Assembly (NCBI GenBank): GCA_017542305.1
Contig: JAFXXK010000025.1
Span: 1 to 64,000 of the forward strand
Direction of reading: 5' to 3'
Length of the DNA stretch: 64,000 nt
Source: a bacterium
Lineage (GTDB): Bacteria; Cyanobacteriota; Vampirovibrionia; Gastranaerophilales; Gastranaerophilaceae
Of the stretch, positions 1 through 64,000 are shown one piece after another. Positions within the stretch are counted from its first letter, which is position 1. Every line of letters begins with the position of its first letter. Both the position numbers and the translations under genes were made by a program. The notes beneath the pieces are model-generated. The model had not been told where the DNA came from, ran no database searches, and saw nothing but the letters and a program-made list of their open reading frames with translations.

Positions 1-133
1 CGTCTTTATTCACGTCAAAGATATCGAAGAGCTTTTTATGCTTATCGTCTAATTGTTCTTTACGGACGCCGTGCTTGAACTTTTCCAAACGTTCCTGCTG
101 TCCGCCGTTATTTATGCCGAATTCGTCTGCCAT
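1..133 (-). CDS. EF-hand domain protein, N-terminal part (runs off the window start)
   Basis: Only the first 44 codons are visible. The start ATG (complement of 131-133) has a good ribosome-binding site (GGAGA about 8 bases upstream). The protein begins MADEFGINNGG, has a charged helix, and ends in FDIFDVNKD. That is the entering helix and first calcium-ligand positions (D-x-N-x-D) of an EF-hand loop. Calcium-binding EF-hand proteins are common in Gastranaerophilales, but the rest of this one is outside the window, so the number of hands and the function are unknown. A TATAAT -10 box reads leftward at 184-179. The gene is divergent from the anti-sigma gene at 299. Confidence 0.6.
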   Translation of the reverse strand, partial: MADEFGINNGGQQERLEKFKHGVRKEQLDDKHKKLFDIFDVNKD

Positions 134-298
134 TTTCTTTTCTCCAAAAAAAATACTACATCATGGCATAACGACTATATTATAGAAATCTTTAAAAATT
201 CGGGTGTTAGTTTTACAAATATTAACATGTAAAAATATTTTCTTAAAAAATGAACAATTAAAAATTAATTTCGTTATAATGATATATAGGTTAAAAAC

Positions 299-643
299 AT
301 GAAAGAAAAATGCAAACAATATGAAGGACTAATGACATTCGGTGACGAAGAACGCTTGCTGGCTCACATTGAAACCTGCGAAGATTGCAGGGCTGAACAT
401 GAACGTATGGCAAGGGTTTCCGAACTTATTCAGGAAGTTGCACCATCAATTAAAGAAAAACGCAGAAATAATGCTCGTTTAAAAATGGCGTGTGCTTCCT
501 TTGCGTTAGTGTTATTTGTATCGACATTAGGGGTTGTAAACTTCAATACCGATATACACGATACTATAATGTACGGGCAAACGATGACACTGGAAGATTA
601 CGGATTGCCTGTTGACTCGTACGGTTTAATTATGGTGAATTAA
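299..643 (+). CDS. Membrane anti-sigma factor with a zinc-finger-like motif
   Basis: This 114-residue protein has an N-terminal H-x3-C-x2-C motif (HIETCEDC, residues 23-30), the signature of ZAS-type anti-sigma domains. One transmembrane helix follows at about residues 62-82, then a short outer tail. Such proteins hold an ECF sigma factor inactive at the membrane until an envelope signal arrives. Its stop codon overlaps the start of the sigma gene by one base (TAATG), which indicates translational coupling. The anti-sigma gene coming first is the reverse of the commonest order. A TATAAT box at 275-280 is a plausible -10. The assignment rests on motif, topology and neighbour. Confidence 0.75.
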   Translation: MKEKCKQYEGLMTFGDEERLLAHIETCEDCRAEHERMARVSELIQEVAPSIKEKRRNNARLKMACASFALVLFVSTLGVVNFNTDIHDTIMYGQTMTLEDYGLPVDSYGLIMVN

Positions 644-1140
644 TGAATTTAAAAGAAATTATAGAATCAAATAAAGAAAATGTCAGAAACATTATAAAAA
701 TGATATCAGGCGAACATAATGAAGATCTCGAACAGGAAGTATATTTAAGAGTCTGGAAAAACTCTGATAAGTACGAAGAACGAGGCAGCGTAAAAGGCTG
801 GATATCAACAATAACCAAAAACATAACAAAAGATTACCTGAAATCGGCTGTAGTAAGGCGGGAACAGCTTACCGCAGAAGATGATACAACTTTCGACACA
901 TTAAGAGATAAGAAAGAAACTCCGGAATTAAGACTTATCACAAATGACAGACAAAAACGTATTACTCAGGCAATCAATAGTTTAAAGCCAAAATTTAAAG
1001 AAGTAATTTTGTACTGTGAAGTCTACGGACATACATATGAAGAAGCTGCAGCAAAATATAAATGTCCGGTAGGTACAATAAAATCAAGACTTTACAATGC
1101 AAAAAAACAGTTAGCAGAGGAACTGGAAGACTTATTATAA
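643..1140 (+). CDS. ECF-type RNA polymerase sigma factor
   Basis: This 165-residue protein has the two-domain ECF layout. Region 2 (about residues 10-75) includes DLEQEVYLRVWKN and the DNA-contacting GWISTITKNITKDYL. A variable linker is followed by region 4 (about residues 105-160), with a helix-turn-helix around HTYEEAAAKYKCPVGTIKSR. It would direct polymerase to a small regulon, probably envelope stress, since the gene upstream encodes a membrane anti-sigma factor and the gene downstream a Spy-like periplasmic protein. Translation is coupled to the upstream gene by a 1-base overlap. Its target promoters cannot be named from this window. Confidence 0.9.
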   Translation: MNLKEIIESNKENVRNIIKMISGEHNEDLEQEVYLRVWKNSDKYEERGSVKGWISTITKNITKDYLKSAVVRREQLTAEDDTTFDTLRDKKETPELRLITNDRQKRITQAINSLKPKFKEVILYCEVYGHTYEEAAAKYKCPVGTIKSRLYNAKKQLAEELEDLL

Positions 1141-1160
1141 AAAATAGAAAGGGTAAAAAT

Positions 1161-1724
1161 ATGAAGAAAATTTTATTATTAGCAGGAGTTTTGGCTCTTA
1201 CGGTATCAACACAGGCTTTTGCAGAAGAAACGCAGACATTGCCCGTAAAAGAGCATAAACAATTTGAAAAACCATGTCCTAACAAAATGCATAAACCTCC
1301 TATGCATCAAAACAAGGAAGTATTTGAAAAACGTCTTAAATTGACAGATGAACAAAAAGCTAAGGCTAAAGAAATCCACAAAAAAGGTTTTGAAGAAATC
1401 AAACCTATTATGGATAACCTGAAATTGAAACATGAGGAAATCGAAGCTGTTAAACGTTCAAACCTTGCACCGGAAGTTCAGGCAGAAAAAATCGTTCAAT
1501 TGAAAAAAGAATGCCGTGAATTAAAACATAAGGCAAGAGATATTCAAATGAAAAATATGAAAGAATTTGAGGCTATTTTGACTGACAAACAGAAAAAAGA
1601 ACTTAAAAAGATTAAAGAGGAAGGCAGAAAAAAATTTGAGAAGGCTCACAAAAAAGGCGGATTTAAAATGCCGCCAAAAGAAGGGATTTTCCCTCCGAAA
1701 CCGCCTGTTCCGGAAGAGAAGTAA
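1161..1724 (+). CDS. Spy/CpxP/ZraP-like periplasmic protein
   Basis: The start is the ATG at 1161, preceded by GAAAGGG. It gives a clean Sec signal peptide (MKKILLLAGVLALTVSTQAFA, residues 1-21) and a 187-residue precursor. The mature part is helical and very Lys/Glu-rich. Around residues 60-80 it carries LKLTDEQKAKAKEIHKK, matching the LTxxQ repeat of the Spy/CpxP family, with a second weaker copy (LTDKQKKELKKIKEE) near residue 140. Family members are periplasmic chaperones or metal/envelope-stress sensors. Its position 20 bases after an ECF sigma gene suggests it is a regulon member or feedback sensor. The tail is Pro/Lys-rich. Confidence 0.75.
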   Translation: MKKILLLAGVLALTVSTQAFAEETQTLPVKEHKQFEKPCPNKMHKPPMHQNKEVFEKRLKLTDEQKAKAKEIHKKGFEEIKPIMDNLKLKHEEIEAVKRSNLAPEVQAEKIVQLKKECRELKHKARDIQMKNMKEFEAILTDKQKKELKKIKEEGRKKFEKAHKKGGFKMPPKEGIFPPKPPVPEEK

Positions 1725-1730
1725 TAACCA

Positions 1731-1771
1731 ATCGGGATGTGTTAACAATTGTTAATACATCCCGATTTTTT
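1731..1771 (+). terminator. Rho-independent terminator of the sigma operon
   Basis: A near-perfect inverted repeat (ATCGGGATGT at 1731-1740 pairing with ACATCCCGAT at 1757-1766, with TTAACAATTGTTAA in between) is followed by a T-run at 1766-1771. It lies 7 bases after the Spy-like stop codon. Confidence 0.9.
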
Positions 1772-1807
1772 AGGCAATTTTTTATATTCAGCATCATATA
1801 GAAAGGT

Positions 1808-2572
1808 ATGAGCATAAATTCACCCGTATCTAATATCTCATTTACCTCAAAATGCTGCCCCATCAAGCCTTTTACAGTCAAAACAAAAATGGGCGAAATC
1901 AGATTTGAGGAAATTCCTGTAGAATTTTGTGAAAAAGAGAGTGCTATTAGAAAAATGGTGGATTTTTTCTTTGCTAATTTTTCAAAAAATACCAGAGATC
2001 CGGGATGGTTAAAATTTCAGCTGCCGGAAAATGCAGCAGAATTCAAGAAATTTAAAGAATCTTTTTATCCTGTATATAAATGGCTTTTCAGGGAAGATGA
2101 CGGGCATTTATCTATGCTTGTAGCAAGAAACGAAAAGAATGAGGTTTGCGGCGGGTGTTTGTCATACGGGTTTGATGAGGTTCCTGCCTCAAGAAAGACA
2201 ACGCTTTACATAGATTCTCTTGCAGTTGATGAAAGATACAGAGGGCTTGATATCGGCAGAATTTTAGTTGAAAAATCCATTGAAGCAGGGAAAGGATTTT
2301 TTACCGACATATTTTTGCACGGTGAAAAGCTTGCGGGCGGGTTTTATGAAAAACTCGGGTTTAAAAAGTTAAATCCAAGAAACCCTGCTCAGAAAAAAGT
2401 TATAGACTATATTGCAAATGACAGGTTTGATTATCCGGAATACATAAACCTGTATTCCAGACCGCTTCAGCCTAACAAACCCCGTTGGTACAAATTAGCG
2501 GCAGAAGCTATTGAGAAAGAGCAAGATGAAAAAATAAAACAATTGTTTATGCAATGTAGAAAACAAGATTAA
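1808..2572 (+). CDS. GNAT family N-acetyltransferase
   Basis: This 254-residue protein has a GNAT core at about residues 85-190. The acetyl-CoA-binding beta4/alpha3 segment LYIDSLAVDERYRGLDIGR shows the family's R/Q-x-x-G-x-G/A pattern in slightly diverged form (RYRGLDIGR). The substrate cannot be inferred. The first 35 residues (NISFTSKCCPIKPF) are a lineage-type leader outside the domain. The ribosome-binding site GAAAGG is unusually close to this ATG, so an internal start at 1889 is possible. The last 26 bases overlap the end of the convergent permease gene. Confidence 0.8.
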   Translation: MSINSPVSNISFTSKCCPIKPFTVKTKMGEIRFEEIPVEFCEKESAIRKMVDFFFANFSKNTRDPGWLKFQLPENAAEFKKFKESFYPVYKWLFREDDGHLSMLVARNEKNEVCGGCLSYGFDEVPASRKTTLYIDSLAVDERYRGLDIGRILVEKSIEAGKGFFTDIFLHGEKLAGGFYEKLGFKKLNPRNPAQKKVIDYIANDRFDYPEYINLYSRPLQPNKPRWYKLAAEAIEKEQDEKIKQLFMQCRKQD

Positions 2573-3281
2573 TCAAAAAGTCAGCGACAAGCATATAAAC
2601 CGTTGAAAGTATAGCCGCCTGAGTTGTGGAAATACCGACTTCCTTTGCACCGCCTCTTGTTTCATAACCCTGTGTAGCACAAACCAATGAAACCAATGCT
2701 CCGAATATCGAAGCCTTGAGTAAACTTATATACAAATCTCTTGTATGCAGCCATGCCCACGCAGAATACATATACCTTTGCGGGTGAAGATTAATGGTAA
2801 GATTTGCGACAACCATACCGCCGACAACTCCGACGAGTTCCGCAATCAAAACTACCATCGGGATAGTTAAGGCAGTAGCAACAACTCTCGGGGTGAAATA
2901 ATAACCTACAGGGTCAACCTTGAGTGTTTTAATCGCATCAACCTGCTCAGTAACCTGCATATTAGCGATTTCCGCAGATATTGCCGTACCGGCTCTTGCA
3001 CCGACGGCCAAAGCAACGAATCCCGGTGCGATTTCACGGATAAGAACTATCATAATTGTCCCGCCGATATAAGCTTCCGCCCCCGACATCAAAAATTGCT
3101 TTGCAACCTGAATCGTGATAACAGATGCCGCAATGAATACGATAATCAAAGATATTGGCAAAGAATCATAACTCAAAGACAAAGCCTGCTCAACTACCGC
3201 AGAGAACTTCAACTGTCCCGTAAACAGGTATTTAAAGCATTTTATTAAATTTTGGGTGCATTTGCCTAAAAATGAAATCAT
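2547..3281 (-). CDS. mlaE: MlaE-family ABC transporter permease (lipid trafficking)
   Basis: This 244-residue integral membrane protein matches the MlaE/YrbE/TGD1 permease family. It has an N-terminal amphipathic helix, about five membrane helices, and the conserved central segment IREIAPGFVALAVGARAGTAISAE with the later EVGISTTQAAI. In Mla systems the permease works with an ATPase (MlaF) and an MCE protein (MlaD) to move phospholipids between inner and outer membranes; neither partner gene is adjacent here. Full length for the family. The start is supported by AAGGG upstream. The 3' end overlaps the convergent acetyltransferase gene by 26 bp. Confidence 0.9.
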   Translation of the reverse strand: MISFLGKCTQNLIKCFKYLFTGQLKFSAVVEQALSLSYDSLPISLIIVFIAASVITIQVAKQFLMSGAEAYIGGTIMIVLIREIAPGFVALAVGARAGTAISAEIANMQVTEQVDAIKTLKVDPVGYYFTPRVVATALTIPMVVLIAELVGVVGGMVVANLTINLHPQRYMYSAWAWLHTRDLYISLLKASIFGALVSLVCATQGYETRGGAKEVGISTTQAAILSTVYMLVADFLINLVFYIA

Positions 3282-3363
3282 AACATCAACCCTTATGTAT
3301 TAATACTAACACAAAGAACAGAAAATGTAATATGGGGAATGAAACGGATGATAATAAATAATA

Positions 3364-3585
3364 TTATTTGAATATTGGTATAAGGGTGTCAACGGAGACA
3401 TTAAGTGCAATTGCAAGGTTAGCAATAACTACTAATGAGGGGCTGAATTTTCCGGCTTCGATGCGAGAGAGATATTCTGGTGTAATATCAGCCATTTCTG
3501 CTAGTTTTTCTTGTGAGATATTTTTTCTTGCACGTTCAACTCTTAAATTTTCTGCGAATAGTTTAATGATTTCTTCTCGGTTCAT
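3364..3585 (-). CDS. XRE-family transcriptional regulator (Cro/CI-type HTH)
   Basis: This 73-residue protein is a single HTH_3 domain. A first helix with FAENLRVERARKNIS is followed by the HTH QEKLAEMADITPEYLSRIEAG and a closing helix (SPSLVVIANLAIALNVSVDTL). It has no extra sensor domain, as is typical for small repressors of mobile or accessory modules. It is divergent from the three-gene operon starting at 3758. A 14-bp perfect palindrome at 3641-3654 lies in the shared intergenic region, so it is the likely regulator of that operon and of itself. Binding itself is inferred. Confidence 0.85.
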   Translation of the reverse strand: MNREEIIKLFAENLRVERARKNISQEKLAEMADITPEYLSRIEAGKFSPSLVVIANLAIALNVSVDTLIPIFK

Positions 3586-3603
3586 ATAAACAGTGTATCT
3601 TAT

Positions 3604-3631
3604 TTGACAAAAATATCTAATAACTTATAAT
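3604..3631 (+). promoter_or_regulatory. Sigma-70-type promoter of the accessory operon
   Basis: TTGACA (3604-3609) and TATAAT (3626-3631) are both perfect consensus boxes, 16 bases apart. The predicted transcription start is near 3638, about 120 bases before the first gene at 3758. Confidence 0.7.
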
Positions 3632-3640
3632 TAAAGATAT

Positions 3641-3654
3641 TGACTTATAAGTCA
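3641..3654. promoter_or_regulatory. Candidate operator: 14-bp perfect palindrome
   Basis: TGACTTATAAGTCA is fully self-complementary and lies at about +3 to +16 of the predicted transcript, where a bound repressor would block initiation. A related but imperfect sequence, TAACTTATAATTA, lies at 3621-3633 over the -10 box. On the opposite strand a TATAAT (3659-3654) overlaps the palindrome edge and could be the -10 of the XRE gene. Confidence 0.6.
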
Positions 3655-3757
3655 TTATACTAGAAATATAGGTCAAGAGATTTTAATAATTATTCCGAAA
3701 ATATACTTGGGTTGAGAGATCAAATACGTACTATATGCCAAATATTGGGAGACAGGC

Positions 3758-4060
3758 ATGGAAGAAAATATAACTAGAGTAATACCAAAAGTTTGTCCAT
3801 TATGTGACAGCGAGTGCGAAAAAGTTTTTATTGAAAATAATTTTTCTCTTTCATTAATTGATTGTCAAAATTGCGGAGATTTTATATTTGAAACAATGTC
3901 GGCAGGAAAAGATATTTTAAATGAAATATCAAAAGAAGAAAAATTTTTATTAGCAAATTATTTTTCAAAATTACCGACAAACCATGCTGACCGCAGAACT
4001 CCTATAACAATTAAAAATTACAAAGAATTTGTAGAAAGGGCAAAAAATCATGGATGTTAA
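3758..4060 (+). CDS. Small CxxC zinc-ribbon protein of the accessory operon
   Basis: This 100-residue protein is not assigned to a known family. Two CxxC pairs near the N-terminus (CPLC at about 14-17 and CQNC at about 36-39) form a probable zinc ribbon. The remaining part is acidic then basic, with KEEKFLLANYFSKL. It is the first gene of a three-gene operon under the promoter at 3604. It overlaps the next gene by 11 bases, so translation is likely coupled. Base composition is markedly AT-rich compared with the housekeeping neighbours, consistent with acquisition by transfer. Function unknown. Confidence 0.65.
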   Translation: MEENITRVIPKVCPLCDSECEKVFIENNFSLSLIDCQNCGDFIFETMSAGKDILNEISKEEKFLLANYFSKLPTNHADRRTPITIKNYKEFVERAKNHGC

Positions 4061-4397
4061 TTCAATAATACAAGGATGTGAGAAAATTTTTAATATTGCA
4101 AGTGATATTAAAAATTCGGAATTGCTTGAAGAAATTTGTAGTCTTAAAAAGGCAATTTATGAATTAACAGAGGAAAATGTCCAATTAAAGAAAGAACTTG
4201 CAAATAAGAATAAATACAATATGAAACCCGAACAAAACTATTATGCAAACTATAATGAAGATGGCAACTTAGAGGGTAAATATTGCACACATTGCTATGA
4301 TGCTGAAAACTTAGCAATAAGACTTAATGAATATGAAAAGGGTAAATATTATTGTCCTCATTGTAAAAATAGTTATCAAGAAAGGAGAACAATATGA
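4050..4397 (+). CDS. Coiled-coil protein with C-terminal zinc ribbon
   Basis: This 115-residue protein has an N-terminal helix, then a leucine-rich coiled coil at about residues 25-52 (LKKAIYELTEENVQLKKEL), a Tyr/Asn-rich linker, and a C-terminal zinc ribbon with CTHC and CPHC pairs at about residues 79-105. The layout suggests a dimerising adaptor or nucleic-acid-binding protein. Family unknown. The start overlaps the upstream gene by 11 bases and the end overlaps the next gene by 4 bases (ATGA), typical of a tightly coupled operon. Small proteins of this form are common in mobile and defence islands, which is context and not proof of function. Confidence 0.65.
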   Translation: MDVNSIIQGCEKIFNIASDIKNSELLEEICSLKKAIYELTEENVQLKKELANKNKYNMKPEQNYYANYNEDGNLEGKYCTHCYDAENLAIRLNEYEKGKYYCPHCKNSYQERRTI

Positions 4398-4966
4398 TTA
4401 ATGATTTTGTTATAAATCCAATAGAAATTCTTGATTTATTTAAAGATATCGATTCAAGTTTAAGAAAATTAAATTTTATGAAAAAAGAAAAAGGAGAATT
4501 GAAAAGGAAATTAACCAATAAAGATTGGTATATTTTAAATTATGCAATTGATAATATAAATTATTCAATGAAAGCTATTAAATATTGTTTAAGAAATGGT
4601 ATTGGTAAAAAGCAGGCAACTAAATATCTTAAATTATACGGCCTGATTGGAGCAATAAATATTCAACAAAATGCGATAGCAGAAATATATAAAATTTTAA
4701 GAAAAGATTATACGGTTAAAAAAGATATAATTCAAATATGTAATCGTTTAATATTACAACCGTTGAATAGTGATGAAAATGGATTTTGTTATACGATAAG
4801 TTCTTATGTTGATGATTATATGGTGTCAGTAGTTGAATTTAATGTTGATAAACAGAAAGAAAAAGAATTGGACCCAACAACGAAATATAGACAAATAACC
4901 GTAAAACATTTAAAAGAGTTAAATTTATGTTTAAAGAAATTTTTAGATGTTTATTTTTATCCATAA
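4394..4966 (+). CDS. Uncharacterised helical protein, last gene of the accessory operon
   Basis: This 190-residue protein has no signal peptide or membrane helix. It is rich in Lys, Ile and Asn and mostly helical by pattern. The segment YGLIGAINIQQNAIAEIYK at about residues 75-95 resembles a helix seen in uncharacterised proteins near HEPN and abortive-infection families. This is an impression only: the canonical HEPN R-x4-6-H catalytic motif is absent. It overlaps the preceding gene by 4 bases (ATGA). It is strongly AT-rich, like the rest of the module. Confidence 0.6.
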   Translation: MINDFVINPIEILDLFKDIDSSLRKLNFMKKEKGELKRKLTNKDWYILNYAIDNINYSMKAIKYCLRNGIGKKQATKYLKLYGLIGAINIQQNAIAEIYKILRKDYTVKKDIIQICNRLILQPLNSDENGFCYTISSYVDDYMVSVVEFNVDKQKEKELDPTTKYRQITVKHLKELNLCLKKFLDVYFYP

Positions 4967-4974
4967 AGAGAAGT

Positions 4975-5004
4975 TTGACAAAATTTACTAATTAGTAGTG
5001 ATAG
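4975..5004 (+). promoter_or_regulatory. Possible autotransporter promoter with a palindromic spacer
   Basis: TTGACA (4975-4980) is a perfect -35. TGATAG (4999-5004) is a weak -10 at 18 bases. The spacer contains the perfect 12-bp palindrome TACTAATTAGTA (4986-4997), a good place for a repressor. The predicted start leaves almost no leader before the GAGGAG ribosome-binding site at 5011, which lowers confidence. Confidence 0.35.
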
Positions 5005-5022
5005 TAACAAGAGGAGCGGGAA

Positions 5023-8000
5023 ATGAAAAAGAGTAGTAATAGTATTAAAAACAGGTTATTGGTATCGGCGTTGGTGCCGTTGGCGATAATTGGTATTAGT
5101 TCTAATTCTGCTGATGCCGAAGATATTTATGCTCCTGTACCTACTCTGACAAAATTACACAATGAGGGTGCTGTTATACCTGATACTGACCCGGCTATTG
5201 TCTATCCAAATAGTTCTTATTCTATTGTTGCAGGTTCAGAAGATGATTATAGCTACAAAGTTAATTGCACAAACGAACAAGGTGAAAATACTACAAATTA
5301 TTATAAAATAAATTCTCAATTAGATAATATTAACGTAAGTAATTATACGCTACCAAATGGATATTCAACGCATGGTCGAGCGTACAATGATAATTCACTA
5401 ATAGATATTAATGTTTTAAATGTTACATTTCAGAATATTTCTGAGGGGTTGAATGTAAATGGTGCAGCACTAAATAATACAGGAACAATATCAAATATAA
5501 TTGCTGATTTTGTTAATAATCAAACATCTGGACAAGGTGGTGCAATATATAATAGTAATTCTGGAATAATAGATTATATTGATGGTAATTTTATAGGAAA
5601 TTCTGCCAAAGGAATAGAATCTAAAACTATGGGAGCAAGTGGAAATGGCGGTGCAATATACAATGAAGGTAAAATTGGTAAAATTATAGGTAATATTGTA
5701 AATAATTCGGCAACATCTGGATTTAAATACGATAGTTCTAATCATTATGTTTATTTACCTAGTCACGGTGGAGCAATATATAACATAGGTAATATAGGTG
5801 ATATATTTGCAAATTTTAAAGGTAACTATGCAGTACAAGGTGGTGCAATATATAATAATAATTATGGTCGTATAAATAATATTATAGGTGATTTTTATGG
5901 GAACAATATAGTTAATAATGGTATTATCCTAAATATAGAGGGAGATTTCCTAAAAATTACTTCTAGCGACGGTGCCATAGATAATACTAATAGGATAGAT
6001 AATATTACGGGTAATTTTATTGCAAATAACATTGCAGTACAAAATGAAGGAACTATAAAGAATATCACTGGTAACTTTATTGCAAATACAAATGGTGCTA
6101 TCAAAAATAATAGTTCTTCATCTTCAAAGACTATAAATAATATTACTAACAGTTCTTTTTACAACAACAATGGTGGTGCTATTAATAGTAAGCAGAATAT
6201 AAATATTGTTGCCGATAATGGTACATCTTCTTTTAAAGACAACTATATTGGTGAAGACAAAACTGCAATATATATGACCAATGCAAGTACATTAACTTTT
6301 GAAACAAAGAATAATGGTTCTATATATGTATATGATGATATTGACGGAACAACCGGATATAAAGTAAAAGTAACAAGTGATGGTACTGGCAGTTTTAATT
6401 TATACGGAAATATTAATAATGCTAACTTAGATATGGAAAATGCAAGTATTGACTCTGCAAATGGGAAAATAAATGATTTTAATTTTAATACATTAACCTC
6501 TGATGCTACTACAAATTATAAAATAGATATTAATTTATCTGGAGATACCCCAACTTCAGATACCTTTACAACTGGCGAAACTTCAAGTGGTACAATTACG
6601 ATTTCAGATATAAACTATAATGGAGCTGTAAAAGATTTCAAAGTTCAAGTCTTAAATGCCCAAAATGATAATATACAACTTGCAATAGGCGATAATCTTG
6701 CAGGAGAAAGACAAGAACTCGGTACTACATCTCAAGAATCAGAAGATACAATTTCTGCTAGTGCAAAATGGAATGATAAATTTCAAACATATACTCAAAC
6801 AGGTACTAGTTATGGAACAGTAAATACAGCCACTACCTCGACGACAAACGATAGTATTGAGTTGAAAGTAACAGATACAGAATGGGGTGAGAAAGTTTCA
6901 ACGGGTTCGCTCGGCGATACGTTGGCACTTGTCAATCAGCTAGAAACAACAGAAGATAGGAGTTTTACGTTTGATACGGCGAATGACAAATATAATGTTT
7001 CATCTGACCTTGGCACTACAACGGCAGGGAAATTTTCTGTTAACGGAGTTTCTAATGGTGAAAACCGTTCAGAAATCAATCTCAATGCACATAAGGGGTT
7101 CGAGTTAGACAATGCAACGACTTTAAACCTTAATGATGTAAGGCTTACGGGTAACAATACTTTAATCACAGTAAATAACCAAAATGCTGTTGTTAATCTG
7201 CAAAATGCAAACATCAACGGAAGTATAGCAAGCAATAACAGTTATACATTAAATATTAACGGCGACACGTCTGATAGAACAATAATTAACGGCACAGTCG
7301 GAAATGCCAATGCCACCTTAAACGGCGGCGAAGTAAAATTTAACACAGACACCTTCGAAGATGCCGAGTTTTCTGCCGTTGGCGGTACTGTCGACCTCGT
7401 TACGGGTCAGGTAGAAAACTACGACATCGGAAAATTAACATCTGATGAATCAACAAATTGGATATTTGAGATTAATGCTGACGGCTCTGGTGCAGACACT
7501 CTTACTGTCGGAACAGGTTCTAGCGGCACGGTTAATGTTTCAGAAATAAATTTCTTAAACGGTGATAGCCCGAGTAACGAATTTACAGTTCAATTACTCA
7601 ACGCAGAAGATGACAATATTCAACTTGCACTTGATTCATCTATTTCAGGCGAAAATCACAAAATAGGTACAACAACAAAAACTTCTCAAGATACGGTTAC
7701 GCCAACCGCAAAATGGAATCAGACTTTTAACAAATATACTCAAAACGGCACAAACTACGGTAATATTGACGTTGCAACAACCAACACAACAAACGACAGT
7801 TTGCAGCTCCAAATTACAAGTACCGAGTGGGATGATAAAGTAGTCAGCGGTTCTATGGGTGATACTCTTGCTCTTGTTAATCAGCTTGAAACTGAAGAAA
7901 ACAGAAACTTTAATTTTGATAAATCAAGTAATGTTTATAATGTAAAATCTGACCTCGGTACAAGTTCAGAAGGTGTTATGAATGTCAATGGGGTTTATGA

Positions 8001-9903
8001 CGGTAATGTACGCTCAACTATTAAAGGCAACAACTATAATATGTTTGTCCTGAGCAATCCTACAACCCTGAACCTAAATAACGTAAAAGTTACGGGTGCA
8101 AACTCTGTTGCTTCCGGTACAAACAAATCTGCCGTTATTAATATGAAAAACGTCGAATTGAGCAACAATGCAAGCGGAATTACGACGGCAGGCTCGGTTA
8201 ACATCAGCGGAAAATCTTTGTTTAAAAACAACGGCAACGGAATTGAAGTTACAAGCGATGATTCAATAATTACGTTGAACGGTATTGACGGTGACGGTTA
8301 CGACGTAACATTTAAAGATAGGTTGAAAGGTGTTTCGGGTGCAAAACTTAACCTCAAAGCAGGTCAGGTCGAGTTCCACAAATCAGTTACAGACCTTGAT
8401 ATTAATATGGACGGCACTACTGCAAACTTAAAAGCCGACAACGTATTCAACGGTCAAAATTTAACTGTTGCAAGTGCCTCAAATATTTCAATGATTAACA
8501 ATTCAGTCGGCACTATGCATTTGAACAGTTTAACATTACACGACAACATGAACCTCGGTGTTGATGTTGATTTGGCAAACAAATCTATGGATAGAATCAG
8601 CGCAGATTCTTATAACCTCGGCGAACATAAAGTCAACGTTAATAAGATGAATTTGTTATCGGATGCAAAAGAAGTCAGAACGGATATTGAATTTGCAGAC
8701 GAAAACTTACGAAACAACGTAACAACAAGTGTTTCTGAGGTTGCATATTCTCCGATTTATAAATACGGAGTTAAATATAATCAAGATAACGGCGAATTTC
8801 AATTTACAAGAAGTAACTCCGGTGGTGGTGGCGGAGGTGATAAGCCGAAACCCCAGCCACAGCCACAACCAACTTATGATGACTTGAACCCTGCTATTAT
8901 GGCTGCTCCTGTTGCAGCACAGTTAGGTGGTTATGCCGGCATGTTAGATAACTACGGTAATGCTTTAAATCATATGGATATGTATATGTTAAAGCCTGCA
9001 CATTTGCGTGCCGCTGAACGCAGAGCCAACCAATACGCAATTGCTGACGGTTCTCCTACAAAATACTATTCAACCGAAGCCAATAGCACAGGTATTTGGG
9101 TCAGACCATATACAAGTTATGATAGTGTCGGCTTAAAACATGGACCAAAAGTACATAACTTGTCTTACGGCTCATTTATTGGCGGTGATTTTGGTATGCA
9201 CGATTTTGGTAACGGCTTGTATGGTGAATTTAGTCCATATATTTCATATCAAGGCGCACATCAGCATTATTCAGGAAATAGTGTTTACCAAAATGGCGGT
9301 ACACTCGGATTTACAGGAACTTTGTATAAAGGAAACTTCTTCACAGGTCTGACTGCAGGTGTAGGAGCTAATGTTACAGAAGCTAGTACAATGTACGGAA
9401 ATGAAGATTTTCCGATGCTCACAACCGGTGTTGCAAGTAAAACAGGTTACAATATCGAGTTCAAAGACGGTAAATTCATTATCCAGCCGAGTTTGTTAGT
9501 CAGCTATACATTTGTAAATACATTTGACTACAAAAACGGCGCAGATGTAAGAATTGATACCGCACCACTCCACGCTATACAAATTAATCCGAATATAAGA
9601 TTTTCGTTTAATACCAAAAACTACTGGCAGCCGTACGCTTTTGTCGGTATGAATTGGAATATAATGGATTCAGGACACTTTAAAGCTGCTGATACTACAC
9701 TGCCTGAATTAAGCATGAAACCTTATGTTCAATATGGGTTAGGTATTCAAAAATTATTTAGCGATAACTTTACTGCATTTGCCCAAGTTGCAATGCGCAA
9801 CGGCGGACGTAACGGTATCGGCGGTACTCTCGGTATGAAATGGATTCTCGGAGGTCAACCACAAAAACAAGAAGAAGAATCTAAACAAAAGAATGAGTTG
9901 TAA
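5023..9903 (+). CDS. Large autotransporter adhesin (type V secretion)
   Basis: This 1626-residue protein has an N-terminal signal sequence (about residues 1-32, ending NSADA). A passenger of about 1230 residues follows, then a Gly6 and Pro/Gln hinge (about residues 1267-1282) and a C-terminal autotransporter beta-barrel (about residues 1345-1615). The first passenger part holds many GGAIYN-type repeats, as in chlamydial polymorphic membrane proteins and pectate-lyase-like beta-helices. The second part contains a duplicated block of about 222 residues. The role is probably surface adhesion or host interaction. Oddities: the chain does not end in the usual aromatic residue but runs on into a charged tail (QKQEEESKQKNEL). 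The first third is much more AT-rich than the rest. The ribosome-binding site is GAGGAG. Confidence 0.9.
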   Translation: MKKSSNSIKNRLLVSALVPLAIIGISSNSADAEDIYAPVPTLTKLHNEGAVIPDTDPAIVYPNSSYSIVAGSEDDYSYKVNCTNEQGENTTNYYKINSQLDNINVSNYTLPNGYSTHGRAYNDNSLIDINVLNVTFQNISEGLNVNGAALNNTGTISNIIADFVNNQTSGQGGAIYNSNSGIIDYIDGNFIGNSAKGIESKTMGASGNGGAIYNEGKIGKIIGNIVNNSATSGFKYDSSNHYVYLPSHGGAIYNIGNIGDIFANFKGNYAVQGGAIYNNNYGRINNIIGDFYGNNIVNNGIILNIEGDFLKITSSDGAIDNTNRIDNITGNFIANNIAVQNEGTIKNITGNFIANTNGAIKNNSSSSSKTINNITNSSFYNNNGGAINSKQNINIVADNGTSSFKDNYIGEDKTAIYMTNASTLTFETKNNGSIYVYDDIDGTTGYKVKVTSDGTGSFNLYGNINNANLDMENASIDSANGKINDFNFNTLTSDATTNYKIDINLSGDTPTSDTFTTGETSSGTITISDINYNGAVKDFKVQVLNAQNDNIQLAIGDNLAGERQELGTTSQESEDTISASAKWNDKFQTYTQTGTSYGTVNTATTSTTNDSIELKVTDTEWGEKVSTGSLGDTLALVNQLETTEDRSFTFDTANDKYNVSSDLGTTTAGKFSVNGVSNGENRSEINLNAHKGFELDNATTLNLNDVRLTGNNTLITVNNQNAVVNLQNANINGSIASNNSYTLNINGDTSDRTIINGTVGNANATLNGGEVKFNTDTFEDAEFSAVGGTVDLVTGQVENYDIGKLTSDESTNWIFEINADGSGADTLTVGTGSSGTVNVSEINFLNGDSPSNEFTVQLLNAEDDNIQLALDSSISGENHKIGTTTKTSQDTVTPTAKWNQTFNKYTQNGTNYGNIDVATTNTTNDSLQLQITSTEWDDKVVSGSMGDTLALVNQLETEENRNFNFDKSSNVYNVKSDLGTSSEGVMNVNGVYDGNVRSTIKGNNYNMFVLSNPTTLNLNNVKVTGANSVASGTNKSAVINMKNVELSNNASGITTAGSVNISGKSLFKNNGNGIEVTSDDSIITLNGIDGDGYDVTFKDRLKGVSGAKLNLKAGQVEFHKSVTDLDINMDGTTANLKADNVFNGQNLTVASASNISMINNSVGTMHLNSLTLHDNMNLGVDVDLANKSMDRISADSYNLGEHKVNVNKMNLLSDAKEVRTDIEFADENLRNNVTTSVSEVAYSPIYKYGVKYNQDNGEFQFTRSNSGGGGGGDKPKPQPQPQPTYDDLNPAIMAAPVAAQLGGYAGMLDNYGNALNHMDMYMLKPAHLRAAERRANQYAIADGSPTKYYSTEANSTGIWVRPYTSYDSVGLKHGPKVHNLSYGSFIGGDFGMHDFGNGLYGEFSPYISYQGAHQHYSGNSVYQNGGTLGFTGTLYKGNFFTGLTAGVGANVTEASTMYGNEDFPMLTTGVASKTGYNIEFKDGKFIIQPSLLVSYTFVNTFDYKNGADVRIDTAPLHAIQINPNIRFSFNTKNYWQPYAFVGMNWNIMDSGHFKAADTTLPELSMKPYVQYGLGIQKLFSDNFTAFAQVAMRNGGRNGIGGTLGMKWILGGQPQKQEEESKQKNEL
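6493..7158 (+). repeat. Autotransporter passenger module, copy 1
   Basis: About 222 residues, from LTSDATTNYK to about RLTGNN, recur 942 bp downstream in the same frame. Shared landmarks are DNIQLA, SAKWN versus TAKWN, TSTTNDS versus TNTTNDS, and GDTLALVNQLET. The protein is well conserved, but the DNA has diverged and copy 1 is more AT-rich. Confidence 0.85.
7435..8103 (+). repeat. Autotransporter passenger module, copy 2
   Basis: Second copy of the module at 6493-7158, from LTSDESTNWI to about KVTGAN. Both copies carry GDTLALVNQLET followed by a block of SDLGT, GVxxGxxRS and TTLNLN motifs. Confidence 0.85.
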
Positions 9904-9907
9904 AAAA

Positions 9908-11296
9908 TTATGCCAGATATTTCTGGACTGTGTCTTTGTCAAATACTTCTATGGAATCTTTGGAGTGTATGAATACCATACAGCTAATCAGCGATTTCAG
10001 GGTTTCAAAGTCCGAAAATGCCATCTTTTTGCGGAGTTCTTCCATATTGTTTGCCAAAAATTCCATTACAACGGTTTTGTTGTCATATACAAGGCTTGCA
10101 AAATAATCGAAAATTTCTTTCGTCTTTACCCCCTCAAGGTAAATAACGTCAGGGGACTGGAACTCTATAAATCTTGATGCTTTATCCATATTGAAATTAA
10201 CGTTTTCATTCAGTTCGCACTGATTAACCCCGTCAAGATTATATTTTGCAAGGCTTTCAAGTGTCATAATATTTTTGTTTTTATTTCTCGCAGCCATTTC
10301 AAGCAGCAGGGAATAAATAACATGCGTTTTACCGCTTAAAGGCGCGCCGCAGACAAGTATAATTCCCGATTCCGCTATCGCATTGTTTATGATTTGCATA
10401 TTTTTTTCGGAAGTTACGATTTCTGCTAATTTTTTAGGCGGCATGTAAATTTTAAGGAAAATTCTTTCGCCCATTATTGTCGGGAACGTGGAAACACTTG
10501 CTATAACGGCAATATCATCTACTTTAAATGCCAATTTGCCAAGCTGCGGAACTTCCGATACTGACGGGTCAAGTTCTGCAAGCGATTTTAATTTTGATAC
10601 AAAAGATGCCGAAAGTACGTTCGGGATTTCCCCTCTCGGGATGATTTCGCCGTTCTTTTTGAAGTTTACGGACAGAGCCTCATTTTCTTTCTGGAAGTTT
10701 ACTTCATGAACGTGCTCAATGATAGCCTGTTTAAGTATTGAGCGGATAATTTTTTGCATGTGGTTGTCGCTCAAGTCTTCGCTATGCAGTTCTTCGCGCC
10801 AGTCAAAACCCTCGGCTTCTTCAGAGGTAAAAATTTCTCCGACTGTAATATCGGTTTTGTAGTATTCATCAATCTTCTTTAAGATGCTTGCTTCGGTTGA
10901 AATTACCGGCTCAATTGAACATTCTGCCGTTTCAATAACCTTGTCTATTGCAAACAAGTCCAACGGGTCTGCCATAGCGACTGTCAGGGTATCCTCAATC
11001 TTAAACAACGGGATAATTTTATATTTTCTTGCATCCGAAAAGTTTATGTATTTCAGACAATTTTTGTCTAAGGTGTAATCTTCAAGATTAACCGACGGGA
11101 TATGCAGTTTAGATTCCAAAAATTTAATAATGGCATCTTCGGTTATTGCACCTGAATTTATGAGCACCTGACCGATATTAACATTTTGAGCCTGAGCAAT
11201 TTCTTCTGCCTGCTCGATGGTTTCGTACGGAACAAGTCCTGAACGCACAAGGTCATATTTGAGTTTTTCCAAAGTTTTGTTAGTAACCGTTTCCAT
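9908..11296 (-). CDS. Degenerate GspE/PilB-like secretion ATPase
   Basis: This 462-residue protein has an N-terminal GspEII/MshEN-type domain (about residues 10-150, with VNIGQVLINSGAITEDAIIKFL) and a C-terminal ATPase core. The Walker A loop is present as GAPLSGKT (about residues 315-322; usual form GPTGSGKT). The Asp box that normally reads SDIHxE is replaced by HVHEVNFQ, the Walker B segment reads PDVIYLEGVKT instead of PDxxxxGEIRD, and the C-terminal zinc tetracysteine is absent. It may bind nucleotide poorly and act as a regulatory or structural homologue of the type IV pilus/type II secretion motor. It lies 9 bases after a response-regulator gene in the same operon. Confidence 0.8.
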   Translation of the reverse strand: METVTNKTLEKLKYDLVRSGLVPYETIEQAEEIAQAQNVNIGQVLINSGAITEDAIIKFLESKLHIPSVNLEDYTLDKNCLKYINFSDARKYKIIPLFKIEDTLTVAMADPLDLFAIDKVIETAECSIEPVISTEASILKKIDEYYKTDITVGEIFTSEEAEGFDWREELHSEDLSDNHMQKIIRSILKQAIIEHVHEVNFQKENEALSVNFKKNGEIIPRGEIPNVLSASFVSKLKSLAELDPSVSEVPQLGKLAFKVDDIAVIASVSTFPTIMGERIFLKIYMPPKKLAEIVTSEKNMQIINNAIAESGIILVCGAPLSGKTHVIYSLLLEMAARNKNKNIMTLESLAKYNLDGVNQCELNENVNFNMDKASRFIEFQSPDVIYLEGVKTKEIFDYFASLVYDNKTVVMEFLANNMEELRKKMAFSDFETLKSLISCMVFIHSKDSIEVFDKDTVQKYLA

Positions 11297-11305
11297 TTTA
11301 AATTT

Positions 11306-11674
11306 TTATTTATCCTTTAAGTATTGATTAACTTTTTCAACTACATCAGTTATTTCAAAAGGTTTTGTAATATATTCGTTAGCACCGGTTTCTTCGCCGA
11401 TTAGCTTGTCTTCTTCCTGCGATCTTGCAGTAACCATCAGAATGGGAATATCTTTATATTTTTTGTCAAATTTAAGAAGCCGGCTGATTTTGTAGCCGTT
11501 AATTTTAGGCATCATGACGTCAAGAATCATCAAATCAGGAACGATTTCTTTTGCAAGTCTTAAACCGTCTTCTCCGTTGTAAGCACAATAACATGTGTAA
11601 TCCGAAGCTTCTAATACGAATTTTAAACTTTCAACTATATCTTGTTCGTCATCAACTATGAGAATTTTTTTCAT
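11306..11674 (-). CDS. Single-domain response regulator (CheY-like)
   Basis: This 122-residue protein is a complete receiver domain and nothing else. Acidic pocket D8/D9, phospho-acceptor D52 (LMILDVMMP), T82 and K104 (KPFE) are all present, so it should be phosphorylatable. Stand-alone receivers act by protein-protein contact, as CheY and the PilG/PilH proteins do. Only 9 bases separate it from the GspE-like gene downstream, which suggests it controls that ATPase or another motility or secretion complex. No partner kinase is adjacent. Confidence 0.92.
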   Translation of the reverse strand: MKKILIVDDEQDIVESLKFVLEASDYTCYCAYNGEDGLRLAKEIVPDLMILDVMMPKINGYKISRLLKFDKKYKDIPILMVTARSQEEDKLIGEETGANEYITKPFEITDVVEKVNQYLKDK

Positions 11675-11771
11675 ACTTTCACCTAAAATTTACAATATCC
11701 CGACTATATTGTATCATAATTTCCTGTTTTGGGAAATTTGTAAACAATTATATCGGGGAAAACATACTAAT

Positions 11772-12371
11772 TTAAACTTTTATTATGACAAGATTGCGGG
11801 TGTGGTTTTCCTCTAAAGGTAAATCATATTGGATTATGTCCGTAACTTTTGCATTATATTTTTTTAAAATGCTTTGTGCTTCGGCAATTTCTTCCTGAGC
11901 TTTGACTGATTTGTATGCAATAAAATATCCGTCAGGTTTTAACAGCGGTATGGCATAAGGGACAAGGATTTTCAATGCTGCAACCGCTCGGGAAGTTATA
12001 AAGTCGTATTTTGTGCCTTTTAAGTTTTCGGCTCTATCGCAAACTGTTGTGATGTTTTTGATGTCTAATGCCGATTTTATTTCTTCAATAGCGTTTATTT
12101 TTTTCCTTATACTGTCAAGTGCCGTTACCTGAAGTTCGGAATAATTAATTGCAATCGGTACTGACGGAAAACCCCCGCCTGTACCTATATCAATGAGTTT
12201 TTTATTTTTTAAATCAGTTATATTGTATTTTTTCAGGAAAAGTTCAAACGAAAGACTGTCAAAAACGTGTTTTTCCCATAAAAATTTTTCATCATTTTTT
12301 GAGATGAGATTAAGTTTGGAATTTTCTTTCAGGAAAAATTCCATATATTTTTCAAACTTTTGTTTATCCAT
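11772..12371 (-). CDS. rsmG: 16S rRNA (guanine-N7) methyltransferase RsmG
   Basis: This 199-residue protein is normal length for RsmG/GidB, which methylates G527 of 16S rRNA with S-adenosylmethionine. The SAM-binding loop LIDIGTGGGFPSVPIAI is clear, followed by the acidic strand end VTALDS and the family segment FITSRAVAALKILVPYA. The ATG at 12371 is chosen over a TTG 21 bases upstream because it starts MDKQKFEKY and has GAAAGTGAG at suitable distance. It overlaps the end of the STAND/TPR gene by 8 bases, so the two are co-translated. Confidence 0.92.
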   Translation of the reverse strand: MDKQKFEKYMEFFLKENSKLNLISKNDEKFLWEKHVFDSLSFELFLKKYNITDLKNKKLIDIGTGGGFPSVPIAINYSELQVTALDSIRKKINAIEEIKSALDIKNITTVCDRAENLKGTKYDFITSRAVAALKILVPYAIPLLKPDGYFIAYKSVKAQEEIAEAQSILKKYNAKVTDIIQYDLPLEENHTRNLVIIKV

Positions 12372-14820
12372 TTTTAATAATCTCACTTTCAAGTTGTTTG
12401 AAAGTTTCTTCGCCCAGGCGTACTCTTAATTCCTTTATTCTTTGTTCAATTTCGGGTTTATAAGCTTCTGTTGATTTATCTTTTGTTTTTGACATGGCTC
12501 TGATGTATGCTCTGAGAGCTTTTGCGAAATCTCTTTTATCTGCACAGAAATCTCCGTATTCAATGTTTGATGCCATAATGTAGTATGGATCATTAATTTC
12601 TTTTGCTGTATTTACGGCTGTACGGTAGTATTCAAGCGCAATATCCGGAGCTTTTCGTCTGTGAATTTTAGCAAGACGAACAGAAGTTTCGTATATTCCG
12701 GTTTTATTATTGTTTGCCGCATCAAAATCAAGACTTTCTTTGTAATATTTGGTTGCAAGTTCAGTTGAACCGGTGTCCTCATATATCATTGCAAGGTTAA
12801 AGGCAGCTGTTGAAATGTGCGGATTATCTTTTTCAATATCCAGGCATCTCCGGTACAATTTTATAGCAGTTTCGGTTTCGTCTAAATCATCGCATACTGC
12901 TGCGAATTTGAAATATAATTCCGCAAGTATTTTTCTGTTTGTACCCTGTTCAATAAGTGTGAATGCGGATTTATAGTTTTTATAAGCTTCCTGAATATTA
13001 TCATTTTTGATTGTTGCAAGCATTAAATAAGCCCTGATTTTCAGCTCATTTGATATACCCTCTTCCGGATTAAGTACATCTTTTAACAATGTTTCCGCCT
13101 TGTCGTGTTTGTATGTGTTATAGAATACGTTTGCAACCGCAAGCCGCATTTCGTTTAATTTTTCTTTATCTCCTGTATTTACATAGTATTCAAGTGCCAT
13201 ATCATAAAATTTTAGCGCATTGTACCAATCCGATAATTTTTCATAGCATTTAGCTGTTTTGGTATAAATTCTTGAAAGCATTAACGAGTAGTTATCATCA
13301 TCTTTCATAGTTAAGGCAAGCTGATAAAATGCAAGAGCTTTTTTATAGTTAAATTCTTTTTCTTCTCTGTTTGCGGAATTCATTATTTCCATAAACGGGA
13401 GTTTTACTTCTTCGGGAGTGAGCACTTTATTTGAATAGTCAATAAATTGGTTAATGGAATTTGCAATGCCTGCCATAATTTCTTTTTCTTCATCTTCAGT
13501 TTCAAAAATAAACGAGATTTTCTTGATTTGTTCTTCTTTGGTTTCAGCTTTTGAAATCTGAATATCAGGCTGCGGAATAATTTCTTCTGTTTTTGGAATT
13601 GAATCGTAATTCTGATTCAGGTCAGCAGCATATTCGATGGCCTCTATTGCCGCAGTTTCGAGTTGTTTTACGAGATAAGGTTTCTTTGGTAAGAACATTG
13701 TATGATATTCTATCTCGGTTCTCATTGTCTGACGTGAAATCAGTAAATCCCTTTCAAACGGTTTTAGCGGAAGTTGGGTAGAATACAATTCCATACAGGA
13801 TTTGTGTAGTTTTACACTAACATTCTCCGGAATAGAGTTTTGAGATATATTTTTGTAATAATCCTGCAGATATATCATATTTTTTTCTTTGCAGATAAGG
13901 AAGTTATCAACAAATAACTGTATTTTTTCTTCGTCATACAAATTAATTTCTTCGAGCAGTTTAGTACTTATCGGATGTCTGAGAACCGTAAGCAGTCTGA
14001 ATAAATGTCCGCTTTGCGGATCAACAAGAGAAAGTGCTTCTCTCAAAATAAAATCATTGTATGTCAAAAAGCTTTTTGTATAACCTTCAATAAACTTTAT
14101 AAGAGTTAGGTTATGTGCGTTAATAACTTTTGTTGTGAGTTTAGTGTATAAGAAATATCCTCTTGTGTGCTTATATAATTCATCGGATACCGGACCTATC
14201 ATTTTTATACCTTCCGAACGCAGGAATTTTTCAAAAACAGGTTTGTCTAAAGCAAGAACTGTTGTCCGGTCAAATTTTATCTTATCAACAAAATCGTCAT
14301 AGTTAAATGTGCGGGCTATCATTATTATTTTGATATTTTCTTTTGCGGAAATGTGGAAGAGAAAATCCAGAATTTCCTGTTTATTGTTTTTCAGAACACC
14401 TTCAAAAGAATTGATAATAATAATAACTGGTTGATTTATTGATGTAAAATATGCTTCAATTTTTTGGGTAAAATTTTCTGTTTTGATTTTTGGCTGGCTG
14501 ATTTTTTCTTTTAATGCCAATTCTTTGAAATCTTCAAAAAATGATAATAAAATGTCATCAAGAATAGTTGTTTCAAAACAGTTATATTCAAGGACTATGG
14601 TTTCGGAGTTTAAAAATTTCAGTGAATGGTTTACTATCTGGGTTTTCCCTGTACCCAAAAATCCGCTGACAAGCATTAACGGGGTAGAACTTTTATAAAA
14701 AGAAAGTAAATTCTCAAGCTGTTTTTTACTGTTTTCCAATAAAAACTGGTTTACTCCGCTCAACTCCGTTTTTGTTATATTTCTGATATCAAAATTTTCA
14801 TCGGTAAACCTTAAAACCAT
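12364..14820 (-). CDS. STAND-type ATPase with tetratricopeptide repeats
   Basis: This 818-residue protein has an N-terminal P-loop NTPase domain with Walker A GFLGTGKT (residues 53-60) and a Walker B strand ending IIIINSFE (about residue 140). A winged-helix-like middle follows, then a Glu-rich linker, then a long TPR array (about residues 480-800) with AxxYxxLGxxA-type helices such as ALAFYQLALTM and AIKLYRRCLDIE. STAND proteins are nucleotide-dependent switches in signalling or defence. No effector domain is visible at either end. A larger relative with N-terminal zinc ribbons lies at 32014. The gene is transcribed with rsmG. Confidence 0.75.
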   Translation of the reverse strand: MVLRFTDENFDIRNITKTELSGVNQFLLENSKKQLENLLSFYKSSTPLMLVSGFLGTGKTQIVNHSLKFLNSETIVLEYNCFETTILDDILLSFFEDFKELALKEKISQPKIKTENFTQKIEAYFTSINQPVIIIINSFEGVLKNNKQEILDFLFHISAKENIKIIMIARTFNYDDFVDKIKFDRTTVLALDKPVFEKFLRSEGIKMIGPVSDELYKHTRGYFLYTKLTTKVINAHNLTLIKFIEGYTKSFLTYNDFILREALSLVDPQSGHLFRLLTVLRHPISTKLLEEINLYDEEKIQLFVDNFLICKEKNMIYLQDYYKNISQNSIPENVSVKLHKSCMELYSTQLPLKPFERDLLISRQTMRTEIEYHTMFLPKKPYLVKQLETAAIEAIEYAADLNQNYDSIPKTEEIIPQPDIQISKAETKEEQIKKISFIFETEDEEKEIMAGIANSINQFIDYSNKVLTPEEVKLPFMEIMNSANREEKEFNYKKALAFYQLALTMKDDDNYSLMLSRIYTKTAKCYEKLSDWYNALKFYDMALEYYVNTGDKEKLNEMRLAVANVFYNTYKHDKAETLLKDVLNPEEGISNELKIRAYLMLATIKNDNIQEAYKNYKSAFTLIEQGTNRKILAELYFKFAAVCDDLDETETAIKLYRRCLDIEKDNPHISTAAFNLAMIYEDTGSTELATKYYKESLDFDAANNNKTGIYETSVRLAKIHRRKAPDIALEYYRTAVNTAKEINDPYYIMASNIEYGDFCADKRDFAKALRAYIRAMSKTKDKSTEAYKPEIEQRIKELRVRLGEETFKQLESEIIKNG

Positions 14821-14871
14821 ATCGCTATATTACATTATATTTTAATATTTTGCAAATTAAATTGTAAAAAT

Positions 14872-14901
14872 TTGCATATTAAACTATGTTTATAGTAGAA
14901 T
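14872..14901 (+). promoter_or_regulatory. Possible promoter of the envelope operon
   Basis: TTGCAT (14872-14877) and TAGAAT (14896-14901) are separated by 18 bases, with a predicted start near 14908. They sit just upstream of the small membrane protein gene and divergent from the STAND/TPR gene. Confidence 0.35.
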
Positions 14902-14927
14902 GTTAATAGTGAATACAAGGGGAAACT

Positions 14928-15035
14928 ATGGAATTTATGAGAAAACACCAGAGAGCGATAGTAGCAATAATAGCAATAACATTCATTGCCTGGATGGTTG
15001 GTGGTATAATGGTACTGTCTCTTTCTTTGAAATAA
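14928..15035 (+). CDS. Small single-span membrane protein (35 residues)
   Basis: The frame MEFMRKHQRAIVA... encodes 35 residues with one strongly hydrophobic helix (about residues 11-32) after a basic N-terminus, so the N-terminus should stay in the cytoplasm. A strong ribosome-binding site (AGGGGAAA) precedes the ATG. The basic-helix start resembles the membrane anchor of SurA/PpiD-type periplasmic isomerases, but no such domain follows. It lies 9 bases before the M23 hydrolase gene, at the head of the envelope/LPS operon. Function unknown. Its small size makes it easy to miss. Confidence 0.6.
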   Translation: MEFMRKHQRAIVAIIAITFIAWMVGGIMVLSLSLK

Positions 15036-15044
15036 GGATACATT

Positions 15045-16196
15045 GTGAGCCTGAAAAAACTGATTAGAGATATAAGTGTATATTTATTCTTAGCGGTATT
15101 GTTAATAACTGTACCGCAAATTTCGTATGCAGCTCCGCAGTCAAACACAAGTATTAATCAGAAACTTCAGAATAATCAGGCACAAATTAAGAATACAAGA
15201 AATAAAATCCAAACGCTTAAAGTAAAAGAGCAGCAGGAAAGAAACAAACTTGTAAGAAATCAGCAAAGACTTGAAAGTGCGAAAACTAATCTGGCAGATT
15301 CGGAAAATAAATATTCTTCTATGAGTGCCAAATTAGAAGATATGGAACGTAAGTATCAGGAAGCTACAAGAGAATTTGGCGAAACAGAGGCTCTTATGAA
15401 GGCTCGTATCAGACATGTATTCAAAAATCAGCGTGTCGGTATGTTTGATTTGATATTTAAAGCAAAAGACCTGAATGCAATGCTTGATACATTGTATTTT
15501 GAAAGAATAATTATTAAACGTGATTACGAATCAATTGTCGTAATGAAAACAAGAGCTATAAAGCTGGCAAAAATCAGAAATGATATAGCGGAACAAAAAC
15601 GTTATCTGGCAAATTCCATGAATCAGATTAAATCCCAAAAACGCTCTATTCAACAGGAAATTGCCAATAATGAAAACATGATAAACAAACTTAAAAACGA
15701 CAGAGCTGCGTATGAACGCTCTGAACGTGAATTGGCAAGACAATCCGCAAGTTTACAGTCAATGTTAAGTGCATACAGCAATTCCACTGTTATAGCATCT
15801 TCTTCCGGTTTTGTAAAACCAATAGGCGGAAGAATATCATCGCCTTTCGGATGGAGAACACACCCTATCTTTAAGAGTCGTACATTCCATTCAGGAGTTG
15901 ATATTGCAGGACCTAACGGCGGTGGTATAGTGGCTTCAAATTCAGGCAAAGTTATATATACAGGCTGGTATGGCGGATACGGGAAAGTTGTTATTATTGA
16001 CCATGGATTAGTTGGTGGAAAACCGACAACTACATTGTATGCTCATATGTCGGCTATAAAGGTTTCAAACGGGCAGAATGTAGCCAAAGGACAGGTTATA
16101 GGTTTAGAAGGGACTACCGGATACAGTACGGGACCGCATTGTCATTTTGAGGTCAGAATTAACGGGAAACCTAATAATCCTATGAACTATATTTAA
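15045..16196 (+). CDS. Secreted M23 (LytM) murein hydrolase with coiled coil, EnvC-like
   Basis: This 383-residue protein begins at a GTG codon. It has a signal peptide (about residues 1-30), two long coiled-coil stretches (about 35-125 and 165-235) and a C-terminal LytM domain (about 255-383). The zinc/catalytic residues are present: H282 and D286 (HSGVDIAG), and H365/H367 in PHCHFEVR. It should therefore be catalytically competent, unlike degenerate EnvC or NlpD. The role is cleavage of peptidoglycan cross-links during division or remodelling. It is followed at 13 bases by the LptD-like gene. Confidence 0.9.
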   Translation: MSLKKLIRDISVYLFLAVLLITVPQISYAAPQSNTSINQKLQNNQAQIKNTRNKIQTLKVKEQQERNKLVRNQQRLESAKTNLADSENKYSSMSAKLEDMERKYQEATREFGETEALMKARIRHVFKNQRVGMFDLIFKAKDLNAMLDTLYFERIIIKRDYESIVVMKTRAIKLAKIRNDIAEQKRYLANSMNQIKSQKRSIQQEIANNENMINKLKNDRAAYERSERELARQSASLQSMLSAYSNSTVIASSSGFVKPIGGRISSPFGWRTHPIFKSRTFHSGVDIAGPNGGGIVASNSGKVIYTGWYGGYGKVVIIDHGLVGGKPTTTLYAHMSAIKVSNGQNVAKGQVIGLEGTTGYSTGPHCHFEVRINGKPNNPMNYI

Positions 16197-16209
16197 TCGA
16201 GGGAGAGTT

Positions 16210-18552
16210 GTGAAAAAGTTAGTTTTAATATCATTATTATCTATAATATTTACAGGTTCGCAGGTGTCTGCGGAGGTTATACGCAGCAGTGAGTTTTATA
16301 ATAAATCTGATTATCTGGAAGCTCTGGATGAGGAATTTTTTGAGAACGGAAATATGGCACCGCTGGATAATGCTATTGTTGATCCTAACCTTGAGGAAAC
16401 CGAAGAAAACTTCGAATTTGGTTCATTAACCGATGGTGATTATACGACGAAACCTTTGAAAGGTATGCCGTTATTTAAAAAATATCGTATAAAAATTCAA
16501 AATCACTACAGAATTAAAGAACATGAGCAGTATCTCAAAGATCAGCAGCAAATGCAGATGCAGTCTCAAATCCCTGCTATGGATGATTTTGATGAAGATA
16601 TAGATGATGAATATATTAATGAGTTAACAAACCGTACGGTCAGAAAAAAATATGTTGACGAAAACGGTAATGAAATAAAAGTTTCTTTATTTGACAGAAT
16701 TAAAAAATTCTTTAACCGTAATAAAGACGACGATGATACCGAAACAAACAGAGCTGTAGTGACCGATGGCGACGGTCTTTTAGAGGGAAATACTGACTCT
16801 GCTTTGGTCGGAGGAGTAAGAGAAGTTGCCGCACAAAAAGATATGATTCTTGATTGTGACAAATTAAATTACGATGATGATACCTCAGAATTGGAAGCTG
16901 TTGGAAATCCTGTTATGAAATTTCCGCCCCAAAAAGCAGCCATAAAGGCAAAACGTATTACATATAATACGGAAAGCAATATAATTAAAGCATATGATGA
17001 TGTTGAAATTACAAAAGACGATTCAACTATATACGGGGATTATGTAATGATTAATCTTAACGATGAGTCTTCTATTGTAACGAATATGAAAACAGAAAAA
17101 ATGAATATGTTTATCAATGCAAAAGAAGTTGTTGCTTCCGAAGATACTCTGGAATTGAGAGATGGTTCAATGAGCGGAGATAAACATTACACATTACGTT
17201 TACGCTCAGGTATGATGGGTACCCGATTAGGTAATATAGTTGTTCCGGAAGATCAGCAGTCAAATATTTCAAAAGACGGTTTGGATATTCAGGTCAAAGC
17301 TCAGGAAATATATGTAACTGCGAAAAAATATCATGATGTTGTAACTGTTAAAAATGCTGATATTTATTTTAAAGATAAATATATAGCAAATTTATCATCT
17401 TTGACTTCACATACAAATAAAGGGCAGGAATATTTTGAGGCAAATTACCCTGAATTTGGAACAATTCCGAGAATCGGTATGTTTGCAGGTCCGGGTTTCG
17501 TATTTGATGTACCAAATGGTGCAACCTTAAAAGTTATTCCATTCGCTAACTATAAAAATAAATTTGGTATAGGTGCAGGTTTGAAGTACAGAAGCGGTAC
17601 TAATTATACCGAAATGTATTACGGTTCTGCAAATGATATGCTGGTTATGCGCGGGCGTCAATTCTTTGATGACAGATTCTTTATGCAATACGGTATAAAC
17701 TCATATCAGGATGACTGGTTTTTAGGCAGTAATATGGCAAAGTACCGTGTTGAAGCTGTTTATAGAGATTCAACAATTATTCCGCATACATTGGGATACG
17801 GAAGAAGTGCCAGATACAGACAAAGAGTTTCTTTTGGTTATATGCAAAACTCAAATTATGACCGAAAGGGTGAAAGAATAAAGAGCAGTAATATGGGTAC
17901 TACCCGTCTGAAATATATGGCAGAACTTTCTCAGAACTTATATTCTTATGCAAATGAAGATAACACCTTGCAAGCCCAATTTAACTGGAGATTACAGGGT
18001 AGTGCCGCAGTATACGGAACCGGTGATACTCAGTTTATCGCAAGAACAGGTCCGGTTTTGCATACACAATATAAACGCTGGATACAGGATATCGGGTATT
18101 TTGTAACCGGAACACATGATGAAACACCTCTCAGAAAAGTGGATTTATACAGATATGGTCGTTCAACATTAACTTTGAGAGAAGCTGTAAGAATTAATAA
18201 ATATTTAACAATGGCATGGCGTATATCTTCAGCTTTATCTAATGATGCTCCGAACCATAAAACTTTCCAGGAAAACGGTCTGTTTTTATCTATAGGACCT
18301 GATGATTTGAAAGTTACTCTCGGATATGATTTTATTCGTGACAGAACTTATCTGTTGTTGAACACAGCACTTGACTTAAAAGGTACAAAAGTTGACTATA
18401 AGAAGTTGGTTATCAAGAATCCTGAGTCATTGGGCAGAGATAAATCAGAAAAGGTTGAGCCTATTACGTTTGATTATGGTCCAAAAACCAAGGTAAAACG
18501 CACACATGCTCAGGTAATTAATATTGAAGATCCGGATAGAGAACAATTGTAA
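16210..18552 (+). CDS. lptD: LptD/OstA-like outer-membrane LPS assembly protein
   Basis: This 780-residue protein starts at GTG with a signal peptide (about residues 1-22). An acidic, low-complexity region follows, then an OstA/LptA-type beta-jellyroll (about residues 215-400: AIKAKRITYNTESNIIKAYDDVEI and similar repeats). The C-terminal half is long and Tyr/Arg/Gly-rich, with the alternation of a beta-barrel. LptD inserts lipopolysaccharide into the outer leaflet. Its operon with lpxI and lpxB supports this. The acidic insertion at residues 100-190 is unusual for the family. The stop overlaps the aldolase start by one base. Confidence 0.8.
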   Translation: MKKLVLISLLSIIFTGSQVSAEVIRSSEFYNKSDYLEALDEEFFENGNMAPLDNAIVDPNLEETEENFEFGSLTDGDYTTKPLKGMPLFKKYRIKIQNHYRIKEHEQYLKDQQQMQMQSQIPAMDDFDEDIDDEYINELTNRTVRKKYVDENGNEIKVSLFDRIKKFFNRNKDDDDTETNRAVVTDGDGLLEGNTDSALVGGVREVAAQKDMILDCDKLNYDDDTSELEAVGNPVMKFPPQKAAIKAKRITYNTESNIIKAYDDVEITKDDSTIYGDYVMINLNDESSIVTNMKTEKMNMFINAKEVVASEDTLELRDGSMSGDKHYTLRLRSGMMGTRLGNIVVPEDQQSNISKDGLDIQVKAQEIYVTAKKYHDVVTVKNADIYFKDKYIANLSSLTSHTNKGQEYFEANYPEFGTIPRIGMFAGPGFVFDVPNGATLKVIPFANYKNKFGIGAGLKYRSGTNYTEMYYGSANDMLVMRGRQFFDDRFFMQYGINSYQDDWFLGSNMAKYRVEAVYRDSTIIPHTLGYGRSARYRQRVSFGYMQNSNYDRKGERIKSSNMGTTRLKYMAELSQNLYSYANEDNTLQAQFNWRLQGSAAVYGTGDTQFIARTGPVLHTQYKRWIQDIGYFVTGTHDETPLRKVDLYRYGRSTLTLREAVRINKYLTMAWRISSALSNDAPNHKTFQENGLFLSIGPDDLKVTLGYDFIRDRTYLLLNTALDLKGTKVDYKKLVIKNPESLGRDKSEKVEPITFDYGPKTKVKRTHAQVINIEDPDREQL

Positions 18553-19184
18553 TGAATAATTTAGCTGAATTAAAAAAAGAAATAATTAAATACGGACAGC
18601 TTGCGGAAGCCAAAAATCTTACGCCGGGTGTATCAGGGAATATCTCTGCTAGATACGGTGAAAATATACTCATAACTTCTTCAGGTTCGGCAAACGGTTA
18701 TTTATCTGAAGATGATTTTGCTGTAATTGACCTGAACGGTAATGTGGTTGAAGGAACAAAAAAACCGTCAAGCGAGAAGCTTTTGCATTGCGAATTTTAC
18801 AGACAAAGACCTGATGTAAACTATATTATCCATATGCACAGTCCTTATCTGAGTTCTTTTGCTTCGGCAGGTATTGCGTTGGATGAGCCTGTTATGGCTG
18901 AAAATGTATTTTATTTCGGGCAGATACCGCTTGCGGAATACGGGTTGCCGTCATCAACGGATTTGGTCGAAAAAACCGCAAAATATTTTAAGGAATATTC
19001 GGCGGTATTAATGGCTAATCACGGTTTTATTGTCGGAGATAAAACCATTCATGATGCATTTTTGAAATTGACATTGGCAGAATCTTATGCTCAGGTTGTT
19101 TTGAATACAAAGATTTTGGGTGGTGCCAAATTATTAAGTAAAGAACAGACGGAAGAAATCTTTAAATTAAGACAAAAATTGTAA
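18552..19184 (+). CDS. Class II aldolase/adducin family protein
   Basis: This 210-residue protein is a full-length class II aldolase (FucA/AraD/MtnB fold). The zinc ligands H-x-H (HMHSPY, about residues 97-99) and the later His (NHGFIVGD, about 157) are present, as is the acidic residue in SSEKLLHCEFY. Likely reactions are aldol cleavage of a sugar phosphate (fuculose 1-phosphate or 5-deoxyribulose 1-phosphate) or a related dehydration; sequence alone does not decide. It is embedded between lptD (1-base overlap) and lpxI, an unexpected place for carbon metabolism. An mtnA gene lies at 34980. Confidence 0.85.
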   Translation: MNNLAELKKEIIKYGQLAEAKNLTPGVSGNISARYGENILITSSGSANGYLSEDDFAVIDLNGNVVEGTKKPSSEKLLHCEFYRQRPDVNYIIHMHSPYLSSFASAGIALDEPVMAENVFYFGQIPLAEYGLPSSTDLVEKTAKYFKEYSAVLMANHGFIVGDKTIHDAFLKLTLAESYAQVVLNTKILGGAKLLSKEQTEEIFKLRQKL

Positions 19185-19203
19185 AGGAAAAGAGGAATAT
19201 AAA

Positions 19204-20019
19204 GTGTCAATAGAATTAGAACATAAGCAGGGATTAATAGCAGGTGACGGATGTTTACCGGTGAAAATGGCTCAATACGCAAAAGAAAACGGTTTTGAGG
19301 TAGTATGTGTTTCTCTGGCAAAAGATAATTTATCACAGTTGAAAAAATATTGCTCAAAAGTTTATTCCTGCCATCCGGGTGAAATTAATAAAATTGAAAA
19401 AATTATGACAGACGAAGAAATTAAACAGGTTACTTTCCTCGGAAAAGTTCATAAGCGTGTTTTGCTGCAAATTCATAAGTTTGACGAGAGAGCCGTTGAA
19501 CTCTTGAAAACCGTAACCAGACTGAATGATGATGAAGTTATGCTGCTTATCGTTAAAGAATTTGAAAAACACGGTATAAGCGTATTGGATCAGACAATAT
19601 TTATCAAAAATCTTATGATACCTGCCGGAGTTCTTGGCAAATACAAACCAACAAAAGAGCAGATGGAAGATGTAAATTACGGTTTTTGGCTTGCAAAAGA
19701 AATGGGCAAAATTGATGTCGGACAGTCTGTTGTAATTAAAGACAAGATGGCTATGGCGGTTGAAGCTATTGAGGGTACTGATGTTTGTATAAAACGTGGT
19801 GCCAAACTTGCCAAAAAAGATGCTGTCGTTGTTAAAGTTGCAAAACCTAAACAGGATAAACGTTTTGATATTCCTGCCGTAGGACTAAGAACATTAAAAA
19901 CAATGAAACGATACAAAGCTAATTTATTGGCGGTTGAAGCGAATGAAACTATCATTGTTAATCAGGAAGAAGTTATTAAATATGCTGATGATCACAAGAT
20001 AGTTTTGATGGCAGTATAA
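19204..20019 (+). CDS. lpxI: UDP-2,3-diacylglucosamine pyrophosphatase LpxI
   Basis: This 271-residue protein (GTG start) matches the LpxI/DUF1009 family, which hydrolyses UDP-2,3-diacylglucosamine to lipid X and UMP. It is the LpxH replacement in many alpha-proteobacteria and cyanobacterial relatives. N-terminal signature GLIAGDGCLPVKMAQYAKE; C-terminal family block AVEAIEGTDVCIKRGAKLAKKDAVVVKVAKP with QDKRFDIPAVGLRTL, both characteristic. Normal length. It lies directly upstream of lpxB (2-base gap), which encodes the next enzyme of lipid A synthesis. Confidence 0.93.
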   Translation: MSIELEHKQGLIAGDGCLPVKMAQYAKENGFEVVCVSLAKDNLSQLKKYCSKVYSCHPGEINKIEKIMTDEEIKQVTFLGKVHKRVLLQIHKFDERAVELLKTVTRLNDDEVMLLIVKEFEKHGISVLDQTIFIKNLMIPAGVLGKYKPTKEQMEDVNYGFWLAKEMGKIDVGQSVVIKDKMAMAVEAIEGTDVCIKRGAKLAKKDAVVVKVAKPKQDKRFDIPAVGLRTLKTMKRYKANLLAVEANETIIVNQEEVIKYADDHKIVLMAV

Positions 20020-20021
20020 CT

Positions 20022-21146
20022 ATGAAAAGAATATTTATAATTACAGGTGAATATTCGGGTGACATACATGCGAGTCGTGTTGTGTCCGCTTTAAGAGAAA
20101 AATATTCCGATATTGAAATTGAAGGTATCGGAGGAGAAAACCTTAAAGCTGCGGGAGTAAAATTATTCTCTGATCAGAAAAAGATGGGTGCGGTCGGTAT
20201 TTCCCCCGCTATCATATTTAATCATATTCTTTTGGGCAGACGGGTTGTTGATTATATTAAAAATGAATTTAAACCTGATATGGTTTTGCTTATTGACTAT
20301 GGTGCATTTAATCTTAATGTTTCAAAGTTTTTGCACAAAGCAGGTATAAAGGTATTTTATTATATTCCGCCGCAGGTATGGGCAAGCCGTAAATGGCGAA
20401 TTAACGTTATAAAGAAGAATATTGACAAAGTATTATGTATCTTCCCGTTTGAAAAAGAGTTATATGAAAGTTACGGAATAAAAGTTCATTACTGCGGACA
20501 TCCGCTCGTATCACAATTACCGGAAAAAGCCGACAGAAAAGATTTTTTTGAACGTCACGGGTTTGACCCCGAGAGAAAACTTGTTGCAATATTTCCGGGT
20601 TCAAGAAAATTTGAGTTAAAATATCTTGCCGGAGTGTTTATAAAATCCGCAAAAGATTTGCAGAAAAAGCATCCTGAATTGCAGTTTTGTATTTCTCATG
20701 CCCCAAATTTGCCTGATGATATTTATGAAAAATACATCAAGGATACTGATTTCAAAGTTATTAAGGGTGAAAACCAAGCATTACTGAGTGTGTCGGATGC
20801 CTTAATTCTTGCATCAGGTACGGTTGCTCTGGAAGCTGCTTTATATAATACTCCGATGATTATTGCGTACAGAGGACCAATACTGTTCTACTTTATTTAT
20901 CTGCTTGTCAGATGTATTAAAATGGTTTCGCTGCCAAACATCATAAGCGGTAAAATTATTGTTCCGGAAATTATTGAGCATAATGTATGTGTCAATAACA
21001 TTTCATACAACATAGAAAAACTGCTTTATGATAAAGATGTTCGTAATGCTCAGCTTGACGGGTTATCTGGTGTAAAATCCCTTTTATCTGATAAGGTTTC
21101 TTCATCTGAAGCTGCAAATGCTATTGCAGAAGAACTTGGGTTATAA
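20022..21146 (+). CDS. lpxB: Lipid-A-disaccharide synthase LpxB
   Basis: This 374-residue protein is a GT-B glycosyltransferase of family GT19. It condenses lipid X with UDP-2,3-diacylglucosamine to form lipid A disaccharide phosphate. Family signatures: N-terminal TGEYSGDIHASRVVSAL, YIPPQVWASRKWR, FPFEKELYE, GHPLV, FPGSRKFELK, and SGTVALEAALYNTPMIIAYR. Normal length. It ends the envelope operon, and its stop codon abuts that of the convergent hemW gene with no intervening base. Confidence 0.95.
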   Translation: MKRIFIITGEYSGDIHASRVVSALREKYSDIEIEGIGGENLKAAGVKLFSDQKKMGAVGISPAIIFNHILLGRRVVDYIKNEFKPDMVLLIDYGAFNLNVSKFLHKAGIKVFYYIPPQVWASRKWRINVIKKNIDKVLCIFPFEKELYESYGIKVHYCGHPLVSQLPEKADRKDFFERHGFDPERKLVAIFPGSRKFELKYLAGVFIKSAKDLQKKHPELQFCISHAPNLPDDIYEKYIKDTDFKVIKGENQALLSVSDALILASGTVALEAALYNTPMIIAYRGPILFYFIYLLVRCIKMVSLPNIISGKIIVPEIIEHNVCVNNISYNIEKLLYDKDVRNAQLDGLSGVKSLLSDKVSSSEAANAIAEELGL

Positions 21147-22235
21147 TCAGTCCAAAAAATCCGCAAGTATGTAGTTACTTACAAGTATTCCGTTTACCGT
21201 AAATTTATATCCGTTTTCGGTTTTTGTGATATGCCCCGAAGCCGTATATTTATCCAATATATTCTTATATTTTTTTTTAAAATCTATATTATATTTTTCA
21301 TTGATTAATGAAGAATTTATTCCGTCCATTCTTCTTAGTCCGAGAAAAATTTCTTCCTCAAGTTTTTCCTGTTCGGTCAGGTGTTTTGTTTCCTGTGGTG
21401 TTGTTGGGTTTTCAAGATATTTTTCTATTGTTACGGGGTTTGAATATCTGTTACCGTCGAGATAGCCGTGAGCCGCAACCCCAAAACCATAGTAGGAATT
21501 GTTGTTCCAGTAATTCAGATTATGGCGGGATTCAAAATTCGGACGGCAGAAATTACTGATTTCATAGTGAGCAAACCCGTTTTGAGTCATGATTTCAATG
21601 GCTTTTAAGTACATATTTGCCTGTGTTTCATCGTCGGGAAGGTTTTCGGGCGGATTTTTATAAAAATAGCATCCGTCATCAATTTTTAACCCGTACAAAG
21701 AAATATGTTTTACCCCCAATTGTATTGCCGTTGTCAAATCCTGTGCAAAATCGTCAATATTCTGTTTCGGGAGTCCGTATATAAAATCAAGACTGATGTT
21801 GTCAAAGCCGATATCCTGAGCAGATTTTACGGCACTCACAACTTCCTGTGCGGTATGTTGTCTGCCGATTATTTTCAGAATATCGTTATTAAAAGTCTGA
21901 CATCCCATACTTATTCTGTTAATTCCGCATTTTTTCAGATTTTTCAGATACTCTTTTGTTAAATTTTCAGGGTTAAGTTCGGTCGTAATTTCTGTAGAAT
22001 TATCAACATCAAACAGAGAAATTATATCCGAAAAATCGCTTGCTTCAAGTAATGACGGAGTACCGCCTCCAAAGTATAAGGTTTTCAGTTTTTCATTTTT
22101 ATACTTACTCTGAATTTCCTTTTTAAGCGCATCAAGATACTGTTCTTTTTTATCAATTGACGAAAAAGATATAAACGAACAATAGTTGCATTTTCGTCTG
22201 CAAAAAGGTATGTGGATATACACGTTTTCTGTCAT
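21147..22235 (-). CDS. hemW: HemW-like radical SAM protein
   Basis: This 362-residue protein belongs to the HemN/HemW radical SAM family. The iron-sulphur cluster cysteines C12-x3-C16-x2-C19 (CRRKCNYC) are present; the Tyr two residues before C19 that is Phe in HemN fits HemW. Also seen: YFGGGTPSLL and the GINRISMGCQTF block. HemW is a heme chaperone rather than a coproporphyrinogen oxidase, and older annotations confuse the two. The C-terminal HemN domain (about residues 300-362) is short but present. It is monocistronic, with only about 80 bases separating its start from the divergent amylase gene. Confidence 0.88.
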   Translation of the reverse strand: MTENVYIHIPFCRRKCNYCSFISFSSIDKKEQYLDALKKEIQSKYKNEKLKTLYFGGGTPSLLEASDFSDIISLFDVDNSTEITTELNPENLTKEYLKNLKKCGINRISMGCQTFNNDILKIIGRQHTAQEVVSAVKSAQDIGFDNISLDFIYGLPKQNIDDFAQDLTTAIQLGVKHISLYGLKIDDGCYFYKNPPENLPDDETQANMYLKAIEIMTQNGFAHYEISNFCRPNFESRHNLNYWNNNSYYGFGVAAHGYLDGNRYSNPVTIEKYLENPTTPQETKHLTEQEKLEEEIFLGLRRMDGINSSLINEKYNIDFKKKYKNILDKYTASGHITKTENGYKFTVNGILVSNYILADFLD

Positions 22236-22316
22236 AAAAATATTATAAGTCTTTATTGTGGATTTGCCAATACAGATTTTATCTGGTAATATAAGTACAG
22301 GAAAGGTTAAGGGATT

Positions 22317-23861
22317 ATGGGTATAAAAAAATTTTTGGCGGCAGCTGCAATAGTATTGTTTATGTCAACACAGGCTATTGCCGGTCCTGATTATAAAAAT
22401 CATTTACGCACCGATTTTTTAAATAACTCTGCGGTAATTTATGCGGTTAATATAAGAACGTTTAATGCAAAAGATACGAACGGCAACGGTATCATTGATT
22501 TTGATGAGGGTGAAATATCAGGCAACTTTATGAATGCCATAAACAGGCTCGTTGAACTCAAAAATCTTGGGGTTACAGCCATACATATGCTGCCGATTAC
22601 TCCTGTAGGAAAAACAAAAGCTCTCGGTACGGCAGGTTCGTTATATTCTGCGGCAAGTTTCAATACTCTTAATCCTCAGTTAAAAGATAATACAAGTATG
22701 CTGCCCATAGAAGAACAGGCCCGTCAGTTTATTAACTCTGCCCATGCTAATAATATTGCGGTTATAGCAGATGTTCCCGGATGCGGTTCTTATGATTTAT
22801 ATATGCAGCGTCCCGAATTGTTTGTGAAAGATTCTTCGGGGCAGCCTGTTATTCCCGCAGACTGGACTGATGTAAGATTACTCGATGCAGGTGATGAAAC
22901 CAAAATCAATAACGACCTTTTGAATGTCTATAAAGAATATGTTGATTTGATGATGAGGATAGGTGTTGACGGAATAAGAGCAGATGTTGCACATTCCAAA
23001 CCCGCAAAATTCTGGAAAGAATTAATCGACTATTCGAGACAAAAAGATCCGCAATTCCTGTGGCTTGCTGAATCATCCGATTCTTGGAAAGATGCCGTTT
23101 CCCCAAAGGCGGTATTTACACCGTATGACCAATTATTAAAAGCAGGTTTTGACGGATATTACGGCAGTTACTTTAACCTTAAAAACTGGAAAACCGGAAA
23201 AGAACTTGAAGATCATGTAAACTTTAATCTTAAATTGGGAAAAACTATCGGAGAAAAGAAAAGTGTTATCGGAAGTTTTTCAACTCATGACGAAGTCAGT
23301 CCGTTACTTGTAAAAGGATTTAATTACCAAAAAATGATTATGTGGCTAAATGCGACATTACCGTTAAATTCTTATTCCGTAGACGGGTTTGACAGCGGTG
23401 ATACATATATATATTTCTGGGCAAACAGAAAAGCTCCTGTTACCTATACCGATGATGATTATTATTTTGTCCACAGAGGCAAAATTGATATATTTAATTT
23501 TTCAAGAAAACCCGGTGGTAAAATTCTGATGCTAAAAGATGATTTCAGAAGTGCAAATCAGTTGAAAGTTATGTCAAATAATATGATGAAAAACGGAGTA
23601 TTCAAATTTCTGAAAACATCATCTCCTTCAACGTTTGCGTACACAATTTCAAATGACGAGGCTTCCATAATTGTAATAGGAAATCTGAATTTTAGTCAGG
23701 GTGTAACAATCAATACAACCGTACCAAGGGTTAAACCTGATGATATATATCATCCGATGAATTTCGACACTCCGCCAACAATAGAAAAAGGGAAAATTGT
23801 TTCCGAATTAGAGCCGGGAGAAATTCAAGTGTTAATTTTTGAAAACTTTTCTCTGAAGTAA
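22317..23861 (+). CDS. Secreted GH13 alpha-amylase-like protein with EF-hand-type loop
   Basis: This 514-residue protein has a signal peptide (about residues 1-22), then an EF-hand-like calcium loop (DTNGNGIIDFDEGE, residues 53-66) inserted near the start of the barrel. The GH13 catalytic set is visible: nucleophile D223 (GIRADVAHSK), acid/base E252 (WLAESS) and transition-state Asp D325 (THDEVSP). Conserved region I, normally DxVxNH, is replaced by DVPGCGSYD, so the subsite -1 Asn/His are missing. Hydrolysis or transglycosylation of alpha-glucans in the periplasm or outside is likely but specificity is uncertain. Confidence 0.85.
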   Translation: MGIKKFLAAAAIVLFMSTQAIAGPDYKNHLRTDFLNNSAVIYAVNIRTFNAKDTNGNGIIDFDEGEISGNFMNAINRLVELKNLGVTAIHMLPITPVGKTKALGTAGSLYSAASFNTLNPQLKDNTSMLPIEEQARQFINSAHANNIAVIADVPGCGSYDLYMQRPELFVKDSSGQPVIPADWTDVRLLDAGDETKINNDLLNVYKEYVDLMMRIGVDGIRADVAHSKPAKFWKELIDYSRQKDPQFLWLAESSDSWKDAVSPKAVFTPYDQLLKAGFDGYYGSYFNLKNWKTGKELEDHVNFNLKLGKTIGEKKSVIGSFSTHDEVSPLLVKGFNYQKMIMWLNATLPLNSYSVDGFDSGDTYIYFWANRKAPVTYTDDDYYFVHRGKIDIFNFSRKPGGKILMLKDDFRSANQLKVMSNNMMKNGVFKFLKTSSPSTFAYTISNDEASIIVIGNLNFSQGVTINTTVPRVKPDDIYHPMNFDTPPTIEKGKIVSELEPGEIQVLIFENFSLK

Positions 23862-23924
23862 TCAGTAAAAGCGCAAAATTTATTATTTTTGAGTTTTAGA
23901 CTTACCTGATAGGATTTTTCGTGC

Positions 23925-24992
23925 ATGCCAAACTTAATTCAAAGTATTTCGAATAATGCTCAACCGCAGAAGTTTTTTCTGACTCCTGCCGTGCAGTCTG
24001 CAGAAGAACCGCAGGAGCAGCTTTTGGATAAAAAGAAACAAGAACCTGAGGATAACGGTTATTTCAGTTCGGGTACTATAATTGCAAGTCTTTCCGGACT
24101 TGCCGTAATCGTTGGCGGTATATGGGGTATTAAGTCGGGAAAAATTAGAATAGGTAACGGGAATTTTTCAGGTTCCGGTCATGGTAATATTAATCTATCT
24201 GATATAAGAGAACAAATTGCTGATTTAAAAAATATTTTAAAACCCGAATACATTGCGAAACGACAGAAAATTGTTAAGGAATTAAATCAATTTGGCGAAT
24301 ATGACTATCGTGTACCGTTTTCTAACGGAGGAGAGCTTGGCAAAGAAGTAAGAGAGCGTCGTGATACATATCTCAGGACTAAAAATAATGCTGATAAAAT
24401 TATAAAATACAATATGGCGATTATCAGGAAAAAAATGCAGGCATTGAGTGCATTTCCGGAGTTTAAAGAGCTCAGAAAAATCCGTAAAGCATTAGTAAAA
24501 ACCGTTACGGAAAGTAAATCGGTTGATGAAATAAAAATTGCTAACCAAAAGATTATTTTGGTTAATGATTTGCTTATTAACAGAGTTTATCCGAGAGAAG
24601 CAGTAAAATATGAGAGAATATACGGTATAAGCGATGAAAAAGCTTTTGCACTGGTAAGAAAAAAACACGAAACATACGAAGAATTTATGGCTGATTACAA
24701 AGCCTGCCAAAATAAAGATGTTCCGTTTGATTATGACGGGGTTGAAAAGCGGTTTATGCATAAGAATAAACTCGAACTGACGGATATATTCCCCGTTGAA
24801 ACAGATACTATTACTACTAACAGAAATTTGACAGAAGCCGCAAAAGAAGATTATGAAGAAGCAAACGTAGTATACGGAAAATACCTTAAAAAACTTAAAG
24901 CTTTAGCTTTAGAGTTTAGAGAAATTGACGAGATGAAAGAATTAAAACGCCTTAATCAACTGCTGAAAACACAATTAGGTCAGGCAGCATAA
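23925..24992 (+). CDS. Uncharacterised single-span membrane protein
   Basis: This 355-residue protein is of unknown family. A polar N-terminus (MPNLIQSISNNAQPQKFF) is followed by a Lys/Glu stretch, one membrane helix (about residues 48-66, IIASLSGLAVIVGGIWGI), a Gly/Ser linker, and a long charged helical domain with many KxxE repeats. No signal peptide and no catalytic motif are visible. The layout (aromatic N-terminal motif, one helix, charged domain) resembles other proteins in this window (26383, 61558). It is tightly placed between the amylase gene and purB. Confidence 0.6.
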   Translation: MPNLIQSISNNAQPQKFFLTPAVQSAEEPQEQLLDKKKQEPEDNGYFSSGTIIASLSGLAVIVGGIWGIKSGKIRIGNGNFSGSGHGNINLSDIREQIADLKNILKPEYIAKRQKIVKELNQFGEYDYRVPFSNGGELGKEVRERRDTYLRTKNNADKIIKYNMAIIRKKMQALSAFPEFKELRKIRKALVKTVTESKSVDEIKIANQKIILVNDLLINRVYPREAVKYERIYGISDEKAFALVRKKHETYEEFMADYKACQNKDVPFDYDGVEKRFMHKNKLELTDIFPVETDTITTNRNLTEAAKEDYEEANVVYGKYLKKLKALALEFREIDEMKELKRLNQLLKTQLGQAA

Positions 24993-25033
24993 GGAATGTT
25001 TCTAACGGGTTGTTTTCATGATATACTAAAGTT

Positions 25034-26326
25034 ATGATTGACAGATATTCAAGAGAAGAAATTACAAAAATCTGGACTTTACAGTCGAAATTCCAATATT
25101 ATTTGGATGTTGAAATTGCTGTATGTGAAGCATACGTTGAACATGGAGATTTCCCCGCTCAGGATATTAATGAGCTTAAAAAATTCGCAAAGTTTGATTT
25201 AAACAGAATTGATGAAATCGAAAGAGAAGTAAGGCATGATGTTATTGCATTTTTAACCAATGTCAATGAAAATTTAGGCGAATATGCAAAATATATGCAT
25301 GTCGGAATGACAAGTTCAGATGTTATAGATACGGCTTTTGCCCTGCAAATTCAGGACAGCGGAAAAATTATTCTTGATGATTTGGATAAGGCAATAAATG
25401 CCGTAAAAGTTTTGGCGGAAAAACACAAAAATACGGTTTGTATAGGGCGTTCGCACGGAGTTCATGCGGAAGTTATGACATTTGGCGTAAAATTGTGTTC
25501 GTGGCTTGATATTTTAAAACGTCAGCGTGAAAACTTTGTTCAGGCATTGGAGCAGATAAGAGTCGGACAAGTTTCCGGACCTGTAGGTACATACAGTAAT
25601 ATTTCACCCGAAATTGAAGAAATTGCCTGCAAAAATTTGGGTTTAAAACCTGCTAAGATTTCAACTCAGATAATAGCCCGTGATTATCACGCACACTTTA
25701 TGCAGTCATTGGCACTAATTGCAACGGTTATTGAACAGTTTGCGACTGAAATAAGACATTTACAAAGAACGGAAGTTCTTGAAGCGGAAGAAGGGTTCGG
25801 TAAAAACCAAAAAGGTTCTTCTGCGATGCCGCATAAGAAAAATCCTGTTTTGAGCGAAAATCTGTGCGGGCTGGCAAGGGTTGTAAGGAGTAATTCTCTT
25901 GCAGCTATGGAAAATGTTGTTCTCTGGCATGAAAGAGATATTTCTCACAGTTCGGCAGAAAGGATTATTTTCCCTGACAGTTTGACTCTTGTGGACTTTA
26001 TGCTGGACAGATTTACGGGTGTTGTGGAAAATCTGGTTGTGCATGAAGATAATATGCTCAAAAATACGGAAAAATTCGGTGGTATCGTATTTTCTCAAAA
26101 AGTTATGCTTGAGCTTATTAATACAGGTTTGACAAGGGAAGAAGCATACAGAATAGTCCAAAGAAATGCACTTGATGCATTCGAGAATGACGGTGATTTT
26201 AAGGCAAATTTACTCAAGGATAATGAAGTTATAGCCAGACTTTCAAATGATGATATAGATAAAATATTTGACAAAAAAGCCTTTTTAAAAAACATAAATA
26301 CAATATATAAAAGAATTTTAAACTAA
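25034..26326 (+). CDS. purB: Adenylosuccinate lyase PurB
   Basis: This 430-residue protein is a full-length member of the fumarase/aspartase superfamily. The signature loop GSSAMPHKKNPV (about residues 258-269) is intact, as are the N-terminal MIDRYSREEITKIW, TSSDVIDTA (about 90-98) and the catalytic His segment GRSHGVHAE (about 138-146). It catalyses two steps of purine synthesis: SAICAR to AICAR, and adenylosuccinate to AMP. It is followed directly by a bidirectional terminator. Confidence 0.97.
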   Translation: MIDRYSREEITKIWTLQSKFQYYLDVEIAVCEAYVEHGDFPAQDINELKKFAKFDLNRIDEIEREVRHDVIAFLTNVNENLGEYAKYMHVGMTSSDVIDTAFALQIQDSGKIILDDLDKAINAVKVLAEKHKNTVCIGRSHGVHAEVMTFGVKLCSWLDILKRQRENFVQALEQIRVGQVSGPVGTYSNISPEIEEIACKNLGLKPAKISTQIIARDYHAHFMQSLALIATVIEQFATEIRHLQRTEVLEAEEGFGKNQKGSSAMPHKKNPVLSENLCGLARVVRSNSLAAMENVVLWHERDISHSSAERIIFPDSLTLVDFMLDRFTGVVENLVVHEDNMLKNTEKFGGIVFSQKVMLELINTGLTREEAYRIVQRNALDAFENDGDFKANLLKDNEVIARLSNDDIDKIFDKKAFLKNINTIYKRILN

Positions 26327-26366
26327 AAAAAAAGATTGCCTGAATTTCAGACAATCCCTTTTTTTA
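26325..26366. terminator. Bidirectional Rho-independent terminator
   Basis: The stem GATTGCCTGA/TCAGACAATC (26334-26356, one C-A mismatch) is flanked by an A-run on the left and a T-run on the right. It can therefore terminate both purB (+) and the convergent repeat-protein gene (-). Confidence 0.85.
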
Positions 26367-26382
26367 TATCATAATTAATGGT

Positions 26383-27090
26383 TTATGCCCCTTCCGGTTT
26401 TACAAGAGTTCCTGTGCCTTCGGCTGCAGCTTCTGTTGTTCCTTCAGTTACCGGAGAAATAATTTCTTCACCTTTAGCGGCAACAGTTTCTGTACCTGCA
26501 GCAGCTTCTTCACCTGTTTTTACAACTGTAGCTTCAGCACCTGCGGCAGCCTCTTCACCTGTTTTTACAACTGTAGCTTCAGCACCTGCAGCAGCCTCTT
26601 CACCTGTTTTTACAACAGTAGCTTCAGCGCCTGCGGCAGCTTCTTCACCTGCTTTTGCTACGGTAGCTTCAGCACCTGCGGCAGCACCTTCGCCTGCTGC
26701 TCCTTCTGCTGCTCTTCCGCCTATACCTAATTTTTTACCAATGCTTTTTAATGCATTATCAATCCATTCACCCGGTTTAACAAGTGCATTTTTAATTTTT
26801 GCACCTGTGGTTGCTGCTTCTTTATTCAACCAGTCACCGTGAACGCCTTTCCATTTATATAAGCCTAATAACGCACCGGCAAGAACTACTATTCCGCCTA
26901 TTGTTTTAGCAATTGATTTGCCGACGCCACCTTTTTTCTCTGCTTCCGGTTTTGTAGACAAAACAACTTCGTCTGCCGGAGTTTCAGGAACAGCTTCCGG
27001 TTGTTGGAATGCTCCGGGAGAGTTAATTAAATCTTCATTTTCGCCGCGAAAATAAACTTTTTGATTAGTAAATTGTACCGGACTTACCAT
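26383..27090 (-). CDS. Ala/Glu-rich tandem-repeat membrane protein
   Basis: The start at 27090 is fixed by a strong AAAGGAGG ribosome-binding site 9 bases upstream; the longer frame would run through that site. The 235-residue product begins MVSPVQFTNQKVYFRG, has a polar stretch, one hydrophobic helix (about residues 60-77, IGGIVVLAGALLGLY) and a basic segment. An Ala/Glu-rich tail follows, built from four 15-residue tandem repeats of the form GEEAAAGAEATVVKT. No enzyme motif is visible. The N-terminus resembles those of other small proteins in this window. Function unknown. Confidence 0.65.
   Translation of the reverse strand: MVSPVQFTNQKVYFRGENEDLINSPGAFQQPEAVPETPADEVVLSTKPEAEKKGGVGKSIAKTIGGIVVLAGALLGLYKWKGVHGDWLNKEAATTGAKIKNALVKPGEWIDNALKSIGKKLGIGGRAAEGAAGEGAAAGAEATVAKAGEEAAAGAEATVVKTGEEAAAGAEATVVKTGEEAAAGAEATVVKTGEEAAAGTETVAAKGEEIISPVTEGTTEAAAEGTGTLVKPEGA
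26511..26690. repeat. Four 45-bp tandem repeats inside a gene
   Basis: Units begin at 26511, 26556, 26601 and 26646 (each CACCTG on the plus strand), with a diverged fifth starting at 26691. The period is exactly 15 codons. Copies differ by only a few bases, so the copy number is likely to vary between strains. Confidence 0.85.
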
Positions 27091-27274
27091 AGGAAAAAAC
27101 CTCCTTTTATTACACACTTGTATATTACATGGAAAACGATTACATCTATTATTTTGCTCAAAATAATTACCTTTTTCAACAATTGTTACAAAAATTTACA
27201 CAAAATTTGGAATAATTTTAAACTATGCGTACTCTATATAATTAGAAGAGGGAAAATAGGGAGAGATAAGGGAT

Positions 27275-30200
27275 ATGACAAATACTACTTTATTAATTGA
27301 CGAACAGGAAAAAGAGAACGCAAAAGCTTTAACTCAGAGTTTTGTGAGAGCGGATGTAAAAAGCCGTGCATATATAAATGCACTCGGAGCAGAAGTTTGT
27401 TTAAAATATTTGAATGAAAATAATATAAACTCGGAACATGTTTATAATTTACATAATATAAGAAAAATTCTCGAAGAATTTGATATATCTGATATTATGC
27501 TTTCAAATATTCATATTGATGTCAGAGTAGTATATAGTGAAAATAAAATTTTCATCCCGAAATCACATTTCGATTTTAATTTAACTCCTGATATTTATAT
27601 TATTTTGCAGGTTGCAAGAGATTATTCTCAAATGGAATTTTTAGGTTTCTTTGAACCTAAAATGCTGAATAAAAATAATACAAACGGAGAATATTATTTT
27701 ATAGAAAAAGAAAAGCTGTCATCTCCCATTGATTTAAAAAGTTTTGTAGAATCTTTTTCCGGTAACACTTCAAGAGGTGTAAGCGAACAGGATACAGAGA
27801 ATGCTGAATATTTAATCGTATCTATGGCTGATAATAACGTAAGTGAAGCTGATAAAAGACAGCTGCTTGAATATCTGAAAAACAGCGCTGAATTAAGAAA
27901 TAAATTTATAGAATTTGAAAATTTTGAAATGCTTGCATATCACGCCGTAAGCAAAATGGATATCGAGCAGGATGCGCCTGCTGCAGGTTTGGCGGCAGCT
28001 ATGGACGAAATCAATTCTGATGAGCTTGATAGTGATACTGTAGAAGATATTGAACTTTCGAATGCACTTAATGAAGATAGTACTGCTACAGAAGGTATTT
28101 TTGACTTTGGCAGTGAAGATGCCGAAGACTCAAATTCTGAAGATGGAGGTATTTCAGGTGGTGCAATTGCCGGAGCGGCTGTTGTAGGTGCTGAAATTGC
28201 CGGAGCGGCTGTAGCTTCTGCCGCATTAGCAGGTGCTGCGGAAGGTGCAGAAGCAGTTAAAGATACGGTTGAAGCTGCGGAAGCTGCTACAAATGCTGCC
28301 GATACCCTTGCAGAGGCTATGGGGTCGGTTATGAATACCTTTACCAGTGATACCGCTGCTCCCGCAGTAACGGAAACTGTTGAAGATACGGTTGAAGCTG
28401 CTGAACCTGTTCCAAATGCTGCGGATGCTCTTGCAGAGGCTATGGGTTCTGTTATGGATACATATACGGAAGAAGCTGCTGAACCTGATCATTCTCATAC
28501 TACTGATTTTGCCGATATTTCAGCTCCCGGAGTAAGTAATGTACCTGAAGAAACAAATGCAGAAATACCGGCCGAAGGTATTGTCGGAGAAAATACCGAA
28601 ACTGAAACAATGTATGAAGAAAGCGAAATACCTTTTGATGAAAATTCAGACCCGTTAGATACCTTATTTAATGAAGATGCTGCAGAAACAGCGCCGGAAA
28701 GTGTTGCCGAGCCTGTTGCAGAAACTCCGTCTGCTCCTGCCTCACAGGATGAAGAAATGCCGGAAATCAATCCTGATGAGCTTATGCAGGAACCGACCTA
28801 TGATGATTTATTCGGTGACAGTAATGATATTGCCGCTATGGAAGCTTCTGATAATGTTGAGGACAACAGTACGAATAATGTTGAAGATAGTGGTGCGGTT
28901 AATGCCGAAGAAAGCAGTTCTGAAAACATTGAATTTGGCAGTTCCGAAAGTATTGCCGAAGACAGTTCCGATCAAATTGAATTTACAAATGGTGATGATG
29001 AATTGATTTTTGAGAATAATGATTATGATAGCTATGATAATGATAATTATGGCTCAGAAATACAGATTACTTCCGGCGGGTCCTCAGGTGACGGAGGCAG
29101 TAAACCTGCAATTTCTCCTGTTATGCATACTCCTATTTCGGAAGCTACAGATTTAGTATCTTTTGAGGGAATACAGCTTGGGAAACTGCCTGAAATGAAA
29201 GAACCCGAAGATATGATGGAAACTATGGAAATGGATGAATTCCAGAATCTTGTTGACAGCTATGTTCCGGAAACAATTCCTGATATGTCCGAAACTGTTG
29301 AATATGATACAATTCCTGAAGCTGCAGAAAAGAACGTCAATGCAGAACCGGAAGTAACTTCTGATGCATTTGTTGAAGAAATGCCGGAAGAAGTAGAATC
29401 AGAAGCAAAACAACAGGATAATGTAACTTCGGATGATTTTGTTGAAGAAATGCCGGAAGAAGTAGAATCAGATGTAAAACCACAAGATAATGTAACTTCG
29501 GATGATTTCGTTGAAGAAATGCCGGAAGCAATCAGGGAAAATAATTTGGAATGGTCTTCATCAGCAAAAACACCGGCAGTTAACGAATTAAAATTAGAAA
29601 TTCCACAAAAACCGTTAAAATCAGATGATTTAATTCAGGATATACCTGATGATATTTTTGATGAAAAGACCGAAGCAAAAGAAGCACCGGCTTCAAGCGG
29701 CGGATTAGCTTTTTCAGATATTGAAGATATCGGTGATATTAATGACGAAGATAGCGCTTTAGATGGTATAGAAGAAATTGATTCTGCGGGTGAAGCTGCT
29801 CCGGCAATAGAAGATATCCCGCATCTTGAAGAACCTGAAGGTATTGCAGAAGCTCCTGAGGAAACTGCAGAAGAAGCACTTTCTTCTGAAGATAGTATTC
29901 CGGATGATTTTGGTGAAATCGATGCAATAGACGAAGCTATTCCGGAAATAGAAGATATCCCGCATCTTGAAGAACCTGAAGGTATTGCAGAAGCTCCTGA
30001 GGAAACTGCTGAAGAAGCACTTTCTTCTGAGGATAGTATTCCGGATGATTTTGGTGAAATCGATGCAATAGACGAAGCTATTCCGGAAATAGAAGATATT
30101 CCGCAACCCGAAGAATCTGATAGTATAGCAGAAATTTCGGAAGAAGCAGCTGAGGCTCCGGCCGATACTGCAGAAGTTGATATGTTTGGCGATTTGGACG

Positions 30201-31396
30201 GAATTGACGCAATTGACGAAACTGTTTCGTCACCAATGGATATTCCTCAATCTGAGGAACTTAATGCAGTAACAGAAGAAACTGCTGAAATTGTAGAAGA
30301 AGCTGTTCCTGCGGAAGACGATATTTTTGGAGAAAGTATCCCTCAGACAGAAGGAGCATTACCTGAAACTCCTGTTGCAAAAGGAGGTGCTGTTGAAGGT
30401 GAAACTCTTGCAAAATCAGTCGTAGATGCCGTTGAAACAGGTGCAGTAGCTGCAGAATCCGAATTTGATGTATTGAGCGATATTCCGGAAGGCGGAGATA
30501 TTGTTGAAAGTGCAGAGGACTTTTTACAATCAGAAGGGGAAATTCAGGGAGATGAATCTGATATAGGTGTTTTATATACCGGTGCAGAGGCTACGGAAAT
30601 AAACAGTTCTTCAATTGAAGGTGCTGTAGAGGATTATGATTTCAGACCGAAACGCAAAGGTTTGAAATTAATGCCGATATTTGCTATTTTAGCTGCGGTT
30701 GTGTTTGTTGGTTCGGTTGTCGGATTTTTGGTTAAGAGCAAAAACAGTATAGATTCTGAAACATTGTTACAATCATCTACTGAAGATGCTGTAGCAGGAC
30801 CGGAAACAGACAATACAAACATTTTGGCAAATGAAAATGAAATCCAACCTGCAATTCCTACTGATATGGAAGATATTGTTCCGGCTCCGACGGCTGAGGC
30901 AGCTGCTCCTGCAAAGGAAGTTGTAACAGAAGCTAATAAGCAGGTTACCAAAGAAGAAAAACAGGTAGTTGTTAAGAATGCCAAAGAAGCTATCAAACAA
31001 CAGCGTGAACAGGCAACGGCTCCGGCTCCAAAAACTCCTCTTAATGCAAGTAAAACCGTTACTTTGAAACAAATGTCATGGGAAGTTCCTGATTATCTTT
31101 CTTACAGTGATAATATAAGAAAATATTTACAAACTGCAGGTAAGAGTATAAAACTTACTTTATCAAGTGATTTATTACTGACAAATGAGTATATTTATTC
31201 AAATAAAGTTAAAGTATCGATAAAACTCAATAAAAACGGGGATATTCAGGACATAAAGGTTGCTTCATCGAGCGGTTCGCAGCAGGTTGATAAAATTGTG
31301 TTACAAACTGTTAAAGAGACACTAAATGTCGTAAAACCGCCACAGGGCGAAGTTCCGACCCCTGATTACTCTTTAGGTCTTATCATTTATTTATAA
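27275..31396 (+). CDS. Giant acidic repeat protein with TonB-like C-terminus
   Basis: This 1373-residue protein has a folded N-terminal domain (about residues 1-220) and a very long acidic, Glu/Ala/Asp/Ser-rich low-complexity region (about 225-1115). That region includes near-identical repeats (23- and 47-residue units). One membrane helix follows (about 1128-1150, LMPIFAILAAVVFVGSVVGF), then a Lys/Ala linker and a C-terminal domain of about 110 residues. The last domain (VKVSIKLNKNGDIQDIKVASSSG, then a VKPP motif) fits the TonB/TolA C-terminal fold. The N-terminus is cytoplasmic. This could link a cytoplasmic sensor to the envelope. It lies 34 bases before a sigma-like gene and is probably co-transcribed with it. 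Confidence 0.7.
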   Translation: MTNTTLLIDEQEKENAKALTQSFVRADVKSRAYINALGAEVCLKYLNENNINSEHVYNLHNIRKILEEFDISDIMLSNIHIDVRVVYSENKIFIPKSHFDFNLTPDIYIILQVARDYSQMEFLGFFEPKMLNKNNTNGEYYFIEKEKLSSPIDLKSFVESFSGNTSRGVSEQDTENAEYLIVSMADNNVSEADKRQLLEYLKNSAELRNKFIEFENFEMLAYHAVSKMDIEQDAPAAGLAAAMDEINSDELDSDTVEDIELSNALNEDSTATEGIFDFGSEDAEDSNSEDGGISGGAIAGAAVVGAEIAGAAVASAALAGAAEGAEAVKDTVEAAEAATNAADTLAEAMGSVMNTFTSDTAAPAVTETVEDTVEAAEPVPNAADALAEAMGSVMDTYTEEAAEPDHSHTTDFADISAPGVSNVPEETNAEIPAEGIVGENTETETMYEESEIPFDENSDPLDTLFNEDAAETAPESVAEPVAETPSAPASQDEEMPEINPDELMQEPTYDDLFGDSNDIAAMEASDNVEDNSTNNVEDSGAVNAEESSSENIEFGSSESIAEDSSDQIEFTNGDDELIFENNDYDSYDNDNYGSEIQITSGGSSGDGGSKPAISPVMHTPISEATDLVSFEGIQLGKLPEMKEPEDMMETMEMDEFQNLVDSYVPETIPDMSETVEYDTIPEAAEKNVNAEPEVTSDAFVEEMPEEVESEAKQQDNVTSDDFVEEMPEEVESDVKPQDNVTSDDFVEEMPEAIRENNLEWSSSAKTPAVNELKLEIPQKPLKSDDLIQDIPDDIFDEKTEAKEAPASSGGLAFSDIEDIGDINDEDSALDGIEEIDSAGEAAPAIEDIPHLEEPEGIAEAPEETAEEALSSEDSIPDDFGEIDAIDEAIPEIEDIPHLEEPEGIAEAPEETAEEALSSEDSIPDDFGEIDAIDEAIPEIEDIPQPEESDSIAEISEEAAEAPADTAEVDMFGDLDGIDAIDETVSSPMDIPQSEELNAVTEETAEIVEEAVPAEDDIFGESIPQTEGALPETPVAKGGAVEGETLAKSVVDAVETGAVAAESEFDVLSDIPEGGDIVESAEDFLQSEGEIQGDESDIGVLYTGAEATEINSSSIEGAVEDYDFRPKRKGLKLMPIFAILAAVVFVGSVVGFLVKSKNSIDSETLLQSSTEDAVAGPETDNTNILANENEIQPAIPTDMEDIVPAPTAEAAAPAKEVVTEANKQVTKEEKQVVVKNAKEAIKQQREQATAPAPKTPLNASKTVTLKQMSWEVPDYLSYSDNIRKYLQTAGKSIKLTLSSDLLLTNEYIYSNKVKVSIKLNKNGDIQDIKVASSSGSQQVDKIVLQTVKETLNVVKPPQGEVPTPDYSLGLIIYL
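29354..29545 (+). repeat. 69-bp tandem repeats in the acidic protein gene
   Basis: Units start at 29354, 29423 and 29492, encoding 23-residue repeats with the core VTSDDFVEEMPEEVES. The last unit is incomplete. Confidence 0.8.
29807..30110 (+). repeat. 141-bp tandem repeats in the acidic protein gene
   Basis: The unit starting ATAGAAGATAT begins at 29807 and 29948 and again, diverging, at 30089. The period is exactly 141 bp (47 residues, containing EDIPHLEEPEG and SIPDDFGEIDAIDEAIP). The first two units are nearly identical in DNA, which implies recent duplication. Confidence 0.85.
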
Positions 31397-31430
31397 TTGT
31401 GTTATAATATTCTTAACAGGGGAAATATAG

Positions 31431-32000
31431 GTGGAATTAGCACAAGATAAAATAAATTTGATTGAAAAGTTAATCAAATCGAACAGAAAATTCGCAAATA
31501 ATGAAGATTTATATGAGGACTTTTTTAATGAAGCATGCAAACGCTCCATGCCGATTATAAGTGCGATATCATCAGATGCAACTTTGGAAGTGTATTTGAG
31601 AAAAGTCGCAACTTCAAGTATTCTTAATGTGCTTAAAGATTCCGGCAGATTAAGAAGAACGCATGACAGTTATGTAGCTACGGAGAATGTTCCTATTCAT
31701 GAGTCTAATTCCTATTCAAATGTATATGCCGATGTAAAAATTGAATATGAACCTATAGATTTCGATAACGGCCCTGAAGATATTGCAATTAAAAATGAAG
31801 CATTAAAGCTTGTAATAAGTTCATTGCACCGTATTAATGAGGAAGAACCTGAAAAACAGTATCTTGATTTATACAAATTACGTTATCAGGAAGGCATGAC
31901 TCAGGCAGAGATTGCTCAGGAGCTGAATTTATCACAATCTGAAGTATCAAAGAGATTGTTCAGATTAATGCAGAAAATAAAAATTTCATTTAACGATTAG
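31431..32000 (+). CDS. Sigma-70-like factor (region 4 HTH)
   Basis: This 189-residue protein starts at GTG. The C-terminal part (about residues 120-185) is a clear sigma region 4: LDLYKLRYQEGMTQAEIAQELNLSQSEVSKRLFRLMQKIK. The N-terminal half is compatible with a diverged region 2 (YEDFFNEACKRSMP ... TLEVYLRKVATSSILN) but lacks the strong aromatic-rich signature. It may be a non-canonical ECF factor or a sigma-like regulator. It sits between the giant acidic membrane protein and the zinc-ribbon STAND protein, 13 bases before the latter, so the three probably form one signalling unit. Confidence 0.75.
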   Translation: MELAQDKINLIEKLIKSNRKFANNEDLYEDFFNEACKRSMPIISAISSDATLEVYLRKVATSSILNVLKDSGRLRRTHDSYVATENVPIHESNSYSNVYADVKIEYEPIDFDNGPEDIAIKNEALKLVISSLHRINEEEPEKQYLDLYKLRYQEGMTQAEIAQELNLSQSEVSKRLFRLMQKIKISFND

Positions 32001-32013
32001 TTGAGATTTTAAT

Positions 32014-34974
32014 ATGAAATGTCCAATATGTAAAAAGACAATACCGGATAAATCGTTAAGGTGTCCACATTGTAAGACCAGAACAGGTTTAATCTGTAAA
32101 AATTGTCATACTGTAAATACGATTTTTGATGTTGCATGTAAAAAATGCGGAGAAGAAATTCTGCGTCTGTGTCCCGAATGCAGTTGTGTTAATTTCCCTA
32201 ATGCTGCGGTATGCAGAAAATGCGGGCATCAGTTTCCTGTTGCACAGAAAATGCGGAGAATTTCTCCGGCTAAAACATTAGCGCATGCTTCTAATCAAAA
32301 AAATCTTTCACAAACTGAGGCTGAAAACCTTTTAGAAGAAGCTCTTTTGGACGATACAAAGAAAATTATTTCTCTCAGCGGTGTTCGCGGTATTGGTAAA
32401 AGTCATGTTTTATCTAAAGTAATTCAGAAGATGCAGGATAAACCTATTGTTTGGTTTTACGGAAAATGTACTCCGATTACCCAATTTACTGCAGGCGGAT
32501 TAATTCAGGATATTATTTTCAATTTGTATAATCTGCCAAACTTTTGTCTAAATAATGAAAAGTTTACAAAAGACGCAATAAAACTGTTTCGTACCAAGTT
32601 TCCGTATCTTACAAACGAAGAAATAGGGGATTTTTTAAACTTTTTATATCCTTCCAATTTCGGAATGTTTGAAGAAATTTCGGAAAGAAAAACAAAAACC
32701 TTTAATATGTTGAACAAAATTTTTGACAATATTATTATGTATTCCAAATATGTGATAATTGCAGATAATTTTGATTCTGTAGACGGGTTGTCTTATGAAT
32801 TTTTAAACAGTTATATTAAAAAAGATTCTGTGTATAAAGATTTAAAATTATTATTAATTTACTCTAATGACAGACCATCAAAAGGGTATTTCAATTTTGA
32901 TAATCCGGATATTTATTATGACATGCGTATTGTACCGCTTGACAGGCATGGTATGGTTGAATTTTTGAATAAAAAAGAAGCTAAGCAACCTGATTTCCCT
33001 GCAATAACCGAAGCCGAAAGGGAATTGATTTTCGCACAAAGCAAGGGTAATTGTTCATATATCGAACAGGCATGCGGATTAAGATTAGATAGTCAGATAT
33101 CAGACACCCCTTTTGATTTGCCGGAATCTTATGAAGATGTTGTTGCAAAAAGAATATGCCTTTTAAGTGCCATAAACCATGATGCATACCTGTTTATTAC
33201 CGCCGCTGCTTTGCTGGGTGACAAAATCAATCTGAGTCTGATTAAGCAAATTTTTGCATACGATGATGTTACTTTTGACGGAATAATTACTTATCTCAAA
33301 AATATGAATTTTATTGCCCCGTTAAATGAGATTTTCTGTCAGTTCAAAGATTTATTGTTATGGGAAACTATTCTTAGCATAGCTAAAAATGATGAGCAAT
33401 ACGTTGATTTGAATACTCATGTATGTAATTCACTCGCACAGTTCACCCCGAATTCAAATGCAATATTTGCAAGAATTGCCCAGAATATTAAAAATCCGAA
33501 ACTCGGTCTTGATATCTGGACAAGAAGTACAAGACTTGCGGCATACATAGGGGATAAAAGTCTTTATGCAATTTCACAAAAACAATGTATGGCACTTATA
33601 AACGAGCTGGATGACAATGTTACTTTAAATATCCGTTATAATATTTCCGAAAGATTGGGGAAGCTCCTGACCGATTATAATCCGTCAGAGGCTATGGATT
33701 ATTTGCCTGATGCTATTGCAAATGCCAAAAATCAAGAAGATATTCCGAAAGAAATTGAACTTCTGGGATATATGTCAAAATGTTGTTCCGATACAGGAAA
33801 TTATTTGGGTAATGTGGAATGTGTTGACAATGCGTTAGAGGAGATTCCGCCCGAAAAAAAGTTAGAGATAACCCTGATTAAATGTTCTAAATTGAAATCA
33901 CTTTTAGCCGTCGGGAATTGCGGTCAGATAGTTAATATGGTTGATAATGATATTGTTCCGGTATTTGAAGAAGTATTATCAAAACCCTATACCAGAAAAG
34001 ATATTCCGTTTAATGTTGTTACCGAAACATATATAAAAACAAAACTTATTTTAGCGGAAGCTTTGGCTATGCAGGGAGATTCCCGTTCTTTTGAAGTTTT
34101 AACCAAAATTTTCGAGATGACGGAAAAGAATAATGTGGAAATTCCTGATTTTATGTATCAGTGTAAACTTACTCTTGCGTTTGCAAATACTATGAAAGGA
34201 GATTTTGAAACTTCTGATAAACTTCTTGAAGAAATAATGAAACTCCACGAGCAGGAAAAAATGAAAGATAAATCCATTGTTAAATGGAACAGTATCAATA
34301 TAATTAACAATTTTATGCGCCATAAATACAAAGATATGCAGGACGATTTATTCCATGTTGTTACTTATGCGAATAACTGCGGCGATAATTTTACTAAAAA
34401 TATTATGAAATCTCTGCTCGGAAAAGCGTTTAAAGATACCGATAAGGTTGAAAATGCTACTGATATATATAATGAGCAGATAGCATATTTTTCAAAAGAA
34501 AAAATGGCTATAGGAGCTTTATTAACGTGGTACCTGATTGCTGAAACAAAACTTGATACCGATGCATACGAAGCTTCGGAAATTGCTTCAAAGGCTTTAG
34601 AGGTTGCCCAAAGTCCCAAGATTGATAACCATTTCTTTGAGATTCTTCTGAAGACGGTTCTTGCCAAATCTGCTATTAGTACATCAGATTATACAACTGC
34701 AAAAATACATATAACAGAAGCTGTTAAGGTTGCAAAGCAGTATGGTATGAATGATCAGTTGTCACGTTTATATTTGTTGTACGGCAAGTATTTCCAGGAG
34801 CTTGGACTTGCACAGTCTGATGAACAGAAAGAATATATTGAAGGTGCCAAAAAGATGTATGAATTTGCTGAAAATCTTGTTAAGCAAACAAAAAATTCAC
34901 ATATTCATATTGAACTTGAACAGGCTAAAGGTGTTCTCAAATCCTTTGCTACCGTAAACGGAATTGCATTATAA
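32014..34974 (+). CDS. Triple zinc-ribbon STAND ATPase with TPR region
   Basis: This 986-residue protein opens with three zinc ribbons (C3/C6/C17/C20, C28/C31/C42/C45, C53/C56/C67/C70). An AAA_16-like P-loop domain follows with Walker A GVRGIGKS (residues 123-130) and a Walker B-like VIIADNFDS (about 250). A winged-helix region comes next, and a long alpha-solenoid of TPR type (about 500-975) completes the chain. Zinc-ribbon plus STAND plus TPR resembles the regulatory half of bacterial adenylate-cyclase/kinase STAND proteins, without a catalytic output domain. The upstream sigma-like gene suggests it could regulate that factor. A smaller STAND/TPR relative lies at 12364. Confidence 0.75.
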   Translation: MKCPICKKTIPDKSLRCPHCKTRTGLICKNCHTVNTIFDVACKKCGEEILRLCPECSCVNFPNAAVCRKCGHQFPVAQKMRRISPAKTLAHASNQKNLSQTEAENLLEEALLDDTKKIISLSGVRGIGKSHVLSKVIQKMQDKPIVWFYGKCTPITQFTAGGLIQDIIFNLYNLPNFCLNNEKFTKDAIKLFRTKFPYLTNEEIGDFLNFLYPSNFGMFEEISERKTKTFNMLNKIFDNIIMYSKYVIIADNFDSVDGLSYEFLNSYIKKDSVYKDLKLLLIYSNDRPSKGYFNFDNPDIYYDMRIVPLDRHGMVEFLNKKEAKQPDFPAITEAERELIFAQSKGNCSYIEQACGLRLDSQISDTPFDLPESYEDVVAKRICLLSAINHDAYLFITAAALLGDKINLSLIKQIFAYDDVTFDGIITYLKNMNFIAPLNEIFCQFKDLLLWETILSIAKNDEQYVDLNTHVCNSLAQFTPNSNAIFARIAQNIKNPKLGLDIWTRSTRLAAYIGDKSLYAISQKQCMALINELDDNVTLNIRYNISERLGKLLTDYNPSEAMDYLPDAIANAKNQEDIPKEIELLGYMSKCCSDTGNYLGNVECVDNALEEIPPEKKLEITLIKCSKLKSLLAVGNCGQIVNMVDNDIVPVFEEVLSKPYTRKDIPFNVVTETYIKTKLILAEALAMQGDSRSFEVLTKIFEMTEKNNVEIPDFMYQCKLTLAFANTMKGDFETSDKLLEEIMKLHEQEKMKDKSIVKWNSINIINNFMRHKYKDMQDDLFHVVTYANNCGDNFTKNIMKSLLGKAFKDTDKVENATDIYNEQIAYFSKEKMAIGALLTWYLIAETKLDTDAYEASEIASKALEVAQSPKIDNHFFEILLKTVLAKSAISTSDYTTAKIHITEAVKVAKQYGMNDQLSRLYLLYGKYFQELGLAQSDEQKEYIEGAKKMYEFAENLVKQTKNSHIHIELEQAKGVLKSFATVNGIAL

Positions 34975-34979
34975 ATTTT

Positions 34980-36047
34980 TTATTCAAATGCTTTTTTAAT
35001 AGATTCGTTATAGTTTGGTCTTAAAATACCTTTTTCGGTAATAATTCCGGCAATCAGTTCATGCGGAGTTACATCAAATCCCGGATTAATTATATTAACC
35101 TCAGGCGCACATATTATCTTGCCGTTAATGTGGGTAACTTCCTCTCTGGAACGTTCTTCTATAACGATTTCGTCACCTGTTTTAATGCTTGTATCTATTG
35201 TTGATAAAGGTGCTGCAACATAGAAGGGAACATTGTGATATTTAGCCGCAATAGCAACGGTATAAGTACCTATTTTGTTTGCTGCGTCTCCATTTGCGGC
35301 AATTCTGTCAGCACCTACAACGACCATATCTATCATACCTTTTTTCATAAAATATGAACACATACCGTCTGTGATTAATGTTGTCGGTATTCCGTCCATA
35401 GTAAGTTCTAACGTTGTAATTCTTGCCCCTTGCTGTCTCGGGCGGGTTTCGTCCGCAAATACTTGAATGGTATTGTCTTTAGCGTAAGCCGAACGAACAA
35501 CACCCAAAGCCGTTCCATATCCTACGGTAGCCAATGCTCCTGCGTTACAGTGGGTCAGAATAGTTGCTCCTTTCGGTACAACCTCAGCGCCGTAATCACC
35601 TATTTTTTTGTTGATTTCTATATCTTCGTTTTCTAATTTTATACCGTTTTGAGTTAATTCTTCAATAATTCCGTCAATATCAGAGGTGGAATTTTTTATA
35701 ATTTCTTTTTGTTTTTCAACTGCCCACATCAAGTTTACGGCTGTAGGACGGGAAGTTTTCATATAATCTGCTTTTTCAAGAAGTTTTGCTATAAATTCAT
35801 CTCTTGAAAGATTTTCTTTTTTAAGCTCCTGAGCATACAAAACAATTCCGTGTGCTCCTGCAATACCTATTGCCGGGGCTCCTCTGACTATCATATTTCT
35901 TATGGCATCAAACATTTCCTGTCCGCCCTTAATATCAACATATTTGTATTCGTAAGGGAACAAGGTCTGATCAACCATTCTTGAGTAATTATTAGTCCAT
36001 TGTATTGTTCTGATTTTTGATTCAAAAGTTGTCATAAAATTCTCCAT
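34980..36047 (-). CDS. mtnA: Methylthioribose-1-phosphate isomerase (MtnA family)
   Basis: This protein of about 351-355 residues belongs to the MtnA/eIF2B-alpha-like isomerase family. Signatures are RGAPAIGIAGAHG (about residues 50-62), the catalytic-cysteine region THCNAGALATVGYGTALGV (about 162-180) and the catalytic Asp region VVGADRIAANGDAANKIGTY (about 242-262). It isomerises 5-methylthioribose 1-phosphate (methionine salvage) or 5-deoxyribose 1-phosphate (DHAP shunt). Two starts are possible: the ATG at 36047 overlaps the upstream stop as TAATG, while the ATG at 36035 has a better ribosome-binding site (GGAGA, 6 bases). No other salvage gene is adjacent. Confidence 0.92.
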   Translation of the reverse strand: MENFMTTFESKIRTIQWTNNYSRMVDQTLFPYEYKYVDIKGGQEMFDAIRNMIVRGAPAIGIAGAHGIVLYAQELKKENLSRDEFIAKLLEKADYMKTSRPTAVNLMWAVEKQKEIIKNSTSDIDGIIEELTQNGIKLENEDIEINKKIGDYGAEVVPKGATILTHCNAGALATVGYGTALGVVRSAYAKDNTIQVFADETRPRQQGARITTLELTMDGIPTTLITDGMCSYFMKKGMIDMVVVGADRIAANGDAANKIGTYTVAIAAKYHNVPFYVAAPLSTIDTSIKTGDEIVIEERSREEVTHINGKIICAPEVNIINPGFDVTPHELIAGIITEKGILRPNYNESIKKAFE

Positions 36048-36496
36048 TATCCTCTGTTACTCATGTTTTTGAAAGTTTCTGCAATGTAATAAATTAAAAA
36101 TCCCGTAAAGGCATTTATGGTTGCTGACAATATCGCCAAAAACAGGGATATTGTAATTATTACAAATAAATTAGAATGTCCGAGAGTCAATGCTATACCG
36201 TAATTTGTTGCATATTTAAAAAACCGTATCAAAATAACCGTGCAAGGAATATAAATAATCGAAAAAGCCAGATAGGATACAAAGCCGATTATTCCGCCTA
36301 TCGTAATACTTTCCGGAACAGATTCAAGGTTTAAAACCCTTAATTTCATCAGAAAAATCATAACGATAACAGAGGCAAGACACATTAAAGTAAAAAACGC
36401 AAATCCTCCGATGTAAGGCAGTAATGCTATAAACCCGCATACTGCACCGATAAAACAACTCAACATTGTTATTACTTTTAATAATGATACGTTCAT
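36047..36496 (-). CDS. Small multi-span membrane protein of unknown function
   Basis: The start at 36496 follows GGGAGAG at 4 bases and gives a 149-residue protein; an upstream in-frame ATG has no such site. About four hydrophobic helices fill nearly the whole chain (CFIGAVCGFIALLPYIGGFAFF, LASVIVMIFLMKL, IGGIIGFVSYLAFSIIYIPC, and a C-terminal span). The pattern resembles small lineage-specific membrane proteins; no catalytic residues are evident. Its stop overlaps the possible mtnA start, so the two are likely co-translated, but a functional link is not implied by sequence. Confidence 0.65.
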   Translation of the reverse strand: MNVSLLKVITMLSCFIGAVCGFIALLPYIGGFAFFTLMCLASVIVMIFLMKLRVLNLESVPESITIGGIIGFVSYLAFSIIYIPCTVILIRFFKYATNYGIALTLGHSNLFVIITISLFLAILSATINAFTGFLIYYIAETFKNMSNRG

Positions 36497-36580
36497 TAAA
36501 CTCTCCCTTAATTGGGTACAAAATAATTTTATCACAAACTCTGTAAAAATTTACTATAATTTTATGTTATACTGTAAACT

Positions 36581-36820
36581 ATGATTAGCACAGTCACTCA
36601 AAAGCCTTCTAAATCAAATGTCAGGTATCAGCATATCAGGTATTCCGGTTATGTTGCACTGGGAAGTATCGGAGCATGCGCATTAACAGGCATGAAATCC
36701 GTAAATTTTCCGCATAAAATGCGGGTACACAAATATAGTGCCATCTTGACAGCTGTATCTTCGCTTTGGCATTTTGGAGCAATAAAGAGATGGGATAAAG
36801 TTTTTAACCGTAACAATTAG
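36581..36820 (+). CDS. Small uncharacterised protein (79 residues)
   Basis: The protein is basic, with one or two weakly hydrophobic stretches (SGYVALGSIGACALTG at about residues 22-37, and SAILTAVSSLWHFGA at about 53-67). A TATAAT-like stretch (TTATACTGTAAACT) lies upstream but no strong ribosome-binding site is seen. It is divergent from the small membrane protein gene at 36496 and its last 4 bases overlap the convergent ferredoxin-like gene. Probably a lineage-specific membrane-associated protein; no function assigned. Confidence 0.5.
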   Translation: MISTVTQKPSKSNVRYQHIRYSGYVALGSIGACALTGMKSVNFPHKMRVHKYSAILTAVSSLWHFGAIKRWDKVFNRNN

Positions 36821-37074
36821 CTTAACTTTGAGTCAATTGCCGAAAGCACTTTTTCAACAGTAGCTTCTTTTATTACCTCATCATCAACTTTGACATAAGG
36901 GGCTTTTGAAAATTCCCAGTCTATTGAGCAAAGCCCTAAACATGGAACTCCCGTAACTTCAACTTTGTCTCCGTACTTTTTAGGAACGGTTTCTATTAAT
37001 TCCTGTAAATTTGATGAGCCCATAACAAAACAAGTTGTTCCCAAGCATACTTTAACACTAATCTTTTTGTCCAT
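36817..37074 (-). CDS. NuoE-like [2Fe-2S] thioredoxin-fold ferredoxin
   Basis: This 85-residue protein has the four cluster cysteines of the NuoE/HydC-type thioredoxin-like ferredoxin: C10-x4-C15 and C45-x3-C49 (VCLGTTC and PCLGLC). The [2Fe-2S] domain carries electrons in complex I and in electron-bifurcating hydrogenases. Here it is stand-alone, lacking NuoE's N-terminal helical part, and no hydrogenase or diaphorase gene lies nearby. It is likely a small electron carrier or a component whose partners are encoded elsewhere. Confidence 0.85.
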   Translation of the reverse strand: MDKKISVKVCLGTTCFVMGSSNLQELIETVPKKYGDKVEVTGVPCLGLCSIDWEFSKAPYVKVDDEVIKEATVEKVLSAIDSKLS

Positions 37075-37223
37075 ATTTTAGCCTTTCTTTGCCCGATAAA
37101 ACATATAAAACTTATATTTTAATTTTAGCAACAGTTATATTGTGTTGTCAATATCATTATTTGCCAAATTATTATACACATTGGTCTTAATTATTTCTTA
37201 ATGTTTATTACGGGGTTAGCCAC

Positions 37224-37252
37224 TTGATTAAGATTTATGTTAATGGTATAAG
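37224..37252 (+). promoter_or_regulatory. Promoter of gap
   Basis: TTGATT (37224-37229), a 17-base spacer and TATAAG (37247-37252), with TGG just before it forming an extended -10. The predicted start is near 37259, about 40 bases before the gap start codon and upstream of its AGAAGGAG ribosome-binding site (37281-37288). Confidence 0.65.
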
Positions 37253-37291
37253 AAAACATGTATATAAGATTTACAAAATAAGAAGGAGTAA

Positions 37292-38302
<1,011 letters not shown>

Positions 38303-38320
38303 TTTTAACCTATAAGATTA

Positions 38321-38354
38321 AAAGGCGGTTTCATTTTGAAACCGCCTTTTTTTA
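38321..38354. terminator. Rho-independent terminator of gap
   Basis: AAAGGCGGTTTC and GAAACCGCCTTT pair perfectly around a 4-base loop, followed by a T-run (to 38353). The preceding A residues also allow termination of the convergent PHP gene, whose stop codon (38352-38354) lies in the T-run. Confidence 0.93.
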
Positions 38355-38990
38355 TATTAATTCTTTTCCGTGTAAGTCGGTACCGCCTGTTTTTATCAGG
38401 TTATATTTATCCGCTAATTTTTCTATATGGTGTGCGGTTCTGAATTTTATAATTCCTCTGTGGCGTTTGTACGGATAATAAACTTCCAGACCATCCAAAC
38501 CATATGACATAAGTTTTTTTATAAATCTGTTCATGCTTAATGCCCAACAATTTGCGGGGTGGGCAAGAACAGCAATTCCGCCGGCATTATGTATTGCCTG
38601 AATAAGTTTTTTTATGTTACGTCCCGAAAAAATTCTTATATAATCAGCTTCGGTTTCCTTTTTTGTTTTGGCACAAAAAGACTGTAATTCTTCATTATTA
38701 ACATCAATACCATAAGCCAAAAGGTGCATAAATACATATCCGCACCAAACATCAAATTCTATGGCGGGAATTATGATATCGTTTTTCAGAATATCCGTTT
38801 CCGTATAGGCTTTCAGGGTATTATGGTCGCAAATAGCTATTTTTTTGTAACCTTTTTCTTTTGCCTGAGTAATAATATCTTCGGGTTTTGCAAGCCCGTC
38901 AGAATAAAATGTATGTATATGTAAATTTACTTTTTTATTCTCAAAATCTTCTTTTGTAAACGATTTTAAAATTTCTTTGTAATTAGTCAT
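38352..38990 (-). CDS. PHP-domain metal-dependent phosphoesterase
   Basis: This protein of about 212 residues belongs to the PHP family. Metal-binding motifs are NLHIHTFYSDG (about residues 21-31), ICDHN, AIEFD and LAHPANCW, ending in GGTDLHG. All expected His/Asp ligands of a trinuclear site appear intact. Related proteins (YciV/RnaAM, histidinol phosphatase, 3',5'-nucleotide phosphatases) differ in substrate, so it cannot be named more closely. An in-frame ATG 48 bases upstream (39038) also exists; neither start has a strong ribosome-binding site. It shares the gap terminator at its 3' end. Confidence 0.85.
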   Translation of the reverse strand: MTNYKEILKSFTKEDFENKKVNLHIHTFYSDGLAKPEDIITQAKEKGYKKIAICDHNTLKAYTETDILKNDIIIPAIEFDVWCGYVFMHLLAYGIDVNNEELQSFCAKTKKETEADYIRIFSGRNIKKLIQAIHNAGGIAVLAHPANCWALSMNRFIKKLMSYGLDGLEVYYPYKRHRGIIKFRTAHHIEKLADKYNLIKTGGTDLHGKELI

Positions 38991-39082
38991 TGTTTTTTTA
39001 ACTTTATTTGTAATAAAATAACGTTGGAATATTAACATAAAGAAAATTCTGAAACAAGTTAAGGAAAACTACAGGAGCAAAT

Positions 39083-40069
39083 ATGGCAAAGATAAAAGTT
39101 GAAAACAGTTTTATTTGGGTAATATTAGCCGCAATAAGAATATACAGTACAAATTTTTTGAAATTATGCAGCTATATGCTTTTCCCTGTATTGGGACAGG
39201 TTTTGGGATTACTTCTCGTATTTTGTCTTGCGGGAGTATTTTCTGCGTATTGGCCGGAGCTTGCCGACAAATATGAAATGTTTAACGACATGGCTGTCGT
39301 AATGATTTCGGTTGTTTTGCTTACTATTCCTGGATTACTGATTTTCACAAAAGCGTTTTGGGAATATCTGTTAGTGTATGGTGCAATGAACTCAGTTACG
39401 GAATGTTTTTTGACAACGGGTAAAATTTATGATTATCCTGCACATAAGGCAACCGTTACAAAAAAAGCATTCAACTTTATAGCTTTATGGATATTGTATT
39501 CAATATTTATTTCATTGGGACTTATTCCGTTTTTGTGGATTCCTGCGGCAATTTTCTTTGTATATTTCATTCTGATATTTCAGGTATTTTCGTTTGAACA
39601 GGGCAATCCTGTTGATTATTTCACCAGAAGTTTTGACCTTATCAAAGGAAACCTGATAAGAACACTTTTAATAATGTGTATAATAGTATTTTTCACCCAT
39701 TTTATATTTGTTCTCGGGGTATCAGTAATATTTGACGTAACTCATTTAACTCAGTTTTTGGGCTCTTTGTTTGAAAATACAATTATCGAATTTATTCCTA
39801 TTGATGAGATTAATGATTTTATGCTGATGGTTAATCCTTCATTTGATTTGCTTACAGCGGCAAAAATTTCTGCATTTTTTATATATCAGGTTGTCGCATT
39901 TGTGGTAATAGGATTTACGTTACCGTTGAGAAGTATTACCTGGGCATTGTGGTATAAAGCTTTAAGAGAAAAGGAATTGAAAAAAGAAGCAAAACCCGTA
40001 AAAAAGAAAGCTGTCAAAAGAGTTTCGCAGGAAATAATTGACAGAGCTAACAGAAAGTTTCAGGATTAG
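39083..40069 (+). CDS. Polytopic membrane protein of unknown function
   Basis: This 328-residue protein has about six hydrophobic helices (for example FPVLGQVLGLLLVFCLAGVF, VVMISVVLLTIPGLLIF, FIALWILYSIFISLGLIPFLW, LLIMCIIVFFTHFIFVLGV) and a basic C-terminal tail (KKEAKPVKKKAVKRV). The DLIKGNLIRTLLI segment before a helix resembles the loop of DUF-type glycerophosphoryl/YciC-like membrane proteins, but no firm family is claimed. It is divergent from the PHP gene and is followed at 16 bases by a zinc-ribbon gene. Confidence 0.65.
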   Translation: MAKIKVENSFIWVILAAIRIYSTNFLKLCSYMLFPVLGQVLGLLLVFCLAGVFSAYWPELADKYEMFNDMAVVMISVVLLTIPGLLIFTKAFWEYLLVYGAMNSVTECFLTTGKIYDYPAHKATVTKKAFNFIALWILYSIFISLGLIPFLWIPAAIFFVYFILIFQVFSFEQGNPVDYFTRSFDLIKGNLIRTLLIMCIIVFFTHFIFVLGVSVIFDVTHLTQFLGSLFENTIIEFIPIDEINDFMLMVNPSFDLLTAAKISAFFIYQVVAFVVIGFTLPLRSITWALWYKALREKELKKEAKPVKKKAVKRVSQEIIDRANRKFQD

Positions 40070-40085
40070 TTTGGAGTAAATAAAG

Positions 40086-40313
40086 GTGTTTATTTGTAAA
40101 AACTGCAAATCAAAAGATAAATTTGAACTTATGTTTTCTCCGGAATACAAAGGTTCAAGAGTTTTTGAGCAGTCTTATAACAAAAAAAACGAACTTCAGA
40201 TATCGGTTGACGGATATACATTCATTCCGGATTTACAATTCATGAATGAACATGCGGTATGCAAATATTGCGGTCAGATTTATATGTGGGATTATGATTA
40301 TAAGGAAAATTAA
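40086..40313 (+). CDS. Small zinc-ribbon protein
   Basis: This 75-residue protein (GTG start) has CKNC (residues 4-7) and CKYC (about residues 59-62), making one split zinc ribbon. The middle, with IxVDGYTFIPDL, is a likely beta-hairpin. It lies between the membrane protein gene and rph, with its stop codon 1 base before the RNase PH start, so it is probably translated from the same messenger. Function unknown. Confidence 0.6.
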   Translation: MFICKNCKSKDKFELMFSPEYKGSRVFEQSYNKKNELQISVDGYTFIPDLQFMNEHAVCKYCGQIYMWDYDYKEN

Positions 40314-40314
40314 A

Positions 40315-41016
40315 ATGAGAAAAGACAGAAAAAATAATGAATTAAGAACAATCAAATTTACAAAAGATTTTACCAAAAATGCGTTGGGCTCGGTATTGGT
40401 AGAGTTCGGTGACACAAGAGTAATTACTACGGCTTCAGTCGAAACAGGAAAACCGAAATGGATGGATAAAGACGACCCGAGAGGCTGGTTAACGGCAGAA
40501 TATTCATTACTTCCGTCATCAACAAATACGAGATGTCAGAGAGAAAGAACTAAGGTTTCCGGCAGAACTCAGGAAATTCAAAGACTTATCGGCAGAAGTC
40601 TGAGGGCGTGTGTTGACTTGGAAAAGATGTCTGATTTAACTATTACTATTGACGCAGATGTTATTCAGGCAGATGGCGGTACAAGAACGGCAAGTATTTG
40701 CGGTGGATTTTTAGCTTTAAAAATTGCGGTTGAAAAACTTTTACAAGACGGAACTTTAAAAGAAAATCCGATTATAGAGCCTGTTGCAGCCGTTTCTGCC
40801 GGTATAATTGACGGTGAAGTCAGATTAGATTTGAATTATGAGGAGGATTCTCATGCTCAGGTTGACAGTAATGTAGTCTTAACAAAGAGCGGTAAAATCA
40901 TAGAATTTCAAACTACAGCTGAAGGTGCGCCTTATGACTACGAACAAATGCTTAAGATTTTTGAAGTTACTAAGGCAGGAATTAACAAAATTATTGAAAT
41001 CTATAATTTAGTTTAG
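40315..41016 (+). CDS. rph: Ribonuclease PH
   Basis: The ATG at 40315 is used: it follows AAGGA and gives MRKDRKNNELR, the family N-terminus. The 233-residue enzyme trims the 3' ends of tRNA precursors by phosphorolysis. Signatures are LVEFGDTRVITTASVE (about 20-35), the RPH loop GWLTAEYSLLPSSTNTR (about 60-76), IGRSLRACVDLEKM and DADVIQADGGTRTASICGG (about 115-133). Slightly short of E. coli RNase PH (238) but complete. Confidence 0.96.
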   Translation: MRKDRKNNELRTIKFTKDFTKNALGSVLVEFGDTRVITTASVETGKPKWMDKDDPRGWLTAEYSLLPSSTNTRCQRERTKVSGRTQEIQRLIGRSLRACVDLEKMSDLTITIDADVIQADGGTRTASICGGFLALKIAVEKLLQDGTLKENPIIEPVAAVSAGIIDGEVRLDLNYEEDSHAQVDSNVVLTKSGKIIEFQTTAEGAPYDYEQMLKIFEVTKAGINKIIEIYNLV

Positions 41017-41041
41017 TATAATATGGACGAAAGGAGAATAT

Positions 41042-41296
41042 ATGAAAAAATTATTAGCAGTTTCTGTATTATTTTCTTTGATAATAGGTTCTGTTGCGTA
41101 TGCTGACAGTCAGTATTCAGTACGCAATGAAGACCAAAATAATACACAGTCAAATTATAGCGATAGAATTGATACTAATCGTAGTTTATGGGATCAAACA
41201 GTTCGTTCATACGAAGTAAATTATAATGATTCTATGAGAAGATATTGGGATGCTTATACCGAAGCATACCAAAAACAAAAAAGAATACCACACTAA
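41042..41296 (+). CDS. Small secreted protein (84 residues)
   Basis: A signal peptide (about residues 1-21, ending VAYA) is followed by a 60-residue polar, Tyr/Asn/Asp-rich mature chain (YSVRNEDQNNTQSNYSDR ... RRYWDAYTEAYQ). No cysteine and no known motif. The ribosome-binding site AAAGGAG is strong. It lies before a long hairpin (41308-41355) and another small secreted protein gene. Function unknown; possibly an abundant periplasmic or surface peptide. Confidence 0.55.
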   Translation: MKKLLAVSVLFSLIIGSVAYADSQYSVRNEDQNNTQSNYSDRIDTNRSLWDQTVRSYEVNYNDSMRRYWDAYTEAYQKQKRIPH

Positions 41297-41307
41297 ACAG
41301 ATAATAA

Positions 41308-41355
41308 GATGAGTAAGATAGTGAATAAGAAAATCTTATTTACTATCTGTTCATC
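41308..41355 (+). other. Long intergenic hairpin without a T-run
   Basis: A 15-bp stem (41316-41330 with 41334-41348, one G-T pair, 3-base loop) is extended by GATGA/TCATC (41308-41312 with 41351-41355). No T-run follows, so it is not a standard terminator. It may stabilise or process the messenger between the two small secreted protein genes. Confidence 0.65.
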
Positions 41356-41385
41356 TGTAAGTTTATTTAATAAGGAGAAAGAAAA

Positions 41386-41694
41386 ATGAAAAAAACATTA
41401 GTAGTATTAGTTGCCGCAATGGTAATGTCTATGGGTGCTGCTCAGGCTGCAACTTCTTCAACACCTATTTCAGATTGGTTGAATAAGGCTACAGCTCCTA
41501 TTACAAAAGCTGAAAAAGATACTGCAGATTCAATTGCTGCACAAAAAGCTGAAGCTAAGGCAAGAAAAGAAGCTCAGAAGAAAGCAGCTGCAGAAAGAAA
41601 AGCTGCTTACAAAGCAGAGAAGGCACAACTTAAAAAATCTCTTAATGAGCAAAAATCTTTCTGGAAGAAATTATTCACATGGGATTGGGACTAA
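41386..41694 (+). CDS. Small secreted Lys/Ala-rich protein
   Basis: This 102-residue protein has a signal peptide (about residues 1-21, MKKTLVVLVAAMVMSMGAAQA). The mature helical chain is rich in Ala, Lys and Glu (ADSIAAQKAEAKARKEAQKKAAAERKA is its character; heptad-like spacing) and ends in a Trp-containing tail (FWKKLFTWDWD). It looks like a small periplasmic coiled-coil or membrane-associating peptide. The ribosome-binding site AAGGAGAAAG is strong, suggesting high expression. It shares a terminator with the convergent gene. Confidence 0.55.
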   Translation: MKKTLVVLVAAMVMSMGAAQAATSSTPISDWLNKATAPITKAEKDTADSIAAQKAEAKARKEAQKKAAAERKAAYKAEKAQLKKSLNEQKSFWKKLFTWDWD

Positions 41695-41721
41695 TTCTAC
41701 CAAAAAATTCATAATTTACGG

Positions 41722-41755
41722 AAAAAACCTGCGAATATTATTTCGCAGGTTTTTC
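41722..41755. terminator. Bidirectional terminator overlapping a stop codon
   Basis: AAAAACCTGCGAA and TTCGCAGGTTTTT pair around a short loop, giving A- and T-runs on both sides. The stop codon and last codons of the minus-strand gene at 41738 lie within this hairpin. Confidence 0.88.
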
Positions 41756-42343
41756 AGTTTTAGGTATATCCTTACAGAAAGAAGTATCCATATCAATAAA
41801 AAATGCGTCAGAATCATTCTTTCTCAAAACTAAAAGAACTAAATCATCTCCGGCAACATTTGGCGGAGCACTGCCGTTTATATCAATTGCAAACAGAGGT
41901 AATCTCATTTTTTTATCTTTTGCCGCAATTATCATAATATTATTGTTTTTAAGTGATACTGCATCGCTGTATTCGTATATAATTTTATTGAAAAGGAATG
42001 CACAATCTGATTTTGAATCTACTATATAATTAGGAGTACAATCAGTTTCACCGTCTTTATTGTGTCTGCAATATTTGTTTATCGGTAAATTCTGAAGATA
42101 TGTTTTGTAAAAAGTCATACAATTTCGGGTATAAAGCTTGCCATTATCGCTGATATAACAACTTACTTTGCCTAATATATCATTTGTGTGCTGCAAATTT
42201 TGGGAGTATGTTGCATAGACTTGATTTATGTATGTTTCTTTATACTTCTCTTTTACTTTTGCCGTAGTTTGTACGGTACAGAAAGCAACTACTGATATAA
42301 AAAGAATAATTAATAAAACTAATCTTCTGTTATTTTTGACCAC
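41738..42343 (-). CDS. Prepilin-like secreted protein
   Basis: This 201-residue protein has an N-terminal hydrophobic helix (about residues 7-24, LVLLIILFISVVAFC) and then a polar domain with several cysteines. Its C-terminus contains FAIDINGSAPPNVAGDDLVLLVLR. That resembles the D-x-N-G-x-x-x-P-N-x-x-G-x-D block found in type IV pilin-like and pseudopilin proteins of this lineage. The canonical prepilin cleavage motif (G followed by FTLIE) is absent, so processing by a prepilin peptidase is doubtful. The stop codon is inside the terminator hairpin. Confidence 0.55.
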   Translation of the reverse strand: MVKNNRRLVLLIILFISVVAFCTVQTTAKVKEKYKETYINQVYATYSQNLQHTNDILGKVSCYISDNGKLYTRNCMTFYKTYLQNLPINKYCRHNKDGETDCTPNYIVDSKSDCAFLFNKIIYEYSDAVSLKNNNIMIIAAKDKKMRLPLFAIDINGSAPPNVAGDDLVLLVLRKNDSDAFFIDMDTSFCKDIPKTEKPAK

Positions 42344-42347
42344 TTTT

Positions 42348-43979
42348 CTACACCTCTTCCATAGATTCTATCATAAAATTGATAATATAGGAAGTGGATA
42401 TTTCAAAAGATTTTTTTATTGCCTGATTTATATCTTCTTTTTTGTTTACGGTAATTGCAGGAATGCCATATGCTTCTGCTAATTTTATAAAGTCAGGATT
42501 TGAAATTTTGGTTTGAGAATATCTGCCTTCACAATTATTTTGTTGTAATTGTCTTACCATTCCGAGATATCCGTTATTCATAATAAATATTTTTATAGGC
42601 AAATTATAATCTGCACATACAGCAAGCTCCTGTTCATTCATCTGAAAAGAGCCGTCACCGGAAATACAAATGACAGGTTTTCTGCCCAAAGCAATACTTG
42701 CACCTATTGCCGCAGGCAGACCAAATCCCATAGTTCCCAAACCGCCGGAAGTAATAAATTGTCCCGCATAGCTGAAGTCATAATTTTGTGCAGTCCAAAG
42801 CTGATGTTGTCCGACCTCTGTTGTGATAACAGGTGCAAAATCCTTTGTATATTCCGATATGGCTTCTATTACTTCAAAGGACTGTATCCGGTTGGATATA
42901 CCATGATTTGGTTTGTTTAATGCTCTGTATTTACCGAAATCCATATCGTTTCTGCCTGAAACAGTAATTCTGTTTGCAATTGTCAGAAATTCTTTAATAT
43001 CTCCGACAATATAGTCGTATGCAGGAATATTTCTTGAAATCTCTTTTTCGTTAATATCAACCTGAATAAATTTACGGCTCAGTTCTTCAGTTTTAAAGCA
43101 GCAGGTAATTCTGTCGTTAAATCTTGCTCCGAGAGATAAAATTAGGTCGGAATTTTTTAATACGGTATTGGCGCTTTTTTGCCCGAAAATTCCTATCATA
43201 CCGAGATAATTTTTGTCATTTTTATTAAATGCTCCCAAGCCCATCATAGTTGATACTACAGGGATGTTTAATCTTTTAACAAGTGATTTCAAATCCTTGT
43301 ATGCCTTTGAATGAGCAACACCGCCGCCGGCAACTATTACGGGATTTGATGCTTTTGAAATTTCATTTAATATATTCTGAACTTTCTGTTCGGATATTGT
43401 ATTGAGAGTGCTTTTATACGGATTTATACCGGAAATTTTTACGGTTTTATTAAATACGTCTTTTGTAATATCAATAACGACAGGTCCTTTTTTGCCGTCC
43501 ATAGCTATATGGAAAGCTTTATACAAAGTATTTTCCAGCTCATTTATATCTCTAACCTGAAAACCGGCTTTAGTACAGGATTTTGTAATATCAATAATAT
43601 TAACTTCCTGAAAAGCATCTTTGCCTAACTTGTCCGATGCAACTTGACCCGTAATAACAACAAGCGGATAACCGTCAAGATAAGCATTAGCGATACCTGT
43701 TACCGTATTTGAAGCTCCGGGTCCTGAAGTTACAAGAACAACTCCGCATTTTCCCGAAACTCTGGCATACCCTTCAGCAGCATGAACCGCTGACTGTTCG
43801 TGACGCATTAAATAATGAGTAATATCTTTTTGATTATACAGTTCATCATAAAGCCCGAGCACTATTCCGCCGGGATAGCCAAAAATACTGTCGATACCTA
43901 AATTCTTTAGTGTTTCGACAATTAATTTTGCACCCGTAAGGGTTTGTTTATCGACTATGTTTTTATTTAAAACCGTCAT
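42348..43979 (-). CDS. ilvB: Acetolactate synthase, large subunit type
   Basis: The ATG at 43979 has AAAGGAG 4-5 bases upstream and gives a 543-residue thiamine-diphosphate enzyme. Catalytic E61 (MRHEQSAVHAAEG), GYPGGIV, the FAD-type middle domain and the TPP motif GDGSFQMN ... IMNNGYLGM are all present. It condenses two pyruvates (or pyruvate with 2-oxobutyrate) as the first step of branched-chain amino-acid synthesis. The closely spaced regulatory subunit gene (ilvN) is not adjacent, and at 543 residues it is somewhat short for the family. It overlaps no neighbour and follows the M16 protease gene by one base. Confidence 0.9.
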   Translation of the reverse strand: MTVLNKNIVDKQTLTGAKLIVETLKNLGIDSIFGYPGGIVLGLYDELYNQKDITHYLMRHEQSAVHAAEGYARVSGKCGVVLVTSGPGASNTVTGIANAYLDGYPLVVITGQVASDKLGKDAFQEVNIIDITKSCTKAGFQVRDINELENTLYKAFHIAMDGKKGPVVIDITKDVFNKTVKISGINPYKSTLNTISEQKVQNILNEISKASNPVIVAGGGVAHSKAYKDLKSLVKRLNIPVVSTMMGLGAFNKNDKNYLGMIGIFGQKSANTVLKNSDLILSLGARFNDRITCCFKTEELSRKFIQVDINEKEISRNIPAYDYIVGDIKEFLTIANRITVSGRNDMDFGKYRALNKPNHGISNRIQSFEVIEAISEYTKDFAPVITTEVGQHQLWTAQNYDFSYAGQFITSGGLGTMGFGLPAAIGASIALGRKPVICISGDGSFQMNEQELAVCADYNLPIKIFIMNNGYLGMVRQLQQNNCEGRYSQTKISNPDFIKLAEAYGIPAITVNKKEDINQAIKKSFEISTSYIINFMIESMEEV

Positions 43980-43980
43980 T

Positions 43981-45318
43981 TTACTCCTTTGTTGTTTCGG
44001 GTACGAGTACCGAAAGTACCGCATTATCAAGGTTTAAATATTCTTTTATGGTATTATTCAAATCTTCTTTTGTAATAGCTTCCAAATCTTTTAAATATTC
44101 TTCGATAAGTGTCAAATCTTCGCAAACCGTCATATAATAACCGATGGTTTCTCCGATTTCCGATACAGTTTCAGCAGCATAAGCAAAGCGTGATTTAATT
44201 TTTTTCTTCGCTTTTTGAAGTTCTGCGTCTGTAATCGGATTATTAATAAGGTTTACTAATTCTTCTTCGGTTAATTTTATTGCAAGGTCTTTCTTTTCGG
44301 GTTTACAGTTTGCCTGAATAAAGAAGTTGTTACCGTCTTTGAACTGATAATGCTCCGAACCAATCATATTCAAAATCGGTTCAGGTTGCTTTTCTATTAA
44401 GTTTTGGTATAATCTTGAGCTTGTTCCGTCGCCGAAAATTATACTTATAATATCAAGACAAATTGTGCCTTTAATGTCTTTTGCAAGCGGTCCGAGCCAA
44501 CCGTACATAAAGTAAACAGTATTAACGTGAGCCGAACTTTCAATAATTTTTTTATTCTGAACAGGTTTATCAATTTCGTTAATCCGTTTTGGCGCGTTTT
44601 GTCTGCCCTTAAAATCAAATTCTTTTTCAACTTTTTTCAGAATTTCTTCTTTATCAAAATCTCCGACAATAATTGTAGTCATATTTTCGGGAGAATAAAA
44701 TGTTTGATAGTAATTCATTATATCATCACGGGTAACCTGAGAAATTATTTCGGGAGTTCCGATGACATCCCGTTTATACGGATGTTTTGTATACATATTA
44801 TAATTACATGCGTTATAAATTTTAGTCCAATTTTGGTCTTTTCTCATTCTGATTTCTTCAATAACAACGTGGCGTTCACGTTTATCCGTAACAGTTGTGT
44901 CATTCAGATCAAACGGTGCACCGATTTCTTCTTCAGGTAAAATCGGGTCAAGCATCATATCTGCGTGAAGTTCAATTGCGATATTCAGGTCTTTGCAGTT
45001 TTCCCCTTTCGGTAAAGTAACATAATAATATGTGTAGTCTTTCCAGGTTGCTGCGTTAACTATTGCCCCTTTGGCTTCCAGAGTTCTGTCAAATTCTCCT
45101 GCTTTGTGTTTATGAGTACCTTTAAACATCAAATGTTCAAGAAAATGTGAAATGCCGTTGTTCTTATCATCTTCGTTTATAGAACCTGTTTTTACCCAAG
45201 TGCTGACATTGGACATATCACCTTCTTTATGGGCAAGAACAATTTTATGACCGTTTTCACGTTCGTATATTTCGACATTCTCTGTAAGAAACGGGTATTT
45301 TACGGTAGTTTTTTGCAT
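43981..45318 (-). CDS. M16 family zinc protease (processing-peptidase-like)
   Basis: This 445-residue protein is an insulinase/mitochondrial-processing-peptidase homologue. The inverted zinc motif HFLEH (H58-x-x-E61-H62) and the distal Glu (VVIEEIRMRKD, about residue 135) are intact. The second, non-catalytic M16_C domain covers about residues 170-430. No signal peptide is visible, so a cytoplasmic or membrane-associated role is likely. It lies one base upstream of ilvB and is probably co-transcribed, though no functional connection is known. Confidence 0.92.
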   Translation of the reverse strand: MQKTTVKYPFLTENVEIYERENGHKIVLAHKEGDMSNVSTWVKTGSINEDDKNNGISHFLEHLMFKGTHKHKAGEFDRTLEAKGAIVNAATWKDYTYYYVTLPKGENCKDLNIAIELHADMMLDPILPEEEIGAPFDLNDTTVTDKRERHVVIEEIRMRKDQNWTKIYNACNYNMYTKHPYKRDVIGTPEIISQVTRDDIMNYYQTFYSPENMTTIIVGDFDKEEILKKVEKEFDFKGRQNAPKRINEIDKPVQNKKIIESSAHVNTVYFMYGWLGPLAKDIKGTICLDIISIIFGDGTSSRLYQNLIEKQPEPILNMIGSEHYQFKDGNNFFIQANCKPEKKDLAIKLTEEELVNLINNPITDAELQKAKKKIKSRFAYAAETVSEIGETIGYYMTVCEDLTLIEEYLKDLEAITKEDLNNTIKEYLNLDNAVLSVLVPETTKE

Positions 45319-45425
45319 TTGTCAGACCTCTTTATACTATGTTTCATACTTATTATACAACAAATAAAATTATGGGATTTACAAATGCTAAAAAACCCGT
45401 TATAATTATATTAAAAGGATTTTAT

Positions 45426-45992
45426 ATGAAAAGATTTATATTAACGCTTTTGTTGTTTTTGGGATTTGCAACCGCTGTTTATGCAGACCCGCGTTCATTT
45501 ACCGTACGTTATGGAGTGGATACTATAGATGGATTTATTCCTCTGTCTGCATACGGAGCATATACGGATTGTGATCCTTATATATTCTATGTGGAACGTC
45601 AAAAATACTATATGGTGAAAGATGATATTCAACCGTACAACAGAAATTCTCTGTTAGGCTGCGGTGATATGTCAAAAGATTCTCTTTACAGGCCTTTGCT
45701 AAATTTAAACAAAGACAATGATAATACAAAGTTAACACCGGAAGAATTAAAGGCTGCAAATATCAGGTTTGTAAAACAAAAAATTGACGGGAAGCTTGAT
45801 TTATATAATAAAAATTCAGATTTCGATTTGGACAGAATTGCATATATTGATATAAAAAATATAAGAATTGCAACGACATTTGCACCCAGCGGCAGTTTTG
45901 ATATTTATTTAAAAACTTCTACAAAGAGTTTGAAAAAAGTTATTGCAAAAGTTGAGGCGCGCACTCATTTTTACGTTGACAGAATGTTTTAA
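45426..45992 (+). CDS. Secreted protein of unknown function
   Basis: The start at 45426 (AAAGGA upstream) gives a 188-residue precursor with a signal peptide (MKRFILTLLLFLGFATAVYA). The mature part is rich in Asp/Tyr/Lys, with several regular beta-strand-like stretches (FTVRYGVDTIDGFIPLSAYGAYT, RIAYIDIKNIRIATTFAP). The TPEELKAANIRFVK segment reads like an EF-hand-associated helix but no loop is seen. Uncharacterised, and probably lineage-specific. It is convergent with rlmN, with only 3 bases between the stops. Confidence 0.6.
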   Translation: MKRFILTLLLFLGFATAVYADPRSFTVRYGVDTIDGFIPLSAYGAYTDCDPYIFYVERQKYYMVKDDIQPYNRNSLLGCGDMSKDSLYRPLLNLNKDNDNTKLTPEELKAANIRFVKQKIDGKLDLYNKNSDFDLDRIAYIDIKNIRIATTFAPSGSFDIYLKTSTKSLKKVIAKVEARTHFYVDRMF

Positions 45993-45995
45993 GGA

Positions 45996-47015
45996 TTATT
46001 TAACTTTCCCTCTCAACTGACCGCAGGCTGCATCAATATCCGCCCCTCTTTCAAGTCTGACTGTAACTTTTTTGCCCGAATGTTCAAGAAGATATTTAAA
46101 CTTCATAACAGCATTGTTTGACGGTTTTTGGTAATCATTTTTTTCTGTCGGGTTGTATGGGATTAAGTTTATATTGCATTTAATGTCGTGCAGATAGTAA
46201 GCAAGTTCTTTTGCACTTTCAACCGTATCTGTTAAATCTTTTATCAAAAGATATTCAATGGTAATACGTCGCCCTGTTTTGTCAACGTAGTTTTTCATAG
46301 CTTTGTGAAGCTCATCCATAGGGTATTTGTTTTCAATTTGCATTAATTTTTTACGGATTTCGTGATTAGGTGCGTGAAGCGAAATAGCCAGAGTTGACTG
46401 CATATCAAGCTCGGCAAGTTTATTTATCTGCGGAACAATTCCGCTTGTGGAAACGGTTAAACGTCTTGCGCCGATTTGAAAATCTTCATTAAAAATTTCC
46501 ATAGCCTTTAGTACGTTATCAAGATTAAGTAATGGTTCGCCCTGTCCCATAAACACGACATTAGTAACTTTCAGTCCTGTATCACGCTGTATTGTCAGAA
46601 CTTGTTCAATAATTTCTTTATAAGTCAGATTTCTGATAAACCCTCTTTTGCCTGTAGCGCAAAAAGAACAGTTAACGGCACATCCTACTTGCGAGCTTAC
46701 GCAGGCAGTAAGGTTGGCACGATTATCAAAACGCATCAGAACGGTTTCAACACATTCTCCGTCTGGATATTCAAGCAAGTATTTCAAAGTCCCGTCAGAG
46801 CTGGTTTGTTTAACCTTGATTTTCACATCGCTGACTTTTGCAATTTGTTTTAATTCTTCTCTGAATTTTACGGACAAATCTGTCATTTCATCTATTGAGG
46901 AAACCGATTTAAGATAAATCCAGTTGTGAATTTGTCTTGCACGAAACTTAGATGCTTTGAGTTCATCCGTAATTTGTTCTATTTCAGCCTGATTTAATCC
47001 TGATAAAGTTTTCAT
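45996..47015 (-). CDS. rlmN: Dual-specificity RNA methyltransferase RlmN
   Basis: The ATG at 47015 gives a 339-residue radical SAM enzyme that methylates A2503 of 23S rRNA (and A37 of some tRNAs). The cluster motif C112-x3-C116-x2-C119 (CAVNCSFC), MGQGEPLLN and the C-terminal GRRITIEYLLI/GCDINLIPYNP-type blocks are present; the catalytic Cys is in DIDAACGQLRG at the C-terminus. No strong ribosome-binding site precedes the ATG, and a TTG 24 bases further upstream is in frame. It is divergent from the ssrA promoter. Confidence 0.94.
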   Translation of the reverse strand: MKTLSGLNQAEIEQITDELKASKFRARQIHNWIYLKSVSSIDEMTDLSVKFREELKQIAKVSDVKIKVKQTSSDGTLKYLLEYPDGECVETVLMRFDNRANLTACVSSQVGCAVNCSFCATGKRGFIRNLTYKEIIEQVLTIQRDTGLKVTNVVFMGQGEPLLNLDNVLKAMEIFNEDFQIGARRLTVSTSGIVPQINKLAELDMQSTLAISLHAPNHEIRKKLMQIENKYPMDELHKAMKNYVDKTGRRITIEYLLIKDLTDTVESAKELAYYLHDIKCNINLIPYNPTEKNDYQKPSNNAVMKFKYLLEHSGKKVTVRLERGADIDAACGQLRGKVK

Positions 47016-47048
47016 AAATAAATTATGCCACAAAAACAAAATAGGGTG

Positions 47049-47076
47049 TTGAAAATTGTAAAAATTGAGTTATAAT
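47049..47076 (+). promoter_or_regulatory. Promoter of the tmRNA transcript
   Basis: TTGAAA (47049-47054), a 16-base spacer and TATAAT (47071-47076). The predicted start near 47083 lies about 180 bases upstream of the mature tmRNA 5' end. No good promoter is seen closer to the tmRNA, so the long leader is probably transcribed. Confidence 0.65.
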
Positions 47077-47108
47077 GTAATATACGAACATTGAAGCTAG
47101 AAATATAT

Positions 47109-47136
47109 AAAAATCTTCATATATGGGGATGTTTTG
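47109..47136 (+). repeat. Duplicated copy of the tmRNA 5' boundary
   Basis: ATCTTCATATATGGGGATG and the following TTTTG at 47113-47136 nearly match ATTTTCATATATGGGGATG and TTTTG at 47254-47277, which spans the mature tmRNA 5' end (47266). The two copies are 141 bp apart. Confidence 0.75.
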
Positions 47137-47251
47137 AAAAGCGTAAGCCGATGTGAGTGCCGGAGTCGGTTCGCGAGAGCGAAACGAGCAGGGCACGAAC
47201 AAAACGATAGCGACGTAGAAATCTATGATTTCACAGGAGCTAACATCCCCA
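47125..47251 (+). other. Structured leader element mimicking the tmRNA acceptor end
   Basis: The segment starts GGGGATGTT (47125-47133) and ends AACATCCCC then A (47242-47251), a perfect 9-bp closing stem. Inside are TTCGC-GAGA-GCGAA (GNRA-loop hairpin, 47170-47183) enclosed by GTGCC/GGCAC (47157-47161 with 47192-47196), and GAAATC-TAT-GATTTC (47218-47232). It carries no reading frame of note and sits in the tmRNA leader. It could be a functional RNA or an inserted element. Confidence 0.6.
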
Positions 47252-47265
47252 AGATTTTCATATAT

Positions 47266-47663
47266 GGGGATGTTTTGGATTAGACAGGATGATCTGATTA
47301 ATGCAGGTTGCGAGTTCGGGAGCTGTTCCCGGTTACCAACGAGCAAACAAATTAAGTGCTAATAACACTATTGATGCCACAGATGCATTCGCAAGAAGAT
47401 ATGCATTAGCTGCCTAATTGCAGTTGGCCACTCATACCGCCCAGCTTGCCGGTTGTATGGGTAAATTATGCAAGACGCAGTACGGAGATGGCGATAACCG
47501 TATCAAGATAATCGTCAGAGGTTTAGAGTTTCCTTTAAATAAAACCTAGGGCTGAATTATAGGGTAGTGATTTCTCCTGATTCAGTTGAGCGAATGTAAA
47601 TCTACACTCGTAGAGATTTGTTTTAATCCATTTTGGACAGGGGTTCGACTCCCCTCATCTCCA
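47266..47663 (+). ncRNA. ssrA: Transfer-messenger RNA (tmRNA)
   Basis: This 398-nt tmRNA rescues stalled ribosomes. The 5' end GGGGATG pairs with 3' CATCTCC (one G-T pair), and discriminator A is base 47663; CCA is not encoded. The T-arm GGTTCGACTCC (47642-47652) is intact. The tag frame runs 47358-47417, resume codon GCT, encoding ANNTIDATDAFARRYALAA and then TAA, with the expected ALAA end. The ANN start is typical of cyanobacterial relatives. The 19-residue tag is on the long side. The 3' end is repeated downstream several times. Confidence 0.95.
47648..47663 (+). repeat. tmRNA 3' end, attachment-site-like core (copy 1)
   Basis: The 16-base core ACTCCCCTCATCTCCA forms the tmRNA 3' end here. 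It recurs at 47823-47838, 47879-47894 and 50593-50608. tmRNA 3' ends are standard integration targets for tyrosine-integrase islands. Confidence 0.8.
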
Positions 47664-47706
47664 TTTTAATTTTTTGAAATAAAAATAGAGAGGCGAACCC
47701 ACCAAG

Positions 47707-47840
47707 CAAAGCTTGGTCAGTGGTTCGAGCGTGAGCGAGCTGAGGGCGAAGGCTTGATTACGAAATAATTGAAAATTATGAAGTAATCAACCGCAGACCC
47801 GTTAATAGCGAGCGAACAAGACACTCCCCTCATCTCCATT
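47707..47840 (+). repeat. 134-bp perfect direct repeat, left copy
   Basis: Identical by eye over 134 bases to 50477-50610, ending with the tmRNA 3'-end core plus TT. It contains a self-complementary region (TTGATTAC ... GTAATCAA around ATAATT-GAA-AATTAT). The two copies bracket the 2.6-kb mini-island. Confidence 0.9.
47823..47838 (+). repeat. tmRNA 3'-end core (copy 2)
   Basis: ACTCCCCTCATCTCCA at the end of the left 134-bp repeat. The 35 bases after it (TTTTAATTTTTTGAAATAAA and on to GGCGAAC) also follow the true tmRNA end at 47664, so the flank was duplicated too. Confidence 0.85.
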
Positions 47841-47878
47841 TTAATTTTTTGAAATAAAAATAGAGAGGCGAACAAGAC

Positions 47879-47894
47879 ACTCCCCTCATCTCCA
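47879..47894 (+). repeat. tmRNA 3'-end core (copy 3)
   Basis: The core with preceding GACA, only 40 bases after copy 2. It is immediately followed by the 63-bp hairpin repeat that recurs at 50820. Confidence 0.85.
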
Positions 47895-47957
47895 ATAACA
47901 ACTGCGGCTTTATGCCGCTAAAAATTTTGATGGGTTGAATATTTCTATTCAACCCAT
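47895..47957 (-). terminator. Repeated terminator module, left copy
   Basis: Contains GCGGC-TTTAT-GCCGC and the stem ATGGGTTGAATA/TATTCAACCCAT. Read on the minus strand the long stem is followed by a T-run, so it terminates the gene ending at 47968. A near copy lies at 50820-50882. Confidence 0.75.
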
Positions 47958-47967
47958 ACTACTTGCT

Positions 47968-48792
47968 TTATTTATCTTCAATAAATACGTGCGCACCATT
48001 CATTGTCACCCAATGACCGTTTTCCGGATTTGGATTTGGGTTATGAAAATTCAGAATACGATTGAGCCGTTTGTTACTTTTGTTATCTTTTGCTTTGAAT
48101 TTTTGTCTTATTTCATCCGAAAACTTTTGGCTCGGTGTTTTTGGAGAGTCTATTTTAGGAGAGGAAGCTGTTGAGGGAGTCGATTTAATAGAATTACTAA
48201 CCGGTGCTGCTTGTCCTGTTGTTGTACTGTTTTTTAATTTATCATCATCTATAATATTTTTCTTTGTTAAATGTTCTATTAACCCTTTATATTTTCTTTT
48301 ATCATCCGGATGATTAATTAATTCCTCATTTCGCATTTTTACTATTGTTTTTGCTGCAATAATATTTTCACATTTTTCAGGATTTTTATCGTAAAAATCT
48401 TTTCCATATTCTTTTATTATTTCCTTAGCTATTTTACGACCTTGATCATTATTCCAAGAATCCATATTCCACTCACTTCTCGGATTCTTTTTAGTTTTAT
48501 TTTCATGCATTATACCTGCAATAGTGCTCCCCCAGTCTCCATATCTGAAATATAATAAGGCACTTCCAAAAGTATGTTTAAATGCATCTGCTTCTACATC
48601 CCAAAACTCGTGTCCTTTTTGAGGTTTAGTTTCAAATTTGTATATTTTTTGGTATTTCCATGTTTTATTGACCATTTCATTATTAAAATTATCCTTTGCC
48701 TCTTGTGATTGATGTATATTGAAAGCTCCAGCAATCTCATTTCTTAATCTTTGAGCAGTTAATTTTTCTTTTAATTTGTTTAAGTCAGACAT
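47968..48792 (-). CDS. DUF6973-like protein, possible toxin or phage-derived effector
   Basis: This 274-residue protein carries at about residues 64-125 a conserved-looking block: DVEADAFKHTFGSALLYF, GIMHE and MDSWNNDQGRKIAKE. This H ... HE ... MDxxNNxxGRxIA pattern is how I recognise the DUF6973 family of predicted secreted or polymorphic-toxin domains; the activity is unproven. A Ser/Thr/Pro linker follows (about 190-215), then a basic stretch and a C-terminal NGHWVTMNGAHVFIEDK tail of a type common in phage head/minor capsid and effector proteins. The start has AGGAG upstream. It is AT-rich and lies within the repeat-bracketed island. Confidence 0.6.
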   Translation of the reverse strand: MSDLNKLKEKLTAQRLRNEIAGAFNIHQSQEAKDNFNNEMVNKTWKYQKIYKFETKPQKGHEFWDVEADAFKHTFGSALLYFRYGDWGSTIAGIMHENKTKKNPRSEWNMDSWNNDQGRKIAKEIIKEYGKDFYDKNPEKCENIIAAKTIVKMRNEELINHPDDKRKYKGLIEHLTKKNIIDDDKLKNSTTTGQAAPVSNSIKSTPSTASSPKIDSPKTPSQKFSDEIRQKFKAKDNKSNKRLNRILNFHNPNPNPENGHWVTMNGAHVFIEDK

Positions 48793-48815
48793 TTTATTTC
48801 TCCTGTAATTTATAT

Positions 48816-49244
48816 TTGTGTTACCATTTTAATGTGAAATTTTTAGATTTTAAAAAGTACATTTTTTCTTATATTACAATTATAATTTCATTTGGATTGT
48901 ATTACTTACTATTGATATTTCAAAATAAACATTATCCTTCAGCAACAGAGGATGAATTTTTGGCTCCTGGAACAGGATTAGCAATTATCATTGGATATTA
49001 TTTTGTTTTATATTTAATATCTTGTGTTTTACTAATTCTTGAGCTACTAATAAGAAAATTTATTATAGAAAAATACTTTCCAAAATTAAAAATTTCAATA
49101 AATTTTAGTTTTCCAAAAGTAATACTGAAAATATATACAATTATATTTTATGCATTGTTTCTTTTTGCAATTATTCCTTTTATTTTAACTTGTATTGCTT
49201 TCCTAATTACTATTATAAAACTTTATATATTTGATATTATGTAG
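48816..49244 (+). CDS. Small multi-span membrane protein beside the DUF6973-like gene
   Basis: This protein of about 136-142 residues has three to four membrane helices (IFSYITIIISFGLYYLLLIF, LAIIIGYYFVLYLISCVLLILEL, VILKIYTIIFYALFLFAIIPFILTCIAFLITII). The start is uncertain: a TTG at 48816 or a GTG at 48834, neither with a clear ribosome-binding site. Placed divergently next to the possible toxin within the island, it could be an immunity protein, though this rests on context only. Composition is AT-rich. Confidence 0.5.
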   Translation: MCYHFNVKFLDFKKYIFSYITIIISFGLYYLLLIFQNKHYPSATEDEFLAPGTGLAIIIGYYFVLYLISCVLLILELLIRKFIIEKYFPKLKISINFSFPKVILKIYTIIFYALFLFAIIPFILTCIAFLITIIKLYIFDIM

Positions 49245-49481
49245 TATTCATTTTAACCTCCTGTAAATACTTTAGTTACACTAAATTTCATACACTACCA
49301 ATTACAGCTATCTTCTTCTAAAAGTAAATCCTTTTCCAAAAATCCGGTTGACTAAGATACAGAAAACAAGTAAATGTATTAAATTTATGCTACTACTGTA
49401 ACATACAAAACATGACCAACATGAAAAATTAACAAAAAATTAATAATTCCTCTTTATTTTCAGATTAATTTTTACTATCAT

Positions 49482-50420
49482 ATGCTTATGAAAAAATTTT
49501 TGCTTATTTTATTTGCTTTTTTAATATTTATTGGGCTTGATATGTTTGTTATAGAACCCAATATTCTGATTGTTAAAAACCAAAAATTATATGTCCCGAA
49601 TTGGAATAAAAATATTGATGGATTTAAAGTTGCTGTTGTAGCAGATATTCACCTCGGAACAAAATTTGTAGATATACAAAAACTTGAAAAAATTGCAAAT
49701 AAAGTTAATAAGGCGCAGCCGGATTTGGTTGTATTGGCAGGTGATTTAGATGCAAAATCTATAACATACAAAGGTTATAAAAAAGAAGATGTTGCAAAGA
49801 CATTAAAAATATTCAATGGAAAGTTCGGAACTGTAGCGATAATGGGAAATCATGACTATGACCCGCCAAACGTAATTCCGCAAATATATAAAATGGCAGA
49901 AATTCCATTACTTGAACATGAAGATTTATTTATATATCCCCAAAAAACTCCTGTAAGAATTGTAGGGTTTAAAGACTTGTGGCACTACAAAAGTATTCCT
50001 GCAAATGTAATTGGTACAAAATATAAAAACACTCCTACGATCGTACTTGCACACAATCCGGATTCATTCGCAGATATGCCGAAATTTGTGTCTTTGACAT
50101 TAAGCGGACATACTCATGGCGGAGAAACTGTATTTCCGATAATCGGTTCATTTGATGTTCCGTCTGAATATGGTCAAAGATACCGCAAAGGTTATATCAT
50201 AGAAAATAATAAACATTTATATGTGAGCGGCGGGGTTGCAACAACGAGTAGAATGAGATTTTTAAATCCTCCTGAAATAGCGATACTTGAACTGTATTCA
50301 CAAGACCAAAATAAAAAAATTTGTGATACAAAACCTTTAAAAGGCATTGATAAAAATTATGCCCCTATTTTGGTTCCCAAACTAAGAAATTTTATAAATA
50401 AATTAAAGACAGATAATTAA
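49482..50420 (+). CDS. Membrane-anchored calcineurin-like metallophosphoesterase
   Basis: This 312-residue protein has an N-terminal membrane helix (about residues 5-23) and a metallophosphoesterase domain with the complete metal set: VVADIHLG (DxH), VVLAGDLD (GDxx), MGNHD (GNH[DE]), an isolated His (LAHNP) and SGHTHGGE (GHxH). It resembles the YaeI/YkuE subfamily of phospholipid/periplasmic phosphodiesterases; substrate unknown. Two start codons are 6 bases apart (49482, 49488). It lies inside the 134-bp repeat bracket and so may be cargo of the island. Confidence 0.9.
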   Translation: MLMKKFLLILFAFLIFIGLDMFVIEPNILIVKNQKLYVPNWNKNIDGFKVAVVADIHLGTKFVDIQKLEKIANKVNKAQPDLVVLAGDLDAKSITYKGYKKEDVAKTLKIFNGKFGTVAIMGNHDYDPPNVIPQIYKMAEIPLLEHEDLFIYPQKTPVRIVGFKDLWHYKSIPANVIGTKYKNTPTIVLAHNPDSFADMPKFVSLTLSGHTHGGETVFPIIGSFDVPSEYGQRYRKGYIIENNKHLYVSGGVATTSRMRFLNPPEIAILELYSQDQNKKICDTKPLKGIDKNYAPILVPKLRNFINKLKTDN

Positions 50421-50476
50421 AAAAGGAAATCTCAATCTCAAAGATAATTTTATCTTATACCATGTGTTAAATTACA

Positions 50477-50610
50477 CAAAGCTTGGTCAGTGGTTCGAGC
50501 GTGAGCGAGCTGAGGGCGAAGGCTTGATTACGAAATAATTGAAAATTATGAAGTAATCAACCGCAGACCCGTTAATAGCGAGCGAACAAGACACTCCCCT
50601 CATCTCCATT
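50477..50610 (+). repeat. 134-bp perfect direct repeat, right copy
   Basis: Partner of 47707-47840, 2770 bp away, and identical by eye. It ends with the tmRNA 3'-end core (50593-50608). It defines the right boundary of the mini-island. Confidence 0.9.
50593..50608 (+). repeat. tmRNA 3'-end core (copy 4)
   Basis: The 16-base core ACTCCCCTCATCTCCA at the end of the right 134-bp repeat, 2.9 kb from the true tmRNA 3' end. Confidence 0.85.
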
Positions 50611-50639
50611 ATTTATAATTTTATAGAAGAATAGATGGA

Positions 50640-50682
50640 GTCTCACCCCTACGGGGTTCTTACCTCTCAAAAACGATACTCA
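50640..50682 (+). repeat. Intergenic repeat GTCTCACCCC...GATACTCA, left copy
   Basis: About 43 bases (GTCTCACCCCTACGGGGTTC through AAACGATACTCA) recur with changes at 51777-51820. A small hairpin (CCCC-TA-CGGGG) is inside. No coding capacity. The rest of the 50421-50935 gap holds further small hairpins (ATGCC/GGCAT near 50735, CGGA/TCCG near 50772) but no gene. Confidence 0.7.
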
Positions 50683-50819
50683 GGGTTGTTTTGATGTCTT
50701 GGATTTTCTTTGTGCTCAAATAGTTTCGCCATTATGCCTTACGGCATAGTTGGCTCAATATCTTCGCTTACCGGATTTCGTCCGTCCGAAAATCCGCTCG
50801 GCAGAGTCCTTATCTCCCG

Positions 50820-50882
50820 TAACAACTGCGGCTGTATGCCGCTAAAAAATTCGGATGGGTTGAATATTTTTATTCAACCCAT
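50820..50882 (-). terminator. Repeated terminator module, right copy
   Basis: Near copy of 47895-47957: GCGGC-TGTAT-GCCGC then GGATGGGTTGAATA/TATTCAACCCATCC. On the minus strand the long stem is followed by GAATTTTTT, so it terminates the gene ending at 50936. Confidence 0.78.
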
Positions 50883-50935
50883 CCTATTTTGCTTTCAAGT
50901 GCATCCTGAATTTCTTATTACCATAAGATTAAAAT

Positions 50936-51622
50936 TTATTTTGATTGGATATCACTTACCTGAAGATACACAGGAGTATCTAACTTAAATATAATTTTAT
51001 TCCCTGCTTTTAATTTATAGTTTAACCCTTTTGCCATTGAACTAATTAAAAGTCCAAAACCGTTACAGGTTCTTGGAACTACAACCAATCCAACGATACT
51101 GATTGATTCTACGGCAACTACAGCAACACTTATTACGGAAAATGTAATTATTCCTATACTTGCAGGAATTGCTCTCAATGTATTTAAAACTTGAGGGGAT
51201 TTCAAATCACTTCCTTTTTTAGGTTCCATTCTTACTGTATAAACTTTTTCATTTGGGAATATTATTTTATCTACTATAATATAAGCTCTTGCTCTTTTGA
51301 ACAGGGGTTCGCTTTTTTTGATTTTTTTGAATTTACCCGAAAATCTTGTGTGTTCCGGTAAATACATTCCGTTAGAAGCTTGAACTTTCGAAACCAATCT
51401 AAAATATATTTCATCATTAATATCTGTTTCGTTTATGTCTAAATCTGATTCTAACTCAAGTACATACTTGCTTTTCGGACTTAAATAAATGGTTTCTTCT
51501 TCAATTGCAGTTGAAAGAACAGGTGAATCTTGTTCTTTATATTCATTTTCCTCTGCAAATACAGGCTCCAACATAAAGAAATTCATTAATATAATTAATA
51601 TGAGTGATATAATTTTTTTCAT
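50936..51622 (-). CDS. Secreted or envelope protein of unknown function
   Basis: This 228-residue protein has a signal peptide (about residues 1-23, ending EPVFA), a mature N-terminal beta-rich part (SPKSKYVLELESDLDINETD, then FRLVSKVQASNGMYLPEHTRFSGKF) and a central hydrophobic span (about residues 150-182, IPASIGIITFSVISVAVVAVESISIVG). A short C-terminal beta stretch follows (AGNKIIFKLDTPVYLQV). No enzyme motif. Similar secreted proteins are probably lineage-specific. Its 3' end is followed by the repeated terminator module, as for the gene at 47968. Confidence 0.6.
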   Translation of the reverse strand: MKKIISLILIILMNFFMLEPVFAEENEYKEQDSPVLSTAIEEETIYLSPKSKYVLELESDLDINETDINDEIYFRLVSKVQASNGMYLPEHTRFSGKFKKIKKSEPLFKRARAYIIVDKIIFPNEKVYTVRMEPKKGSDLKSPQVLNTLRAIPASIGIITFSVISVAVVAVESISIVGLVVVPRTCNGFGLLISSMAKGLNYKLKAGNKIIFKLDTPVYLQVSDIQSK

Positions 51623-51776
51623 TTTCTTCCTCTAAATATAGTTACAACCTTTTATAGTATATTATAAAAATCGAAAAAGTAAAAGGGTTTTAGAAAGTTT
51701 CTAACAGTCAAAACATTAAAAGAAAATATTGCCTGACAAACGCATTATTTATAAAATTAAAAAAGTAATTAGGGGT

Positions 51777-51820
51777 GTCTCACCCCCTGAGAGTTCTTAT
51801 CTCTCGAAAAACGATACTCA
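51777..51820 (+). repeat. Intergenic repeat GTCTCACCCC...GATACTCA, right copy
   Basis: Matches 50640-50682 (GTCTCACCCCCTGAGAGTTC through GATACTCA) with several changes. The two copies flank the secreted protein gene at 50936-51622. It is followed at once by a broken copy of the DUF6973-like gene 3' region. Confidence 0.7.
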
Positions 51821-51832
51821 ACTGTTTTTTAG

Positions 51833-51890
51833 TATCCGGATTAGGGTTATGAAGTTTAAAATTTTATTAAACCGTATGTTTATTTCTTGT
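51833..51890 (-). pseudogene. Fragment of a DUF6973-like gene 3' region
   Basis: The minus strand reads RFNKILNFI in one frame, like RLNRILNFH of the gene at 47968. The DNA shares CCGGATT, GGGTTATGAA and AACCGT in the same order as 48023-48070. Only about 50 bases survive, with small deletions and no start codon, so this is a remnant and not a gene. Confidence 0.55.
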
Positions 51891-51911
51891 TTTTTATGCT
51901 AAGATTTCAGC

Positions 51912-53387
51912 ATGAATAAGAAGAATTTTTATATATTTTTGATTATAAATGCAATTTTATGGATATGTGTAGAATCGATGCGGCTTGTTACAAGTGCAGA
52001 CTCTATGGAAGCAGTTGTATGGGGGGATTTGTTAAGTTTTGGGACACATAAGCACCCGCCGTTATCAGGATGGTTAGCCGGAAGTTTCCACCATCTGTTT
52101 TGCGACAGTAACATTGGCATATATGTACTTGGCAATTTGTGTGTAATTATTGGGCTGATTTTTATATATAAATTAGCAAAATTTTTCTTGGAAGAAAAAA
52201 AAGCAATGTGCTCTTCACTAATTTTAACTCCATGTTTTTATTACACATTCCAATTATTTTATGATAACTTCAACTGTAATATTCTGTTAATGGCTCTATG
52301 GCCAATGCTTATATATTATTTTTACAAGTCCGTGAATGCAAATAAAATCAGAGATTGGTTAATTTTGGGTGTGCTTGCAGGCTTGAGTTTTATTGCAAAA
52401 TATCAGGTTGTTATTCTGTTTATGGCAATGTTTTTGTATATGATAATTTGCGAATTAAGATTATTCAAACAAAAACGGGTATATGGAGCAGTCTTAATAG
52501 CGTTATTGATAACAGCCCCCCATTTAATATGGCTGTATAATACTGATTTCTTCTCGTTATTATATTTTGTCAACAGAACCGCTTCTACAGTTACTGATAC
52601 AGAAAAGTTTGCTATCGTAAAACGCTTGACATTTTCTATAAAATTTTACCTGGATCAGCTGTTAGCACTAGCCCCGACATTTGTGTTATATGCAATATTA
52701 GCATTTAAAGAAAAAAATATTCGGTTTAATAACTCGTTTAAAGAATCTTTCAAAGATAAAATGTTCCTTTTAACTGTTGGTTTATTACCGCTTTTGGCAA
52801 TAGGTGCAACAGGGATATTTACCGCAAGCAGAGTGGTTGGGGCATGGGGTGTTTCGATGGTTTGTGCTGTCGGCATTCTTTTGTTCTACTTCTTACCTGT
52901 AAAATTTCAGGAAGGAACGTACAAATTTTTCCTTAAATGGATATACGGAATGATGATTTGCTGGCAAATTGCAATGATGACATTCTTTCTTTTACAAACA
53001 AAAAGAGATTTCAGCTACCCATACGATAAGGTTATGAATGATTTCAATCAGGTGTGGGCTCAGGAAACTAACGGGCTACCGCTTAAATATGTAGCAGGTG
53101 ATTATGCAATATCTTCGCAGATATACAATGTTCAAAAACCAAAGGCTATTTTAGATACTTATAACCACAAAAATCCTTGGATAGATTATGAAGATGTCAC
53201 TAAATCCGGAGCTTTACTTTTATACTCGGATGAAAAATCAGCCAAAAAAGCATTAAAAGATTTTACTGAAGATTATAATATCGAAAGTGATTCACAAGTA
53301 GTTGAATATGAATATGAAATATCAAATAAATTAAATAAATCGAGAAAATATTATATTTACTATGCTATCGTAAAACCACAAGCATAA
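51912..53387 (+). CDS. GT39-family (ArnT/FlmK-like) lipid-linked sugar transferase
   Basis: This 491-residue integral membrane protein has about ten helices and a soluble C-terminal domain (about residues 370-490). The N-terminal loop SADSMEAVVWGDLLSFGTHKHPPLSGW carries the acidic residues and HKHPP signature of the PMT/ArnT family, which transfers a sugar from polyprenyl phosphate to lipid A or protein in the periplasm. The neighbouring YdjC-type deacetylase, ArnC/FlmF-like GT2 and GtrA fit lipid A decoration. The sugar cannot be read from sequence. No strong ribosome-binding site is seen. Confidence 0.8.
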   Translation: MNKKNFYIFLIINAILWICVESMRLVTSADSMEAVVWGDLLSFGTHKHPPLSGWLAGSFHHLFCDSNIGIYVLGNLCVIIGLIFIYKLAKFFLEEKKAMCSSLILTPCFYYTFQLFYDNFNCNILLMALWPMLIYYFYKSVNANKIRDWLILGVLAGLSFIAKYQVVILFMAMFLYMIICELRLFKQKRVYGAVLIALLITAPHLIWLYNTDFFSLLYFVNRTASTVTDTEKFAIVKRLTFSIKFYLDQLLALAPTFVLYAILAFKEKNIRFNNSFKESFKDKMFLLTVGLLPLLAIGATGIFTASRVVGAWGVSMVCAVGILLFYFLPVKFQEGTYKFFLKWIYGMMICWQIAMMTFFLLQTKRDFSYPYDKVMNDFNQVWAQETNGLPLKYVAGDYAISSQIYNVQKPKAILDTYNHKNPWIDYEDVTKSGALLLYSDEKSAKKALKDFTEDYNIESDSQVVEYEYEISNKLNKSRKYYIYYAIVKPQA

Positions 53388-53391
53388 AAAT

Positions 53392-54228
53392 TTAGTTATA
53401 ATCAATATTTACAATTTCAATGCCCATTTGTGATATTTTATCTTTCAATTCATTGTCCTGAGTTATAAGAAATTCCTGATAGTGGTTATCATTTATCAAT
53501 TCTGTATAATCACAAGGATGGATTAATGCCTCAGCGAGGAAATCGTTTCGGAGAGCTTTCAGTCCGTATCGGATTGTTTTAGAATCCATCATTCCTGTAT
53601 ATCCTACTCCTATCAGAAAATCATTCGTTTTCAGTCCTTTATCTTTCAAGTATATTTTGTTGATAATGGTAAAAGTGTTAAGAAGTATAATTTTTATAAT
53701 ATTAACAGGATACTTAAAATTAAGATGTTTTTTTAAATCAGGTACGAGATATGGTTTTTCGTATTGTGTTCTGATATATGGAATATTATATTCTTTAGCA
53801 AGTTTTACAACGAGTTTAAAAATATTTGGTATGGCATGCGTATGTACATGCGAATCAATATGTGAAATATTTGTTTGTGCTTGTATTTTTTCAATCTGAG
53901 CTCTAAATTCTGTTTCAACTTCGTTCATAAAGTTTTTATCTAAGGATTTTAGCATAATTGCCGAATATCCGTTATTAAAATTTCCGTTCTCATCCGAAAG
54001 CAGCTTTGTATCTGACAGTGATTTCCCCTCGATTATATTCAGATGAACTCCTGTCGATAAATTTTTACACTTGGGGATAATATCATTAACAGCTTCCTCA
54101 AATGCCGGTCCGTTTGCGCAAAGGCTTGCAGATTTTAAAATCCCAAAATTATATGCTTCTAAAACGGCTTTATTATAGGCTTCGGACATTCCAAAATCAT
54201 CAGCATTAAGTATAAATTTTTTACTCAT
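53392..54228 (-). CDS. YdjC/ChbG/NaxD-type carbohydrate deacetylase
   Basis: This 278-residue protein matches the YdjC/HpnK/NaxD deacetylase fold. The metal-binding ILNADDFGMS (about residues 5-14) is the diagnostic start; GVHLN (about 60-64) and HIDSHVHTHAIPNI (about 120-133) supply further His ligands. NaxD in Francisella deacetylates undecaprenyl-phosphate N-acetylgalactosamine; ChbG acts on chitooligosaccharides; HpnK acts in hopanoid synthesis. Here, between GT39 and ArnC-like genes, the NaxD role is the best guess. It is convergent with the GT39 gene (4-base gap). Confidence 0.85.
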   Translation of the reverse strand: MSKKFILNADDFGMSEAYNKAVLEAYNFGILKSASLCANGPAFEEAVNDIIPKCKNLSTGVHLNIIEGKSLSDTKLLSDENGNFNNGYSAIMLKSLDKNFMNEVETEFRAQIEKIQAQTNISHIDSHVHTHAIPNIFKLVVKLAKEYNIPYIRTQYEKPYLVPDLKKHLNFKYPVNIIKIILLNTFTIINKIYLKDKGLKTNDFLIGVGYTGMMDSKTIRYGLKALRNDFLAEALIHPCDYTELINDNHYQEFLITQDNELKDKISQMGIEIVNIDYN

Positions 54229-54293
54229 TTACCCCCCTTTTATAATAACTGTTTTTATTATATTATAAATATATAAGATAGGAAATATAAAAA

Positions 54294-55253
54294 ATGAGAA
54301 CTGAAAAACCTCAACTTGCAATAGTTATTCCGTGTTTTAATGAAGAACTTTGTGTAAAAAGTACTATAGAAAGACTGGTAGAAGTTATCAATGATTTAGT
54401 TTTAAAAAATAAAATCACCAATAACAGCTACATATATTTGGTGGATGACGGTTCAAAGGATAATACCTGGAATATTATAGAAGAATTGCACAGTAAAAAT
54501 AATCATGTTAAAGGGGTAAAATTTATAAAGAATTTTGGCAACCAAAAAGCACTTATGGCGGGGCTGGAAGGAGTCAGGGCTCTTGGATGTGATTGCGTAG
54601 TTACTATTGATGCGGATTTACAACAGGATGAGAATGCAATAGAAAATTTTGTTGATGCGTATATGGAAGGTAATGAAATTGTTTTAGGTATAAGAAACGA
54701 CAGAAAAACAGATTCTATATTCAAGAAAATGACAGCTCTTATGTTCTACAGAACGATGAATTTATTGGGAGCCAGCCTTCCTGTTAACCATTCGGACTAC
54801 AGACTTGTAAGCAAAAAAGCTTTAGAAATAATGGAAATGTTTCCTGAAAAAGGATTTTTCTTGAGAGGATTTTTTAACGAGTTAGGATTAAAAACCGCAA
54901 AGGTAAATTTTAACGTAAAACCAAGAATGGCAGGTGAATCAAAGTTTAATTTTGCTTCACTAATGGGGTTAGCCTTAAACGGTATTACTTCGTACAGTAT
55001 GGTTCCGTTACGAGTAGTTACGGTTATAGGTTTGTTCATGGCATTATTTGCTTTTCTAATGGGTATAGAAATCGTTTTTGAAAAAATATTTTTGCATAAT
55101 TCTCCGGCAGGTTGGGCTACTGAAGTCATTCTGTTATGTGCATTTGGCGGTATCCAGTTATTTTGTCTTGGTATAATCGGGGAATATGTCGGACAATTAT
55201 ACAGAGAAGTTAAAAACAGACCAAGATATATAAAAGACATTGAGCTCAAATAA
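54294..55253 (+). CDS. GT2 family polyprenyl-phosphate glycosyltransferase (ArnC/FlmF-like)
   Basis: This 319-residue protein has an N-terminal GT-A domain (IPCFNEE at 12-18, YLVDDGSKDNTW at about 46-57, VTIDADLQQDE with the DxD-type motif at about 100-110). Two C-terminal membrane helices follow (about residues 237-260 and 272-296). This is the layout of GtrB, ArnC and dolichol-phosphate mannose synthase-like enzymes that load a sugar onto undecaprenyl phosphate at the inner membrane. It is divergent from the deacetylase gene and ends 1 base from the convergent gtrA-like gene. Confidence 0.9.
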   Translation: MRTEKPQLAIVIPCFNEELCVKSTIERLVEVINDLVLKNKITNNSYIYLVDDGSKDNTWNIIEELHSKNNHVKGVKFIKNFGNQKALMAGLEGVRALGCDCVVTIDADLQQDENAIENFVDAYMEGNEIVLGIRNDRKTDSIFKKMTALMFYRTMNLLGASLPVNHSDYRLVSKKALEIMEMFPEKGFFLRGFFNELGLKTAKVNFNVKPRMAGESKFNFASLMGLALNGITSYSMVPLRVVTVIGLFMALFAFLMGIEIVFEKIFLHNSPAGWATEVILLCAFGGIQLFCLGIIGEYVGQLYREVKNRPRYIKDIELK

Positions 55254-55254
55254 A

Positions 55255-55644
55255 CTATTTTTTAAATGCAAAAAGCTTAAACATAATATATGTTACGACG
55301 GATACAGTTGCAAGTGCTGCAAATTGTGAAATATATACATTTTCAGTTAAATATCTGACAAAAATTTCAATAATAACAACATTTAGTAAATAACTTATTA
55401 ACCAGGTGGAACAACATTTTAAGTATTCTTTTACATAGTTACCTCTTGTACAAAAGACAAAGAACTTTTGGTTCAGATAAGATATAAAAGATGACAGAAA
55501 CCACTGCAGGGCAACGCAAATCTGGTATTGCTCCTGTCCGATAATGTATGTTGCAACAGCAAATATAACATACGATATAGCTGCATTAATACAGCCTATA
55601 ATAATAAATCGTATAAATCTCGGCAATTTTAACCACAAATTCAT
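55255..55644 (-). CDS. GtrA-family membrane protein
   Basis: This 129-residue protein has the four-helix GtrA topology (RFIIIGCINAAISYVIFAVATYI, QICVALQWFLSSFISYL, then two more). The FxxxGxxNxxxxY signature is visible as FIIIGCINAAISYVIF. GtrA proteins are proposed flippases of polyprenyl-phosphate-linked sugars. Here it partners the adjacent ArnC-like enzyme in the same pathway. It lies convergently with the GT2 gene, 1 base apart. Confidence 0.88.
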   Translation of the reverse strand: MNLWLKLPRFIRFIIIGCINAAISYVIFAVATYIIGQEQYQICVALQWFLSSFISYLNQKFFVFCTRGNYVKEYLKCCSTWLISYLLNVVIIEIFVRYLTENVYISQFAALATVSVVTYIMFKLFAFKK

Positions 55645-55690
55645 ATAAAAATTTTATCACAACCAAATAGAAATTTCTTTAAATAATTAT

Positions 55691-58018
55691 TTAGATTTTA
55701 AAAATCAAAGTTAATATGTTTTTGTTGTTTTCTCTTCTATACGAAATCTCATTGGCCATTTCTTTTACCATAAAAATTCCCAAACCGCCAAGTGGTCTTT
55801 CTTCAGGAGGTAAATTTATATCCGGATCGGGTTTCTCAAGAGGATTATATTCAACTCCTTCGTCTTTAAACTCAAAAACGATATTATTATCAATTTTTCT
55901 CAATTCGGCTTCAATTTTACCTGTTTTTTCAGGATATGCGTAAAATGTTATATTTGCATATATTTCTTCTGCGCACATATCAAGTTTATTTGTTAATTCG
56001 TCATTTATATTCCATTCTTTGCAAACATCATGAAGCCAGGTATAGAATGTATTGTAATTATTCATAATTGCGGCTTGTTTAAATGTTTTTACGTTATTTT
56101 GGTTTCCGTTAAATTTGAAAATCAGCATTGTAATATCATCACTTTGCGGAGCGGAGTCAGTATATTTCATAATTGAATTTCTTATTTCTTTTGCAATAAT
56201 TTTCGGATTATTATCTTCAATACTGTTCAGGCAATCAAATAGTCTTGTTTCGCCGAACACTTCATTATTTACTGTTGTAGCTTCCGTTATTCCGTCGGTA
56301 TAAGTATAGATTATATCTCCGGGATTCATAACTGTTTCATACACCTGATATTCCGCATCTTCAAATACTCCAAGCGGGATATTCGGTTCAAGCTGAAGAT
56401 ATTCATAATTCCCATCTGCTCTTTTCATAAGCGGAAGGTTATGACCGCAGTTTATAAGACTTGTTTTTCCGGTATTAATGTCTATAATACCTGTTAACAT
56501 TGTAACGAATAACCCTTGTTTATTTGTTTCGCAAATTTTCCTGTTAACATTTTCAATAAGTTTTTTAGGTTCATATTCAATTTGTGCAAGGTTATTTATA
56601 AGGGTTTTTACAGTCATCATAAATAATGCCGCAGGAATGCCTTTGCCGGAAACGTCAGCAATTAAAAACATAAATTGAGTTTCGTTAATGAAAAAGAAAT
56701 CGTAAAAATCTCCGCCTACTTCTTTTGCCGCTTCCATTGATGCAAATATATCAAATTCTGTTTTGTCGGGGAACGGCGGGAAAATGCTCGGTAAACTTGA
56801 AGCCTGTATTGATTTAGCAATTGACAGTTCAGAATTTATTTTTGCTCTTTCCCGGGTAATGGATTTAATGTCTTTTGTCATTTTATCGAATGTAGAAGCC
56901 AGCTGAGCAAACTCTTCCGGATTTTCAATTTTTATTTCTATGTCCTCGCCTTTACTGATTTTATGTGCTATATTGATTAACTTATCAATAGGGTTAATTA
57001 TGTAGCGGTTCATGCTTAAATATAGCAGAGCAGGAATAATAAAGCCGATAAGAAGTAAAGCTAATATTATATATAAGTAGAATTTATCTACTTCCTTAAA
57101 CATTTCGGATTTTGGTATACAGATGACTAACACCATTCCATTAGGCATTTTTCTGTAAAAAGGGACATATTTTTTCCCGTGGTATGTTATGTAAGTTATT
57201 GCATATAAATTGTTCGAATACCAAGGTACTTCTTTTAATGAATGCCCGACTAAATCGTCATTATTAAGATAAGGGTCATTTGTTGCTATTATGTTGTCAT
57301 AATTAAGGTTTCCTAATAAAGCAAAGCTGTTTTTAATTTTCTGTTTGTTTTTGTCATACATTGAAAAAGTTTTTTCAAGAGGTTTCATTTCAGAGACTTT
57401 TTTAATTACATCGCTAAGTTCCCAATCTACCGTTGCTATACCTACTAATTCTCCGTCAACGTAGATTCCCGTACCGGCAGTAACCATCATTGTATAACTT
57501 CCCAAATTTTCATAATAAGGTTTTGACCATACAATATTACGTTCGGGTGTAACCTGAGAAATTATCTGTTTGTACCAATCCTGATTCGGGTAATCATATT
57601 CTTTACTTGCAAAGTTTTTGTCGAGAATAATTTTATTATTTTTATTCCTGAATGCGTAAAAACAAACATATTTTTTATTCTTATCCAAGATATAAGGTTT
57701 AAACCATATTCCGCCGCCCAAACTGTTGGGGTAATTTTCAAAAATTCTTGTAACAACTTTATCAGTAAGCTCAGTACTTCTGTCTGTTTTGTAAAACAAA
57801 CTTCCGATTAATGATAAACTTTTAAGATTATCTTCTGCTTTTATAATGCTGTCATTAATATCTTCTACATATTCATTTATAGAAAATCCGTAATTTTGCA
57901 CCATAAGCTGCTTGGTTTTCATGCGGGAAATTATGGTATGAAACATAAATGCAGACATAAGAAATGCAAGCATTATAATTGCAGTAATAAGAATTTTTGA
58001 TTTTACGGTTTTAAACAT
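55691..58018 (-). CDS. Membrane sensor: Cache-HAMP-SpoIIE phosphatase fused to anti-sigma kinase
   Basis: This 775-residue protein begins with a membrane helix (about residues 10-30). A periplasmic dCache-type sensor follows (about 35-305), then a second helix (about 312-333), a HAMP domain (about 335-390), a PP2C/SpoIIE phosphatase (about 430-620; KEVGGDFYDFF, LIADVSGKGIPAALFM, TYTDGITEA) and a C-terminal GHKL kinase-like ATPase (about 650-775; CAEEIYANI, GGLGIFMVKE). The fusion unites an RsbU-type phosphatase with an RsbW-type kinase for one STAS substrate, encoded next door. The stop and start overlap by one base (58018). Confidence 0.9.
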   Translation of the reverse strand: MFKTVKSKILITAIIMLAFLMSAFMFHTIISRMKTKQLMVQNYGFSINEYVEDINDSIIKAEDNLKSLSLIGSLFYKTDRSTELTDKVVTRIFENYPNSLGGGIWFKPYILDKNKKYVCFYAFRNKNNKIILDKNFASKEYDYPNQDWYKQIISQVTPERNIVWSKPYYENLGSYTMMVTAGTGIYVDGELVGIATVDWELSDVIKKVSEMKPLEKTFSMYDKNKQKIKNSFALLGNLNYDNIIATNDPYLNNDDLVGHSLKEVPWYSNNLYAITYITYHGKKYVPFYRKMPNGMVLVICIPKSEMFKEVDKFYLYIILALLLIGFIIPALLYLSMNRYIINPIDKLINIAHKISKGEDIEIKIENPEEFAQLASTFDKMTKDIKSITRERAKINSELSIAKSIQASSLPSIFPPFPDKTEFDIFASMEAAKEVGGDFYDFFFINETQFMFLIADVSGKGIPAALFMMTVKTLINNLAQIEYEPKKLIENVNRKICETNKQGLFVTMLTGIIDINTGKTSLINCGHNLPLMKRADGNYEYLQLEPNIPLGVFEDAEYQVYETVMNPGDIIYTYTDGITEATTVNNEVFGETRLFDCLNSIEDNNPKIIAKEIRNSIMKYTDSAPQSDDITMLIFKFNGNQNNVKTFKQAAIMNNYNTFYTWLHDVCKEWNINDELTNKLDMCAEEIYANITFYAYPEKTGKIEAELRKIDNNIVFEFKDEGVEYNPLEKPDPDINLPPEERPLGGLGIFMVKEMANEISYRRENNKNILTLIFKI

Positions 58019-58332
58019 TATTCAAATAATAAAAATTTATCAAAGCCTACCATTTTAAAAGAATTCATTAATTGTTCGGAAACGTTTTTAAGTTTTAAAG
58101 AACCTTCCTGAGCTTTAAGCTGTTTGTATAATTCCAGAATTACTTTTAATCCGAAACTTGAAATGAATGTTATTTCAGTAAAATCAAGAGTAACATTAGT
58201 TATTACTTCTACACTGTCTTCTATGAAATCTTTTATTTTGGCTCCGTACTCAACGGCATTATCAAGGTCTAATCTGCCTGCTGCCTTTACATATAAACCG
58301 TCTATACCTGTTCCTTTAAGCGTAATTTCCAT
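58018..58332 (-). CDS. STAS-domain anti-sigma-factor antagonist
   Basis: This 104-residue protein is a single STAS domain (RsbV/SpoIIAA type). The phosphorylation loop VTLDFTEITFISSFGLKVILEL contains the conserved Ser region and shows an extra serine (SS). Its phosphorylation state would be set by the phosphatase/kinase fusion whose gene overlaps it by one base. It then releases or captures an anti-sigma factor, which is not in the window. Confidence 0.92.
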   Translation of the reverse strand: MEITLKGTGIDGLYVKAAGRLDLDNAVEYGAKIKDFIEDSVEVITNVTLDFTEITFISSFGLKVILELYKQLKAQEGSLKLKNVSEQLMNSFKMVGFDKFLLFE

Positions 58333-58429
58333 GTAATAAACCTCTTTTATAATATTATAAATTCCATATAGATTATCTCATAAAATTATAACATGTATAT
58401 CATGCATGTAATGTATTATTTAGAGATTT

Positions 58430-58753
58430 TTATATTCCTTCAAAGGAATCAACATATTTGATGCTGAAATCTTCAAATGAATCTACAAATTTGATTTTGA
58501 AGTCTTCAAACGAATCTACATACTTCCAGCGGCCGCATCTGTCAGGGAATGAAGTCACTTCTTTTACCTTTAAATCCTCAAAACTCGTTACCTTTTTAAC
58601 TTTAAAATCTTCAAAACTTGTAACGACTTTTACTTTGCCATAGAGAGGTACTCCTTTATATTTGCAGTCTGAAGAAACTCTGCCTGATGCCTGGCATGTT
58701 TGCACAGATATCATCAATACCGCCAAAGCTATAAGAAATTTTTTTATATCCAT
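58430..58753 (-). CDS. Secreted septoil-knot-like repeat protein
   Basis: The ATG at 58753 follows AGGCGG and gives a 107-residue precursor with a signal peptide (about residues 1-23, VQTCQA). The mature chain is a chain of VTSFEDFKVK/VDSFEDFxIK units (about six strands) broken by SFPDRCGRWKYV. This pattern matches how I recognise the 7(1) septoil knot (DUF6150) domain, a short knotted beta fold seen in secreted proteins. Function of that fold is unknown. The DNA also shows the repeat (TCTTCAAA with AAATCTTC). Confidence 0.65.
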   Translation of the reverse strand: MDIKKFLIALAVLMISVQTCQASGRVSSDCKYKGVPLYGKVKVVTSFEDFKVKKVTSFEDLKVKEVTSFPDRCGRWKYVDSFEDFKIKFVDSFEDFSIKYVDSFEGI

Positions 58754-58800
58754 AATGCCGCCTTTCATATTTTTCATTATAGCATACCTTTTTTTGAATT

Positions 58801-59793
58801 TTAAATCCAGAAATGTGTATTATAAAATATTTTCTCCAACATATCAAAATCATATTGCTGAACAATTTTTATAATTTTCATATCTTCATTTTCAAAAGGA
58901 TAGAAATTTTGTTTCAAAAATTCATCGTAATCAATGTCGATTTCAAGACTTTTTATTTTATCGACAAATTCTTTTCTCAAACTTCTGTCAATTGTGCGCA
59001 GATTAAACGAGAGATTAGATGCAAAATGTGCCCAGTGGATGTATTTCAGTTTTTCATAGCACCCGCATTCTTTCAGGGTTTTTTCCGTATCCGCAAATGC
59101 TTTTATAACATCAAAAACGCGTTTAGTATTGGTCAAGGTTATAGCCCCTTGTCTGTCAATGATATAAAAATACAGAGCTTTCGGAAAATATGATACTCTT
59201 TGAGCCTTTGAATATACCAAAGTCCAATAAGGAACATCTTCGCATGTAATTCCTTTTATAAATTTCAGGTCTTTGATTAAAGATGTCAGGTACAATTTAT
59301 TCCATGCGGCAACCGGTACAAATCTATAGACAAAAGGTTCTGCCGTATGAATGTTGAAACAGTTTTCACCGTACTTATCAATTATATTCTGCCATTTTGT
59401 AGTTTGTTTAATTTCGAGATAACCTGTTATCTTGTGCATATCAAAAATTACGACATCGGAATTATGTTCTTCTGCATAGTTATACAGAAGTTCAAGCGCA
59501 TTTTCCGCAATAAAATCATCTGAGTCAACAAACAGGGTATATTTACCTGCTGCAAATTTCATCCCCTCGTTTCTTGCTTCCGACAACCCCTTATTTTCCT
59601 GAGTGATTATTTTAATATTGTCATACTGACTTGCAAAACTCTCTAAAATACTGCCGGAATTATCAGTAGAGCCGTCATTTACGCAGATAATTTCATAATC
59701 TCCGGTGAAAGTCTGGTGAACGAGTGATTCCAGACACCGACTCAGATAATTATAAACATTATAAACGGGAACTATTATAGAAATTGCTGTCAT
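58801..59793 (-). CDS. GT2 family glycosyltransferase
   Basis: This 330-residue protein has a GT-A domain at the N-terminus: ISIIVPVYNVYNYLSRCLESL (residues 4-24), EIICVNDGSTDNSG (about 34-47), and the DxD-type LFVDSDDFI (about 85-95). The C-terminal half is helical and resembles EpsJ/WaaB-like capsule or LPS glycosyltransferases. There is no membrane helix, so it works at the cytoplasmic side, adding a sugar to an oligosaccharide. Acceptor and sugar are unknown; no other polysaccharide cluster genes are adjacent. Confidence 0.85.
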   Translation of the reverse strand: MTAISIIVPVYNVYNYLSRCLESLVHQTFTGDYEIICVNDGSTDNSGSILESFASQYDNIKIITQENKGLSEARNEGMKFAAGKYTLFVDSDDFIAENALELLYNYAEEHNSDVVIFDMHKITGYLEIKQTTKWQNIIDKYGENCFNIHTAEPFVYRFVPVAAWNKLYLTSLIKDLKFIKGITCEDVPYWTLVYSKAQRVSYFPKALYFYIIDRQGAITLTNTKRVFDVIKAFADTEKTLKECGCYEKLKYIHWAHFASNLSFNLRTIDRSLRKEFVDKIKSLEIDIDYDEFLKQNFYPFENEDMKIIKIVQQYDFDMLEKIFYNTHFWI

Positions 59794-59892
59794 AACAATT
59801 ATTTTATTATTTATATATAAATATACAAGTCAATTATTTGCTTCTTTTAATATAATTTAATATTAACTGGTTTATTATTTACGGGAGAGTTT

Positions 59893-61518
59893 TTATTCCT
59901 CTTTCACAATAACCGAATGTTCAGCTGTTTCATTCCTTTTCGGGTAATCACTTCTGAAATGAGCTCCTCTGGATTCTTTTCTGTTTATTGCCCCCTGTAT
60001 AATCAATTCTGCAACAGTTAACATATTTCTGTATTCGTATTCGCCAAGGTTTAGACATTTCCTGTTACGGTTAAACTCTTTTTTTAATTGCTCAATATCA
60101 TTTTTGGCTTTGATAAGTGATTTTTCGTTTCTGATAATTCCCGCATTGTTCCACATAATTTCTCTCAATCTGTTTTTTAAAGCGGTTATATCATATTCAT
60201 CTGCTTTAACAGGAGCGGAATATTCGTTGATTATTTTATCCGTATTTTCATCCAAATCTTTTGTGATTGTTAAATCGCTGTTTACAAGATTTCTTGCTGA
60301 TTCGTAGGCACAGACGACACATTCCAGAAGTGAATTCGTCGCTAATCTGTTTGCACCGTGCAGTCCTGTAGAAGCTGCTTCTCCTATAACATATAATCCG
60401 TTTATTGAAGTTTTGCCGTTGATTTCTGCTTTTACTCCGCCCATTGTATAGTGTGCAGCAGGTGCTACCGGTATTGGAGTTTTTGTAATATCAATTCCGA
60501 TGGCTTTGCATTTTTTTGCAATAGTCGGGAATCGTTTCAGCAATTTGTCATGATTTATAACGGTCGTATCAAGAAAAACGTTATCCGTATTTAACCTTTT
60601 CATTTCTGCAAAAATAGCTCTTGTAACAATATCTCTTGATGCAAGTTCACCCTTATTGCTGTATCTTTGCATAAATGTTTCATTATTTTTGTTGATAAGT
60701 TTTGCTCCTTCACCCCGAACGGCTTCCGAAATCAAAAATCGGTTTTTACTGTTCGGATTTTGGGCTAAAGCTGTCGGATGAAACTGGATAAATTCTATAT
60801 CCTGAATTTCCGCACCGGCTTCGTATGCGGCAGCAATTCCGTCGCCTGTTGCTCCGTACGGATTGGTGGTGTATTTGTAAATCTGTCCCGCTCCGCCTGT
60901 TGCAATTACAACGGCAGAAGAATATACAACCTCATGTTCATTTGTATCTTTGTTATAAATAATTACCCCCTGACATTTCTTATCAGAGTTTACAATTAAA
61001 TCAACAACGGTTGATTTTTCCATAACACAAATCTTTTTTATATCCTTGATTTTGTTTACCAAAACCTCTATCAAACCTCTGCCTGTAGAGTCTTCCCCGA
61101 TATGCAGAACCCTTTTCAGGCTGTGAGCGCCCGCAAGAGCATAAGCAAAATTTCCGCTTTCATCCGAGTCAAATTTTATCCCGTTTTGTATTAAGTCAAA
61201 AAGAATATTTTCCGATGACCCTGAGATGTATCTTGTAACGGCTTCGTCACTTAGTCCTGCTCCGGCTTTCAGAGTATCCGAAGTGTGCAGATCTACGGAA
61301 TCTTGCGGGTTTATTCTGATAACTCCCGCAATACCGCCCTGAGCATATCTTGAATTACTTTCCCCGAGAGGACATTTTGTAACCAGCAGAATTTTCTCAG
61401 CGGATTTTCTCATCTGAGCAAACTTCAGTGCCGCATATAATCCGGCAACACCGCTGCCGATTATTACTACGGAATATTCCGATTGTTTCATCTCACTCTT
61501 TTCCATGTCTAAGCTCAT
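59893..61518 (-). CDS. nadB: L-aspartate oxidase NadB
   Basis: This 541-residue flavoprotein has an FAD dinucleotide motif VVIIGSGVAGLYAALK (about residues 17-32), ESNSRYAQGGIA (about 53-65), the FQFHPTALA segment and the succinate-dehydrogenase-type GGVKAEINGKTSINGLYVIGE (about 365-385). NadB oxidises L-aspartate to iminoaspartate, the first step of NAD synthesis. Three Met codons (61518, 61506, 61491) are possible starts. nadA is not adjacent. Confidence 0.92.
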   Translation of the reverse strand: MSLDMEKSEMKQSEYSVVIIGSGVAGLYAALKFAQMRKSAEKILLVTKCPLGESNSRYAQGGIAGVIRINPQDSVDLHTSDTLKAGAGLSDEAVTRYISGSSENILFDLIQNGIKFDSDESGNFAYALAGAHSLKRVLHIGEDSTGRGLIEVLVNKIKDIKKICVMEKSTVVDLIVNSDKKCQGVIIYNKDTNEHEVVYSSAVVIATGGAGQIYKYTTNPYGATGDGIAAAYEAGAEIQDIEFIQFHPTALAQNPNSKNRFLISEAVRGEGAKLINKNNETFMQRYSNKGELASRDIVTRAIFAEMKRLNTDNVFLDTTVINHDKLLKRFPTIAKKCKAIGIDITKTPIPVAPAAHYTMGGVKAEINGKTSINGLYVIGEAASTGLHGANRLATNSLLECVVCAYESARNLVNSDLTITKDLDENTDKIINEYSAPVKADEYDITALKNRLREIMWNNAGIIRNEKSLIKAKNDIEQLKKEFNRNRKCLNLGEYEYRNMLTVAELIIQGAINRKESRGAHFRSDYPKRNETAEHSVIVKEE

Positions 61519-61557
61519 CTTAATATCTATTTTAAATCAAAAAATCTTATATGAAAT

Positions 61558-61827
61558 TTATTTTTTCAGGACGTATTTCCCGCCTTTCCATAAAGCAACA
61601 ATACCTGCAATGCCGACTATAAGTTTCACAAGAATAGGTGTTTTTTTTCTGCTTTCAAAAGTTATGCGTTTTTGCCGTCTGTTAATATCTCCGTCCATTT
61701 CGCGAAAACTTTTTTCCATCTCGGAATCGGACAGCCCGCTATAGCGGTACAATTTATCAGGAGGAGTCAGCACCCCTACATTTGCCGCTGTATAATTTAT
61801 TGGTACACGATTAGACACACCATTCAT
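61558..61827 (-). CDS. Small single-span membrane protein
   Basis: The ATG at 61827 gives 89 residues beginning MNGVSNRVPINYTAANVGV. A Glu/Arg-rich middle (SDSEMEKSFREMDGDINRRQKR) and one C-terminal membrane helix (about residues 68-84, LVKLIVGIAGIVALWKGGKY) follow. No ribosome-binding site is obvious, so the start is uncertain. It lies before nadB. It resembles the other small lineage-type membrane proteins in the window. Confidence 0.45.
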   Translation of the reverse strand: MNGVSNRVPINYTAANVGVLTPPDKLYRYSGLSDSEMEKSFREMDGDINRRQKRITFESRKKTPILVKLIVGIAGIVALWKGGKYVLKK

Positions 61828-61967
61828 ATATATATTAAAACCCAAAATCAGAAAAAATTGCGGGTTTTTTATATTTCGTAATAAATAGAAATATTTCAGG
61901 CAATTTTTTGGCGTAAAAATACTTTATAAATGTACAAGGGGATAAAACTTAGGGAAAGGAATATTTT

Positions 61968-62474
61968 ATGGTATCAAATATCGGGAATGTAAAATTTTCA
62001 TTTGGCTCAACACCTGTAATACCTGCGTACAAACCTAAAGAACAGGTAATTATTATTCCGTTTAAGCCGATGAGTCAGGAAGAAGCTTATAATATTCAAA
62101 AGCAGCGCGAAATCGAAATGATGAAACAGGTTGACAGTTTAAAAAGACAGGCTCAACAGGCAGGGATTTCTTCAAGTGTAATAGAGGAAGAACTCAAAGA
62201 TCATAAGGCTGGCGAAATTAAAGTTGATGTTAAGAACCATGCAATAATTATCGGTAATCCGAATGGTGACCGTGAAGAAACAACCTATGTAAAAGGTGAA
62301 GTCGTAAAAATTGTTCAGTATCACGGTAACAAAAAATTCGTGGAAGAATATGTTAACGGTAACAGAATTTATACTGAATATGAAAAAAATAAAAATGGTC
62401 AGTATATGAAAAAATATTATGTAAAAACTCCGGATACGGATTATTATAATATTATTGAAGAACGCAGCTATTAA
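61968..62474 (+). CDS. Uncharacterised protein with aromatic N-terminal motif
   Basis: This 168-residue soluble protein begins MVSNIGNVKFSFGSTPVIP. A helix rich in Gln/Glu/Lys (residues 33-75) is followed by antiparallel beta-type repeats (GEIKVDVKNHAIIIGNP, YVKGEVVKIVQYHGNKKFVEEYVNGNRIYTEYEKN) of the kind seen in MORN-like or antitoxin-like beta proteins. Probably a beta-meander with unknown function. The ribosome-binding site is AGGGAAAGG. Confidence 0.55.
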   Translation: MVSNIGNVKFSFGSTPVIPAYKPKEQVIIIPFKPMSQEEAYNIQKQREIEMMKQVDSLKRQAQQAGISSSVIEEELKDHKAGEIKVDVKNHAIIIGNPNGDREETTYVKGEVVKIVQYHGNKKFVEEYVNGNRIYTEYEKNKNGQYMKKYYVKTPDTDYYNIIEERSY

Positions 62475-62545
62475 TCCTTTGGTGTGAAAAGCTTCACATA
62501 CCCTAATGTATTGCCGTCATTAAAAATTTTTATTATAATAACGGT

Positions 62546-64000
62546 ATGAAGAAGTTTGATATTTTCAACCAGTTTTGGGATGCGGTTATCGTTGTGAATA
62601 AGTCGGGAGATGTGGTTTATAAAAACTACACCTTTAAACGCTGGTTCAAAGATTTTGTTGATTTAAAAAAATTCTCTCACAATATCAATTTTGATATTTG
62701 CCCCCTGAATAGTGAAAATATCGAAAACTATTCTCCTATCTGGCATGCGCTCAATTCCAACGAGAACTTTTTCGCAAATGTTTCTTATCAGGACAGTAAA
62801 AATAAATTGTATTATTATTATCTGACCGTTCAGAAAAAGGGCAGATATTCCATATTTTTCTTTACTGATGTAAGTGCATATAATAATTATTCTGCCGAGC
62901 AAAAACGTAATGAAAAACTTCTCAAAGAGTGCGAAGAATTAAAAGAAGAAAATGAAGATTTACAAAATATTAAACAAAAAGCACAATCACAAGCTATCCG
63001 AATTGCCCTCATAAACAAAGTTTCCAACTCAATAAGAGAGTCGATGGATATATCAAAAATTTTGCAGTCTGCATTGTTTGAACTTGCTTCAATGTTCGGT
63101 GCGTTTAAATCGTATTATGCTTCAAATCATCAGGGAAAATTTAAAGTCGAAGAAATTTACGGTGAAAAACATCTGCATAAAGGCGACGTGATATCCTTTG
63201 ACAGTGAAACTTTCAACACTATTGATTCGAAAAAAATATCAGTCGTAAGGTGCCTGAAAGAATATGTTGATGCCGAACCGTTTAAGCAGTCGGTTACAAG
63301 AATAATTGTTCCGGTATTTCATCTCCAAAACCTTGTAGGGGTCATAGTTTTGCTTAGTTATCAGAAACGCGAAACGGGCGAAGAACTCGAAATTTTGGAA
63401 GCAATATCTTTTCAGCTCGGCAACGCAATTATAAGAGCGGAACTTTATCAGAAAAATATTGATACCGTAAAAGAGCTGAAAGCAGCATTAAAAGAGCTAA
63501 AAGAAACACAACTGCAATTGGTAAACTCTGAAAAAATGGCTTCACTCGGTCAGCTTGTTGCAGGTGTCGCTCACGAAATTAATACCCCTATCGCATCCAT
63601 AAAATCAAATAACGGGCTGATTGCAAAATTAATCCCGCAAATTCAGGATGCCGAGCTTGCAGGGCTGATGCGGGAAATCAACCAGATTGATAAAGAAGCT
63701 GTTCAGAGAATTTCAAATATTGTTGTTTCCCTGAAAAAATATGTTCGTCTTGATGAGGCTGAAATTCAGGAAGCAGATATTAATAAAGAACTTGATTTGA
63801 CGCTGGATTTAATCCGTCACGAAACAAAAAACAGAATAGAAATCGTAAAAAATTACGGCGAACTTCCGCTGATAAAATGTTATCCGAATCTTTTGAATCA
63901 GGTTTTTACAAATATTTTAATAAATGCGTGTCAGGCAATTGATGGAAACGGCACAATAACGATAACAACATCATATAAGGCGGAAACTTTGACTATATCT
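62546..64000 (+). CDS. Sensor histidine kinase (runs off the window end)
   Basis: The reading frame is open from the ATG at 62546 to the last base (485 codons). A PAS-like N-terminus (about residues 1-115), a coiled coil and a GAF domain (about 155-310) precede a HisKA domain whose phospho-His is in ASLGQLVAGVAHEINTPI (about residue 350). The start of the GHKL ATPase (VFTNILINACQAIDGNG) is at the edge. The C-terminal ATPase part is outside the window. Cytoplasmic, with no membrane helix. Confidence 0.85.
   Translation, partial: MKKFDIFNQFWDAVIVVNKSGDVVYKNYTFKRWFKDFVDLKKFSHNINFDICPLNSENIENYSPIWHALNSNENFFANVSYQDSKNKLYYYYLTVQKKGRYSIFFFTDVSAYNNYSAEQKRNEKLLKECEELKEENEDLQNIKQKAQSQAIRIALINKVSNSIRESMDISKILQSALFELASMFGAFKSYYASNHQGKFKVEEIYGEKHLHKGDVISFDSETFNTIDSKKISVVRCLKEYVDAEPFKQSVTRIIVPVFHLQNLVGVIVLLSYQKRETGEELEILEAISFQLGNAIIRAELYQKNIDTVKELKAALKELKETQLQLVNSEKMASLGQLVAGVAHEINTPIASIKSNNGLIAKLIPQIQDAELAGLMREINQIDKEAVQRISNIVVSLKKYVRLDEAEIQEADINKELDLTLDLIRHETKNRIEIVKNYGELPLIKCYPNLLNQVFTNILINACQAIDGNGTITITTSYKAETLTIS

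Follow-up and report, generated by a model that had tools for sequence, protein, structure and literature searches.

A structured leader before a tmRNA gene

The tmRNA gene (ssrA) of a bacterium of the Gastranaerophilaceae, analysed here within a window of 64 kb, is preceded by a leader that holds both a copy of the gene's own 5′ end and the complement of that end, which raises the question of whether this leader controls tmRNA maturation by exchanging two exclusive pairings or is a small element inserted at the gene. The first was the main idea of a sequence-only reading of the window, and the second its alternative. The features that bear on the question are the following, with the basis of each in brackets.

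47049–47076, + strand: sigma-70-type promoter, TTGAAA-16-TATAAT (sequence match, distance comparison)
47110–47136, + strand: duplication copy 1, the decoy, with 15 nt of flank and tmRNA nt 1–12 (direct-repeat comparison)
47141–47240, + strand: structured repeat core, family A, GCGTAAGCCG...CACAGGAGC (similarity searches, covariation)
47242–47250, + strand: AACATCCCC, complementary to both the decoy and the real 5′ end (sequence, fold)
47251–47277, + strand: duplication copy 2, flank and real tmRNA nt 1–12 (direct-repeat comparison)
47266–47663, + strand: tmRNA (ssrA), tag ANNTIDATDAFARRYALAA (ARAGORN, Rfam)
47664–47838, + strand: 3′ unit 1, made up of flank, a tRNA-tail-family element and a copy of the tmRNA 3′ end (47823–47838)
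47839–47894, + strand: 3′ unit 2, collapsed, ending with the third copy of the tmRNA 3′ end (47879–47894)
50477–50635, + strand: further copy of the tail-family element, 95% identical (3′ of the ORF 49482–50420)

The promoter, the decoy, the 9-nt complement and the real 5′ end all lie where the sequence-only reading had placed them, and the GAGA-loop hairpin (47170–47183) and 6-bp stem (47218–47232) that it described are both present. The nonamer GGGGATGTT at 47125–47133 is repeated at the tmRNA 5′ end (47266–47274), and the only further site in the window is its complement at 47242–47250, which makes three sites on both strands of the 64 kb where 0.32 are expected and where 1 of 100 shuffles reaches three. 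TTGAAA-16-TATAAT is, as had been claimed, the single promoter-like site in 46950–47300, a match that alone proves little because shuffles of this stretch average 1.4 such sites. The limits of the tmRNA are 47266–47663 according to ARAGORN and 47266–47666 according to Rfam, and a reverse-strand ORF of 107 aa spans the leader. It had escaped the first reading that the tmRNA 3′ end is also duplicated downstream, at 47823–47838 and 47879–47894, with a small element preceding the first of these copies.

The decoy as a probable former gene start

Another feature that had been missed is that the decoy sits inside a 27-bp direct repeat (47110–47136 and 47251–47277, 93% identical). Counted from the end of the −10 box, the decoy follows after 48 nt and the real 5′ end after 189 nt. 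Among the 55 tmRNA loci that lack a 5′ copy and have a promoter match, the median distance from the −10 box to the gene is 31 nt (quartiles 28–46), and it exceeds 100 nt in only five; where an upstream copy and a promoter match occur together, the distance from the −10 box to the copy is 23–55 nt in 8 of 11 loci, the exceptions being L018 and L157 (8 nt each) and L198 (224 nt). The direct repeat and a promoter in register with the decoy together indicate that the decoy is the old gene start, behind which 141 bp were added, so that copy 1 is probably where the tmRNA gene once began. The exact repeats measured at five tmRNA loci range from 13 to 69 bp. This variation, and a duplication at the window's tmRNA that exceeds the length of usual target-site duplications, count against an insertion. 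The longest of these repeats, of 69 bp, belongs to the tmRNA leader of L198 (genome G135), which contains two copies of the family-B insert and three of the gene end.

tmRNA loci of related bacteria

A survey of 149 distinct tmRNA loci from 148 genomes and 49 genera revealed an upstream copy of the 5′-end region in 14 loci of eight genera, at distances of 136–253 nt. This set counts L064 through its flank and first nucleotide only, and drops L172, which passed the threshold by a match of its A/T-rich flank alone. By eye, the inserts fall into three families: A with eight loci including the window, B with three loci plus L174 (a weaker copy, of score 11, assigned on its insert), and C with three. 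No comparison between families gives a match below E 0.15; at the DNA level the window's insert is weakly linked to the other family-A tmRNA inserts (best E 0.003), and L022 weakly to family C (E 0.045).

Ten same-genus tmRNA loci including the window could be compared, the genomes G003, G005 and G009 having no full tmRNA match. The window's insert is present in none of the nine others, an absence that the sequence-only reading had itself counted against a control of maturation. One of them (L064, genome G011) has a different insert at the same place, and the remaining eight show no 5′-end copy, the leaders of L060 and L062 being longer than those of the others. Copy-bearing and copy-free loci coexist in genera g6, g10, g13, g40, g54 and g56, and since sister species without copies occur in several genera, repeated independent arrivals would be the simplest account, judged from this distribution. 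In genus g5, L168 retains family-A inserts with a decayed decoy, and L163 keeps, by eye, only an insert remnant and no decoy, which speaks against selection for the decoy. Two genomes, G111 and G137, have two tmRNA matches each (E ≤ 1e-30), representing either contamination or a second gene.

A dispersed, structured repeat

The 100-nt core of the leader is found elsewhere. It occupies two places in its own genome at E < 1e-20, the second (contig C17, 24770–24874, 83% identical) directly after a stop codon, and it has matches (E ≤ 1e-3) in 38 of the 146 genomes of the family, its own included, with listed copies of 75–132 nt. A 31-base core motif, 30 bases of which are specified, matches 49 stretches in the genome collection: 37 are labelled Candidatus Gastranaerophilales bacterium, and the other 12 Galligastranaerophilus, Scatousia, Cyanobacteria SIG27 (2), uncultured or unnamed (7) and Fusobacterium sp. 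CAG:439 (1). The motif also occurs in two viral contigs. One of these (L293, 4033–4119, minus strand) carries the repeat between two ORFs, and the terminal CAGGAGC, part of a stem, could double as the ribosome-binding site of the next ORF.

The three helices P1–P3 of the core are conserved through base changes: over 11 copies, 98.9% of 187 cells are paired and 8 of the 17 pairs have changed on both sides, a result reached by 0 of 500 shuffles and compared with 27–49% for slid versions of the structure, over which it is favoured by having been derived from the folds of the tested copies. These 11 copies were taken from the 16 listed for one arm type (L084, L100, L108, L109 and L292 were left out), and the test was confined to it because the full alignment misaligned arms of unequal length; for the same reason, RNAalifold on the MAFFT alignment of the copies gave no structure. 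A search of 47040–47920 against Rfam raised only the tmRNA to its gathering score, the other matches, up to E 5, staying far below their cut-offs, and the weak matches that touch the leader extend into the tmRNA. Two weak permuted-tmRNA matches were rejected, as they overlap the tmRNA itself.

By eye, core copies lie after the stop codons of protein genes, which we take from the ends of their proteins to be ribosomal-protein genes, and after the end of a 23S rRNA. Around 56 distinct copies, with ORFs called crudely at ≥ 80 aa, the upstream neighbour is a co-directional ORF in 30, an opposite-strand ORF in 12 and no ORF in 14. In 16 of the 30, the co-directional ORF stops 52–81 nt before the motif, which places its stop where the element begins, and none of the 12 opposite-strand ORFs is within 100 nt of it. 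In 14 of the 49 motif stretches the motif follows the 3′ end of a tmRNA (11) or a tRNA (3), in nine of them at 116–117 nt. The rplC–rplD spacer (named by eye; loci L354–L364, 7 of 11 readable) has family A next to the rplC stop in two genomes (G004 and G007) and another repeat in its place in G000 and G006; in G008, G009 and G011 none of this kind is seen.

Copies of tRNA gene ends

Duplicated gene ends also occur beside tRNA genes. Of the 24 tRNAs in the window's genome, 13 are accompanied within 600 nt by a duplicate of their 3′ end and 3 by one of their 5′ end, and in G012, of the same genus, the figures are 11 and 3 of 30, while the control genome G056, from another order, has none of either kind beside 30 tRNAs. 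In nearby control stretches, the three genomes score 2, 3 and 1 matches for 3′ ends and 0, 1 and 0 for 5′ ends. Elsewhere in the order, G044 has 3′ copies at 3 of 31 tRNAs, as against 2 in nearby control stretches, and G107 at 0 of 31, with 5′ copies in neither, so the copying of tRNA ends is not universal within the order.

With nucleotides counted from the gene ends in the usual tRNA numbering, 20 of 24 tRNA 3′ copies, judged by their opening letters, start at nt 56–58, in the T loop (the exceptions are L269, L286, L302 and L323), and the 5′ copies end at nt 12 in four of six cases and at nt 17 and 19 in the others; the tmRNA decoy likewise ends at nt 12. The six tRNA 5′ copies (L280, L284, L285, L294, L316 and L318) are followed, after nt 12–19, by another element (ACTCTGCCGA-hairpin-GAGAGG), which has a hairpin with a T-rich tail behind it in several loci and stands twice in tandem at tRNA-Leu(tag). 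A separate observation concerns a tRNA that ARAGORN reports with the anticodon TTA and that would decode the stop codon UAA, at L270 in the window's own genome (C26:72811–72883) and at one locus of G012; the 3′ end of the L270 tRNA is also duplicated.

Probable insertion of the element at the tmRNA gene

The direct repeat, the register of the promoter, the insert-free relatives, the dispersed family, the conserved helices and the recurrence at tmRNA and tRNA ends make it quite probable, as far as sequence comparison can tell, that the leader arose when a non-autonomous structured repeat entered the 5′ end of the tmRNA behind nt 12. The small inserted element that had been offered as a mere alternative is thus the reading that the 27-bp repeat, the dispersed core and the insert-free relatives support, and the new control of tmRNA maturation is not supported, given a promoter register that fits the decoy and a core scattered beside other genes. 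In short, the leader appears to belong to a family of repeats at gene ends that is as yet undescribed, and not to be a tmRNA switch.

Such an insertion would have left the gene end on both sides of the element, the decoy keeping the promoter and copy 2 serving as the working tmRNA start. Transcription would begin a few bases after 47076, and the element would fold first, closing on the decoy by means of AACATCCCC, which forms its closing stem in the predicted fold. The tmRNA would then fold behind it and, as is general in tmRNA processing, RNase P would cut at 47266 and the leader would be discarded. The element is probably tolerated by the cell rather than used.

Gene-matched arms in some copies

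L030, L177/L120 and L125, from three genera, each close the decoy with a local complement that is near perfect (AACATCCCC, GACGTCCC and AAACGTCCC). Over 14 leaders (L174 included; L120, a near-duplicate of L177, and the 10-nt cases L157 and L018 left out), the summed score of the matched pairing between decoy and complement is reached in 151 of 20,000 permutations, a moderate advantage; taken by family, 52 of 5,040 permutations are as low in A, 2 of 24 in B and 4 of 6 in C. The matched partner is the best of the 14 in L030, L177, L125 and L064, and 10th or worse in L198, L190, L208 and L174. This test led to the rejection of a general rule by which each decoy would have its closing complement. 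In units at tRNA 3′ ends, the arm in front of the element shows a tendency to complement the tRNA end that its own unit has copied, a fit reached in 104 of 20,000 permutations when units were taken unselected (21 of the 24 3′ cases plus the tmRNA, leaving out L269, L286 and L323) and in 1 of 20,000 for 14 motif-chosen units, the latter result being partly selected, since a GAGAA motif next to the arm guided the choice of these units by eye. A fit between arm and neighbouring gene is therefore supported, though not in every copy.

The likeliest way for the element to move and to gain a gene-matched arm would be either copying at the DNA level, templated by the target strand, or insertion into a duplicated gene end that later shrank. 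Against the insertion reading also stand the few or absent tRNA copies in G044 and G107, the weak similarity of the window's insert to the other family-A inserts, a fit of decoy and complement that is not general, and the fact that draft metagenome-assembled genomes can misassemble repeats. As a broader and tentative proposal, which we hold to be possible but rather doubtful, mobile structured elements of the Gastranaerophilales would target RNA-gene ends at preferred breaks (after nt 12 at 5′ ends; at nt 56–58, in the T loop, at 3′ ends), rebuild the end and acquire a complementary arm by templated copying. On the other hand, selection for a function could account for the closing stem and for its fit to the gene beside it.

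One such function would be that of a tRNA-like processing module, in which the mimic of an acceptor stem is cut by tRNA-processing enzymes and yields a stable small RNA or protects a transcript. The decoy stem does repeat the acceptor strand of the tmRNA together with the following A (AACATCCCCA, against the real CTCATCTCCA), and the covarying helices and the arms of tRNA-side units matched to the tRNA end are in line with this idea, which may hold together with the insertion reading. We nevertheless regard it as unlikely, given that decoys decay, that the tRNA-side units may, by eye, sit behind the terminator of the tRNA, and that the copies after protein genes have no acceptor mimic visible by eye.

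The regulatory switch appears less probable still. It supposes that the tmRNA is free while the complement pairs with the decoy, and that the acceptor stem and RNase P are blocked when the complement pairs with the real 5′ end instead. The leader is predicted to fold well: 47124–47251 is predicted at −50 kcal/mol, against −30.2 (sd 3.2) for 200 dinucleotide shuffles, none of which folds as well (z −6.2). The two exclusive folds also exist in the model, as had been proposed, with −162.8 kcal/mol for the closed decoy and −165.5 for the sequestered 5′ end. In the latter, the complement binds the real 5′ end and the decoy binds the tmRNA 3′ end, and the 2.7 kcal/mol by which this rival fold is predicted to be lower falls within the error of such models, so that misfolding into it is possible. 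A gene-matched closing stem, moreover, recurs in genera g54 and g6. Against the switch stand the nine same-genus loci that lack the insert, the decay or loss of the decoy in g5, and, for families B and C, a matched pairing that in most cases does not surpass the pairing with other leaders; by eye, a similar unit lies at tRNA 3′ ends, such as that of tRNA-Lys, behind an apparent terminator hairpin. Furthermore, the leader, being transcribed first, should fold with the decoy before the real end exists. A tmRNA switch is, as modelled, possible on paper but unsupported, though the leader may have some effect on tmRNA processing.

That the repeats are att sites of a vanished integrase-borne island is hardly credible: direct repeats of RNA-gene ends with a break in the T loop do mark such islands, as at Dehalococcoides ssrA (PMC3146451), but a single integrase could hardly serve the more than ten tRNAs involved in one genome, which all differ in their repeat and have their copies 118–359 nt apart, the window's case affects a 5′ end, the core also follows protein genes, and the units at the window's tmRNA (141, 175 and 56 bp) are too short to hold an integrase gene.

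Relation to known elements

By its size, spread, folding and modular build, the leader element can be filed among the small mobile repeats. It has the dispersed copies, the short length and the target duplication with insert-free relatives of MITE-like repeats such as BOX, RUP, SPRITE, ERIC, Correia and RPE, which are dispersed, strongly folded and of ~100–200 nt (PMC2229807, PMC3049150); BOX has a modular build, and SPRITE often lies next to the ends of coding sequences, as here. Unlike in those repeats, the flanking repeat is a piece of an RNA-gene end, of 13–69 bp where measured, the inverted arm varies with the target, and the elements often lie beside tRNA and tmRNA genes.

The islands at Dehalococcoides ssrA (PMC3146451) leave 20-bp direct repeats of the ssrA 3′ end downstream, in tandem and with a junction in the T loop, and carry a six-gene integration module with a serine recombinase. 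The repeated gene end and the T-loop junction are common to both systems, whereas the units described here measure a few hundred bp or less and affect 5′ ends too. Integration-derived tRNA fragments (PMC9897764) are likewise partial tRNA copies beside or near an intact gene; those found here differ in that each adjoins a small structured element, in many cases one with a matched arm, at about half of the tRNAs examined in the window's genome. Among the papers listed in searches of the open-access PMC library, judged by titles and the openings of abstracts, none reports such elements.

What appeared to be a tmRNA switch thus becomes one instance of a wider pattern, in which small folded repeats border tRNA, tmRNA and protein genes of a gut lineage that has received little study. 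If insertion itself yields the gene-matched arms, the mechanism would be new, and if selection yields them, the elements would act in RNA processing. The templated-arm proposal, if true, would imply an unknown mode of insertion that gives many copies custom mimics of acceptor or T stems, possibly recognised by tRNA-processing enzymes. Annotators of these genomes should not take every fragment of a tRNA or tmRNA for a scar left by a phage or an island.
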